From positions 1,636,998 through 1,700,997 of the forward strand of contig NW_011887296.1 in the NCBI RefSeq assembly GCF_000151315.2: a DNA stretch of 64,000 nt, read 5' to 3'. The position numbers and the translations under genes were made by a program. The DNA is from Capsaspora owczarzaki ATCC 30864. Lineage: Eukaryota; Opisthokonta; Filasterea. The notes beneath the pieces were generated by a model that worked only from the letters and a program-made list of their open reading frames with translations, was not told the origin of the DNA and searched no databases. This document shows positions 1-64,000 of the stretch, one piece after another (the first letter of the stretch is position 1; every line of letters begins with the position of its first letter).

Positions 1-216
1 ACCGACGCTGACGACGCTGCGCTGGGCTCGTCCTTGGCCGATGCATACGGAATGACCTGTGTTGAATGGAGACACCGAGGTTCAGGTCCAGTCAGTGTCT
101 CAGTGACCCAATCCTGGGTGTCGTTCTATTGTTCTATTGGGGTTTTTTACATTGGCAGCTGCGATGAGTTCGCCGAGCGCGTCAATCACGGCGTCCTTGC
201 TCGATCCGCCGCCCAT
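1..216 (-). CDS. 5' end of an unknown gene, possible N-myristoylated protein (partial)
   Basis: The gene is read on the minus strand and runs off the left edge of the window. Exon 1 is 216-151 (22 codons, beginning MGGGSSKDAVIDALGEL). A GTAAAA donor follows, then a 94-base intron and a CACAG acceptor, and exon 2 continues from 56 to the window edge in phase 0. Glycine at position 2 with serine at position 6 fits the N-myristoylation consensus, so membrane anchoring is possible. The visible 41 residues do not identify a family. The start is the first ATG after a long A/T-rich leader. The function is unknown; the model rests only on splice signals and an open frame. Confidence 0.45.
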
Positions 217-811
217 TTTGATTCCCAAGTGATGACGCCTGCTCAAAGTGAACAAAGGGAGAGTGAAAGAGTGAAAGAGAGAGAGAAAGAGAGAGAGAAA
301 GAAGCAGACAAAAAAAGACTGAGAAAATGGCCCAGTAATCTCAGAAAAACTCAGCTTTCGATCAAAATGAACAACCAACAACAAAACAACTTCAACTTCA
401 ACTTCAATCGACGAGCAACAAAACAAAACAAAGCTTCAACTTCAATCGACGAGCAACAAAACAAAACAAAGCAATCAAACTTTTTTTTCCATTCACTGAC
501 TTTTTCCATTGACTTTTTCCATTCACTTTTTCCATTCACTTTTCGACTTTTCTGTTCATTGACTTTTCTGTTCATTGTTCATTTTTTTTCGTTCACTTCT
601 TCTTTTTATTCTTCAATTTTTTAACCTCAAACTTTTTTTACTTTTTTCCCCGAGTTTTTTTAACTTCCGTCTTTTTTTTTCTTTCTTTTTTCTCTCTTTT
701 TTTCTTTCAATCAAAACCGAACTCAGCTTCAAAAAGTCAAACAAAAAGCGCGGAACAGGTTTTTTTTTTTTTTGTCTTTGTTGCTTGTTTTTTGTTTTGT
801 TTCCAATCCAA
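217..811. other. Intergenic/5' flanking region with pyrimidine repeats
   Basis: This A/T-rich stretch separates two divergent genes and has no supportable coding region. It holds a 38-base unit repeated twice (about 397-471, with ATCGACGAGCAACAAAACAA in each copy). A cluster of TTTTCCATTCACTTTTTCC-like units lies at about 481-580, followed by long T runs up to 40 bases before the ATG4 start. Promoter or leader function is inferred only from its position. Confidence 0.4.
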
Positions 812-3800
812 ATGTCGGACGGCAGCGGCGTCGGCAGCCTGAATGGCAGCAGCAGCAGCAGCAGCAGTGGCGGCGTCGGCGTTCGTGAAGAACACCACCA
901 CCAACAGCAGCACCAGTCAGCACACGTCGCTCCACCGCGCCTCACGCTGACCACGCCAGCCTCAGCGACCGCGCGTGCAGACAGCGATGCTGCAGCAGGA
1001 GGAGGAGGAGCGACGGCTGGAGGAGCACCAACAACGACGACGACTGAGATGGACAATGTAGCACAAGCAGCCAAACCAACCCTCAGCCTCACTCACCCGC
1101 ACCAGCACCAGCACCAGCAGCACTCCCATGACAATGACATGCTGCTGCTTGAGGCGACAAAGGCAGGGCGGCGGCTGGGCCAGCTTCGGAGGCAGCGGAC
1201 GGGCAGCGTTGGCGACGCAGGAAGTCTGCTGAGCGTCGACTCTGCTGCTGGCACTGCGTCGTCGTCATCGAGCCACCAGGACGTCGAGGACGAGGACGAG
1301 GACGACCAGGACTTGTATGGCGACGACGACAACTACGACGAGGACTTTGTGCTGCAGTCGTCACTCGGCGACGGTCATCACGAAGTTCAAGGTGGTCACG
1401 AAGCGCAAGGGCAAGCGCAAGGGCAAGGGCGTGCTGCTGCTGCTGCTCTGAATCTGAGCCTCGAAGACAAGCATGCTCAAGCGTCAGGGAAGGAAGAACA
1501 TGCAGGAAACACCCATCATCACAAGGCAAAGCATGGGCAGGACGGCGCTGCAACCACTGTGGCGTCGAATTCTACCAGTAGTGCTGCTGCTGCTGCTGCT
1601 AATCCTGCTGCTGCTCCTGCACCGAGAGACTCGAAGCACCTGCAGCTGCCGATCGAGCGCGAGGCATCCTGCTTCATCCACCTCGACGGTGCGCACTCTG
1701 CCCCAGACATTGGTGCTCATGGGCCTGGACACCCGCACACCAAATGGTCAGACCACTCGCTGGCGTTCTACGCGACCGACGAGGCCGCCTCGGTCGCCGC
1801 CGATGCGAACGCTCGTTCCCACCCCGAAACCCGCCCATTCGCCCACGGCGACGTCAAGGGCAAGATGCTGGCTGCATTCTACAACATTCGTCACAATGGT
1901 GAGTCTGCACTCTGTGCTTTGTGTGGAAAATGGAGCCACAACAAAACTCATTTTTTTATTTCTTGGTCGTTTTGTCTTGGCAAACTTTTTTTTCTATTAT
2001 TGTTTTTTTTCCCTGATTCTTTGGCTCTGCAGTCAACAACTTCCTATCCTCCATCAGCGACTCGCCCATCTGGATGCTTGGCAATTGCTACAGCGGCAAG
2101 GAACTCGAGTGCAACGGCCACACGGAAAACAAACACAACAAACGCAGCCGACACATTTGCAAGTTTTTCGCAGACTTCCAAACCCTCGTCTGCTTTTCAT
2201 ATCGCAAGGATTTCGAGCGGATACCTGGCAGCAAACACACCACCGATTGCGGCTGGGGCTGCACCCTCCGCAGTGCCCAGATGCTCGTCGCAGAGGCGCT
2301 CGTTTTGCAGATTTTTGGCCGTCGTTGGCGAATTGAGGATCGTTCCTGCCCTGCCCCACTCAGTAGCTCGAAAGAGGATCAGCTCCGACTGGTAAGAAGA
2401 ATGGGGAGGGTGGAGGGTGGAGGATGTGTGTGTGTGGCGTTTGGGTTTTTGGCTAACTTTTGTCTCCCCTTTCTTTTTTGACAGATTATTCGATTATTCC
2501 AAGACCAACTGCGGCTTGATAGCCCTTTCTCCATCCACAATATCGTTCAGCACGGCTGCCAACTGTTTGACAAGCGTGCAGGTGACTGGTTTGGTCCGGC
2601 AAGCGTTGTTCGAGTTTTTGCGTACGTACCAGCAAGCAAACAACTCTGCCAATCGCGCTTCTCTCTCGTTGCATGTGCGGTCGCAGCACGAACTCACTGC
2701 GTTTTTGCTTCACTTTGTCTGTAGTGATCTGATCAACCAAGCATATGCAATGCATCAAAGCCCATTCCGCGCCTACCAGGCGATCGACCACATTATTTAT
2801 CGAGACCTTGTTGCAGAGCTATGCAGTGGACCAGACGCTGTGCGCGACCTTGAATTTTCAACCCCGACCTCCACGTCAGAAAGCGTCAGCACCGACGAAA
2901 CGGTCACCCCGTCCGCGAGCACCTCGCAATCACCGCCAGTCCTGCCGCCTCCGTTCATTCCCTTGCTCATTCTGATGCCTTTGCGATTGGGGCTGAATGA
3001 AATCAATCGCATGTACATTCCCTGTCTCAAGGTGAGTGAAAAGTGTTTTGATGCAGAATTGTGAGGGAGGGGGGGTTTTGCGATGCTGAGCTAACGTATT
3101 GACTGTCCGTTCGCATTGCTCTTTAGGCTCTTCTCATGTGCGCTCAGTGCGTCGGAATTATTGGCGGACGGCCACGGCACTCGCTTTATTTTGTCGGCTA
3201 CCAAGGTTTGGAATTTGTCACGCCGTTGGAGTTTGGCATTCGATTCGAAAACTGACCATTTCTTTGGCAACTTGACACCACAGAGGACAATGTAATATTT
3301 GCCGACCCGCATGGCTGCAAGCGGTTTGTAGATATGCAGCAAACGTCCTTCCCGACAGAAGTGAGTTGGTTGCGCTTTTTTTTTTTTTTGGTCGTTTTCC
3401 CACCGCTCTTCAGCTGATCTGACCACCGCCTTTGTTTTTGTTTTTTTTTCTTGTTATCGCTGCCAGACCTTCCACTCTGCAGTTCCCAACAAAATCCCAT
3501 TCACCCATATGGATCCCTCCATGGCGATTGGCTTTTTGTGCCAAAACCAAGCCGATTTTGACGATCTGTGCAATTTCCTCACTTCGGTAATGCATCCATT
3601 CCGGTTTGCCAACTCGCATTCGACACACACACACAGCCAACCCCTTCTCACTTTCCTTGTGCCTCTGCTTGAACCCTCCCAGCTGGACAAAAAGTGCTCG
3701 TTCATTTCGGTGGAAAATACCTGCCCGGCGTACTCGCGTTCTACGTTTGTGCCGGCCCCGCCGCGGTTGACCATCGAGGAACTCCGCGTCAAGCTGGCAT

Positions 3801-4600
3801 CCGCGGCATCCACCAGCAGCTCCAGCGCTCCGGGCAAAGCTCCGGCACGCCGTCGCGCATCGCGCCCTCGCTCGGATCTGACTGCCGACGCCGGCCTCGC
3901 AAGCAAGCACCAGCCGCGTGAGGATGGCCCGCCCAAAGAGTCGTCGTACGACGAAGACAACGAGGATGGGTTTGGTGAAGGCGACGACGACCGCTACGAC
4001 TCTGACTTTGTCATGTGCGCTGCCGCGACGTCCATCCCTCCTCAGCCCCAGCGACAACTCTCTAGCTCCTCGAGCGTTTCTTCGACCAAAAAGAAGCCTG
4101 CATCTGGTGGATTCCGCAAGTATTTCTCGACGCTGCGAGGCAGTACCTCCGAGCCCGAAAATGAGCAGCAACTGCAACTACAGCAGCAGCAGCATCAACA
4201 GCAGTTGCAGGGTCATGAGGTCGGTGCGGCTGGTGCCAGCGTCCCGCCACAACAACCGCGGTCTGCGGATCCAGAGCGCAAGTCGCCCTTCTCGTTCTTG
4301 TCGTTGCGCCATCGTCACCAAACCCCGACCTCGGAGTTTGCCGCAAGCAGCCACAGCTCGCTCTCCGACCAACCTGCCTCTGCCAGCACGTCCCAGCCAA
4401 ACTCTCCTCCGGTGATAATGCAGCATCATTCCTCTGCCGATCACCATCATCCGCTTTCGCATCATCATCCAGTGATCACTGGCAGCTTGACGGCGGATTC
4501 GCTTAAGGCGCTCAACCGCGCCGCTGCTCTGCAGGATGCGACTCATCCCGGCAGTATGTCTGCCTTTCACTCGCTTGTGACGCCCTCGACGACTGAATGA
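812..4600 (+). CDS. ATG4: Cysteine protease ATG4 (autophagin, peptidase C54) with a long low-complexity N-terminus
   Basis: ATG4 cleaves the C-terminus of ATG8/LC3 and also removes it from lipid, in cytosolic autophagy. Eight exons are proposed: 812-1898, 2033-2391, 2485-2625, 2687-3031, 3127-3205, 3284-3360, 3467-3586 and 3683-4600. They sum to 1041 residues. Residues 1-360 are Ser/His/Gln/Asp-rich. The C54 core follows with [20 protein letters not shown] then GC (catalytic Cys), [66 protein letters not shown] (catalytic Asp and His) and [20 protein letters not shown] Ser/Pro/His-rich tail of about 300 residues ends the protein. Family members are usually 390-500 residues, so both extensions are unusual. 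The intron at 3587-3682 is a multiple of three and could be read through, but its splice sites are good. The 61-base intron at 2626-2686 is the least certain. Confidence 0.9.
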
Positions 4601-4969
4601 GCGTTGACGCCAGCAGCAGCAGCGGTTGGTTGGAAAAGTCAAAGCGCAGGTTGGAAGAGTCAAAGTGGATGCTTCGCCACCAACATCATCCCCAAAGCAA
4701 ATTCTAACATCCACAATCGCTGACGATCTGTGGCTGTTGTTGTGTGTTTTTGCTCTTGTACGATTTGTTCTTGTTCTGTTTGTGCTTCTGTATGTAAATA
4801 ACTCGGCATTGATTATTTTTTTTTTCTGCTCGTTTTTGCTCGACCCTCGCGGATTGAACGGTTGGTCATTTTGCACTAGGCTTGCTTGGAAACGAACTGC
4901 GGAAAAAACTTAGGATGTTAGGTACAATAGAGGGGGGGGGGACATGAAGATGAGTGAGTGGACAAGGCA
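4601..4969. other. Convergent 3' UTR region of ATG4 and OST4
   Basis: No gene is seen here. The two flanking genes converge on this stretch. It contains T-rich tracts and a short G run near 4932, consistent with 3' UTRs. Confidence 0.4.
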
Positions 4970-5182
4970 TTAGTTCAGCTTCTTGGCGCTGGCTGTGGTT
5001 GCGGCCACTGATGCACCAGCGGATGACCCTGACGTGGCAGAAGCAGACGTAGTAGCAGAAGAAGCAGCAGCAGTGACGGTGGCGGTCTTGTTGACGGCGA
5101 CAAAGTGGTACGCGACGACGAGCACAAAGATGAAGATGCCGAGCAGATTGGCAACAAGCATCAACTGGATGTCAGAGATCAT
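4970..5182 (-). CDS. OST4: Oligosaccharyltransferase subunit OST4 with a C-terminal Ala/Ser/Thr extension
   Basis: OST4 is the mini-subunit that stabilises the STT3-containing oligosaccharyltransferase in the ER membrane during N-glycosylation. The 70-residue product starts MISDIQLMLVANLLGIFIFV and continues LVVAYHFVAVN, which is almost the textbook OST4 sequence: a short lumenal start, one transmembrane helix, then a conserved YHxVAVN end. Known OST4 proteins are about 36-40 residues. Here about 35 extra Ala/Ser/Thr residues follow, ending AKKLN. An upstream in-frame ATG would add 12 residues, but the conserved family start is MISD, so 5182 is preferred. The gene is a single exon. Confidence 0.93.
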   Translation of the reverse strand: MISDIQLMLVANLLGIFIFVLVVAYHFVAVNKTATVTAAASSATTSASATSGSSAGASVAATTASAKKLN

Positions 5183-6111
5183 GGCTGCGTTTTTGTGAGG
5201 GGGGATATATCTGCGCACAGGTGCAAGTCGGATCAGCCGGGGGAGGGGACGGGCAAGTGAGCAGCGGGGTCAAGCAGCGGAGATCAACAAAGATCTCTGC
5301 TTTTTCCATTGGAGTTGCATTTTGTATGGATTTTGCATTGGAGATGGAAATTGAACAATCAATGCTTACATAAAGTAGAACTGAGAAGAGTTCTGAGATT
5401 GGAAGAGTCGGAAAAACGAACTCAGACAAGCTAGGATTCAGTTTGTACAGGAAGAGGGGGAGGCCATAAGTGATTCAGATCAGAGTTGAAGGATCACCAT
5501 TGTTTGATTTGTTCTTCCACCTCAAACTCCCGATTCATGAATATTGTCGACGCATTGAGACAGTCATAAGCAGCTTTTATCGAAAGATATCTGATCACTC
5601 GACTTTTGTTCCATTGTGCTGAGTTTTGACAATGGCTTCCGTTCTCAACGGTCTCGAAGACAGGTCTGTCGGCCTTCGCTTTCCCTTCGCTTTCCCCATT
5701 CTCTTCGCTAGTCGCCTTTGCTTCATCCCTCGCGTTCGTTGGAGAGCGCGGCCTTTGAGAAGGAGAACGCCTTGTCCCGACTTGGTTTTCCCCCAATTGC
5801 TCAATGCATTTCCAGCCAACAATTTTATTGTTATTTTTCCAATGCATTTCCAGCCAAATCTGTATTATTTTTTATTTATTTTTTTTTATTTTTCGAAATC
5901 CGTTTTGCACTTTCCCCCCCCCCCCTAACCCCTCACTCGACCACCTGGTCCGCCCATTTCGCAATGTGCTCCTCTCACACACACACACACCCGCGTTGTG
6001 CCTTTCGCCCTGTTCAAACCGACCGGGGGGAAGGGAACACCCCCATCTGAAAAAGCGAGTCCCGCTTGTGTTCTCCCTTCTTCTTGTGTCTGCACGACGC
6101 GTCTCCGCATG
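5183..6111. other. Intergenic region between OST4 and the Nudix gene
   Basis: No gene is supported here. The region holds two close copies of an AATGCATTTCCAGCCAA-like element (about 5811-5857), other TGCATTGGA-like words near 5300-5345, a C run (about 5916-5926) and a CA repeat (about 5976-5990). It probably contains the promoter or leader of OST4 and the promoter or first exon of the Nudix gene. Confidence 0.35.
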
Positions 6112-8457
6112 ATGAATGATGACGAGACCGACATCCGACAGACGACAGCAGAAGGCCGAGAATGGCGGACGGACGGGGGGAACAACCGCGCACCCAACGC
6201 CAATCTCAATTTCTCCCAATGCAATCCCCATACAAACGCTTTCAACCCGCTGCTCCCCGTCCATACGACGCACCACCACCTTCCACCCGAGTTGGGAAAT
6301 GTACTCACTCTGGACTGCTTTGCTTTGATGTTGCTGTGGAACAATCAGATACAAGGGCGTCACGATTGATACCGAGTTTGCTGCAGAGCTCGCCAACAAC
6401 GCAGATCAGGCGCGCTTCAAGACACTCCTCACAGGTAAACCAAATCAACTGCTGCTACTTCTCGAGAACAGAAGAAACAGAAGAAACAAAAACCCCTCGA
6501 CTTGGCATGTGGAACAAGCACATTCAAGACGGATCTGCTGCAAATTGTTGGAAGGAACGTTGGCAACCATACTTCCTCGAAACGAAATCGTGGTGAACAC
6601 GCTTGCTTTGACAGACATATTGACGGTCAAACCAGTCGGCGGGTCGGACGTCGAAACCAAAGAAAACAAAAACAAAGAAAAAAACCAAAACGAAAAGCTC
6701 ACCCGCCACAAAAGCTCTCTCCCCAGACCCCACTCAACTTTTGTCTAATATGGCACCCCTTGCAATGTAACACAGACTCGCTGACCGCGTGGAGACGGGA
6801 AGGCAAGCGTGGAATTTGGCTTCGCATTGCGCTCAAGGACGCGCATTACATTCCCATCGCCGCCGAAGAGGGCTTTGTCTTTCATCATGCCGAGCCGCTG
6901 CATGTCATGATGACGCGCTGGTTGCCCGAAGACGAGCCATCCCAGCTGCCCACCTACGCGACCCACTATGTTGGTAAGAGTGGGAATGCACTGTTGGTGT
7001 TGTTCTTATTGCTTTACAATTTTGCTCATTCTAAATCTCACACCATTCTTTTTTTCCCCAATTGACTTTGGCTTGACAGGTGTCGGCGGGTTTGTGCTCA
7101 ACGACCAAAACGAATTGCTGGTTGTGTCAGAGCGATACGGTGACAAACCAATGTGGAAGCTCCCAGGCGGTCATGCCAACCGAGGTTTGTTGCCCATTTC
7201 CGCTCTTCGTGAGCGCGCGCGAGACTTGCCGTACAACGTTGGTGCTCAATCTCTGTTTTTGCTGTCTCATTGTCCTCATTGCGTGCCCCAACCTTCAGGC
7301 GAAGATCTCGGCCAAGCCGCCATTCGAGAAGTGTTTGAGGAAACTGGCATTGAATCCGAATTCATCTCGCTGACGGCATTCCGACACCAACACAAGTACT
7401 TGTTCGAGACATCTGACTTGTACTTTGTGTGCCGTCTCAAGGCCCTGAGTTTGGAAATCAAGCATGATCCCCGAGAGATTTCTGCGTGTCGATGGCTTCC
7501 CGTAAGTTTCGCCTTCGGCTGCTTGGTGGTGGTTGCTGATGGCTTTTTGATTTTGCAACAGCATGCTCACTTTTAGTTGCTTTTCTTTTCTGTTTCTTTT
7601 TGGGTGGCGAACTGCCTTATTCCAAACTCTAGCTCGACCAGTACATTGCCGATCCTTCCGTCTCATACACAAACAAACACATTGCCACGTGCATCAAGCT
7701 CGGACTGGAAAAGAGCGACACAACCTGGGAAATGACGGCGGCCGCTGTGCCTTCCTTCAACCGCAAGGCGACCAACCTGCTGTATTGCACCAAGAATGCA
7801 GACGCCAGCCAAATCTTGTGTCCGGAACCTGTTGAAGGCGATGAAAGCCAAGCCAATGCGGCTGCTGCTGCGGCTGCTGGTGCTGACAACAAGACTGCCC
7901 CCGAGTGGCGACGCGAGCGTCGGCGGTCGTTGCGCATCAACATGCAGATGCAAGCCGAGCGTTTGGCCAAGTCCAGCAAGCGAGGCGACGACGACGACAT
8001 TCGCTCTCCGGAGGTCGCGCAAGATGGCAACACGAGTAAACCGGACATTTACAGCGATCCGGCCATCATCGCGGCGCTCGCGATTGCCGAGGCCGAGGAG
8101 AAGGGCCGAAAGTCGCCGCTCCCTGCGCCTGCTCCATTGTCGTCCAACTCGTCGCTCGATGGTCTGCCCACGTCCGTGAGTCCCGTGTCGGCGTTTGCGC
8201 ACGTGCAGCACGCTTCGAATCTCACGCGCTCGCGCAGCCGCGCCTCAAGTCGCGCCAATGCGAAGGAGCTGGTCATTGATCCGGCCAGGCCCACTTCGTT
8301 TGTTGTTATTGTTGGCGGTACCGGTGACGGCAATGCGTCGCCCCGTCAACGCTACTCTGTGCACGAAAACCTGCAGCAGTCTCAGCAATTGTCGAGCGCT
8401 GGTAGCTCGACTGCGTCGCTGGATGCGTGCACTTTGCCGACCATTTCCGGCGAGTAA
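6112..8457 (+). CDS. NUDT6: NUDT6-like Nudix hydrolase with a low-complexity C-terminal tail
   Basis: Nudix enzymes hydrolyse nucleoside diphosphates linked to another moiety, using Mg2+. Well-supported exons are 6349-6434, 6776-6973, 7080-7184, 7299-7501 and 7633-8457. The pre-Nudix domain reads YKGVTIDTEFAAELANNADQ and then IWLRIALKDAHYIPIA, as in NUDT6 and its plant relatives. The Nudix box is complete: GHANRGE, then DLGQAAI, then REVFEETGI. It is split by the intron at 7185-7298. About 250 residues after the domain are Ser/Ala/Glu-rich and not recognised. The first coding exon is uncertain: ATGs at 6109, 6112 and 6116 open different frames, and donors at 6291 or 6301 would fit two of them in phase. 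Most of the protein is secure; the N-terminal 50-60 residues are not. Confidence 0.82.
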
Positions 8458-8779
8458 CCACGAGTTTTGAGTTTGATGATGTCTGTTTGTTTTTATGGTG
8501 TTTTTATTTGCTTTTGCTGCTGCTTGGTCCCCTTGCGTTTGGTTGCGTGACCAGGATGAATTTTTTTTTTCGTGGCCATGGCGCATTGTCATTGCAGAGT
8601 GTCTGTGATGCATTTCGTGCCTTTCTCTTTGGCTCCTTTTAGCGCCCGTTGAAATCTACAATGAGCGTGTCGTAACTGTAAAATACAAGTTCTTCAATTT
8701 TTATTTAATGCTTGAACTGTACTGTACCAAGCACTCCATCTTACTGTACTGTCAAAGCCAACCGACACACACACACTGA
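8458..8779. other. Convergent 3' UTR region
   Basis: No gene is seen. The stretch is T-rich and lies between the stop codons of two convergent genes. A short CA repeat lies near 8765-8776. Confidence 0.4.
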
Positions 8780-10541
8780 CTAAATCTGAGATACACTCCA
8801 CGCGACAGAGTCGCGGACATTCTGGAAGGTGCTCATGTCCACCGAAAACACGCGCCATGGACGAGCAATGGAATGGAGCTCGAGAGCATCAGCGACAGTG
8901 GCTGCAGACGCAGTGCGAACTTTGCCAGACGCCGTCTTCCAGGGAAGGTAGGGTGCGGTGTCGCTGGAACCGTCAGCGGTACGAGCTGGATTTGGCGCAT
9001 TGCTATTGTTGGCAATCGGAGCGGGCAGCCATGTCGAGGCGTCGCTCGGGGCCAATTCGACCGCCCAGACCATCAGCGGCGCATCTTTGGCAACGTTATA
9101 ATCGGATAGCAATTGCGAGAGCTCGATGCGGGCGTCTGCAATGTACGAATCGTGTGCTTCCGCACGCTCGGGATCCAGCTCGCGATCGCTGGCAGACAGC
9201 TCGATCAGCTGTGTCGCATCGACGACAAAGGCGTAGGTGTCGACGGTTTTGCATAGTTGGCTCATCTCGCGACTCAGGCGGCCAAAGCCGTCGGAAAGCT
9301 GGTTGACTTGTTGAACGCTGGTTGTGCGTCGTTTGGCTTGCGTGGATCGGTAGAGGGTCATCAGGTTGAGCACAATACCGTTGATACTGACGCCTACACC
9401 CGAACCAACCCCTGCAATGCCTGGATACATGCGCGTGGCGCGCAGGGGTGACATTGGGTTGAACAAGAGGCTTGACACGACAGGGAGCTGCTGGGCGTTC
9501 TCCAGTCCGGGTCCAAAGATGGCCATGCGGACAGCTTGGCCGAGCACGGCCCGCTTCATGGTCTTGAAAATACCGCGAGCAGACGGCTTGGGCGTAACGT
9601 GGAGACCATTGACGGCCGCGGGATTGTTGGGCGTGTATGCCAGATACAGCTGCCGCTTGGATGTGAAGGCGCGATTGGGCACCGGTGCGCCGTAGTGTGG
9701 CCAAGTGTGCCGATCGACGCGAAACAGATGCTTCCAATAAACGTCGTTCTGAGCCAGGTCCCGGAGCGCCCGGCACGTGCAAGCGAGCATGGCGAGGGAT
9801 TTCGCGTCCAGAATGAGTAGAATTTCGTGCAGCAGGTCATGCTGTTGATGGTGAAGCACAGAAAATCAACCAAAAGAAAAAAGCATGCAGAAGTCATCAT
9901 GCAGAGTGAGTTGGGGAAAAGCAGGACGGGGAAGGTGTGAGAGTGGCGTAAAAATTCTAAGATGTCCGAATTTGGCAGAATGACGTGTTGGTTTTTACCG
10001 GCAGAGCGAGCAACCAGCAGGTCTCGTCGGGATTGGTGCTCTCGCTGGCGGTGCTTGAGCTCACTGCAAGGGTTGTTGTTGCTGTTGGTGCCGATGGGGA
10101 TGGATGGGATGGGGTGGACGACGATAATGTCGTCTGGGAGTTTGTGACAAAAGTTGTAGAATTTGAGGCAGCCGCAGAGCACTGTCCAGCGCCAACGAGA
10201 GCGTCCGAGGGCGACGCCAGGACGTGCAGCTGGTGCATTCGGAAATGGTTGGAGACAAAGTACGACCCGCTTTCGACGACGGTGGGGTCGCCAGAGTGCT
10301 TGCTGCTGCGGTTCGGATTGGGAGCAGCGTTGTTGTTCCGAATGCGGTGATCTGCATACGTGGAAGCTGACGACTCGGTCCGGTACGCTCGCTCGTGCTG
10401 GTTTTCGTCGCTGCCGCCGCTGCTCTGGCGCTGCGGTGTGTGTGTGGAGTAGTGGTTGCTGGTGGCTGGCTGGTGGTGGTGGTGGTGGTGGTGGTGGTGG
10501 TTGAATTGGAAGGACGTTGCGAATCCTGCTGCAGCGCTCAT
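8780..10541 (-). CDS. FBXO4: FBXO4-like F-box protein (SCF ubiquitin ligase substrate adaptor)
   Basis: F-box proteins link substrates to SKP1-CUL1 ubiquitin ligases. There are two exons, 10541-9999 and 9841-8780, giving 534 residues. Exon 1 encodes a His-repeat and Ser/Thr/Asn-rich N-terminus of about 180 residues. The splice joins LALP to HDLLHEILLILDAKSLAML, re-creating a standard LPxxLLxEIL F-box. The C-terminal 300 residues follow the FBXO4 pattern: IFGPGLENA, GIAGVGSGVGVSINGIVLNL, then CKTVDTYAFVVDATQL and LLSDYNVAKDAPLMVWAVEL. In FBXO4 this part is an atypical small-GTPase-like fold that binds TRF1. Whether TRF1 is a partner here is unknown. A GTA donor and CAG acceptor both fit in phase 0. 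Confidence 0.85.
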
Positions 10542-10806
10542 CTTTAAAGGAAAATCAAAACAACTCAAAATGACTGAACAAGAAATCCGAGCTCGAGTTC
10601 AACAAAGGCTTTGAAGGGGCAAAGAAATGTGAGGACGTGGCCGACGCTGACACGAGACTTTGCAACCCCCATTCGTTCACAGGAATAGATTGTTGATGAA
10701 TGGAGTTCTTTTGCGAAGAGAAACTCGGCCGTCAATCGAAGAATCAGTGAAAGCCAAAACAAAAAAAAAACGAACAAAGAAGAACGGCAAAACAAAAAAA
10801 CAAAAT

Positions 10807-10816
10807 AAAAAAAAAA
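10807..10816 (-). terminator. RNA polymerase III T-run terminator of the 5S gene
   Basis: Ten consecutive T residues on the minus strand begin two bases after the 3' end of the 5S gene. A run of four or more T residues is the normal Pol III stop signal. Confidence 0.8.
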
Positions 10817-10818
10817 GA

Positions 10819-10935
10819 GTTACAACAAGCAGTATTCCCGCGTGGTCTCCCACCGCAGTACTAACTACTCTCATGGTGGTTTAACTTCGCAGAGCGGAAC
10901 GGGATGCGGTGCATTCCACCAGATATGGCCGTAAC
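10819..10935 (-). rRNA. 5S ribosomal RNA
   Basis: The minus strand reads GTTACGGCCATATC, then CACCGCATCCCGTTCCG, TCTGCGAAGTTAAAC, GTTAGTACTGCGGTGGGAGA and CCACGCGGGAATACT, all hallmarks of eukaryotic 5S rRNA. The 5' GTTAC pairs with the 3' GTAAC, fixing a 117-base gene. The internal A-box/C-box control region around GAAGTTAA and GTGGGAGACC is intact. It is a single copy between two protein-coding genes, with no second copy in this window. Confidence 0.95.
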
Positions 10936-11258
10936 TGAAATACAGTAGGTGGGCAGATCTCTCCTGAACCACATGTTGTGTTGAGCATTCAACCAAGAAT
11001 ACGCACAACAACCGTGTCTCACTGCGTCCCACGGCTGTACTCTTGAATGCTTACTTGACATACGTCTGCGGACAATCTATTTGTCACCTTTGCACGCCTT
11101 CAACGGGAGAGAATTGTTGGGAATCCTGGTGCGCAACAGCTCGGATATGATTGCATTTTTCAGATTGATTGCCGGGTCTCCTGCTTGGCTGCCAATTGCC
11201 CTTGTAGCCTGCTCTTTCGAGGGTGTTTTGTCTACTGCAATGAGGTTTGAGGAAAAAA
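10936..11258. other. Spacer between the 5S gene and the LRR gene
   Basis: No separate gene is seen. The stretch holds the upstream flank of the 5S gene and the 3' flank of the minus-strand LRR gene. An open minus-strand frame of 73 codons (11077-11298) overlaps the LRR gene's last exon in another frame and has no recognisable features. Confidence 0.35.
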
Positions 11259-13090
11259 CTACCCTGAAGCTTTCCGTGCATTCGAAAAAGCAGGGCACTC
11301 AAACATTGCAAAAATTGGTCCAACGTATCCAAGATAAAGCGACTCGAATCCCACATCCTGTACAGACTTGCTGGGTCGAACTTGAACTTCCCAGCCCCCG
11401 CGCATTTGTCGGATGATTGGAGCAAGCGCTGGCCAGATTGTCAAGGACTCGAGAGTCGCATCGAGAAACGTCGGTTGAGCAGCAAATTCGCATCGAACAC
11501 TGCCTTGCTCATCTCGGACGATCAACTCGAACGCGCTGTCATCGCTGTCGCCGTCATGTGTCGCTTTGTCACGAAGCACATGAATTGATTTCACACAGAC
11601 CCAATTTCCGTCCAAGCTCCGAGGAACTGTGACTTTCAGAGCAACGTCGGGGGTGTCTGCTTGAAATCGCTCTCGTTTGGTACACTGCACGCCTTGCCAG
11701 TATTGCGCTTCGTCCATAATGTGCTCGGCAAGTTCGACCGGTAATACTGGTAGTGATGCGGATTGATCTTCCAGCGCCAGTCCGCTGGTCAGCAAGTGAA
11801 ACACAGTCTGAACGTCCTCAGCACTCGCTAACCGTGGGGTCAAGGAGAACACAAGAGGGCGTATCTGGTCGGAGATGCTGTGCAACGAACCATCACGATA
11901 AAAAAGCAGTCAGCAGGCCATTACTTCATCGAGTATTGGTTGGAATGGCACCAGTTGCACGAGTCGCAATGCCTTTGACAAGGACAAACTTACTAAACCT
12001 CACGACGGCAGCTGTCTTTGAGTGCCTCAACAATCGCTCGGGTGCCACTATTTCCAATGCAGTTTTGTGGTAGGCTGCCGCTCAACGGGGTGAGCAGGGA
12101 CGACAATGTGGTAAGGTCTGGTTGACCCCTGGCTCAATGTCCAAGCTGAACCACGCACAAAAACAACAGCTTACTTGAGCCAAGTCAGCGTCGTGTTGAC
12201 TTTGAGTGTTTCAGCAATCGCCTGTGCTCCAGCATCGCCAATGGCATTCTTGCCCAAACTGTCCGGATTCAGTGACGGCTCTCTGAATCCCCTCTGCTGA
12301 AAGCAACCCCCCCCCCTCACATGCATCTGGCAAAGAGAACTATGCCTTACTAGAGCATCGTCACTGTCGTGTTCACTTTGAGGGCCTCGGCAAGCGCCAG
12401 CACTCCCGCATAGCCAATATGACACAACCGTAAGCTGATTTGATCCGCTCCATCATAAATGAGCAATTTGACTGCCCTCTCCCACTCACTCGCGCTAGAC
12501 ACAAAGTGAAATCTCCTTACTCGAGCACATTCACCGTCGTGTTCACTTTGAGTGCCTCAGCAATGGCTTCTGCTCCGGCATCGCCAATCTGATTTCTATC
12601 CAAACTGACCATGCCCTTCATCAGGAAACACTCTTGTTGAATCACCCACGTACAGGTATTCGAATCGAAGTGAGACGCCTTACTATAGCGTCGTCAGCGT
12701 CGTGTTCACTTTGAGTGCTTCAGCAATCGACTGCGCTCCAGCGACGCCAATCTGGTTCTTGCCCAAGCTGTCCGTCCCTCGTTCAGTTAGCTCTCATAAT
12801 ACCTTCTACTTGATCACCCATTCACATGCTACAATCACAGTGAGACGCCTTACTCGAGCTCACTCATCGTCGTGTTCACTTTGAGTGCCTCTGCAATCGC
12901 TTCGGCTCCATCGTCGCCAATCTGCCGATCACCCAAACTGTCTTCCGCCACGTTTGTCAGCACATACATACATACTGGCATACATGTACTTTGCAATATT
13001 AAACTCGGCGTTTCCGTACAACAGTCCTTCGGCATCCATGGCTTTGTCAGACAGCTCGCGCTGTCGCTCAGTCATGCTCTCGTACAGCAT
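11259..13090 (-). CDS. Cytosolic LRR protein with one exon per repeat and a C-terminal F-box-like/beta-rich domain
   Basis: Eight exons are proposed: 13090-13020, 12937-12854, 12767-12684, 12604-12521, 12434-12351, 12258-12175, 12074-11994 and 11877-11259 (396 residues). Exon 1 encodes MLYESMTERQRELSDKA. Each of the next six exons encodes one 27-28-residue LRR of the ribonuclease-inhibitor/NLRC3 type (LGKNQIGxAGAxxIAEALKVN style), always in phase 2. The last exon encodes about 206 residues with LPVLPVELAEHIMDEAQYWQ, which resembles an F-box-like start, then a region rich in short hydrophobic beta-like strands ending KASG. No signal peptide, membrane segment, NACHT or kinase domain is visible. 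Exon 1 and the repeat exons are clearly homologous to those of the LRR-kinase gene at 61637-63965. The substrate and role are unknown. Confidence 0.75.
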
Positions 13091-13367
13091 GATTGTTCAG
13101 AACAAGGACTGTTCCAGTGTAATCCCATTCTCTGGCCCTCGTCTCCTTCACTTTATCGTCGGTGAGCTGCAATAGCGAGAATGGGTTGGTGGCAGAGCGC
13201 TCAGCCCTCTTCCTCTTCTTCTCAGTATTCTTAGTGCACCCTCATTTCATTCCTTCAAGTCCCTTGCTAGAAATATACTGTACGGATGATTATGATCATG
13301 ATGATTTTGTGACAGTCTTGATTTTGTTCTTCTTCGCTGAGAAACACACACACACCCAAAGCAAAGC

Positions 13368-16300
13368 ATGTCGTCCATTCGCCGGCTGCTGGGCTCGAGC
13401 GGCGGTGGCAGCGGCGGCAGCAACCACCCACCGACGGCGGGCTCCAGCAGTAGCACCAACAGCAGCAGCAGCAGCAACAACAACAACAACAACAATGGCA
13501 GCAGACGGCAAGCAGGAGCAGCCGCAGGCGGGGCAGCGGCATCGCTGAACAACGATGAAGACGAGGACGACGAGGACGACACAGACAACCGCCTCTTCAA
13601 CCAGCGACCAGTTGAGTGCTTTTTGCGTTTGGAAGTCGGGGGAAAAGCGGGTTTGGTTCTGATCCGGGGCGTCTGATTGTGACTCAGTCAAAACGGAACG
13701 GAGCGGGACAAGTCGAGGCGGGCGGGGAAAAGGGGGGGCGGACTGGAACATCACGAGGAGGAAAAATCAATGGAAATGCATTGGATTTGCATTGGATTTG
13801 CATTGGGAAAAAAAAAAAAAAAAAAAAAAAAAGAGGAAATCATGGAGCCCGGCGGAGCATTTTAGTGAGTCCGCTGTAGCAATGTGGCAACGACGTCGGA
13901 ACTTGGCTGCCTACGCTCGTTCTCACTGCCGCAAAAAAAAAAAAAAAAAAAAAAAAAAAACCGGTTCCACTCCCACTTCCACTGAGCTTGAGCTTGAGCT
14001 TCTGTTACTAAATATCGCATCACATAAATTATTTTGATGGATGTCATTTTGCAGAGAACCGAGATGGGCGACTTTTTGTCGAGCCGCGACGATTGGGGCC
14101 GGATGGGTGGCCGCGGCGGATATGTGACGCGCAACCCGGACTGGGACGGCAATAAGGACGGCGATGATGAGGATTCGGACGATCACGGAGATCAGGACGA
14201 AGAGGCAGGCGGGGACGAGTCGTCAAGATTGCTGCTCAACGGCGGCGGCGACGGCGATCTGAGAAACTTCCAATCGGCAAATATGGCCAACAGCGTACGA
14301 AAGCTGCGATCGAGCAAGGTCACGTCCATCTCGACCAAGTTTGAGGTAAGTCCCGTGCACATTGCACTCACTCGCAAGAGAGCTCGTTTTTGTTTTGAAG
14401 AAGGATTGGGACTCAGCGTGTTGCGTTTCGTGCTGTGTGGCTTGGGTGGATTGTCAGAGTCTGGACTACGACATCCTAGAAAACGACATTTACGTGAAGG
14501 ATCAAGCCAAGATTGATCGCAAGGTAACAATAACAATTTGCTTCTTGTTTGTTGTCCTGGGTTTTGTGTTTGTTTGTCTTCGATTCTTGCCTCTCTCTCT
14601 CTCGCTCTCTCTCTCTCTTCTGCAACCAACTTTTCATTCTAACTAACTCTTTGCTCAACACCTTCCTTCCTTCCTTCCTTCCTTGCTCCCCACAGCACTA
14701 CGTTCGACTCGAAGCCGCGCGATGGCTCGTCATGTTCTTTGTCGGAGTGCTCACAGCCGTGGTGGCCTTCCTGATTGATTACTGCTTGACACAAATCTCC
14801 AGCGTCAAGTTTGGCTGGATTTCAGACTCCATCACCCGCTGCGTGGATGACGAGTGTCTCGACCAATCGGTGCTATTGTGGATGGGCATTGACATTTTCC
14901 TCGTCTCGATCGCCTGCTTGCTTGTCCTGTTTGTCGAGCCGATTGCCCAGGGCTCTGGTATTCCTGAAATCAAGTGCTACCTGAACGGCATCAAAATCCC
15001 GCATGTCGTGCGCTTCAAGGCCCTCCTCACCAAGACGGTGGGTGTCTTGTTCTCGGTCAGTGGCGGGCTGGCGTGCGGCAAGGAGGGTCCCATGATTCAC
15101 ACGGGCTCGGTCATTGCAGCAGGCATCTCCCAAGGCAAGTCGACTACGTTCAACATCGACCTCAACCTGTTCAAGGCCTTCCGCACCGACCACGAAAAGC
15201 GCGACTTTGTCAGTGGTGGTGCTGCGGCCGGTGTTTCGGCCGCGTTCGGCGCGCCGATTGGCGGCGTCTTGTTCAGCCTGGAAGAAGGCGCCAGCTTTTG
15301 GAACCAAGCCCTCACTTGGCGCATCTTTTTCTGCTCCATGATTGCCTCCTTCACCCTGAACGTGCTCCTTTCTGGTACAAAAGGCACGTCGTGGGGCGCC
15401 ATGTCCAGCCCTGGTCTCGTCAACTTTGGCGCATTCGCTTCTGCCAACTACAACCTCTTTGAGCTGCCCATCTTTATCGCAATGGGTGCGGTCGCGGGTC
15501 TCTTTGGTGCGCTCTTCAACGCGCTCAACCACCGTTTGACCGTCTTCCGCTTCAAGTATATTTACCATTCGAAGGCGCTCCGCTTTTTGGAGGTCATTCT
15601 CGTCGCCGCGGCGACAGTCATTGTCTCGTTCACCCTGATTTACTTTGACGACAACTGCCTGCCGCTCGGTGAAAAGCCTGGTGAAAACCCACTCGAGTTC
15701 TTCTGCCAGGAGCACACGTACAATGAAATTGCGACAATGCTCTTCAACACTCCCGAAGAATCCATCAAAAATCTCTTCCATGCCACTCGCGGTGACTACA
15801 GCCCCGAGACGCTCTCGATCTTCTTCCTCGTCATGTTCTGCCTGTCGTGCTGGACGTACGGCATTTCCGTCCCGGCTGGCGTCTTTGTGCCCGCCTTGCT
15901 CACGGGTGCCGCGTACGGCCGCTTGGTCGGCAACTTGCTCTACCACGCCTTCCCGGACGCCGACTGGGTTGATCCCGGCAAGTACGCGCTCATTGGAGCG
16001 GCGTCCATGCTCGGAGGCATCGTTCGCATGACCATCTCCCTCACAGTCATTGTGGTCGAAGGCACGGGCAACATTTCCTACGGCTTGCCTCTGATGCTGT
16101 CCATCATGGCGGCCAAGCTGGTGGGCGATCTTTTCAACGAGGGCATCTACGACCTGCACATTCACCTGCGCCGCGTGCCCATTCTTCACTGGGAGGCGCC
16201 GCTGCCCATGCAGCACTTCCACGCGTCGCACGTCATGAGCTCCAACGTGGTCTGCATCCAAGAGTTTGACCGTGTTGGGCGCATTGTCGAGCTCCTGCGC

Positions 16301-17287
16301 ACCACCACGCACAACGCCTTTCCCGTCGTCACGGACGATGGTATTCAACGCTGGCGCCAGCAGCTCCAGCAGCGTGGTGGTGCGGCAGGCGGTCTCCCCT
16401 TGGGCGCATCCACCATGACTTCGGGCTCGGCCGGTACGGCTGGCGGCAGCAGTGGCGTGCCCCGGCCCTCTGCCTCGTCCCGAATGCCCAACATCAACCT
16501 CAACGCGTCCGTCATGAACTTTAACATGAGCACGGCCGGCCACATGATGGGCATTGACATTGTGCGTGCTCCCGCTGGCGGGCAGCTGAGCACGCTTGGA
16601 ACGAGCTACGGCAGCACGTCGAGCGGCAACACTGGCGCGTCAGGAAACGACTGGGGCGCCTTCCCTCCGGAGAGCCAATACCATGTCAATGGAGCAGCGC
16701 CGACCACGGCTGGGTCCACTCCCAACACAGCCTCCCCATCCGCAGTCCCGCTGCCGCCCTTCCTCAACCTGAATGTCCGAGGCCCTTACACGGGCGACTC
16801 TGCTTCGTTGCAGCATGCTCCTCTTGTGAACGAGCACAGCTACGGCACGCTCTGCGGGATTATTCTGCGCTCGCAACTCATCACCATTCTTAAGGAGCGC
16901 GCATTTGGTCCTCGTGTCGTGAATGCGCAAGGGGAGCATTCGGTGCAGGCCAAAGTTCTCACCGTGGACGATTTCCGAGCGTCCTACCCGCGCTACCCAT
17001 CCATCGACACAATCAGCACCACTGCGTACGAGAATGAGCAGTTTATGGACTTGCGCCCGTACCTCAACCCCACTCCGTACACGCTCAAGCACGCAGCCCC
17101 GCTGTCGCGCGTTTACCGCATCTTCCGTGGTCTCGGTCTTCGTCACCTCATCATCACCGACCGCTTCAATCAAGTCGTCGGCATGATTACTCGCAAAGAC
17201 CTGACGCGATTTGAGATTGTGCCCAACCCTCGCAGCGGTGATGGGACGCGATGGATTTTGCAAGAGCGTCAAATGATTGATGACTAG
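13368..17287 (+). CDS. CLCN7: ClC-6/7-type chloride/proton exchanger
   Basis: Members of this branch exchange Cl- for H+ in late endosomes and lysosomes. The exons are 13368-13610, 14055-14345, 14458-14523 and 14696-17287 (1063 residues). An acidic, Ser/Asn-rich N-terminus leads to SLDYDILEND, the family signature before the first helix. Selectivity motifs are present: GSGIPEIKCYLNG (about residue 286), GKEGPMIHTG with the gating glutamate (about 327), and GISVPAGVFVPALLTGAAYG. LFSLEEGASFWNQALTWRIF carries the second (proton) glutamate of exchangers, and this string is typical of ClC-6/7. Two CBS domains follow. The first is interrupted by about 170 Gly/Ser/Thr-rich residues (16340-16850); the second ends LRHLIITDRFNQVVGMITRK. 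Length is about 250 above human ClC-7. Intron 1 (444 bases) has two A runs of 28 or so and repeated TGCATTGG words. Confidence 0.93.
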
Positions 17288-17701
17288 TCGTCGTCGTCGT
17301 CGTCGTCGTTTGAAGAGGCAAATGTGTTGATTAGTTATTTTGTGTTTATTCTTTTCAAAATTCTGTGTGACGTGTTTTCTTCGGTCGGTTGGTGGTTTCT
17401 TTCGTGTTTGTGTTTGTATGTACTGTAGAAAAAGTATACACCATTGATTCGATTGCTCTTTTTTCCCTGTTTCAAAGCTTTAAAAAAAGGCTCAAGTACA
17501 GTTGATTAGATTTGGGGCTCTTATGGAAGACTGTAGATCATTCACTCACAAATTGCTGTTGCTTTATGGCACTCGTGTGACACAATTGGAGTGAAAACGA
17601 AATCTTTTTATTGATGGGTGATAACGTGAACAAAGCTACCCCCAACGCACCGATGCCAACACCAAAATCCAAAGAAAAAATATCAAGACATTCTCAGACA
17701 A
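17288..17701. other. Convergent 3' UTR region
   Basis: No gene is seen. A short CGT repeat follows the ClC stop at about 17289-17310. The rest is A/T-rich and lies between two convergent stop codons. Confidence 0.4.
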
Positions 17702-20518
17702 CTACCACGAAGTGAACGCGATGGCGCTGTCTGAAATGACGGGCAGGCTACACTCGCCCGATTGGTTGTTGAGGATGAAGTTGTGTCGATTGGTCGAGTA
17801 CATGACAATCTTGCGCTGAGTTGCTCGGCGCAGCAATTGCTCGAGAGGGCGATTCACGTCTCGAGCAAACTGGAGCTGCTGGAAAACATCCATCCGGAAT
17901 ACGGCAGTAACCGCAACGCCCAACGAATCGACATACTCGTTCTGCAGCTCTGGACGATAGAGTTCGAGTCCAAGCGTCTCATGCGTCAGTCCTATGGAAG
18001 GATAGGCGTGAGCAAGATCGGACACGAGCAACGCATCGAGCTGCTGGTGGCATGCGCGTGTGGGGTCGTCCCTCTGCAGTGTGGCGTACACGCTGCTCTT
18101 GCCAACAATGGCGGCAAACGTGTAGTCAAACGCAGGCAACAAGTCGCGGAAAAAGTTGCGGCCATAGTAATGGCGGACGTTTGGAAAAGTAATAAAGCGC
18201 GTTTGAGGGAGCGCAGATGAGACGGCATAGTTGTAGCAATCTGCTTCGCGAGCAAACGGGTGGCCATTCAAGGCCAATACACGCGGTTGCGCAGGGTTGA
18301 GGTGCTTTGTCATGGTGGCGTTGAGCTCTCGCGCGAGCGTTTCGAACGTCGCACATCGCGTCGTGTTGCTGCTCTTGGAGGGTAGATTCTCGCGCAAAAA
18401 GAACCCAATGGACAAGTCCATGTGCCGGTCAATCACAACGCGATTCACCAGACGTACGGCCGCCATGGTGCGAGAGTGAACACAGGACGCGCGGAAACTT
18501 TTGATGTCTGCTTCGTTGGTGCTGTAGGAGCAAGGATCCAACGGCAGGCAGACGGCCAGGGAAATGTGTTTCGAGGGTTGTGGAAAGCGGTCGTTCAAGT
18601 CAGTCGCCGTGAGAGCGTGATGGAGCAGATGCTGCATGGTGTGGGATGCCAACAAACGCCGCTGGCCGTTCAGAGCGATTCGCTCACGAGTCAGCGTACT
18701 GTCGAGTCTCTGCATGGCTTGCACCACGTCATCTGGGGAATGGATTTCCACAACGCCGTCTTGCCCCAGAAAGTTTGCCATTGCTGGACTCGGTGACGAG
18801 AGAACCGGCGTTCCTCGCAGGGTTGCGTCGAGTGCACGGCGTGAGCAGGTCGTGTGCGAATCCATCACAGAGTTGACGTTAATCTGCACATCGTGCGATT
18901 GATAAGCTGCAATCGTCTCGTTGAAGCGTAGAGACGGCCGAATGAGATCGCCGTAGACGACAGTCGGAAATTTGAGGACGGCATCCGATGTGACATGCGA
19001 GTTTCGATCGTAAATAACCAGGCCTCGCTCTCGCGCAGACAACAGCATCATGTCCAGCCATTGCGTGCGTGAGAGAAACTTGTCTTGGAAGCCGTAGGTG
19101 CCCGCAAATGCATACCCTTTCGTTCTCGGTCGGTACATGCCGATCGGGTTGACGCGCGCCGGCTGGACTCCCATCGGCATCAACCCGACACGCTCGTGTC
19201 CCAGCACGGCACGGTACTTGGCGACACATTGCTCTTCTGTTGTAAAGACACCATCGACATGGCGCAAGATCGAGCTGTGCACAAACTGGTCAAAATGGTG
19301 TGGATCCTCCGTGTTCCAGTAAATGCTCTTTGTGCCGTACGTCAAGCGCGCGTACTCGACCATCTGAATAAGCGCTGTGCTTTCGTTGCTGCTGAACAAA
19401 TCGTCCCTCCAGCGATGCGTCCAAGACGGTTGGATGAGAATCAGCTGCGGCTGTACTTCGTCGACATCCACTCGCCAACTCTGGCGGTCTGGCATAATCG
19501 CGCGCAGTTCGGGTTCCAGCAAGTCGAATGTCGCAATGTCTGCAATAACAAACATGGTCAGTGTGGTGCTGTAGCGATAGGACTCGAATGCGGGGATGGT
19601 GGGCGTGATTCGGTTGCTAGCTTGTATGGCTGCGACAGTTTGATCGGCTGCCGAGTTCGATGTGCGCGCTGGAGACGGGCTTGGCTGCGCTTGCTGCTGG
19701 TGGCTGTCTGGCATTTTTCCAGGCGGCTGTTGCTGCGGCAGAAGAACGCCGCCCTGGCGAACGGGTGAGGTGTCTCCACCAGCCCCCGATGATGATAATT
19801 GCTGGCGAAGCAGCAGCTCTCTGGACTCGGCGGCCTCTGCCTGTTGCTCTGGCTGCGTATTGGCAGTGTCTATCATTCCCAATTGCTGCTGATGTTGCTG
19901 TGAGGACTGCTCAGCAAGTTGTTGCTCATTCGTGGCTGGAAGGTCAAATTCGTCCAGCTGAGTCATCTTTCGACGAGGACGGCCGCGCTCTGGCTGTTGC
20001 GCTTGCTGCTCAGCAACCAAACTCTGGCCCGCTGTGCTGCTGTCGTCCTGGCTGCCTGCCTGGTGATTGTGCAGCGACTGGTTGTCATCAGTGAGCATGG
20101 CGAGACGGCGTTGCGCAGGTCCTGGGACTGGCCAGCCACCAACGACGGCTGGAGCATCGGGAAGGCGCCGCGCTTGCTCACCCGGGCAGTGCGCAATCAG
20201 CGCCGCGACGACCTCGCCCAGATGAGCTTGGTTGGCTGGCAGCGTCTCATCGGTACTCCTGGCGTGGGTTGCTGCACTGCCGGGAGCAGCGCTGGTCGTC
20301 GAGGTGTCACTGTGAAGCGTTCCTCCCGCAGGAGCAAACCACGCCCGGTCGTACGCAGATTGCGGTGCAACCGAAGCAATGCTCTCCAGCTGGGGTGGCA
20401 CATTCCCATACGACAGTAGCGTGAGTGCTGCAAGCAACATGAGTACTGCAGCAGCGACCGCAGTCACTCGTCGCCGTCGCGCGAACAACTGTCGGACAAG
20501 CACCACGCCTATTCGCAT
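17702..20518 (-). CDS. Type II membrane protein with a CgeB-like glycosyltransferase domain (intronless)
   Basis: This single exon encodes 938 residues. A short basic cytoplasmic end (RQLFARRRR) precedes one hydrophobic segment (VTAVAAAVLMLLAALTLLSY, about residues 19-39). That is the layout of a Golgi type II glycosyltransferase. A Gln/Ser-rich stem of about 250 residues follows. The middle part contains GVFTTEEQCVAKYRAVLGHE, GYAFAGTYGFQDKFLS, then QINVNSVMDSHTTCSRRALD and GTPVLSSPSP. This matches the GT-B C-terminal half seen in bacterial and eukaryotic CgeB/DUF3880-type glycosyltransferases (sugar-nucleotide binding Rossmann half). The last 300 residues (after about 18540) are not recognised and could be a second transferase-like domain. 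Substrate and linkage cannot be read from the sequence. Confidence 0.7.
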   Translation of the reverse strand: MRIGVVLVRQLFARRRRVTAVAAAVLMLLAALTLLSYGNVPPQLESIASVAPQSAYDRAWFAPAGGTLHSDTSTTSAAPGSAATHARSTDETLPANQAHLGEVVAALIAHCPGEQARRLPDAPAVVGGWPVPGPAQRRLAMLTDDNQSLHNHQAGSQDDSSTAGQSLVAEQQAQQPERGRPRRKMTQLDEFDLPATNEQQLAEQSSQQHQQQLGMIDTANTQPEQQAEAAESRELLLRQQLSSSGAGGDTSPVRQGGVLLPQQQPPGKMPDSHQQQAQPSPSPARTSNSAADQTVAAIQASNRITPTIPAFESYRYSTTLTMFVIADIATFDLLEPELRAIMPDRQSWRVDVDEVQPQLILIQPSWTHRWRDDLFSSNESTALIQMVEYARLTYGTKSIYWNTEDPHHFDQFVHSSILRHVDGVFTTEEQCVAKYRAVLGHERVGLMPMGVQPARVNPIGMYRPRTKGYAFAGTYGFQDKFLSRTQWLDMMLLSARERGLVIYDRNSHVTSDAVLKFPTVVYGDLIRPSLRFNETIAAYQSHDVQINVNSVMDSHTTCSRRALDATLRGTPVLSSPSPAMANFLGQDGVVEIHSPDDVVQAMQRLDSTLTRERIALNGQRRLLASHTMQHLLHHALTATDLNDRFPQPSKHISLAVCLPLDPCSYSTNEADIKSFRASCVHSRTMAAVRLVNRVVIDRHMDLSIGFFLRENLPSKSSNTTRCATFETLARELNATMTKHLNPAQPRVLALNGHPFAREADCYNYAVSSALPQTRFITFPNVRHYYGRNFFRDLLPAFDYTFAAIVGKSSVYATLQRDDPTRACHQQLDALLVSDLAHAYPSIGLTHETLGLELYRPELQNEYVDSLGVAVTAVFRMDVFQQLQFARDVNRPLEQLLRRATQRKIVMYSTNRHNFILNNQSGECSLPVISDSAIAFTSW

Positions 20519-21088
20519 CGTTGTTGGTGTATGGACGAGCTGGTGCTCCCCTGCTGCTGGTCCAGCTTTCTACTGCAGCACACAGACCTGCGAAGAGCTT
20601 GTTCGGTTTGTTGTTCTTACTGCTGCTGTTGCTGCTGCAGTCGAGCTTTCTGTGCGTTCGTTCGGTCGCAAAAGTTGGCCCTCAGTCGAGGTGTGAAAAA
20701 GCCAAAAGCAAAAAATAAAGTCGCCAAAGTTGTAGATCAAAAAAAATACAATCAAAATAGCAACCGTTTTTGTTGCTGGGTTTGAAAAAACCAGAGCGAC
20801 AAAAAAAGATAAACTGCGAAATGCGTCAAATAGGAAAGCAGAATAGTCGACACTTGAACAAAAGATAGTCATCCATGAATGCAATACACTCGAAAATGCA
20901 GCGACAACACTGGATGGGAGGAGGAGGAGGGGAGGGGGGAGAAACATAACAATGTTGGTAATGGAGAAAACAACATTTAAACAGGGGAACCAGAGCAAGA
21001 ACGACAACCGAACAGACAACCAAGCAAAACAAACACCAAAAACAATCAAAAAAAGAAGATAGACCAGAATACGAAGGCGTGACTCGCT
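20519..21088. other. Intergenic region upstream of the glycosyltransferase gene
   Basis: No gene is seen. This stretch is 5' of the minus-strand glycosyltransferase and 3' of the minus-strand Kelch-WH2 gene. It contains a GGAGGAGGAGG-like purine tract near 20917-20940 and several A runs. Confidence 0.35.
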
Positions 21089-24000
21089 TTAGGCTTTGGG
21101 CTTGAGCTTCTTGTTGGCCATTTCCGCGAGCATGGCACCCATGCCGCCGCCAACGCCGCCAGCAGGTCCTGTAGATGAAGAGGCAGGATTCAAAGGGTGA
21201 GAGTGTGATGTCTCTGGAGCGGCAGGTTGCGCAAACCGAAAACCCAACAGCAGAGACTCGACATACCTTTTCCTGGAGCAGGCGAGGAACTGGCCGACGC
21301 GCCGCCCGCCGAAGACAGGCTCGTCTGCGACGGGGCACGGTCGATCTTGGGGGCCTTCTTCAGCTTGGTGCCCTGTTGAATTTGGTCCAACAGCGCACTT
21401 CGACCAGGAGCTGAGCACAAAAACCACAACGTGTGAGACTCTGGCAAATCCACCACTGCCAACGGCAAAGCCAAGCAAGAAACAAGCAAACAAATCTTAC
21501 TCGCACTGGCGGGAGGAGGCATCTGGCCCATCGGCGGCGGGGGCGGTGGTGCCGGGGCAGCCGGCGGAGGTGGCGGCGGGGGTGGGCCGCCTCCGGCTGA
21601 AGGAGCGGGTGCAGCCACCGGTGCAGGCGCTGGTGCAGGAGCGGGAGCAGGGGTGGCAGCAACAGGGGCCACCGACGAAGCCGCGGATGCAGACTTGAGC
21701 TGCGCTTGAAGGGTCTTGACTTCTTGCTCGAGGCGGGAAATCTTGTCCAGGTCGGCCTTGTTGGACGAGGGTACGGCCGGCGCTGCAGCAACAACTGGAC
21801 GACTGGCTGCGGCGGTCTTGGCCGTGGCGAGCTCCTTCTCCTGGTCTGCAACACGCTTTGTGAGGTCGGCCACCTTCTTCTCGGCCTCCGTGGCTTTCTT
21901 GTCGGCATCGGCCGCCTTCTTCTCGGCATCGGCAGCCTTCTTGTCAGCCGTCGCGAGTGTTTGTCCTGCAGTGGCTTTCTCGGTCGTCAGCTGCTTGACT
22001 TGGGCTGCGAGCCAGAACAAGGCACCGAAAAAAATAACAATTAAGATTCGGCAGTTTGAACAGTTTTGCAAAGAGTGCAACCTCAAAACTCAAACACATA
22101 CCGTCAAGAGCCGCTTGTTTGGTTTGAGACTCGGACAGCTGCTTGCGCAGGTCTGCCAGAGCAGCCTGCTCGGCGGAACCTTGCGAGGCAGTTGCGACGG
22201 CAGCTTGAGTCTGCGCGGCCTTGAGTTGCTGCTCGTGAGAAGCTGCGGCCTCCTTCTGGAGTCGCTCGGCGTCCCCAGCGCGTTTTTCAAGTGCCGCCTT
22301 TTCGGCAGACGCTGCAGCCACTTGCGCGAGTGCAGTCTTCAGTTGTGCTATCAGAGCCAACCAATGAAACGAAAAAAAAATGAACCGGAGTAAGCACACG
22401 TCCAATCGGACCAGCACTCAAATCAAACTCCAAAACATTCACGCTTACCATCCAAACTAGACGCGTTGGCAGTCGCATCAGCAGCCGCCTTCTTGGCATC
22501 GGCGACTTCCTTGTCGCTCAGTGTCTTGGAAGCAAGCGTCGCAGTCGCGAGCTCGCGATTGGAATGCAGCTTTTGGTCGGCCATTTGCTTGATCAAATCC
22601 GTCACTTTGTGGTCTGCCGCTTCGCGAGCAGTCTTTTCTTGCGCAAGCGCGGCGCGAGCGGTTGCGAGGTCGTTGGCCACATCGGACGAGGTTGACTTGA
22701 TCTGGTCGGCGAGAGACTGGCGCGCAGCTTCGGCACTAGCGGCGGCGGTCTTGCTGGCCTCGAGTTGCGAGGCCGTTGACGCAGCGGTGGCGCGCACAGT
22801 GGTCAGTTCGGCAGTGACACGAGCGAGGTCTGCAACGACCTGTGCATCGGTCGATTTGAGCTTGGCCAGCTCTGCATCAACGGCGGCTTTCTCCTTGCGA
22901 GCTTGCTCGAGTTGCTGCGCGGCAGAGGCGGCTGTTGTTGCCGAAGACTGGCTCGACGCGAGCTGCCCCTTGGCTGTGGCAAGCTCGGTCTGCGTTTGCG
23001 CCAGCTGTTGCTTGGCAGTCTCGGCGTTCTTGTTGGCTTGCTCGGCAGCTGCTTTGCTGGTTTGGAGCTCGGCCTGCGCTTGCTTGAGTTGCGTCTCCGC
23101 GGCAGTCTTGGCAGTTTGGGCAGCTTGGAGTGTGAGTTTAACCTGCTGCAGCTCGGCGGTAAGTGCGGGAGATGGGCCAGCGGGAGCTGCAACTGGAGCC
23201 GCAACTGCAGCACCCTGTTGAGCGCGGAGCGCGTCCAGTTCCAGCTCGAGCGTGCCGATGCGTTCGTCTTGGTCGACAATGGTCTTGAGCGAGCCTTCGT
23301 ACAAGGTCTTGTCGAGCAGCAGGTTTTCCTTCACAGCAATCAGCTCGGCCGTGAGCGCGGCATTCTCAGTCTTGAGCTTGACGAGCTCGATTGTGTTGGC
23401 CGAATTCGACGACGAGCCGGACGGGGCGGCGGTCTTTGCGGCGGGCAGCGAAACGGCACTCACACGCTTTGCGGCTTCGAGTTCGCTCTTGAGCGAGGCA
23501 ATGTTCGCGTTCAGCTCGCGGATTTGCTCGGCCTGCTGCGACTGGATGGCCGAGTTGGAGTTGGCCGCCTTCCGAGTGGCCTCCAAGTCGCGGACCAGCT
23601 GGGAGTTTTCGGCGGCCAGCCGGGTAGTTTCAGCGTTCGATGAGGCAGCAGCAGCAGCAGAAGCAGAAGCCGGCGCAGGAGCCCGTCGTGCCGTTTCAAG
23701 CTCTGCTTTTGCGGAGGCGAGTTGAGTCATCAGTTCGCGAATGCGTTCGGCCTGTTGGCGCTGAACATTCTCGGCTTGCTGAAGAGGCGTGGAGGCAACG
23801 GGTGACGATGTGGCGACGGCTGGCGACGATGCAGCAACGGCTTTCGGCGGGGTGGCAGCAACAGGAACAGGGGGTGTGCTAGCGCTGCCACCAGAGATGA
23901 GCTTTCCAGGAGTTTGGGCGGGAGCAGGCGCCGGTGAAACGCTCGCAGAAGGTGCGGTTGCGGCAGCCGCAGCAGCAGCCCCTCCAAACGCCTTGGCAAT

Positions 24001-26366
24001 GGTTGCTTGCGCCGCAGCCAACGCGGCCTCGTTTCGTGCAGCTGGAGCAGCAGCAGCCGGAGCAGCAGCCGGTGCGCCACTGGAAGTTTTACGCTCTGTG
24101 CCGGCTTTCACTTTGCCTATCGCGTTGCAGAGCGTTGTCCAGGGGAGAGGTGTTAGATAACTGAGCAATAAGACTCGAGACGAAGCACGCAGAAACAAAG
24201 AGCTTACCAGTGTCGAAAATATTCAAGTCCAGCAGAGGGGCGCCAGTCGAAGCAACTCCACCGACAACGTAGAGCTTGCCCTTGAGGGAGCACATGCCAC
24301 CAAAAGAGCTAGCGGATGGATTGGGACCCATGAGGCTCGGTTCGTTCGGGAACTGCATCCACTCATTAGCTGGCAACCAAAAAAAAAAAAAAAAAAAACA
24401 GAGGGTGCCAAAAACAGAGGAGGAGTGCAAGTGAGTGTTGATTCGGTCATGCCAAGAAGGAGCAAACGAGCGAGATGCCACGTACCTGCGAGATCGAACG
24501 CCCAGAGATCGTCGAAAGCATCGCCTGCATTGTTCTGGCCACCGAAAAAGTACAAGACTTTGCCAACGGCAGCCGAGGAGTGCCCCGCGCGCGCTGGAGG
24601 AGGGCTTCCGCGCTGAGAGACGGCCGACCAGGTCTGACTCGCAAAGTCGAACGCGAGCAAATCTTGCAAGAGCGCGCCGGACGCCGAAGCGCCGCCAAAC
24701 ACGTACAATTTGCCATCCACCACTTCTGCGCTGTGTCGGGTGCGTGCGAGCTGAGAGGCCGAGATGCCGCCCTTGACTGGAACTTCAGTCCATGCCAGAG
24801 AGCCTAGATGCGAGTGAGAGGGGTTTAAAAAAACAAACGCAGAGGTGTGAGCAAAGTGCACAATTCACGCATCAAAAAAGTACAACGCGCTCTTTCACAG
24901 ATGGCCATACGAGTGTCAAGAATGAACAGGTCGCCAATTGCAGCAGTGCCGGGAGTATCGGACTGGCCGCCGACCACCACAAGACGGTCGTCAATGATGG
25001 ACAGGGTGTGGTGGATGCGTGGCTTGGGCGGGGTCCCGGTGGTCCGCGGACGCGACCACGCCTTCGAGACAGTGTTGAGAATGTACACGTCCGTGTCGAC
25101 AATGCCAGCCGCGACCTTGCCACCCCAGTTGAACAACTGTCAGAGCCAGCCGAGCCAGAACAAACAACCAAGCACCCAGAACCGGACAAAACAGGATCAG
25201 TGAGTTTTGCTCGCTATTGGTTTTGCAATTGGTTTTTTTGTGTGTGTGCACCTTATCGGCAGAGTATGCAGACGCGTGCGCCACGCGTGGTGGAGGAGGG
25301 ACGCCAGTCACTGTGAGCTTGACCCAGCTTGACAACCCAGCTGCAAATCAAAAGTGTGCAAAAATCGAACAAAGGGGGTGAGACGGGTGAGCATTGCAAG
25401 CAACGAGCGGGTTTCGGTATCGCGACAATCTCGATTTGTCTCAGAATTGTTTCTCGGGTCGACTGAGTGTCTCAGACTTGAGATTCGCCTCGCAGCAATT
25501 TCGCTCAAGTGGTGACGCCTCTCTGCTTGCGCTATTCTCATCACAAATCCTTCCTTCCTTCCTTCCTTCCTTCCTTCCTTCCTTGAGCTTTTCGTTCGGA
25601 TCGCATCACCCCTCGGAAGCGGAAGTCAGAGGTTGTGAATCCGCTCGTGACTGACTGACTGACTGTGGAGCTCGCTTCCCAGCCGACCTTCGTTTCCAGA
25701 CCGCCGCCCGGCCACCCCATGCAAACCCATCACGATGTTTACATTGAGACACACTCTCACGTCCAACCAGCGAAGAACGAGCTCCAGAACGAAAAAAACA
25801 AAAAATTCTCAAGAAACGAACAACACAGACAGTTTCCTTTCCAGGAAGGCGTGGTGCGATTAGTGAGCGAATGGTATGTACGAAATTCCGCTTCAACCGC
25901 GGTCAATCCATACGGACGCTGCTAACTAACTGTCTTTTTGGCAATTGTTTTTTTTTTCTGGTTTTTTTTTTTTTTTTTTTTTGGTTCAAAACTGTGGCAA
26001 ATTTTTGTGTGATTTTTGTGATTTTTGCGACTTTTTGGCTGAGTTACGAACAAAAGTGAGCAAACGACAGCTGAAATCGAGACGAACGCGATGAAGCGGA
26101 GGGGAAAGGTGAGTGAGTGAGCGAGTGGGTGAGCGAGTGGGTGAGCGAGTGAGCGAGGGCGCACCGGTGGTGAGGACGAATGTGTCGGCGCTGAGCTGGG
26201 GAGCGGGCGCGCTGGACGAGAGCGGCGACGGGCCTACAACGCCGCCGGTCAGCCAGATCTCGCTGTCGTTGCGGCTGGAGCACGCAAAGCTCGACAGCGG
26301 GAAGGGCGATGCGCCAGACACGCGCTGGGCACCGGACCACGGCATCGGTTTGCCTCGAATTGACAT
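21089..26366 (-). CDS. Kelch-propeller / coiled-coil / polyproline / WH2 protein, probable actin regulator
   Basis: Ten exons sum exactly to 1212 residues: 26366-26165, 25340-25252, 25136-24911, 24803-24486, 24369-24208, 24116-22449, 22347-22102, 22004-21501, 21410-21267 and 21168-21089. Almost every junction has the same phase. Exons 1-5 encode Kelch repeats (for example RIHHTLSIIDDRLVVVGGQS, TRHSAEVVDGKLYVFGGAS, AGHSSAAVGKVLYFFGGQN, MCSLKGKLYVVGGV), enough for a six-blade propeller. Exons 6-8 encode about 650 residues of Ala/Gln/Glu/Lys-rich coiled coil with Ala/Pro/Ser linkers. Then come proline runs (profilin/EVH1/SH3-type ligands). Exon 9 has GRSALLDQIQQGTKLKKAPK, a good WH2 actin-monomer-binding motif. 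The protein ends MLAEMANKKLKPKA, a basic tail. The order resembles WASP/WIP-family output regions joined to a Kelch sensor. I know no named protein with this exact architecture. Confidence 0.8.
25550..25584. repeat. CCTT microsatellite
   Basis: A run of CCTT units about 35 bases long lies in the first intron of the Kelch-WH2 gene. A similar shorter CCTT run lies in a ClC intron at about 14661-14684. Confidence 0.9.
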
Positions 26367-27350
26367 GATTGGAAACAAAAAAAAAAAAAAATGAAAACTG
26401 AAAATTTTGATTTTGGGGTTTTGGGGGTTTTGATGGTGCTTTCCAAAGTGTCGACGAACGCAGCGAATTGCGACATGAAGGACAGTCCAGCGACCGCGCC
26501 TTGTTCAATGGACGAGTAGCAAATATCATTTTCTTCATTCTGGATAGCTCGGGAAGCGTCGCACGTTGACCAAAGGGCTGAAAAATATTTGTGGAGAGGA
26601 TGGGGTGGTTGAAACGAGGCCATTAGAGTGGCGGTTTTCGAATTCTGATGATCAAATACTGCTCTCCTTTATATTGTGAACGTGTTTGAATCGACAAACA
26701 TTGCAATAAGAGCTCGCTTGCCACCGGCGCGAAAAAAATGAAAGACCAGATGCTCTTTCGACAATTACGCTTGGAAGCACACTTTGGCCACGATTGACGT
26801 CTTTTATTGCCGAAAATCGCCCCTTCAACACAACCATTGCAAAGAAAAACACAAGCACACAAAAAATTCGTCAACCAGAGTCGAGTCCGTTCAGCCAGCA
26901 AGGGTAGCCGGTGGTTGTTAGCCAAAATTTCGGAAAATCGCGCGAATTTGGATGCTTTTTGGGTTGTTGTGATTGCACATTCGGCATCCGTCAATCGCCT
27001 TTCCTTAGCAAATATCTCTACTGATCCACCTCGTGAGGATCCGGAGGCGGACGGCTCATTGGAACGATACACTCCATGAAGCAGCATTTGAAATTTGATT
27101 CAAATTTCGACCACAGTTGAAACGAGTCGCGCTTTTCAAAACGAAATTACAATTCTCGAGCATGACTCCTCGCCCAAATCACAAATCATCAAAGAACGAC
27201 CCAAACTCCACAGATCCAAGATCCAAACCAAAATTACCTGATTCAGCACAAAACCAAAAACAAAAAAAAGCTCACTCCTCAAGATTTCCTCACCTTGAAG
27301 ACTTTTTTTTTTTTTTTTTTTTGTTTCAATTTTAATCGTTGACCGCTACC
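26367..27350. other. Shared upstream region of the Kelch-WH2 and myosin II genes
   Basis: Two genes diverge from this 984-base region, so it should hold both promoters. T runs sit just 5' of both start codons: minus strand at 26377-26391, plus strand at 27303-27322. An overlapping pair of open frames near 26620-27090 has no recognisable protein features, so I do not call a gene there. Confidence 0.4.
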
Positions 27351-30300
27351 ATGTCTCACAAGGAAGAAGACGCGATGGCCTACCTTTCGGTGGGCAAGAA
27401 GAACGACGTTGCCGACGCCGCCGTCCAGGCCGAGTGGGCTGCCAAGAAGTGGGTCTGGATCCCCGACGACAACGAGGGTTTCGTCGCGGCCTCGCTCAAG
27501 TCCGAGACCGACAAGGATGCGACCGTCGAGGTTGCTGGCGGCAAGACCCTGACCGTCAAGCGTGACGACGTCCACAAGGCCAATCCGCCCAAGTTCGACA
27601 AGACTGAGGACATGGCTTCGCTCTCCCACCTCAACGAGGCGTCCGTCCTCCAGAACCTTAAGGCCCGCTACTTTAGCAACATGATCTACGTAAGTTTGAA
27701 AGACCGATGGCGATCCCGCTGGGATGGGGGGGGGGGCAAAGGAAAAGGAACGAAGAGGGAAAAAAAAAAAAAACAAAAAAAAAGGCAAAGAATTTGAAAA
27801 AAAGAAAAAAGAAAAAAGAAAAAGAAAAAATGTTTCGCTGGAAATGCATTGGAAAAAAGAAAAAGAAAAAAAAGGCATCCACAGATCGCAATTTTTTTTG
27901 TTAAATTTCAATTCTTTTCGATTTCGACTTTTTGCCTTTTTTTCTTTCGCTGCTTGCTTTTCTGTGCTTTTCTGTCGCCGGATGCGGATGCAGCGATGTG
28001 AGCGATCACGTTGTCACATCCGCAGCGGGGCACTGCTGGAAAGCGGAAGGCGCAAAAACAAGCAGCGCGAAAAGAGATCTAATCAAGCGAAAATCAACAA
28101 AGAAAAAAAAATGCCTATTCGCTTTTTTTCGTTTTTTGCCACTGTTTGATTCGTTTCTCGCGCTGCCGAGACGCGCACCCACACCCACACACGCTTGTCG
28201 AAATGCAAGCATGGATGGATGGTGCAAATCCTGTCGCTCTTGCGCTGCTGCGTCGACGCGCTTCCTTTGGTTTGTGGTTTTTTTTTGCATTTGTTGGATT
28301 CTTTTTTTTATTTTTTATTTTTTATTGCTTTATTCGATCGCCTTCCTTTTCGAGCGTTGCTGAACAACAATTCCTCAAAAAAGGGAAAAGCAAAAAAAAA
28401 AAAAAAATTCTTGCTTTTTGGTTGAATTTCTGTTGGTTGGAAATTTCGTTGCTTTTGTTGCTTGTTTGCTTTCAAAGCTGAGCAACAAGAAGACAAGGAC
28501 GAAGAAGACAGAGGTGATGAAGCGAGAATGCATTCGTCGACGATTGGCAAAAAACCCCCTCAAAAAACACAAAATCACAATCCATCTGTCTGCCTCGCCT
28601 TTTTTCTTTGCAAAACTAACTCTTCTTTCTCTCTCCTTCAACCCCAAACGACAGACCTACTCGGGCCTCTTCTGCGTCGTCATCAACCCCTACAAGAAGC
28701 TCCCGATCTACTCGGACAAGGTCGTCCAGATGTACAAGGGCCGCAGGCGCCAGGAGCTGCCCCCGCACGTCTACGCCCTGACGGACTCTGCCTACCGCGA
28801 CATGCTCCAGGAGCGCGAGAACCAGTCCATTCTCTGCACGGGCGAGTCTGGTGCCGGCAAGACGGAGAACACCAAGAAGGTCATCCAGTACCTCGCCTCG
28901 ATTGCGTCGGGCTCGTCCAAGTCCCAGGGCCAGCTCGAGGCTCAGCTCCTCCAGGCCAACCCCATCCTCGAGGCGTTCGGCAACGCCAAGACGATCAAGA
29001 ACGACAACTCTTCGCGCTTCGGCAAGTTCATCCGCATTGAGTTTGACAAGACTGGCCACATTTCGGGCGGCAACATTGAGACGTACCTGCTCGAAAAGTC
29101 GCGTTCCATCCGCCAGTCCGAGACGGAGCGTGATTTCCACATCTTCTTCCAGCTCCTCCGCGGCGCCTCCAAGGACCAGGCCCGCGACCTCCTCCTCGAG
29201 GACGTGACCAAGTACCGCTTCCTCAACGGCGAGAAGACGGTCGAGGGCATGGACGACGTGGCCGAGTTCAAGAACACCACCTACGCCATGAACGTGTTTG
29301 AGATTTCCGAGGCTGAGCAGACCGCCATGTTCAAGATTGTCTCTGGTATCCTCCAGCTGGGCAACATGGTCTTCCAGCAGGAGAAGCGCTCCGACCAGGC
29401 CATCCTCAACGACGACACGTATGCCCAGAAGGCCTGCACCATGCTCGGCATTCCGCTCGGCGAGTTCACTCGCAGCCTCCTCAAGCCCCGTGTCAAGGCC
29501 GGTCGCGACATTGTCACCAAGGCCCAGAACAAGGAGCAGGTCGAGTTTGCCGTCGAGGCCATCTCCAAGGCCCTCTACGAGCGTCTCTTCAAGCACGTTG
29601 TTGCCCGCATCAACAAGGCCCTCGACACCAAGCGCCAGTCGTCCTCGTTCATTGGCATTCTCGATATCGCTGGTTTTGAAATCTTCAAGGTCAACTCGTT
29701 CGAGCAGCTCTGCATCAACTACACGAACGAGAAGCTCCAGCAGCTCTTCAACCACCACATGTTCATCCTCGAACAGGAGGAGTACCAGAAGGAAGGCATT
29801 GACTGGACGTTCATTGACTTTGGTCTTGATCTGCAGCCCTGCATTGACCTGCTCGAGAAGCCCCTCGGCATCCTCTCCATCCTCGACGAGGAGTGCCTCT
29901 TCCCCAAGGCCACCGACAAGTCGTTCGTCGAGAAGCTCGACTCGAACCACGACAAGAAGCACCCCAAGTACAAGAAGCCCCCGCCGGTCAAGTCCAACGC
30001 CGACTTTATTGTCGTCCACTACGCCGGCGAGGTCGGCTACATGGCTGAGCAGTGGCTTGTCAAGAACATGGATCCCCTCAACGACAACGTCACCGAGCTT
30101 CTCGCCAAGTCCACCGAGCCCCTCGTCGCCGAGCTCTGGTCGGACGGCTACGTCGCCCCTGCCCAGGCCAGCGAGTCTGCCTTTGGCGCCACCACCCGTG
30201 CTCGCAAGGGCATGTTCCGCACTGTCGCCCAGATCCACAAGGAGCAGCTCGAGCATTTGATGACCACCCTCCGCAACACCCAGCCCCATTTCGTCCGTTG

Positions 30301-33300
30301 CATCATCCCCAACCACGAGAAGAAGGCCGGCAAGATCAACAACCAGCTCGTCCTCGAGCAGCTTCGCTGCAACGGTGTCCTCGAAGGCATCCGTATCGTC
30401 CGTCAAGGTTTCCCGTCGCGCGTCCTCTTCCAAGAGTTCAAGCAGCGCTACGAAATCCTCACCCCTTCTGCCGTCCCCAAGGGTGTCATGGACAACAAGA
30501 AGATTTGCCAAAAGATGGTTGAGGCGCTTGAGCTCGAGGCCAACTCTTTCCGCATTGGTCACTCCAAGATCTTCTTCCGCGCCGGTGTCCTTGCCCAGCT
30601 CGAAGAGCAGCGCGACGAGAAGCTCACGGCCGTCATCAAGGGCTTCCAGGCCTTCTGCCGTGGTTTCATGGCTCGCCGCGACCTCAAGAAGATGATGAGC
30701 AACGAGACTGCCATCCGCATCATCCAGCGCAACACGCGCAAGTACCTCGTCCTCCGCAACTGGGCGTGGTGGAAGCTGTACACCAAGGTCAAGCCTCTGC
30801 TCAACGTTGCTCGCCAAGAGGACGAGATGCGCCAGAAGGAGCAGGAGGTCAAGAAGCTCCAGGAGAAGGCCGAGAAGGAGGAGGCTGCTCGCATCGAGAT
30901 GGAGAAGCTCCACGCCAAGCTGCTCGAGGAGAAGAACGCCCTCGCCACGCAGCTCCAGCTCGAGTCCGAGGCCGCTGCCGAGGCTGAGGAGATGAAGAAC
31001 CGTCTCGCTGCCAAGCGCGCCGAGCTCGAGGGCATTGTCGGCGAGCTTGAGGCCCGCCTCGACGAGGAGGAGGAGATCAAGGCCAAGCTCAGCACTGAGA
31101 AGCGCAAGCTCGAGGCCCAGATCAACGAGATGGAGGAGAAGGTCAACGACCTCGAGACCATCAAGCAGAAGCTCGAGCAGGAGAAGGCTGCCCGCGAGGC
31201 CCAGCTCAAGAAGATTGAGGACGAGCTCACCGTCGAGAAGGACAACGTCGAGAAGCTCACCAAGGAGCGCAACTCGCTCAACGAGAAGCTCACCACCACC
31301 TCTGCTTCCCTCCAGGACCAGGAGGACACCAACAAGCACCTGATCAAGCAGAAGGCCAAGCTCGACGCCACCATCACCGAGCTCGAGGAGCGTCTCCAGA
31401 AGGAGGAGAAGGAGCGTCAGGAACTCGAAAAGCAAAAGCGCAAGCTCGAGTCGGACGTCCGCGACCTCAAGGAGCAGCTCAACGCTGCTGGCGGCGAGAA
31501 GGGTGACCTCGCCTCCACCCTCGGCAAGAAGCAGGCCGAGCTCGAGGCCATCAACTCTGCCCTTGAGGAGGAGAAGGTCCAGCGCTCGAACGTCGAGAAG
31601 GCCAAGCGCGATCTCCAGGCCCAGCTCGAGGAGGTCAACGAGGAGCTCGAGTCTGAGCGCGCTGCCCGCAGCAAGGCTGAGAAGCGTGCCAAGGACCTCG
31701 CTGCCGACTACGACAGCCTGCGTGCCCAGCTCGACGAGTCTGGCGACTCGAACAAGATGCAGGCCGAGCTTCGCGCCAAGCGCGAGGCCGAGCTCGCCTC
31801 GCTCAAGAAGAAGCTCGACGATGAGACTGCCTCGCACGAGGCTGCCCTCACCGACCTCCGCAAGAAGCACACTTCGCTTGCCGAGGAGTCCAACGCCGAG
31901 ATTGACTCGCTCAAGAAGAGCAAGGCCGCCCTCGAGAAGAACGTCTCTGACGCTACTCGCGACCGCGACTCGCTCCAGTCTGAGCTTGATGCCCTCAAGA
32001 AGGCCTACGCCGAGCTCGAGAAGAAGAAGAAGGCTCTCGAGGCCCAGCTTGCCGAGGCCACTGGCCGCCTCAACGAGGACCAGCGCATCATTGCCGAGCT
32101 CCAGTCCCAGAACCAGAAGCTCACTGCCGAGCTCGACTCGACCAGCAAGAACCTCGAGGACCTCGAGTCGCGCTTCTCTGCTCTCGAGAAGGCCAAGAAG
32201 ACTGCCGAGTCTTCGCTCGGCGAGAGCAAGGGCAACATTGAGGCTGAGACCCGTGCCAAGCTTGCTCTTGCTTCCAAGCTGAAGCAGGCCGAGACCGACA
32301 TTGCCGGCCTCAAGGAGCAGCTCGAGGAGGAGGAGGAGGCCAAGGCCGCCCTCGAGAAGCAGATTGCTTCTCTCACTGCCCAGTCTGCCGACTACAAGCG
32401 CAAGGCCGACGATGCTGGCAACCAGGCTGAGGAGTTTGAGGCCACCCGCAAGAAGCTTGGCAAGGACGCTGACGAGCTCCGCACTCGCATTGAGGAGCTC
32501 GAGCACGCTCTGGCCAACTCGGACAAGACCAAGAACCGTCTCCAGGCCGAGCTTGCTGACGTCCAGGTCTCGCTTGATGCCGAGCGCAACACTCGCTCCA
32601 ACCTCGAGAAGAAGCAAAAGAAGTTTGACCAGCAGTTTGCCGAGGAGAAGGCCCGCGGCGAGGAGATTGCCCGCGAGCGCGACGACGCCCAGCGTGACGC
32701 CCGCGATTCGCAGACCAAGATTCTCACCTCCCAGAAGGAGCTCGAGGCTGCTCGCGAGAAGATTTCCGAGCTCGAGCGTGCCAAGAAGACCCTGTCTGCC
32801 GAGCTGCAAGACCTCGTCGCCTCCAAGGACGGCGCTGGCCGCAACGTGCACGAGCTCGAGAAGAGCAAGCGCGCTCTCGAGCAGGTCGTCGAGGAGCAGA
32901 AGACTCAGCTCGAGGAGCTTGAGGACGAGCTCCAGGCCACTGAGGATGCCAAGCTCCGCCTTGAGGTCAACCTCCAGGCCATGAAGGCTCAGCTCGACCG
33001 TGAGCTCAACGCCAAGGACGAGCAGACTGAGGATGCCCGCAAGGCCACCCTCAAGCAGCTTCGCGAGCTCGAGGAGGAGCTCGAGGAGGAGCGCCGCTCC
33101 AAGTCGAACATTCTCCAGCAAAAGAAGAAGCTCGAGCTCGACCTCAAGGACTCTGAGGGTCACGTCGACGAGGCCAACAAGAACAAGGAGGAGGCTGTCC
33201 GCCAGGCCAAGAAGGCTCAGCAGCAGGTCAAGGACATGCAGCGCGAGATTGACGAGTCCCGTCAGACTCGCGAGGAGATTGCCAACGCCCAGCGCGACGC

Positions 33301-34129
33301 TGAGCGCAAGGCTGCTGCTCTTGCCGCCGAAGTCAGCCGTCTCCAGGCCGACCTCGACCAGTCCGAGCGCGCCCGCAAGGCTGCCGAGACTGAGCGCGAT
33401 GAGCTCCACGACGAGGTTTCGGGTGGTGCCAACTCTCGCTCGTCGCTCGCCGAGGCCAAGCGCCGTCTCGAGAACGAGATCCAGCGTCTCCAGGCTGAGC
33501 TCGAAGACGAGACCACCAACGCCGAGGCTGCCACCGACAAGGCCCGCAAGCTCCAGATCAACCTCGACGCCCTCCAGCTCGAGTTTGCCTCTGAGCAGAG
33601 CAACCACCGCAAGGCCGAGGAGGCTCGCGCCGCCCTCGACCGCCAGTCCAAGGACCTCAAGACCCGTCTCGACGAGCTCGAGGCTGCCACTCGCGGCAAG
33701 AGCAAGACCCAGATTGCTCAGCTCGAGCAGCGCGTCAAGGACCTCGAGGCCCAGGTTGAGGAGGAGAACCGCCAGAAGCAGGAGCTCCAGCGTGTCAACA
33801 AGAAGCTCGACCGCAAGGCCAAGGACGCCGTCGCCCAGATTGACGAGGAGCGACGTCTTGCCGAGAGCAACAAGGCTGAGCTCGACAAGGCCACCTCCAA
33901 GCTCAAGACCCAGAAGCGTGCCATCGACGAGGCCGAGGAGGAGAACCAGCGCAACCAGGCTGCCAAGCGCAAGCTCAAGGCCGAGTTCGACGAGCAGACT
34001 GCCGAGCTCGAGGCTGCCCAGCGTGAGGTCACCTCGCTCCGCGCCAAGGTCCGTGGTGGCGGCGCCTCTGCCGTTTCCAGCCGCCGCGCTGCCCGCGACG
34101 AGCCCGCTGACGATGCCACTGACGCTTAA
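27351..34129 (+). CDS. MYH: Myosin II (conventional) heavy chain
   Basis: This is the two-headed actin motor of cytokinesis, cortical tension and contractile bundles. It has two exons, 27351-27689 and 28655-34129, giving 1937 residues, close to animal non-muscle myosin II. The N-terminal SH3-like part contains [17 protein letters not shown]. The motor has the P-loop GESGAGKT (about residue 175), switch [11 protein letters not shown], switch II DIAGFE and the actin-binding stretch [16 protein letters not shown]. One or two IQ/light-chain regions around [14 protein letters not shown] precede the [14 protein letters not shown] junction. The rod is about 1080 residues of heptad coiled coil, ending in a short non-helical tail ([16 protein letters not shown]). 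The intron falls right before [15 protein letters not shown]. Codon use is extremely C/G-ending, unlike the neighbours, suggesting very high expression. The 965-base intron 1 is among the longest here and may carry regulatory sequence. Confidence 0.97.
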
Positions 34130-34735
34130 ACACGCGGCTGTGAATACCGTCTCTCTGTTTTGTGTGTCATTGATTTTTGTGCCTTTTTTTGTGTGTGTCT
34201 GTGTGAGTGGTTTGGTGTCGTGTGCCGCTATCCCTTTCACGCCGTTGTCATTTGTTTGATGTTTGTGCGTGAAGACGGAGGAAGCAAAAGACTGAAAAAA
34301 CAAAAGACCAACAAAAGCTCGGCGCTTGTTGTTGTTGAGGAGGGTGTTGCCAATTTGGTTGAGGAGCCAAGTTGGTGAATTTCGTCCTGCTTGATGATGA
34401 TGCAGTGTGTTGGGTTGCCATTTGCTTTATGTGTTTTTTTGGTCTCTTCCTTTGTTTGAATATAAGCATGCCTGTTGTTATCTCTTTTTCATTTTCAAGT
34501 TCGAGTTTCACCGCTGTTTTGTGGTTTCTTTGTTGCTGAACATTGTTTGGACGGAACGTGTACATTGAGCAGACAAAATCTAGACAGCAGCAGCACCAGT
34601 ATGCCACGAATATCGACAGCATGAAAGCGGGCCGACCACACCACACACAGACACAGACACACAAAAACAAGGAGAAACAACGGAAAAAAAAAAATCAAAA
34701 CAATTCCAAGACAAAGTCAAAGGCGCTTTGCCAAT
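34130..34735. other. Convergent 3' UTR region of myosin II and syntaxin-8
   Basis: No gene is seen. The stretch is rich in TG and CA words, including a CACACAGACACAGACACAC tract near 34640-34662, and lies between convergent stop codons. Confidence 0.4.
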
Positions 34736-36187
34736 TTAATTGGGCACGGCAGCCACGACGATAATGGCAATGATGAGCAAGCAAATAATGCAAAGCATGC
34801 CTAGCATTAGGAAGAAACAACAAGGAGCGAGTCAGTACAAGCGCAAGGATGGGTTTTGCAACTTGACGTGAGCACTCACCTCCAGTCTTGGCCTTCTCCG
34901 TAATTGTCATGACGTGCAGTGTTTCTTGCCGAAGCTTGCCGTGGGTGTGATCCATGCCGTCCTCAAGATCGTCCAGGAGTTCTGGGACAAGGAAAGAGTG
35001 TTGTGAGCAACAAAGAGACAATACGACTCATTTCCAGAAAAACCGCGCGAGAGCGTACGATTCTGCGAGTCGACTTCATCGCCGATGGCAACACCAATGT
35101 GCTTTTGGCGTGCAATGGCCGCTTGAAGCGCATCCAGGCCTCGGTCTTGGTCTGCGAGTGGAAGGAAAAAACCCAACAAAAAACCAAACAAAACAAAACA
35201 TAAAACCCAAACTCGTTGAGTATCAGCAGCCAGTCGCATCAAACAGGTACACTTGTGGCACTGTTGCGGCACGCACACAGCACGACGAATCGTACCTTGC
35301 ATGATTTGCTGCTGACGCGACAGCAGAGTGGCGTTGTCCAGGCCTTGCGTGTCTTCGCGCTCAACTGGAGCCGCACCTTGACCAAATGCCCTGCCTGGCG
35401 CACCATACAGCAGAGTGTCTCTGTCACATCAGCCAGAAAGCGCGTGGGGGGGGGGCGAAAAGAGGAAGAAAATGGGCTGAGTACAACAAACCTAGAAACA
35501 AAGAGCAACAGACATGCGGCAAGCACCCACCTGCTGGCCTCTGCTTGACCAGGTTCCATATTCTTGTTAAACATCGAGTTCAGCTGATCTCGGCGGCTGC
35601 GGAGCGCGCTGGTCAGTCCTTGCCGCCGCGAAAGCTCCTTGTCAGTGCTGTCAGAAGGAACAAAATGGAAACAAAAAGGAGAATTGAGGAAAGTGCGTCT
35701 GTGTCCCCTTCAGCAGTGAACAGAGCAACCAGAGCAACCATCTACCAAGAGAAACAAACACTACACAACAAACAAGAATGCATACATGGTGTATTGGCGA
35801 CCAGCCCTGTCCAGAGCTTGCTCGAGCGACGCGATCGAGGTCGTGAGCTGTCCGAGCTTGCGGCGGATGCCGCTGTTCAACTGTGGGGGAGTGTGATGGA
35901 TGTTGGTGAGGGCACATGCCGCAAAAGAGTGCATACAACATTCACATTGGCATTGCGTTAATGAAGCGCGCCTCCGCGACATAAAGTTACGTACGGTGGC
36001 TGCGTTGGTGCCTTGGCGAACAACCTTGTTGCGCTCGTTGATGTCTGCCATGATCTCGTCGGCAGCATGGGTGACGTTGTCATGGTCCAGCAACCTGGAT
36101 TCAAGCATCAAAAGTGAGCAACGAACGAGGATGAAAGTGAGTGGACGTTAGATTGACCAACTCCAGTTGAATGCGAGCAGCGTTGTC
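34736..36187 (-). CDS. STX8: Syntaxin-8-like Qc-SNARE
   Basis: Syntaxin-8 is a tail-anchored SNARE for late-endosome/vacuole fusion. Firm exons are 36094-35995, 35880-35786, 35647-35531, 35420-35296, 35151-35059, 34981-34880 and 34800-34736, all joined in phase. The N-terminal helical part contains DHDNVTHAADEIMADINERN and a three-helix-like region. A linker with APGRAFGQGAAPVE is followed by QQQIMQ. The SNARE motif runs DQDRGLDALQAAIARQKHIG, EVDSQNQLLDDLEDGMDHTH, with Gln at the ionic zero layer. A tail anchor, MLCIICLLIIAIIVVAAVPN, ends the protein. The first coding exon is uncertain. A segment encoding WDNAARIQLE (about 36162-36187) with a GTTGGT donor fits in phase, but no ATG is clear. 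Introns are very short (about 75-145 bases). Confidence 0.85.
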
Positions 36188-37589
36188 CCACACCCCACCT
36201 TCTCGTCCTTTCAACTACTTTCTTTCTTGTCTGAGAACCAAAGATTTGTTCGTTTTCGTTCGTTCGTTTCCAATGCATTTGCCTTTACGTCGTTCCACCT
36301 CCTGCCTTCACCCATCCAAACAAAGCAAGCCCTCGACGTTGCTTTTCGACCCGTGCCATCTTATGTTTGTTGTTGGTTTGTTGATGGTGATGGTGAGCGT
36401 GTGACTTGAGCGTTTCTATTGAGATTGATACTGCAGCAGTTCGTTCTTCCTCCTCCGCTTTCCCCGCTCCCCCTCCTCCGAAACGCCTCCGATCACGACT
36501 CTTGCATTTCTGTGTCTGTGTCTGTGTGGTCTGTGCCTGATCCCCCCCCCCCGCTTTCCCCTTCGACTTCAGCTTCCCTATGACCATTGCCTCGCTCTCT
36601 TCTGCTTGTTCTTCTTCTTCTTCGCCTTCATCCACTCTCGACAGCCTCGCTCTCTCTCTCTCTTCATCATCATCATCATCATCATCACCTCGCTTCATCA
36701 CTCTTTCGCTTTGTCGCAGCCTCGGAAGTCCGTCTTCGCGTGTGTCAAAGTCAGGCGCTTTTATTATTTTATTTTATTTTATTTTATTTTTCCATTGACT
36801 TTTCCATTGACTTTTTTTTCATTGACTTTTCCATTGACTTTTTTTTTTTTTGTTTTGTTTTTGTTCTCGTTTTCGTTTTGCTTTTGCTTTTGTTCAAACT
36901 CGGGTTTTTGGCTCTTGTTGAGGTTGAATGTCTGTGGTTGAGACAGCTCGGAGGGCGCGAGGAGAGGGGTTTCGGCGGAGGGGGACGAGAGGAAGGAAGG
37001 AAGGCGGAAAACTCAAAAAAAAAAGAAGAAAAAAAAAAGGAAAAGGCAAGGAAAAGGTAGTTGACGGGCGAATTTTAGTGAAGGTATCAGTAACGAGGAT
37101 ACGAAAATGAATCACTCGCGGATCAACAAAAGCCGAAAGCAAATTAGTGAGGCAAAATCCGTAGTACCAAGAATCCATCTTTGTGTTGCTCATGCTGATA
37201 TTGTCGTTATAGCCCGAGCTCATGAAATGAAAAAAGAAAAAAAAAAAAAAAACTCAGAAGAAAGAGTGGTCAAATCCAATAGAGTCGCATAGAACCAAAT
37301 CCAATTCACATCAAACCCATCGGAGTCGTTGGAGGAGGGTAACAGTGCTGGTGGCAGAAGAAAAACCCAAGATAATAAACCAAATCAACCAAGCAAACAA
37401 ACCAAAGCAACAAAAACAACACCTGTATTATTTTCATTCACGCCTTGGTTCTCCGGCACCAATTCACATCAAACCCATCGGAGTCATTGGAGGAGGGTAC
37501 CAGTGCTGGTGGCAGCAGAGAAACCAAGCAAGCAAACCAAATCAACCAAGCAAACAAAACAAAGCAACAAAAGTAAAGGAGAGCAAAAG
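36188..37589. other. Intergenic region between syntaxin-8 and the LRR receptor
   Basis: I see no convincing gene. The region holds a C run (about 36542-36551), TCA/ATC repeats near 36665-36690, and ATTTT repeats followed by CCATTGACTTTT units (about 36760-36850). A CCAATGCATTTGCC element lies at about 36269. There is also a direct repeat at 37301-37571 that is listed separately. Promoter and first-exon sequence of syntaxin-8 probably lies here. Confidence 0.35.
37301..37571. repeat. Direct repeat, two copies about 158 bases apart
   Basis: CCAATTCACATCAAACCCAT begins at 37301 and again at 37459. Each copy continues through CGGAGTC(G/A)TTGGAGGAGGGTA and a CAACCAAGCAAACAAA tail with a few substitutions. 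The repeat lies just 3' of the receptor gene's stop codon and has no visible coding role. Confidence 0.8.
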
Positions 37590-40500
37590 CTACTCGTCGG
37601 TGGGTGGGACCACGCCAACAACAGCAGCATAGTTCACAGCCTGGCCGTTATCATGCACCACAGGGCTCGTGCTGGAGGATGCCAGCGCCAAGTTTGCATA
37701 CGCGTCGGCGGTGGATGGGCTGACTGCTGCGGGAGCTGTTGACGCTGAAGTTGTGACAGCGTACTCGCTGCTATTCAAAGATGACCCGACGTCCTCATAC
37801 AACGGAGAGTGCAGAGAGGGCGAGGCATATGGAGCAGACGGAGCAAGCGCACCCCCATCTACCGGAACATAGGTGGTAGCATTGGTTTCGGGAGTGCCGT
37901 ACACTGTGTTGCCGCTGGTCACGACCATCGCATAGCTGGTCGGCGAGGTGGCCGTGACGGGCGCTTGAGAACGCGTTGCAAGAGTGGCAAGGTCTTCGTA
38001 ATGACTTTCGCCAGTTGCGACTGCTGCATACTCGGGCGATCCAACATCGTCATAGTGCGGGTCCAGAGTGCCAAAGCCCGGATTTCGCTCTTCGACGGTC
38101 GCATACGAGTCTTGAGCTTCAATGGGACCTTGCTTCGGGGCACCGGTGGGCTTGGCGGGCTTGGCGCGGGATGCGTTCATGCGTCTCTTGCGACGGACCA
38201 AGGCAACCACGACCAGAATCAATAGCATGGTGCCAGCGACCGCGCAGACAATGATCAGAATGGAGGAGCTATCCTTGTCGTCCGCTGACGCCTTGATCGA
38301 GGCGCGTAGCGTGGTCGTAGCCGGGGCAGAGGGGAGGGAAGCACTCGCAGAAGGAACGCTCCCTGGTGCAGTGGACGAGGTAGCGTCGACAGACTCGGCA
38401 AGCATCGAAGCCACGGAGGCCACGGAAGCAGCAGAAGCAGCGGAAACGGCCGAGCCTGCAGAGACGACAGAAGCGACAGAAGCAGCAACAATAACAGAGT
38501 TTGCTGAAACGCCCGAAGCCACAGAGGCCACAGAAGCAGCAGAAGCAACAAAGTCAGCGGACGAGGCGGAAAGGGCAGAGGCCGCAGACGCGACCGAGGC
38601 GACAGACTCCATGGACCCCACAGAAGCAGCAGAAGCAGCAGAAGCAGAAGAAGCCGAAGCGACAGACTCCTCAGACGCCGCGGAAGCAGCGGAAACAACC
38701 GAAGCCGAAGAGACAGAAAACGCAGAAACAAAAGCAGCGGAGACGGCCGATTGAACTGACGCAGCAGAGATGGTCGATTCCGAGGTTGAGATGCATGTTT
38801 GGTCCGAAAGAGCGTAGCCGTCATAGCACTGAGTGCACGTAGAGTTCGAGCAGTACAGGCAGTAATTTGCACAACATCCAGCAGGACCGGGACCCCAGCA
38901 CGTTGCACAGGCTGCATCACAAGCTGGACTCGTTTTCGGTTAGATAACACCGCTCTTACGAGTTTGACGCAAAGTACGAGTCAACTTACGGATTGGAGAG
39001 GCTGCGGTGCCGTAAGTGCTCGGGGGCGCTCGTGTGTTGCCACCAAAGGTATAGTTGTTAGGCGTCAGAGAGTAGGATGTCAAAGTTATCCCGAGGAAAA
39101 GACCGGGAGGAAGCGTCGTGGCCGCCATTGAATAAAAGATCCTGATGCTCAAGAAGGTTAGCTCCACGATCCAGACTACCAAAGCAGCGACATTGACACG
39201 TCATTCACCGTACAGCGCTTTGAGTGTAGGTGGGAAGAACTGCGGTGGGATTTCTGTCAATTTGGCACCGGTCATCGAACTGGTTTGGCGCGCACGAGCA
39301 AGTTCAAATTAGTACACCAGTTGCTTGCGTAGTCAACGCTCGATTCCAGTCCATATTGCTTACATCGACGTGAAAGCATTCAGACCAGAGAACAGGTTGG
39401 CAGGGACTTGCACCAGGTTGATGCACGACATTAAGCTGCTGCTCAGTTCAAAGCACCATTGCCAAACCAAAACGAAAAAGTATGAGCAAAGCAAACAGAT
39501 TCGACAGGAATACTCATCAACCGTTTGTAAGCATTTGAACGCACAATGTCTTGAGCGATGTCAAAGGGGACAATACTCCCGCAGGAATGCTGGTGCCGAG
39601 CCAATTGTGGGCGTAGCTATTGACAAACGCAATATCGAGCAAAAATGAGCAAACCAGCCAATGGCAAACATGAATGCAGCGGGTACCAGTCGTTCGAGCA
39701 AACCAGCCAATGGCAAACATGAATGCAGCAGGTACCAGTCGTAACAAGTTCACCTACAGGTATGTCAGTTGCGAGAGGCCATTAAAAGTCCCGGCAGACA
39801 TCTGCAGGCGAACTGCAGCCGGCAGTGATCTATCGCGGTAAACTAGGGTGAGTCACAAGCGGTACGTGGAACGGCACTCTCAAGCAAAAGAGGAAAACGG
39901 AACGTACAGCGATTTCAAGTTTGTCAGGCCAACAAACGCATTGTCAGGCAACGATGTGAACGCCGCTGCAGTTGCAAAACTCCTGCCAACAAATGGTGAG
40001 AAAAACAAAACATCGCTGTCAGCTAGACTCGACCTTGCTTTTTGAAGCCAGAGCCGCGGCGGATGAGCTTACAACGATGTCAGTTTAGTCAAGCCAAACG
40101 AAGCGAAAGCGTTTGATGCAATCGTAGTCAGCACCGGACTTCCGATTTGCCTGCAAGTTCATTGCTTGGTGAGATGAGAGCATGAAAAACACACTCCCAT
40201 TGATCCAGCACAATAGTTATGCTGTGACTTACAAGTACGTCAAGTTTGGAAGCGAAGTGAGGTCGAGTGCTGAGATACTCGAGTATCCACCAGGGATCGC
40301 CCTGCGATGCGACATCCAGCTAGGTAGTTAGTGGTGGTCTCTCAATATGATTGCAAAAGGCAGCTCGAGTATGGATGGTTACAGCGCGTTTAATCCAGAG
40401 ATATCGTTCAGAGCGGAGGCCGTAAGCGAAGTGTACGTCCCGGTCAGAGTGCTGAGCGTGAAACAACACAAACGACAACGACAAGATGAGCGGAGAGACT

Positions 40501-41524
40501 CGAAGCCTCACTCTACTTGTAGGTCTCACAAAATTCGACAACGTACAATTGTGTAAGCAAGTTCAACCCAGCAAAGGACGATGCACCGACGCTCGAAACG
40601 GTTATCAATGACCTATTATTGCAGCCGATCAAAGTCAGCTACGAGGAATGTTTGGTTTTGGTAGAATGTGCAACAGCAACGCTCGACGAACAATGTCAAA
40701 AGGCTGCCGCCAAAGCCGGCAAACATGTTTGCTGACAGCGCCTTCACGCTGGGGTAGCTGATTAGTCTATTCTCTCCCCCCCACACACACAAAAAAATCA
40801 CACCAATCAAAATGTGAGAACACCAGACAGAGTCTACTTGATGGTCGAGGGTACGCACAGTGATTTGATCCCAGTACTGCTGGCACCAGTGAACATGTCT
40901 GCGGTTAGTGTAACTGTGTTTTGGAGAGACATCGATCTACCAACAGGGATGCAGCTCCAGATTAGTTCCTGCTTGCGTGGTACTGCATCACCGAAGACGA
41001 CACGCGCAAATTCTGCGTAGTTACAAAGTTGAGATGGCCCCAGTTCCCGCCAATGCTCCAGCGGCGATCGAGCTGAGAGTTGGCAGGGATCTGTTTATAC
41101 ATTGAACGATGAGTTTCCGAGCATGAGACAAACACTGCAATTGACTCACAAGGTTGTGAGAGCGTTGCATCCTGCGAATGCGTTTGCCGACAGACTGGTA
41201 AAAGTCGCAGCGTTCAGGTAGCTGACATTGTGATTGTTGCCATTGTATCGTTGTGGTGACATGGGGCGGGGGTGATGTGAGATGAGGATGACATCCAAAG
41301 TTGACAATCGAACAATCCGAAATTTTCACTTACGCGCTCATGACGGTCGTCGTGAGTGTTGGCTGCACCGTCAAACCATAACAACTAGTGATATATGTAA
41401 CAGGAGTGGACATGCAGCTGCATCCGCCGTCGCATGCATCGAGCGCGGAAGTATTGCTAGGGCTGAGAATCGCGAGAAGGAGCGCTGTCGCAAGCACTCC
41501 ATCAAAGAATCTCTGCAAAATCAT
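37590..41524 (-). CDS. LRR transmembrane receptor with a Cys-rich module and a tyrosine-motif cytoplasmic tail
   Basis: Exon 1 (41524-41334) encodes a signal peptide (VLATALLLAILSPSNTSALD) and a small Cys cluster. Thirteen short exons follow between 41221 and about 39200. All are about 66-78 bases and in phase 2, and each encodes one LRR of the SIxxNAFxGLTxLTxL type. A transition exon (39141-38990) comes next. The last exon (38923-37590) encodes a Cys-rich knot (CDAACATCWGPGPAGCC, then CLYCSNSTCTQCYDGYALSD) and a long stalk of Ser-Val-Ala-Ser-Ala-Ala repeats. A transmembrane helix follows (ILIIVCAVAGTMLLILVVVA then LVRRKRR). The cytoplasmic tail is about 200 residues and has about a dozen spaced tyrosines: SYATVE, HYDDVG, EYAAVA, SHYEDL, TSYAMV, TTYVPV, LYEDVG, EYAVTT, AYANLA, VNYAAV. 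Several fit ITIM or ITSM-like SH2-ligand patterns. No kinase domain is present, so it should signal through separate tyrosine kinases. The ligand is unknown. Confidence 0.78.
39647..39741. repeat. Tandem 49-base duplication in a receptor intron
   Basis: GAGCAAACCAGCCAATGGCA begins at 39647 and again at 39696. The two copies extend through CAGC(G/A)GGTACCAGTCGT and differ at very few bases. They lie in the intron between two LRR exons. Confidence 0.85.
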
Positions 41525-42952
41525 AAACAAAAAAAAAATAAAAAAAAAATAAAAAAATATTGAGTTTCAATTGAGTTTTCAAAAGGTGATTCACGCGGCA
41601 GGCAGGCAGGCAGGCAAAGTGCCGAGTGTGGGCAAATCAGACAAGGAAACAACCACAACAACAACAAAAAAAAAAAAAAAAAAAAAAAGCGCCAGATAAA
41701 ATCATAAACAGCAACAAAGATCATCATCTGGACGATGTTCTCGTGAGTGAGTGAGTGAGTGAGTGCGTGAGTTGGTGCGCGTCTTGACTGCGGCATCGGA
41801 TCAAAACAAACGCCATTGTACGACTTTGCCCCGCTTTCTCCCGCCCTCGAGTCCCACGACGAGCAACCGGAGCTGCGACATAATTCCATTTGAGCGGTAC
41901 TAGTCGTCGTACTTCTACTGGGAGTTGCGAGTTTTTTGGGGGATTGGGACAGCGTTGGATGGAGGCGAGTGATGATTGTTGTTTGTCTGCCGACACAAGT
42001 TGAATAGAGTCGCGACTCATCGCTCAACCCTTATCGTCACAACATCTCCCTTCTGCTAGCTTCCGATTGGGTTTAGCTTATGAGTAGCAGGGTTTTTTTT
42101 TGCGCTCTTGAGTCTGTGCTGCGGATGTGAAGCCGGGGCAGTGCGGCAGTGCGGCGCATAGCGGCAGAAGAGCGGGGCACGGGATTGCGGTTTGTTTTTA
42201 GTTTCTCACGTTTGGCACCGCTTTTTGAAAAGCACGCAGAGGAAAAGGGTCAAAGGGGTGGGACTTGCTGGAGAAGAGTATGAGGTGGAAGGGGGTTGTC
42301 TTTGAAATAGTGTGGGCAGAAGGAGGGAAGAGAGAGAGAGAGGCAGGGATGAAAGAGAGGGGGGGGGGGGAGAGCAGCATAGAAATACCATTGCAATAAG
42401 CCGTCAGAACAAAAACAAAAACAGACTGATTTCGCATCTTTTCCATTTCCAATCACTCTCACTTCCCGCTTCTCACTCGCGGCTCACTCTTGGCTCTTTA
42501 TTTTGGTTCAAATCAGAGCAACCTCAAGCACTACTGATGGTGTGATTTTGTGATGTGGGACGGACAGCGAACGAGACTCGAAAGACAAACGAGAGCTGAA
42601 ACAGCGAGTTGGCGGTTGGTTGAAAAAGCAACCAAACAAAACAAAACAAAACGGAGCAGTGCGCGTGGCTGGCGTGTGGCGACCTTCCACCTTCCTCGTT
42701 TTCATGGCCAATCGCGCTTCAGTAGAGTTTCACAGAGACCAACTGTGATCACTCCATACGCTTGAGATTGTTTTCGGGTTTGGCAAGTGGGGTCGGTGAA
42801 TCGAGTGGCCGTCAGCGGCCACCACGCTACTCCCACAGAAATCTCGTCACTTCTCGCCACGACTTACTCTGTTTGACTGGTCGAACAAGCTCCGAATAAT
42901 TTGTGACAATATGATCTGACTGGATGGAGCACTGAACGAGTCGTGTTACATG

Positions 42953-42995
<43 letters not shown>

Positions 42996-43133
42996 GGGGG
43001 GGGGGGTAGGAACTAACATTGTGCGCGAGTGAGTCGCAGTATCCGGCTTTCCTTGGGTTTTAGCCATTCTTTCCTCCATACCACCGGCGTTCAGTCTTTT
43101 TTTTTTTTTTTTTCCATTTTTTTCATTTTCCTC
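41525..43133. other. Shared upstream region of the LRR receptor and SRP68 genes
   Basis: Two genes diverge from this 1.6-kb stretch and no gene within it is convincing. It holds A/T runs next to the receptor start (41530-41560), an A run (about 41666-41688), a GTGA repeat (about 41743-41771), a G run (about 42359-42371) and a T run of about 40 bases abutting a G run (about 42954-43006). A second T run lies 20 bases before the SRP68 start. Confidence 0.35.
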
Positions 43134-46974
<3,841 letters not shown>

Positions 46975-47400
46975 CTGTCACTTTTTCCTCTCCAATCATG
47001 CTGTTCAGTTTTGCCCGACTTTTCTCGGCCTTTGCTGTTCTCTTTGAGGTTCCGAGCTTGAATACTTTTCGCTCGTCATTGCTGTGCTGTTTTGTCCTAT
47101 TGATGGCTCGGCTGTAATTTTCTTTTCTGAATGCACCATTTTGACATTTCCAGTGATGTTTCGGTTTCAGTCGGTTGGCTTTCGTCTTGTCAGGTAGCGT
47201 GTATCCGTGCGAACGAGTCCCAGCTGTATCCTGCATGTCCGACTGCGTTGCTGTCCAGTCAGACAGTGAACTGCAAATACAGCAATGAAATCCAATTGAA
47301 CTTGTGAGTTCAGTTCTGTCTGAGCAACTTTTATTTGTTTTTGTTTTTGTTTGTTTGCTGTTTCTGTTTGTTGTTGCCTTCCCCACTTGTTTTCTCAGAC
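46975..47400. other. Intergenic region between SRP68 and the METTL15-like gene
   Basis: No gene is seen. It should contain the SRP68 3' UTR and the promoter of the next gene, which is on the same strand. The last 70 bases are T/G-rich. Confidence 0.4.
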
Positions 47401-49329
47401 ATGTCAACAGCAACACGCTGCTGGCTCGCCCGCCTGCCCACCGCCGCAGCAGTCCCGATCGCGCGTGCAGGTCGCCTGGCCATCTCGTCATCATGCAATG
47501 CCCTGCGATGCTCGATGCGCTCCAAGTCAAGCTACCGCGCCAAGAAGCAGCTTGTTCAGCTTCAGGCAGACAGATCCACGGTCGAGCTGAACAGGCCAAG
47601 CACCAATCCAAGTAGTGACCAGAGCGATGATCATCACAGTCATGCTGGCGATCGTCACAGCTATGCTGATGACAGGCTGGCCGCCAGCGAGGCCGCGAAT
47701 GACGCTGCGTTCGATGCCATGCTGGACGCGTCGCCGCTCGCTCAGCTCCATCTGCCAGTGCTCATCCACCGCGTCGTCGATGCGCTTCTGCCAGGAACAC
47801 TTGCTGCTATGCAAACCTCTTCCGCTGCGGCGGCGGCGGCGTCGAAGGCGGCGGTTGGCGCGGTCAGCCACAGTGTCGTTGATCCATTTGTCAGCTTGGC
47901 CACAGTCCAGCCGCAGGCAGGATCACAACCGGATGTGATCCAGCTCGCATCTCACTCAAAAGCAAGCAGCAGTCTTACTGATACTCTGGGCGAGCTCAAA
48001 ACCCAGGCACCCACGGCCAAACCCCAGGAATCGGGCTTGCCGCAATCGTCGCTCGCTCCAACTCGACCTCCTCTCATTCTCCTTGACGCGACGTTTGGGG
48101 CGGGCGGGCATTCTGCAGCATTGTTGCGGCATGCTCCACCAAACACTACTCTATTTGCGATCGACCGCGATCCGGATGCCATTCAACGGGCCGAGCAGCT
48201 TGGCCAGACCAATTCGTTGTTTCATAGCTCGCGTTTTCGTCCGTTGCAAGGGTCCTTCTCCCAGATGCGGCAACTGGTGGCAGACCAAGGCATACAGCCC
48301 GGATCAGTCGACGGCATTCTGATGGATATCGGGTTTTGCAGCACGCAGGTGGACGATGCCACGCGCGGATTTTCGTTTCTCTGCGACGGTCCTTTGGACA
48401 TGCGGATGGGGGCCGGCACGGCGTTTGAGCTCGCAGCCATCCCAACAGCAGCCACCGTACTGGCAACACTGCGTTGTGAAGAACTCACACACATTCTCCG
48501 GCTGTATGGTGAGCTCCCAAAGGCACGTGCGATTGCGGATGCCATCGTCCGAACACGCAAAACAACCCCAATCCAATCAACGCTGCAGCTGGCGGATATT
48601 GCACGCAGGGCAGTCTTTTCGGAAGCAGAGTACAAGGAGTGGCAACTCCACTGGGACAAGATCAAAGCGTACTTGCAGTCTCAGCGCAGCCAGTCTCCAA
48701 CCGTGCTCTCACAGATGCTGGACGACGACCTTCAAGACTCTGGTTTGTCGCTGGACGAGCCAGATGCTCCTGACAGTCGGCAAGCTCCCCAGCCTCGCCA
48801 GAATCCTGCCCTGGACAAACCTGGCGCGTTTCGCTTTCAAGGCCGAAAAGTCAAAGACCCTGCTCGCCAAGTATTTCAAGCCCTTCGTGTGTTTGTGAAT
48901 GACGAAATATCAGAGCTTCGGGCAGGGTTGGGTCAGGCCATCGCCCTTCTGCGTCCTGGCGGCAGACTTGCCGTGATTACTTTTCAAGGCGCCGAAACAA
49001 CTGCACTGCGACGTTTTTTGCAAAGCCCCACCGCCATTCTAGCTGCTGATTCCGTGCGGAGTCTTGACGAAGATGCACCAGCAGCATCCAACGCACGTTC
49101 AGCGGACAGTTCTCGCCCGCGTCACATTTCGCTAAACGATCGGTTTCTCGCCCAGAAACTGCAGGAATTTGAACAGATGCAGAGCAACAACGACCCCACT
49201 CACTTCCCCACGTCGCGCGCACTACCACTGACTGTGTTGCACAAAGCGATTGGCCCCAGCGAGCACGAAATCCACCGCAACCCTCGTGCCCGCTCGGCCA
49301 AACTGCATGTTTTTGAGCGGTCGTTGTAA
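47401..49329 (+). CDS. METTL15: METTL15/RsmH-like rRNA (cytosine-N4) methyltransferase, probably mitochondrial
   Basis: RsmH (MraW) methylates N4 of C1402 in bacterial 16S rRNA, and METTL15 does the equivalent in mitochondrial 12S rRNA. The intronless gene encodes 642 residues. The first 50 are Arg/Ser/Ala-rich without acids (ATRCWLARLPTAAAVPIARA), typical of a mitochondrial targeting peptide. After a linker of about 160 residues come the SAM motif LLDATFGAGGHSAALL, the acidic loop FAIDRDPDAI, and GILMDIGFCSTQVDDATRGF with SFLCDGPLDMRM. Next are LRCEELTHILRLYGELPKAR and QVFQALRVFVNDEISELRAG. The end contains EIHRNPRARSAKLHVFER, the family C-terminus. The consensus DLGVSS loop reads DIGFCS here, a mild change. 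The start is the first ATG after a TTTTCTCAGAC leader; upstream in-frame codons lack an ATG. Confidence 0.92.
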   Translation: MSTATRCWLARLPTAAAVPIARAGRLAISSSCNALRCSMRSKSSYRAKKQLVQLQADRSTVELNRPSTNPSSDQSDDHHSHAGDRHSYADDRLAASEAANDAAFDAMLDASPLAQLHLPVLIHRVVDALLPGTLAAMQTSSAAAAAASKAAVGAVSHSVVDPFVSLATVQPQAGSQPDVIQLASHSKASSSLTDTLGELKTQAPTAKPQESGLPQSSLAPTRPPLILLDATFGAGGHSAALLRHAPPNTTLFAIDRDPDAIQRAEQLGQTNSLFHSSRFRPLQGSFSQMRQLVADQGIQPGSVDGILMDIGFCSTQVDDATRGFSFLCDGPLDMRMGAGTAFELAAIPTAATVLATLRCEELTHILRLYGELPKARAIADAIVRTRKTTPIQSTLQLADIARRAVFSEAEYKEWQLHWDKIKAYLQSQRSQSPTVLSQMLDDDLQDSGLSLDEPDAPDSRQAPQPRQNPALDKPGAFRFQGRKVKDPARQVFQALRVFVNDEISELRAGLGQAIALLRPGGRLAVITFQGAETTALRRFLQSPTAILAADSVRSLDEDAPAASNARSADSSRPRHISLNDRFLAQKLQEFEQMQSNNDPTHFPTSRALPLTVLHKAIGPSEHEIHRNPRARSAKLHVFERSL

Positions 49330-49509
49330 CGCGGTGGGGATTCTTCAATGGAAGATGCAATCCATCGGTCAAACCCCACTCTTGTTACTCTTGTTGTCAT
49401 GCCCACAAATAAACAAAGATGACAAAACAAGCGGAATGAACACGGGGTGGGTCTGTGATCATGTTTTTTTTGTTAAACATTGAAACCCAGCACACAAGGG
49501 GGCAAAACT

Positions 49510-52500
49510 CTACGCCCACCAAACCCTGGGAAGCTCAACACGCGTCGCCAGAGGATATGGCTTGAAGAGAGCGGGACCGGCGGCGACCAAATTGTCGTGC
49601 ACGTCAGTCGGAATCAACTGGAGGTCAGCCCAAAGCGATTCCAGTTGGTGGCGCGAGAGTCCCTGTTGCCGAGAGTGCTCGCGAACCCGTTGCATGCACA
49701 ACTCGGCGAGCGTGGGGATGGTGTGGCGCCGATAAACAATCAGATCCGAAGCCGTGGCTGTCCATTGGCAAAAGCGAAACGAGCGAATTGTGTCAATAAA
49801 TTCATCCCATAGATTCTCGAAGCAGTCAATCGCGGCTGCAGAACAAAACAGAAAAAAAACCCCACACCACTTACAAATGCACAGGTCGGCACGAGAGGTG
49901 AAGGCCAAACCCGTGATGGAATGGCCAAACAGCGAAATCAGTTGATGCGCACCGGTCTCAACGTTGAGCAAATGGACCACCGACTGCTTTTCAGCATATG
50001 CAAGAATGTTGTCATCCAACGGAGAGAACGCAAGGGCGAGGACAGGACCTGATTTGCTTCACTGTTAGCAAAAACAAAAAGTGCTCGGCTACAAAAAGCC
50101 CCATACACTTGAAATCGTGCAGTACGCGAAATTGCGCAGTACCTGTTGCTTCACCAAGCTCGACCAGAGTTCGAGTCTCGGCATTCCACACCATAGCGCA
50201 GTTGTGGGTGTCGGAAGACAGTGCAAGATACTTGGAACTCTTGCTCCATGCTTGGTACATGCACGAATCGATCCTATCCGCTCTCCTCTCTTTGACGGCT
50301 CGAGCTGTGGTGAGCCCCGAGTGAGCACACTTTTAAAAACCAACCACGGAACACGAGAGCAGTGCAGCTGCGGAAAACAAAATGTTTCTCGCACACACGG
50401 ACACAACACGTCGATTGCCAAGCAAGCAAGCAAAAAGTTACTTACGCGTGGTCAACTGATCGCGGGAAGAGACGCGAGTGGGCAGGTTTGCCATGTCGAG
50501 CAGGTACCCATCCAACGAATCGCAACACACGGCCAGGTGTTGGCCGTTGGGACTGACAGCGACGTGGTTGACGCGTCCAGCAAATCCGTGAATGTAACGG
50601 TGGACGGGCGGTTCGCCAAGTTGAATGGTCGTAATGCAAATGCAACGCGCATTCAGTGCCAAGTACAACGTGAGCGAAGTATCCGAGATCGGCACGAGAT
50701 CGATTGCATTCACCATCTCGAGTTGCTCAAGTTGCAGGTTTGCAACAACCCCGTACGAAAGCCTGCCAGCACGTTTGTGTTCATGCCGGATACCGAGCAA
50801 CCAGACGAATGATGAAGCAAACCATCACACACACACACATACACACCCGGGAGTGAGCAAATCGCAGCTAAAAACGAAATCACCGGAATGGAATGGGAAC
50901 ATACCTATGCCGGGTTGTCGGACGAAGCAGAATGACCACGCCTGCATCAAATCCAAGGGCAATGTATCCAGCCTTGAAGCACACTCCAAACGCCTGATCG
51001 AGTTGACCGTTCGTCAAATCGGCGAGGGTCCACTCGTCAAAATAACCTGGCACGGACGGAACTGGCTCCATAGCGGGTCGAACTGGCCCTGTGGGCCCCA
51101 TCAGCGAACGAGGGTTGCAAATTTGCGTCAAGAGCTTCGGAGTATGAATTGAAGGCATGCTTAAAGGCCGAGGCGGTAGGGGAGCAGGAGCAGCACTTGC
51201 ACGATCGATCGCTTCGTGCAAGAATTGTTCGTGATTCTTGACATCGACCGAGTTGTTGGGTGAAGGAAATTCAATCTGAAGACAATCAAGGCACGGCAGT
51301 GAGCGCAAATTCAATCCTCTGGCGGCAGTACAAAGAGGATACACTGCGTCACTTGCCCCCTCTCGCTTCTCGCAAACAGCAAGCAACTTCAAACAAAACA
51401 AAAACAAAGAAAGGATGCAAGAAGTGAAAGAACAAAAAAAAGCGGGAACAAACCTCGGCGTTGGGGAACACAAAGAGCGGCGTGATTCGGTCAAAGCCGA
51501 GAACGAGAATGACCTCTTGCTGCTCAAGACCGGCAATTCCAGTCAGAAATCCGGTGGCAACGCTGCAAGCCACCTGGTCATGGCCGCCGTAGGCGGTGAC
51601 TGGTGCCGACCCGGAAGGCTGCTCGTCAACGTAACGCAGTGGATTTTGCATGGCAGACTTTCGAATGCCGTTCAGGGCTGGCGGAATGAGTGTGTTGCGG
51701 ACAAATCGCTCTTCCAAAAAGACTTGCGCCTGCACAAAGCGGTTCAAATGCCGATCAAAGACCGATTGGCCATGGATGTCCTGCGCAGCTTGATGCACCA
51801 GCGAAATGAAGGTCCGCGGCGGGCACGCGTTGGCTCCGAGAACCCCCATCAGCACGAGGGTGGTCACATTGTGATCGTTCCTATCGTGCTCCGACAGTAA
51901 CGCTGCCGTTTGTGTTTGCAGCAAGAGAGGGCCGAGCAGCTGAAAGACAGGATCGAGGTGCGCTTTAGACTGCGGCCACTTTGTGAGGAAACGAGGGTGC
52001 AACGGCTTGTTGAAGGCCGGAGCGAAGCCCGCGGCCAGGTTGTCTGGGTCGAAGCTGCTGGTTGCGTCAATGCGAGGCGCGCGCAAAGAACTATCGTAAG
52101 ATGTTGAAAGCCCAGAATATCGACCTCTGGTCGGAGCATGGGGAGCTGCAAGCACTTCTTCTTCGTCGCCGTCCACATCGTCATCTTCCCAAGCATCGTC
52201 ATCCTCGTCGTCGTCCGCAGCCTCGGCGTCCTCGTCGTCGTCGTCGTCGTCGTCCGCAGCCTCGGCGCCGTCCTCGTCCTCGTCTTCCCATGCATCCGAG
52301 TCAGAGTCTTCTTCGACAGCCATGACAATACGCTCATGAACATGCTCGTTAACGGGCTCAGCAACGGGCTCAGCAACGGGCTCGTTCTCGGCAGAAGGTG
52401 GGTCTCGAGCGAGGTCGGCTTGCTGGAGGGCATGCTGGAGGGCATGGCGAGCAGCGTAAATGGGGCGCATTCGGTCCTCCACTTTTCGCGTATGAAGATT

Positions 52501-53862
52501 GACACTGAGAATGCGCAGGTGCTCGTCGAGCTTTGCATCAACGTACGGCGAGGACAGGAGCGCGGCGGTGGCCTTCTCCCAAAATGCCAAGCGGACTCGC
52601 TCGTGATGATCTATCGCGAGGTTCCAGGCATTGTCTGCGAGAATTCGCTGCCGCGCCTTCTCCAAGGAGCTCAATTCAGTAAGATGCTTGGGCCAGTCAA
52701 AGTGGTCTGCCATGGGCTGAAGGGGGCATGCAGGATTGCACATCATCATGAGTCGTTGCCAGTTTTGCAACGTCTCAATGCCAGTCTGACGAAGCTGAGG
52801 GAGCGAAGTTGTGATTCCCCGAAGCGTCGGAACCAGGTCTTGCTCGTCGTCCGTGCGAAGCAGGGTTTGGAGCGACGGCAGGCAGACGGCGGGCGAATCC
52901 GTGGTGAGGAGCTCGTGTTCGTGCACGGCGGCAATGAGATTGATGATAGTTTCGAAGGGCAGGACGCGGCGAAGTTTGGCACCGGTCGCTGTTGGCTTGT
53001 CTGTGGGCGGGTAGATGAGCGGCTGGAGCACATTTCGAGCGTCGCCGCGCAAAATCACGGCCAACGCCCTCGAGCGGACGCCCTCTCGGTGCAACGGCGC
53101 AGGAAACGACATTGCTCTGCTATACGGGACTGCGCTTGCATGAAACTCGCTGTTGAGGGACTGTGGCGCAGACAGTAGCGCTTCCATGAATGCCTTGTCG
53201 GCAGGGTCGAGCAGTTGTTGCGCTACGACTGGCTTGGTGAGATTGGCAGCAGCGGCATCATCGGTGGCATTGTGATCTTGACTACTCTGGTCCTCCTTGG
53301 CCTTGTCCTTGTCCTGATCTTGCTTTTCAGCATTTGCAGCAGCAGTATCTTGATTCTGAGCAGCTGCAACTGCGCCGCGGCTGCCTGGCTTGGACGACGA
53401 CGCGGCCGACGACTTTGCGCTCTTCAGGTCGTCGGCGAGTTTGCCAAACACCCTGAACGGCCTGAGCGATCCTGCATAGTCGTACTCGTCGTCGCTGGAG
53501 ACGTCCGCGTCGTCGAGGAGCGGCGCGGCAACGCCAGGCGGCAGAGCATCACGGGCCGCAGCCACCCGGGCGCGCTTCCGCAGTGGTGGTGGTGGTGGTG
53601 GTGGTGGTGGATTCGGCTGCTGCCTGCTGGGATTGCTTGGAGCAGTAAACTCGGCAGCAGCGAAGGACGAGGACGAGGACGAGGACGAGTAGTGCTGCTC
53701 GCACGTGCGGCGGAGTGGTTGGATGGGCCACCGCGCCTGAATGAGCGCAGAGGGCGACGACGAGGATGAGGCAGCGGGTGTGGATGCGGATGCGGATGCG
53801 GATGCGGAGGCAGGCCGGGCGGCGGGGCGGCGGAAGCGGACGGCTGGGCGGTGCGCCTGCAT
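49510..53862 (-). CDS. Large WD40-repeat protein with an acidic middle and a possible SOCS-box-like end
   Basis: Six exons sum to 1252 residues: 53862-51454, 51275-50905, 50762-50446, 50304-50143, 50048-49875 and 49835-49510. Residues 1-110 are Ala/Ser/Pro-rich with a proline run. A helical region of about 300 residues (LPFETIINLIAAVHEHELLT, DHFDWPKHLTELSSLEKARQ) is followed by a run of about 60 Asp/Glu/Ala residues and another helical block (FDRHLNRFVQAQVFLEERFV). The C-terminal third looks like a beta-propeller: GFAGRVNHVAVSPNGQHLAV, SSDTHNCAMVWNAETRTLVE, LALAFSPLDDNILAYAEKQS and LFGHSITGLAF. The last 80 residues include IPTLAELCMQRVREHSRQQG, which fits the TLxxxCxxxV elongin-BC box, then LIPTDVHDNL. 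A SOCS-box reading would make it a cullin-5 ligase adaptor. I do not recognise the family. Confidence 0.65.
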
Positions 53863-54298
53863 TTTCGTGGAATTGAAATCTCAGAATCTGAGATCACAAA
53901 AAACAAAAAACACAAACTAAATAGAGTGAAAAACCAAAAAAACGAGCAAAAAGAGTTCAAAAAGAAGAAACGAAAACAAAGTTGCACGCCAAAAGCAAAA
54001 ACTCTCTTCAATGCCCAATGCTTGCCTCCATACTACTGTAGTAGGATGCCTTCAACCCTAACCCTAAACCCCCAACCCTAACCCTAACCCTCTCCCATTG
54101 AGCTGTTGCTGGACCACCTGTGAATCGCAGCGTGCAGTATTTCCCCCTCCTTCCAAAGATAGATGGTCACTCAGTCTTTTTTCTTTCTTTCTCAGAAACC
54201 ACACCCATCCTCCTCCTCTTTCCGCCAATCCCCCAACTCCTCTTCTTCCCTCACCCTTCCCCTTTTCCCCTTTTCCCCCTTTTCCTCCTTGTGTTACG
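53863..54298. promoter_or_regulatory. Bidirectional upstream region with telomere-type repeats
   Basis: The WD40 gene (minus) and RAE1 (plus) diverge from this 436-base region, so it should contain both promoters. A block of CCCTAA units sits in its middle (54054-54090). A C/T-rich leader (54180-54290) precedes the RAE1 ATG. Confidence 0.5.
54054..54090. repeat. Interstitial telomere-type repeat (CCCTAA)n
   Basis: The stretch reads as five to six imperfect copies of CCCTAA (TTAGGG on the other strand), with one extra A and two extra C. It is the animal/fungal telomere unit. It lies between two divergent housekeeping promoters, not at a sequence end. Confidence 0.9.
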
Positions 54299-56525
54299 AT
54301 GGCTCAGGCAGCAGTTGGACCGCCGCACAACCCCAACAACGACTTGGAGATGGCCAATGCGCCGGACGACAGCGTTTCGTCGATGCGCTTCTGCCCCAGC
54401 GACACGCTGGACTACCTCGTTGTCGGCGCCTGGGATCAAACGGTGAGTGGAAGCGCGCGCGCGACCAGCGGGAGACCAGCGGGAGACCAGCGGGAGAGGG
54501 AAAAAGAGAGAGAGGGCAGAGAGAGAGAGATCCAAAGAACGGATAAAAGCGCAGTTTCGCCTTACTAATATTCAGGGAGCGTGGTTACCTTTTCCCCACT
54601 GTTGTTGCTCATACTGTTTTGCTCACTAACTCTCGCTTTTGCGTTCTGTCCCCTCTCAAACCCTGCCCCCTGCCCCCTCTCCCCCCACCGCACCGCCCTC
54701 ATCATCAACAGACCCGCGTCTACAATGTGGATCCGATGTCTGGCCAGAGCGAGCAGAAGATGGTCTTCCCGATGGACGCGCCCGTCCTCGACGTTGCATG
54801 GCACGCGGTAAGATAGGGACGAGCTGAGCTGCTGAACTAACTGCCACCATCGCTGCGAGTGCGCTCGGGCAATCCATCATCATGTCATGTGCTGCTGGCG
54901 ACATTGGTGCTCCGTGCGATTTTGCTGCACTTGGAGCTGCGGGGGGAAAGGGGGCGAAATCGATGGATTTTGCAATGGAAAACGCACACAGTGTGCATTT
55001 GTGCATTGTGCATTGGAGTGTGTGCAATCGGAACAACTCGAACGTCATACGAAGCATTGCACGTTTGGGTGTTGTGATTGCCATCATCATCACAATTGCC
55101 AGCCGTGCCCTCTCAATGATCCAGAGTACAAACAAACCCAACTGTCTCACGATGATTCGTTTGACCATTCCAGGATTGCAGCAAGGTTTTCGCCGCTGGC
55201 TGCAACAAACAAACACACATGTTCGATCTTGGTACCGGCCAGTCAATGCCAGTAGCCATGGTACGTGATGGATGAAACCTTCGTTGGCGCTTGCTTGTTG
55301 TTGGCGCTTGCTTGTCGGCATCGTTCCTCATTGGCGTCATGATTTGTCTTCCTGCTGTTAGCACGATCAACCGATCAAAACCATTCGTTATCTGACCGAG
55401 CCTGGATTGCTCATGTCTTGTGGCTGGGACCGCATGGTCAAGGTGAGCGTCGGAAGAGCAAACATGAAACGCACGCAATTTTTTCGTCGTCTCATTTCCG
55501 GGGTGCCTTTGTTTTGTTGGATGATTTGTCGCTAGTTCTGGGATTTGCGGTCGCCCAATTGCATCAATCAACTGCAACTGGCGGAGCGTGTGTACGCGGC
55601 CGATGCCGTCTACCCCATGGCCGTTGTTGCCACTGCCGACCGCCATGTTAACTTGATTGATTTGCGCCAGCCTTCCGCTGACTGGGTAAAAAAATAGAAA
55701 GCACCCGCCTTTCGCTGCATGCAGTCATAAAACGTACACCTTTCGGTCGCTAACATTGCCTCTGCTTTTTTTTTTTTTTTGTTTCGTCGCTTGATTTCCG
55801 CGTTTTCCAGCGGCAAGAGACGTCTCTCAAGTACCAAACTCGTTGCGTCGCCGTCTTCCCTCAAGCAAACGGCTACGCCATTGGCTCGATCGAAGGCCGC
55901 GTGGCTGTCAACTATCCAGAGTTTGCTGCCGACGACAAGTTGCGTCACTTTGCGTCTATTTGGATTTGCCGCTGGTTAATTTTCGCTGTTTTCTGTTGTT
56001 GCTGACTTGGTGATTTGGGCGCGATTCGACAGACGAAACTTCTCATTCAAGTGCCATCGCTTGAACGAAGGTCGCTTGAACGACGGCCAGACTCGCGACG
56101 ATGTGTACGCAGTGAATAGCATTGTCTTCCACCCGACTTATGGCACGTTCGCCACGACTGGCTCGGACGGCTGCTTCTTTTTCTGGGACAAGGACAGCCG
56201 ACAGCGTCTCAAGCCCTTCAACCGGGCCAACCAGCCCATTCCCTGCAGCTCTTTCAACGGTGCTGGCAACGTGTTTGCCTATGCCGTCAGCTACGATTGG
56301 TCGCGAGTAAGTGCACTGAGCTTGGTCGACGAATTGCTAGAATTGCTAGAGGGAAAGGGTTGTCCGAGTGACTGATTTGGTTTGGTTTGACAATAGGGAA
56401 TCGATGGCGCGTCAAATCAACGCCCCCATCTATTGCTTCACAGTGTCCGTCCCGATGAGATCCGACCCAAGCCAGCACCAGCTGCCCAACCACCGAGCTA
56501 TCTCAAGTCTGGCGGCCGGCGATGA
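54299..56525 (+). CDS. RAE1: mRNA export factor RAE1 (Gle2)
   Basis: RAE1 is a seven-blade WD40 propeller that binds the GLEBS motif of NUP98 at nuclear pores and acts in mRNA export and spindle assembly. Eight exons sum to 362 residues (human RAE1 is 368): 54299-54442, 54712-54807, 55174-55260, 55362-55442, 55536-55685, 55811-55938, 56033-56306 and 56397-56525. Landmarks are PPHNPNNDLEMANAPDDSVS, FPMDAPVLDVAWHADCSKVF, HDQPIKTIRYLTEPGLLMSC, GWDRMVKFWDLRSPN, YQTRCVAVFPQANGYAIGSI, NFSFKCHRLNEG, VYAVNSIVFHPTYGTFATTG and NVFAYAVSYDWSRG. The C-terminus (RPKPAPAAQPPSYLKSGGRR) differs from the animal tail but is again basic. Confidence 0.95.
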
Positions 56526-56772
56526 TGACCCAAAAACAAACCAAAAGAACAAACCAAAAGAACAAAACAAAAAAAAACAAACCAAAACAAAAAGCCAGAC
56601 CAGTTTTTGTTCCCACTTTCACTTCCAACGCTCTTACTTCTCTATTCACTTGTTATGGTGGCTTTTTGCGTGCTTTTAGTATGTGTCAAACCTTTCTTGA
56701 ATGTATTTTTTTTTCATTGTTCCAAAAACGAGCGGATGAACACAGTCTTTTGTTTTGTCAACAGGTTTTGCA

Positions 56773-57450
56773 ATGGAAACGACAAGGCAAGAGGTCGAGC
56801 ACCGAGCGGCGTTCGTCGTCTTTGTCAACGTCGAGAGCGAAACCAGTGCCTCAATCTGGATGTCCTTTAACACGAATGCGGCCAAAACCAACGGGTATCA
56901 ATGGGAAATGTTTGGCGGCAAGGCGACTCGCCCGGATAAAGCCAACCCCGCCGCGACAGCCGCCCGCGAGTTCGCCGAGGAAGCACTTGCCATACTCAAG
57001 CAGAAAAAGAAGGTGTCGTTGGCACAACAACTCAAGATGCCCGATGCAGGAAGCGTGCATGGCGAAGTTACCGCTGAGATTCAGCAATGTTTAGCCTGTG
57101 CGCGTGACCAGGTGTGGCTCTCACAAAGTCAGAATCGCGTCTTTCTCGTGCCTGTCGACCGCTTACCCAACCTTGGCAAGATGGTCCTGGTTGCCCTCGC
57201 TGGGTTCACGGGTGGTCCCAAAAAAGCTGGCGTGCTGGAGTTTCGTCGTAGCGAATCGGCGAGTCCGTTTCGGCTCGTTTCAGATCCGGAAAAACCAGTG
57301 CGAGGCTGGGTTACTACTATTCTTGAAAGCGTCGCCTTCCAAGATGCGCTGGCGCAACTTGTTCGAAACGAGCTGGTTGATCGTTTGCAGAAGGCGAGTG
57401 CGATCGCAGCGGACAGCACAACGGTCCCGCTTCCTCCTCCCACATCATGA
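56773..57450 (+). CDS. Divergent Nudix-like protein
   Basis: The 225-residue frame starts METTRQEVEHRAAFVVFVNV and reaches WEMFGGKATRPDKANPAATA then AREFAEEALAIL. GGK plus AREFAEE is laid out like a Nudix box (REUxEE core intact), but the Gx5E part is stretched and the usual final Gly is Ala. The rest (NRVFLVPVDRLPNLGKMV, PFRLVSDPEKPVRGWVTTIL) fits a mixed alpha/beta fold. Activity cannot be assumed. A good CAG acceptor lies at 56763-56764, 8 bases before the ATG, so an upstream exon in the preceding 240 bases is possible. The gene follows RAE1 on the same strand. Confidence 0.6.
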   Translation: METTRQEVEHRAAFVVFVNVESETSASIWMSFNTNAAKTNGYQWEMFGGKATRPDKANPAATAAREFAEEALAILKQKKKVSLAQQLKMPDAGSVHGEVTAEIQQCLACARDQVWLSQSQNRVFLVPVDRLPNLGKMVLVALAGFTGGPKKAGVLEFRRSESASPFRLVSDPEKPVRGWVTTILESVAFQDALAQLVRNELVDRLQKASAIAADSTTVPLPPPTS

Positions 57451-58119
57451 TGAAGCAGCATCAGGAAGCTTACATGCAAGTAGTGCAGGGAAGCGCGCTA
57501 TGGGCTGCAGCTCGAGCGAGTCTGGGTCATCCGACATGGGCGACGGCCAACCTCATCAGTCCATGGTGATTGAAAACATCCTCTGTCAGATCAGCCGTCC
57601 ATCGAAATGTACATGCACACCCTTTTTGGGGATGGAAAATCGCGCTGTTGGCTCAATAGAACCGGTTGAACCGAGAGCGCACAAAGTTTTCGTTGTGGCA
57701 TTGGGTGTTGGGTTATTGCGCTCTTTCCTCCACGTCTGGGGGTTGATCTCGGGTTGAGCGCAGTCAAATTTGCACATTAAAGTCGGACTGTTATGAGAGC
57801 AGTCAAGTTTGCACATTAGAGTCGGACTGTTACGACGGATTCGTGAGCTTTTTGCACGAGAACAGTTATCATTGGTCAGGATTGCATCCCTCGTTATCAC
57901 AAGCCAACAGCAAACACGCACAAGTTCACACATGCCATTCACAGTAGCACTGGTGTTGTATACGTGGAATTTGCAGCTTGGAACGAGAAGCAATCACCAA
58001 CAAGACTGAAATGTTCAACAAGATTCGCAACTCGTTGGCTGTTTCACGAACAACGAGGTTGTCTTCCTGCTGCTCCCCTTGCTTGTTTTGCATAAGAATA
58101 AATGTACAAATGAATACAG
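57451..58119. other. Convergent 3' region with a 39-base tandem repeat
   Basis: No gene is supported in these 669 bases. The only structure seen is the tandem repeat listed separately. An antisense open frame (57586-57993) contains the repeat and looks like chance. Confidence 0.35.
57757..57835. repeat. 39-base unit repeated twice in tandem
   Basis: Each copy contains GCAGTCAA(A/G)TTTGCACATTA followed by (A/G)AGTCGGACTGTTA. The copies differ at only a few positions. Confidence 0.85.
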
Positions 58120-59712
58120 CTACAGACTGCTCTGTGCCGATGGCCGAGACGATTGTTGTGGCGACTGCGGCTGCAGCGAAGGCCGCCGACCATCGCGCTC
58201 CTTGCTTCCATCCTGGAGCAAGTATGCGGGCGAGAAGCGCGGCGGAGATTGTGTTCCGGCACGAAGAAGCGCTGGATTTGGGCTAGTGGTTGATCTTCCA
58301 CCGAGGGATGTGTATCTGTCAAAAGCACAGCCAGCAGCAGCGGACAGAGAATGAGTTGGCCGAGTATTTCACATCCACCAAACAGAAGCCCGAATGCACA
58401 TACCCCAAATCATAAAGGTGGCAGTAAGGCACTCGGAAGGCTCGAAGAAACAGCCACACGTCCGCGTAGCTCCAATCCAGGATTGGGTTGATGCGCATAA
58501 ACTGCGGCCAGTCCGGGTCTGTTGGTGTGCACGTCTCGAGCGAGGCTGAGGTATTTGTCGAAGGAAAAGACAGTTCGACAGTGAGCCCAACAGAGCCAGC
58601 CAAGAGGGGGGGGGGCAAGAGAAACGAACAAACAAGCAAACCCAAAAACACGGCGAGGAACTGTACCCGAAAACGGATCCGTTCGCCTCGTCCCGGCAAA
58701 AATGGCGCGAACTTGCGGCCGTTGCTTTGAGAGTTCCGTGAGACCGGCCTTGATCGAGCCGTCGATTGTGAACAAGTCCATCGAGTAGCTGCCAAAAGAG
58801 CGGAGGTGGAGATGGAAGCGTTATGAGACAAGGCAGAGAGCATCAATCAAAAAAACCGAACAAGGCGGTCCTGACGTACTCCTGGGCGGCCTCTCGCACA
58901 AACGACTCGACTTCATGGAATTGATCTGGGAAGGACAGATAGATTGCCGGAATCGGAAGATGCCTGCTGTTTTCGGCGTTGTGACGTCCGCACCGTGTTC
59001 GCAGCACTGCATTGAGCAAGTGCAACACGACCATGCAATCCTTGCCGCCGTTAAAGCTTAGCATGATTGTATCCGTCCTACAAGGTAATAACAACGTCAA
59101 GTACGTTGGGGGTCAGTTTCAAGTCAGTTACCAAAAGTGTATCCAAACGCCAGCAAACGCCCGGGAAATAGTCCATTCCAAAAATTCCGAATGTGATGCA
59201 CAAAAGTCCTACTTGTAGATTTGCAGTGCCTGCTCGATGGCGGTTGTGGCCTGTCTTACGCAGAGTGCGAGGTGCACGACTTGCTCAGCGGTGGCCAACG
59301 TGAGCGTCGTCGCGGTGGACTCGTCGCTGCGACGGACTGCCGAGCCAACGTCGCCATTACTTTGACTATCATGGCTGTCATCATCGTGAGCGGTATTCCT
59401 GATGATGCTCGTGCCCTGACTGCCCTGACCGAGCGCAGCGACGAGCCGGCTGAATGCGGCCTGGAATGCCCCGCCGCAACCTCCGACGGCCGCTCCTGGT
59501 CCTGCGACTGGGACTGAGGATGAGGCTGAGGCTGAGGCTGGCTGGACGGACTCGGCAATGTCGATGAGCGCCTGGACGTCGGCGCCAGTCGTGCACAGCG
59601 CGTCCCAGCGCGGAGAGGCGGCCGCGAGCACGAGTCGGCACTGCTGCTCCTGCAACGGCGGCGGCGGCGGCGGACTTGCAGAAGAGGCAGCAGTTGGGCG
59701 GTGCAGCAGCAT
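58120..59712 (-). CDS. FLAD1: FAD synthetase (PAPS-reductase-like domain, yeast FAD1 type)
   Basis: The enzyme adenylates FMN with ATP to give FAD. Five exons sum to 385 residues: 59712-59213, 59077-58880, 58788-58667, 58545-58404 and 58315-58120. The first 165 residues are Ala/Ser/Pro-rich, ending in the helix [20 protein letters not shown], as in fungal FAD1. The catalytic domain has [19 protein letters not shown] (PP-loop SxNGGKD), [37 protein letters not shown] and [17 protein letters not shown]. The N-terminal molybdopterin-binding-like domain of human FLAD1 is absent. The tail is rich in Gln/Ser/Pro. Each junction was chosen by phase and family match. Confidence 0.93.
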
Positions 59713-60246
59713 TTTGACAGAATTGAGGAGAGAAAAAGTCCGAGCTGGTGTGAACCAGAGTGGAAGAAGAGTGGAAGAAGAGTGGAAGAAGAGCGGGAGA
59801 ATGAGAGTGAAGGGGAGAGAGTAAAAGAGTGAGAAACTCAGAATCAAAAAAAGGCTCAGACAACGGAAAATAACGACTGAAGCATGACTCAATGCATCTA
59901 TCAAGAGGGAGAGACAGCGAAAGGTCCTCGCTGTGCCTGATTGAAGGCTGGCCTTGCCTTTGAGCTTACTTACTGCTGGACTTCCACAACTTCCCTCTAA
60001 CCCTATCCTACAGTACTACTTTGCTCTCGTCGCACAGCACGCTATTGCATTTGAACAAAACCGATGCATGAGGCAGCTCTGTCTCGTTTCGTTTGGTTTG
60101 TTTATTCTCTTATGACGTTGTTTCTCAGAAAAGCAGTTCTCATTTTTTGTTTTGAGCAGCAGGTTGCTCGGCCACACACTTTGAATCAACTACAAGAACA
60201 AGAACAAGAACAAGAACAAGAACAAGAACAAGAACAAGAACAAGCA
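59713..60246. other. Shared upstream region of FAD synthetase and the KNOP1-like gene
   Basis: The two genes diverge here. A TCTTCCACTCTTCCACT-like repeat (minus strand, about 59755-59800), one CTAACCCTATCC word near 60000 and a CAAGAA hexamer array (60192-60245) are present. An in-frame ATG at 60064 would extend the downstream gene through the hexamer array as Glu-Gln repeats. I prefer the ATG at 60247. Confidence 0.4.
60192..60245. repeat. CAAGAA/AGAACA hexanucleotide microsatellite
   Basis: About nine units end two bases before the preferred start codon of the KNOP1-like gene. Confidence 0.9.
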
Positions 60247-61299
60247 ATGGCCAAGCATACGAGTCCGCGTGCTGCTGAATCTGAAGAAGGGAAGACGAAG
60301 AAGGCGGCGACGCCACGCGGTGATGGTGATGCTGGTGCCAGCGAGCAGACCAACGCCAAGCACAAGACCAAGCACGATGAGGAGCGACTGAGCCGCAAGC
60401 ACACGCGAGACAGCGATAGTGACAGCGACAGCGACAGTGAGGACGAGCGAGACGAGCGAGACGAGCGAGAAGGAGCAAAGCACAAGGCAAAGAAGGCGCG
60501 AACGGACGATCACGACGAGGACCATGCGTCATCATCGTCATCATCAGCCAAGGGCAAGAAGGGCAAGAAGGACAAGAAGGACAAGAAGGAGAAGAAGGAC
60601 AAGAAGGAGAAGAAGGACAAGAAGGACAAGAAGGACAAGAAGAAGGACAGGATCAAGGCGTCATCGACCGCTGCTCGCAAGGCAGATGGTGAATCGAGCA
60701 GCTCAGACAGTGATGCTGATGATGACAATGACAGTGATGATGCTGGCGATGATGAAGCCACCGCTGGTGCACAGGTCGAGGTTGCACGACACAAGCCGCA
60801 GCCGATGGACGTTGATTCGAGCGATGAAGCGTCATCGGACGACGAGCAGCCCAGCAAGCAACAGCAAAAGAAGGAAAAGAAGGACAAGAAGGACAAGAAG
60901 GACAAGAAGGACAAGAAGGACAAGAAGGAGAACAAGGACAAGAAGGAGAAAAAGGAGAAAAAGGACAAGAAGGACAAATCCGAGGCCAAGGCAGCAGCGC
61001 ACAGCGACAACAAGGCCGGTGCGTTGCGTGCGCCTGCTACGGCAAACCAGTGGGAAACCACAACCTTCTCAGGCGATGCCGGAGGCGCTCAAAAGGAAAA
61101 GTTTTTGCGTCTGATGGGTCTGGGAAAGCAGGCGGCAGCTACCGCAGCACACTCCAAGCCCGCCGCGGGCAGCGCGTCCACGTCCCAAGTCGCAGCATCA
61201 CAGCGAGCCATGAACGATCTCCAATCGCAGTACGAAAGCCTCCGCAAGTTTAATTCGCAAGCGCAGCAAAGCGGTGGCAAGTTTGGCTTCTCGCACTAG
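60247..61299 (+). CDS. KNOP1: Lysine-rich nucleolar protein with a C-terminal SMAP domain (KNOP1-like)
   Basis: The 350-residue product starts MAKHTSPRAAESEEGKTKKA. It alternates acidic Ser/Asp blocks with two long arrays of KKDKKDKKEKK units (about residues 100-136 and 207-245). The last 85 residues contain NQWETTTFSGDAGGAQKEKF then LRLMGLGK, and later DLQSQYESLRKFNSQAQQSG and GKFGFSH. That is the order of the small-acidic-protein-like domain found at the end of human KNOP1. Lys/Asp repeats of this kind target nucleoli. The gene is a single exon. An in-frame ATG at 60064 would add 61 residues, including Glu-Gln repeats; it is less likely because the extra part looks like leader DNA. Confidence 0.75.
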   Translation: MAKHTSPRAAESEEGKTKKAATPRGDGDAGASEQTNAKHKTKHDEERLSRKHTRDSDSDSDSDSEDERDERDEREGAKHKAKKARTDDHDEDHASSSSSSAKGKKGKKDKKDKKEKKDKKEKKDKKDKKDKKKDRIKASSTAARKADGESSSSDSDADDDNDSDDAGDDEATAGAQVEVARHKPQPMDVDSSDEASSDDEQPSKQQQKKEKKDKKDKKDKKDKKDKKENKDKKEKKEKKDKKDKSEAKAAAHSDNKAGALRAPATANQWETTTFSGDAGGAQKEKFLRLMGLGKQAAATAAHSKPAAGSASTSQVAASQRAMNDLQSQYESLRKFNSQAQQSGGKFGFSH

Positions 61300-61636
61300 C
61301 AAAAAAACGTGTCTCGAGCGCAAACAAGCGCAATTTCAGGCCTTGACGACATGTCATTGTGATCGGTTTGCACACTTCCTTCTCTTTCGATGTCAGTTTG
61401 AGCACCAGTTGTGTAGTGAGCTTCGTAATGCAGTAGGTTCATTGAAATCCAGCATTTTCAACCATGCAAACTTTAACTATAGTGATTCAGAACCACGATC
61501 GCGGATTCACTGTAAACAGGGACACAAGTCCAAGTGCATGCCTATTTGTCCCTCGACACACCTTTGCTCACCGAAGATGTAGATTGGACCACACAAATCT
61601 CAGTCCCTTTTTTTTTTTTTTTTTTTGATTTTCAAC
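61300..61636. other. Intergenic region upstream of the LRR-kinase gene
   Basis: No gene is seen. A run of 19 T (61608-61626) ends 10 bases before the downstream start codon. Confidence 0.4.
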
Positions 61637-63965
61637 ATGTCGTATGAGAGTATGAATCAGAAACAGCGCAAGCTGTATGATAAAGTCAAGAAGGCGAGTG
61701 GAGTGCTCAAGTAAGAAAAAGCCGAATCTATTGCAACAGTGCGATCGCGTGTGCTAACGAAGCGGAGGACAGTCTGCAGAAGAGCGAGGTTGGCGACGCT
61801 GAAGCGCAGGCGATTGCTGAAGCGCTCAAAGTGAACACGACGGTGTCGATGCTTTTGTAAGGCATCTCAGAACTACTGATGCATATGAGGGACTCACTGA
61901 TGGCGGGAATGGAGCAGTCTGCAAAACAACCAGATTGGCGATGCTGGAGCGCAGGCGATTGTGGAGTCACTCAAAGTGAACACGACGCTGACTGAGCTCG
62001 GGTAAGGCATCTCAGAGCTACTGATGCATTTAGAGTGCTCACTGATGGAGGAAATGGAGCAGTCTGCAAAACAACCAGATTGGCGATGCTGGAGCACAGG
62101 CGATTGCTGAGACACTCAAAGTGAACACGACGCTGGCTGAGCTCGCGTAAGGCATCTCAGAGCTACTGATGCATTTAGAGTGCTCACTGATGGAGGGAAT
62201 GGAGCAGTCTGGGTGGCAATCAGATAGGAGATGCTGGAGCGCAGGCGATGACTGAAGCACTCAAAGTGAACACGACGCTGACCGTGCTCTAGTAAGGCAT
62301 CTCAGAGCTACTGATGCATTTAGAGTGCTCACTGATGGAGGGAATGGAGCAGTCTGGATGTCAATCAGATCGGAGATGCTGGAGCACAGGCGATTGCTGA
62401 AGCGCTCAAAGTGAACGCGAAGGTGACTAAGCTCTAGTAGGTCATCTCACTTGTTTAAGTGGGTAATTCAGCAGAGGGTATGAAGAGAACTCACCGATGA
62501 AGGGGATGGGCAGTCTGTCGCACAATCAAATGACCGATGTGGGAGGACAGGCGATTGTTGGAGCGCTCAAAGTGAACAAGACGCTGACTAGCCTTGAGTA
62601 AATATTGATGGTTTTGAGATCTACTCTGAAGATCGTTCGACTCATACGACAATCTAACGACGTGACCAACAACAATAGGCTGAAAAAAAACTTTCTGACC
62701 AACACTGGAATCACTGCACTCAACGAAACAGGCAATACCGTTTGTAAATTGGAGTAAGACTCTGTGTGTTTATTGGACTCGCATGAAGCAAGTCCGAACA
62801 ACAATCCGTTCACTTTTTGGCGAAACTGGGGTTTCTATGAAGGAGCCTTGACAACCAGCGTGCACCATCGCCTGCCGACTTGGCTCAGATTGCAGCTCGT
62901 GCCGCTGCAAATCCGGCAACTGAGGTTCAGCAATTGCGCTCCAAACTGGCTGCCAAAGACCAGGAGCTAGCGGCCAACAAGCAGGAGCTCGCGACCAAAG
63001 ACCAGGAGCTGCAGCAACTTCGCTCCGATCTGAAGTCAGCTCTTGATCGAATTGACGTATTTGAGCGCAACGAACCCCCCGTTGGATCCTCATCGAACTT
63101 TGACGGACCAATCCCGCCAGTTTCTCTCGCAACTCTTGTCACCGCGACGAACAATTTTGCTGCCGATTCACTGATTGGCGAAGGAGCATTTGGTCGCGTG
63201 TACTCTGCCATTATGCCTGGCACTCGTGTTGCCATCAAAAAGCTGTCCGCCGAATCCAAGCAGGGCGCTGCCGAGTTCAAATCTGAACTGGACTCTTTGT
63301 CGAAATTCCGCCACGCAAACATTATTGCCATTCTGTCGTATGCTGAGCAAGGCGATGAGCGATGCCTGGTGTACGAGTTCATGCCAAACGGTTCTGTTCG
63401 CGATCGTCTCAGCCTCAAGAATGATAGGCCTCCGCTGACCTGGTCGCAACGCCACCGCATTGCTGCCGATGTCTCCCGCGGCATGCACTATGTCCAAACC
63501 GCGTTCCCTGATCATGTTCTGTTCCACCTCGACCTCAAGACGGACAATGTTCTGCTAGACGCATACCTTAATGCGAAAGTGTCTGATTTTGGCTTGGTTC
63601 GTGCTGCCCAACACCTCGATGAAAAGAGCTACCTTCGCACGCAGACTGTTCAAGGTACCGCTGTTTACATGTGTCCCGAGTTCCTATTGGAGGGCAGAAT
63701 GACCACCAAGACAGACGTCTACCCATTCGGCATGATTCTGCTCGAGTTGGTGACCGCCGCCAAGCCTGGTCCCAGACTGAAAACAGACATGCGCAAAGCA
63801 GTGAAAAACCAAAAATCCATCGAGATGCTGGACTCGGCCTTGAAACCAACCGAAGCCGAGCGCCAGAGCATCAGCGAGGTTGTCACTCTCGCACTCGAGT
63901 GTCTTGAGGACGATGCTGACGATCGCCCATCCTTTGGTCGCCTCATTGCTTCGTTGGATGCTTGA
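61637..63965 (+). CDS. LRR / coiled-coil / Pelle-RLK-like protein kinase
   Basis: Nine exons sum to 590 residues: 61637-61710, 61773-61856, 61918-62001, 62063-62146, 62208-62291, 62353-62436, 62514-62597, 62679-62753 and 62846-63965. Exon 1 encodes MSYESMNQKQRKLYDKVKKA. Exons 2-7 are exactly 84 bases in phase 2 and each encodes one LRR (LQNNQIGDAGAQAIAEALKV type); exon 8 is a degenerate repeat. The last exon encodes a short coiled coil (AAKDQELAANKQELATKDQE) and a kinase domain. The kinase has LVTATNNFAADSLIGEGAFG then RVYSA, VAIKKL, LVYEFMPNGSVRDRL, HLDLKTDNVLLD, VSDFGLVRA and GTAVYMCPEFLLEGRMTTKT. This is the plant RLK/Pelle/IRAK (TKL) style, probably Ser/Thr-specific. HLD replaces HRD, so it is a non-RD kinase. 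No signal peptide or membrane segment is visible. Confidence 0.85.
61857..62352 (+). repeat. Tandem 145-base units (61-base intron plus 84-base LRR exon)
   Basis: Introns at 61857-61917, 62002-62062, 62147-62207 and 62292-62352 are all 61 bases. The last two are identical, the second differs from them at one base, and the first is more diverged. The exons between them differ more (about 6, 18 and 13 changes in 84, counted by eye between successive exons 3-4, 4-5 and 5-6). Confidence 0.9.
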
Positions 63966-64000
63966 CGATGGGAGCTGGCGTGCATTGGTTTCACAGCAAT

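Follow-up and report, generated by a model that had tools for sequence, protein, structure and literature searches.

A Capsaspora family of leucine-rich repeat genes, some with IRAK/Pelle-type kinases, combines hypervariable strand codons with signs of exchange between repeat arrays

The variable lymphocyte receptors of lampreys contain leucine-rich repeat (LRR) modules with variable exposed residues and are assembled somatically from a germline gene that is incomplete. Among the NWD genes of Podospora, which include het-d and het-e, WD repeats are exchanged both within and between genes and evolve in concert, exactly four codons per repeat are positively selected on the binding face, and pseudogenes still have homogenised repeats (available sections of PMC1805685). 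These ten genes combine WD40 beta-propellers with NACHT, and allorecognition by them has been shown genetically (PMC1805685). The LRRs of brown-algal ROCO proteins have positively selected sites 14, 16, 18 and 19 on their concave side (Teng 2024, available sections of PMC11378527), and the genes form a large family with one LRR per exon and phase-2 introns (Zambounis 2012, as reported in PMC11378527). ROCO exons are 72 nt long with 23-aa repeats, the repeats are accompanied by a ROC-COR GTPase, and alternative splicing is reported (PMC11378527). In primates, the introns of the red and green opsin genes have been homogenised by gene conversion, while the selected exon 5 stays divergent, in a system of two genes and two key residues (available sections of PMC3924837). 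Zebrafish NLR-B30.2 genes are a large immune-type family with each LRR on a single exon, in which gene conversion differs between gene parts and NACHT is present; variation is found in B30.2, the LRRs being "not particularly variable" in the account given there (available sections of PMC4852459).

We analysed a 64,000-nt stretch of the genome of Capsaspora owczarzaki (the window), near the end of which nine predicted exons join into one 590-aa frame with a single terminal stop (Table 1). The predicted protein begins with a short N-terminus, followed by six LRRs and a putative degenerate capping repeat; a linker rich in heptads then leads to the protein kinase. Its LRRs are of the ribonuclease-inhibitor/NLR type with 28-residue repeats (PF13516, LRR_6, 113.8 bits against a cut-off of 23.4, in four stretches), and solved relatives of this part include ribonuclease inhibitor and NLRs; a PF13516 search of the genome returned zero matches, and equally zero for the controls, which makes it uninformative. 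The closest solved relatives of the kinase are BRI1 (9e-53) and IRAK4 (4e-48; phmmer), with Pto-type kinases and FERONIA also found, and with PF07714 above its cut-off we assign it as a putative kinase of the IRAK/Pelle/receptor-like (TKL) type. The motif FHLDLKTDN, with HLD replacing HRD, was present in all 14 of the kinase exons extracted; a non-RD catalytic loop is typical of many immune kinases. The 19-residue hydropathy mean revealed neither a membrane span nor a leader over the whole 590-aa prediction (maximum 1.06), and the protein is predicted to be intracellular. Two scanned pieces of the window gene matched kinase and LRR families only, with no NACHT/NB-ARC and no ROC-COR GTPase in either.

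Table 1 Layout of the LRR-kinase gene in the window.
Feature	Position in window	Strand	Basis
Predicted first coding exon (ATG), without hydrophobic leader	61637..61710	+	Spliced reading frame
LRR exon 1, 84 nt, phase-2 introns	61773..61856	+	Profile scan, AG/GT bounds
First intron of the array, 61 nt, 8-9 bases off the next three	61857..61917	+	
LRR exon 2, 84 nt	61918..62001	+	Profile scan, AG/GT bounds
Intron A, 61 nt	62002..62062	+	1/61 vs intron B
LRR exon 3, 84 nt	62063..62146	+	6/84 vs exon 2
Intron B, 61 nt	62147..62207	+	No difference from intron C or from intron 3 of the paralogue L010
LRR exon 4, 84 nt, with an apparently mosaic makeup from L010 exons 3 and 4	62208..62291	+	18/84 vs exon 3
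Intron C, 61 nt	62292..62352	+	Identical to intron B
LRR exon 5, 84 nt	62353..62436	+	13/84 vs exon 4
77-nt intron of another type, common to L010	62437..62513	+	
LRR exon 6, 84 nt	62514..62597	+	Profile scan, AG/GT bounds
75-nt exon, degenerate capping repeat (putative cap)	62679..62753	+	In frame, AG/GT bounds
KDQEL-type heptad linker, then protein kinase domain	62846..63965	+	PF07714 6.5e-46

The Capsaspora family thus described shares features with each of these systems and departs from each. Where ROCO genes have 72-nt exons and a GTPase, it has 84-nt exons and repeats of the ribonuclease-inhibitor type, and its kinase, where one was detected, is of the IRAK/Pelle type. Compared with the Podospora NWD genes it has LRRs with introns, and it is known from sequence alone. 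The variable part is the predicted LRR concave face rather than a B30.2 domain as in zebrafish, with no NACHT seen in the window gene, and in place of the two opsin genes there is a genome-wide repeat pool. Unlike those of the lamprey receptors, the LRR genes are complete in germline sequence.

Positions 61770-62449 are called as a 145-nt tandem array by Tandem Repeats Finder. Elsewhere in the window, two adjoining exact 65-nt tandem duplications with different units lie at 46186-46468, and KDK-type lysine-rich 9-nt repeats lie at 60550-60977 in the gene upstream. The initial annotation, which numbered our LRR exons 2-5 as 3-6, had described the repeat unit as an 84-nt exon plus a 61-nt intron; the coordinates agree with ours, but intron identity covers three introns and not the whole array, the first intron being 8-9 of 61 bases off the other three and the last being of a different type and length. 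The near-identity of introns beside diverged exons that it had pointed out was confirmed (introns A/B 1/61 and B/C 0/61; exons 6, 18 and 13 of 84). We found that the divergence extends to synonymous sites of the framework, which differed at 6 of 19 sites between exons 3 and 4 (against 0/61 intron bases; Fisher 9e-5) and at 4 of 18 between exons 4 and 5 (against 0/61; Fisher 0.002), whereas exons 2/3 compared with introns A/B gave no significant contrast (2/19 vs 1/61, p = 0.14). Selection on amino acids alone makes no synonymous differences, so intron and exons have had separate recent histories, and the identical introns beside synonymously diverged exons (6/19 vs 0/61) reflect local recombination.

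The closest paralogue, L010, lies 85 kb from the window gene in inverted orientation. Introns A-C and L010 intron 3 are essentially one sequence (A/B 1/61), and an exact 111-nt tract common to both loci starts midway in exon 4, spans intron C and ends in exon 5, holding a full set of the four strand positions discussed below. Window exon 4 differs from L010 exons 3 and 4 at 4 and 5 positions, with matches that appear block-wise by eye. We propose that a recent exchange in the window array may have given three introns the same sequence without making the flanking exons alike, either through conversion of the intron alone or through tracts that spread while old exons were retained by selection. 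The opsin genes are a published example of such an arrangement, with converted introns adjoining an exon that is protected (PMC3924837). Among 572 same-array intron pairs compared (those more than 25 nt apart in length being left out), 5 were less than 2% different, three of them in the window array, one in L010 and one in L032; the window introns are a tail case that was picked by eye in the initial annotation. The L010 kinase (C5:1611986-1613008, minus strand) has 5 in-frame TGA codons in the part that was matched and 84 gap columns relative to the window kinase, and the L010 LRR exons are open. L010 looks like a pseudogene with repeats still homogenised, a likeness to the fungal NWD pseudogenes (PMC1805685).

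Both published Capsaspora GAPDH qPCR primers have exact matches in the genome examined, pointing towards one another at a distance of 532 bases on contig C1, and T-box genes occur in it; a 90-nt coYki arm and a coYki primer gave no match. A DNA search of the organism's own genome with the array returned at least 127 matches, which were grouped into 40 loci. The parsed set, from 30 of the 40 loci plus the window, comprised 44 arrays, in which 223 introns and 267 exons were counted, every exon being exactly 84 nt long and bounded by AG and GT; exons without both AG and GT (10/179 in one parse) and one-exon arrays were left out. One repeat corresponds to one 84-nt exon with phase-2 introns, the codon being split after its second base, and an in-frame stop occurred in none of the 267 exons. 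At least 17 of the 40 loci have a same-strand kinase match no more than 3.5 kb downstream, as judged from the first 52 of 119 kinase matches. The array is a member of a large LRR gene family, predicted to be intracellular, some members of which carry a putative IRAK/Pelle-type kinase. A second family array in the window (12175-12937, minus strand) has five 84-nt exons and no adjoining kinase among the matches listed. Just past the window end, following the kinase gene on the same strand, are at least 12 further LRR exons (L009:5589-7497, C5). Two inverted loci 25 kb apart, L029 and L030 (C13:479700-481600 and C13:454500-456550), are identical over 1297 nt, probably as a result of recent duplication or conversion.

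Variation along the repeat was strongly uneven. Across 247 distinct exons, codons 2, 3 and 26 reached amino-acid entropies of 3.60, 3.63 and 3.85 bits, and nucleotide entropy was high at both free bases of codon 28, which is split by the intron; the remaining 24 codons had amino-acid entropies of at most 2.24 bits. Variable places run 26, 28, 30, 31 in the pattern x-L-x-L-x-x, with 30 and 31 corresponding to codons 2 and 3 in the exon that follows, and their spacing equals that of the brown-algal sites 14, 16, 18 and 19 (PMC11378527). The four codons match the predicted exposed x positions of the LxxLxLxxN strand and are near saturation. Distinct four-residue combinations occurred in 232 of 249 exons (copies L016 and L030 left out). 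Based on Nei-Gojobori counts of synonymous and nonsynonymous changes, mean differences were 0.190 in introns, 0.352 for framework pS, 0.146 for framework pN and 0.636 for hypervariable pN, and the orderings of these quantities were kept in 300 of 300 bootstraps over arrays.

The same pattern was found in a syntenic duplicate, L034/L035 (10 exons), where hypervariable nonsynonymous differences (8/95) had 13-fold the odds of intron differences (4/591; Fisher 3e-5) and also exceeded framework synonymous ones (1/181; p = 0.001), in a comparison that drew its choice of four codons from data that include this pair. Framework nonsynonymous differences numbered 9/539, framework synonymous sites and introns did not differ from each other (p = 1.0), and 17 of the 18 exon changes were nonsynonymous, which departs from neutrality alone at no more than borderline significance (p = 0.051). 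Strong diversifying selection on a recognition surface, one of the explanations raised in the initial annotation, is supported by the concentration of variation in four exposed beta-strand codons and by the L034/L035 excess.

We also assessed divergence between different parts of the genes and between arrays. Among 11 genes compared in 55 pairs, fourfold differences were 0.196 in the LRR framework and 0.338 in the kinase, with the LRR value being lower in 52 of the 55. Once the recent copies L016 and L030 were left out, as they were from the site-association and codon-coupling analyses below, framework distance between internal units was the same within an array as to other arrays (0.198 vs 0.195, p = 0.81). 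Intron distance showed a weak tendency (0.265 in the same array vs 0.272 in others, p = 0.08), hypervariable codons were slightly closer in the same array (0.603 vs 0.625, p = 0.006), and introns with equal index, counted from the start of their arrays, were slightly closer than others (0.262 vs 0.274, p = 0.015). This slight likeness within arrays and at the same index indicates that exchange is not complete. Association between sites dropped with distance over the repeat unit (p = 0.001; p = 0.002 without pairs less than 12 nt apart); such a decay was not seen within exons alone (p = 0.63 for pairs at least 12 nt apart, p = 0.72 for framework only) and was not significant within introns alone (p = 0.13). 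L015 and L016 were identical over six exons, with identity ending inside exon 7, and L029 and L030 over seven exons. Along the alignment of the window and L010 kinases, mismatches were unevenly spread, with 11 in columns 1-700 and 50 in the 300 columns that follow (p = 0.0005). Patchy kinases, shared tracts and the contrast between LRR and kinase divergence are signs of gene conversion or unequal exchange.

Concerted evolution combined with diversifying selection on a recognition surface is the best explanation for these patterns, and we regard it as highly probable. Positive diversifying selection for new binding surfaces would drive the four codons and keep the exon differences, and gene conversion or unequal crossing over would go on homogenising whatever selection leaves unprotected. 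With units exchanged between arrays across the genome, scaffold and introns evolve in concert.

Introns could also look young after neutral tandem duplication if they were under functional constraint, as splicing or regulatory sequence. The pairwise-aligned intron distance of 0.19, below the framework pS of 0.352, would on its own suggest such constraint, and the family as a whole has a recognisable intron consensus of 76 nt. However, pairwise gapping lowers intron distance, and in the column-wise figures, which we trust more, intron heterozygosity (0.273, or 0.294 without splice sites) was close to that of fourfold framework sites (0.303). Introns and synonymous sites were also alike in L034/L035 (4/591 and 1/181), and constraint on introns leaves the near-saturated hypervariable codons unexplained, which together make this account improbable. 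Intron-specific conservation was dropped as a general claim because column-wise heterozygosity removed most of the gap, and introns diverge as fourfold sites do, in a roughly neutral manner. The proposal that exons diverge while introns stay identical accordingly applies to window introns A-C and not to the family, in which introns behave much like synonymous sites, such that the reversal noticed at the outset stems from the hypervariable codons. Targeted mutation of those codons, whether germline or somatic, had been suggested as another source of exon divergence. It would fit the high variability of codons 2, 3 and 26 at all three nucleotide positions, but there were 0 substitutions, hypervariable codons included, across the 13 exons of the two recent identical copies (six in L015/L016 and seven in L029/L030), and two exons of L021 share the same hypervariable codons, leaving this mechanism with hardly any probability.

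A further possibility is that whole exons were shuffled as cassettes, via their introns, from a donor pool, and that this was the main source of the exon differences in the window. Single exons do recur unchanged in arrays on separate contigs (L012 exon 6 and L025 exon 7; L029 exon 7 and L038 exon 4), and the arrays are fed from a shared pool. Yet the parsed exons (30/40 loci plus the window) included no intact donor from elsewhere for window exons 2-5, the nearest exon outside L010 and the window array being 11-14 of 84 positions away. Several of the exact tracts common to two arrays have both ends within the conserved central part of exons; such a tract stops at the first mismatch and marks no proven breakpoint, and the list of 54 tracts holds artefacts from neighbouring arrays with shared flanks. 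Coupling of hypervariable codons was not lower across an intron than within an exon, either in raw counts (15/277 vs 11/277 pairs) or when L035 and L010 were left out (10/249 vs 7/249). Whole-exon shuffling as the main source is thus unlikely, though somewhat less so than intron constraint. Gene conversion between paralogues, as the initial annotation had envisaged it, is supported with regard to exchange between arrays, while the idea of exon cassettes bounded by introns is not favoured by the mid-exon tract ends and the coupling across introns. Lamprey-like assembly, the logic of which the initial annotation had brought up while stating that no such mechanism was shown, is unsupported. It is conceivable, but very improbable, that a freely recombining genome-wide pool of LRR modules connected to IRAK-type kinases is rearranged in clonal lineages, perhaps under programmed control, fast enough to serve as a renewable recognition repertoire.

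Concerted evolution under diversifying selection is an evolutionary mode already known from fungal NWD and brown-algal ROCO genes; its occurrence in this host lineage and the kinase as partner seem to be new. A limited literature search, which did not extend to the original genome paper, returned no published description of a Capsaspora LRR family, and nothing usable was found on 84-nt LRR exons or on venom-gene precedents. Given the predicted intracellular location, the variability of the exposed face and the IRAK/Pelle-type kinase, the proteins most likely act as recognition receptors, and with less certainty we suggest that they may recognise pathogen, prey, symbiont or kin and signal through the kinase. 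If this is true, a single-celled organism closely related to animals possesses a diversified repertoire of LRRs linked to IRAK/Pelle-like kinases, and uses the same four variable surface positions as brown algae in an unrelated gene family. A pre-animal origin of LRR-kinase recognition would then become testable, and gene disruption has been published for Capsaspora (available sections of PMC9170242). The family is also a large natural data set on the interplay of conversion and selection inside repeat arrays.
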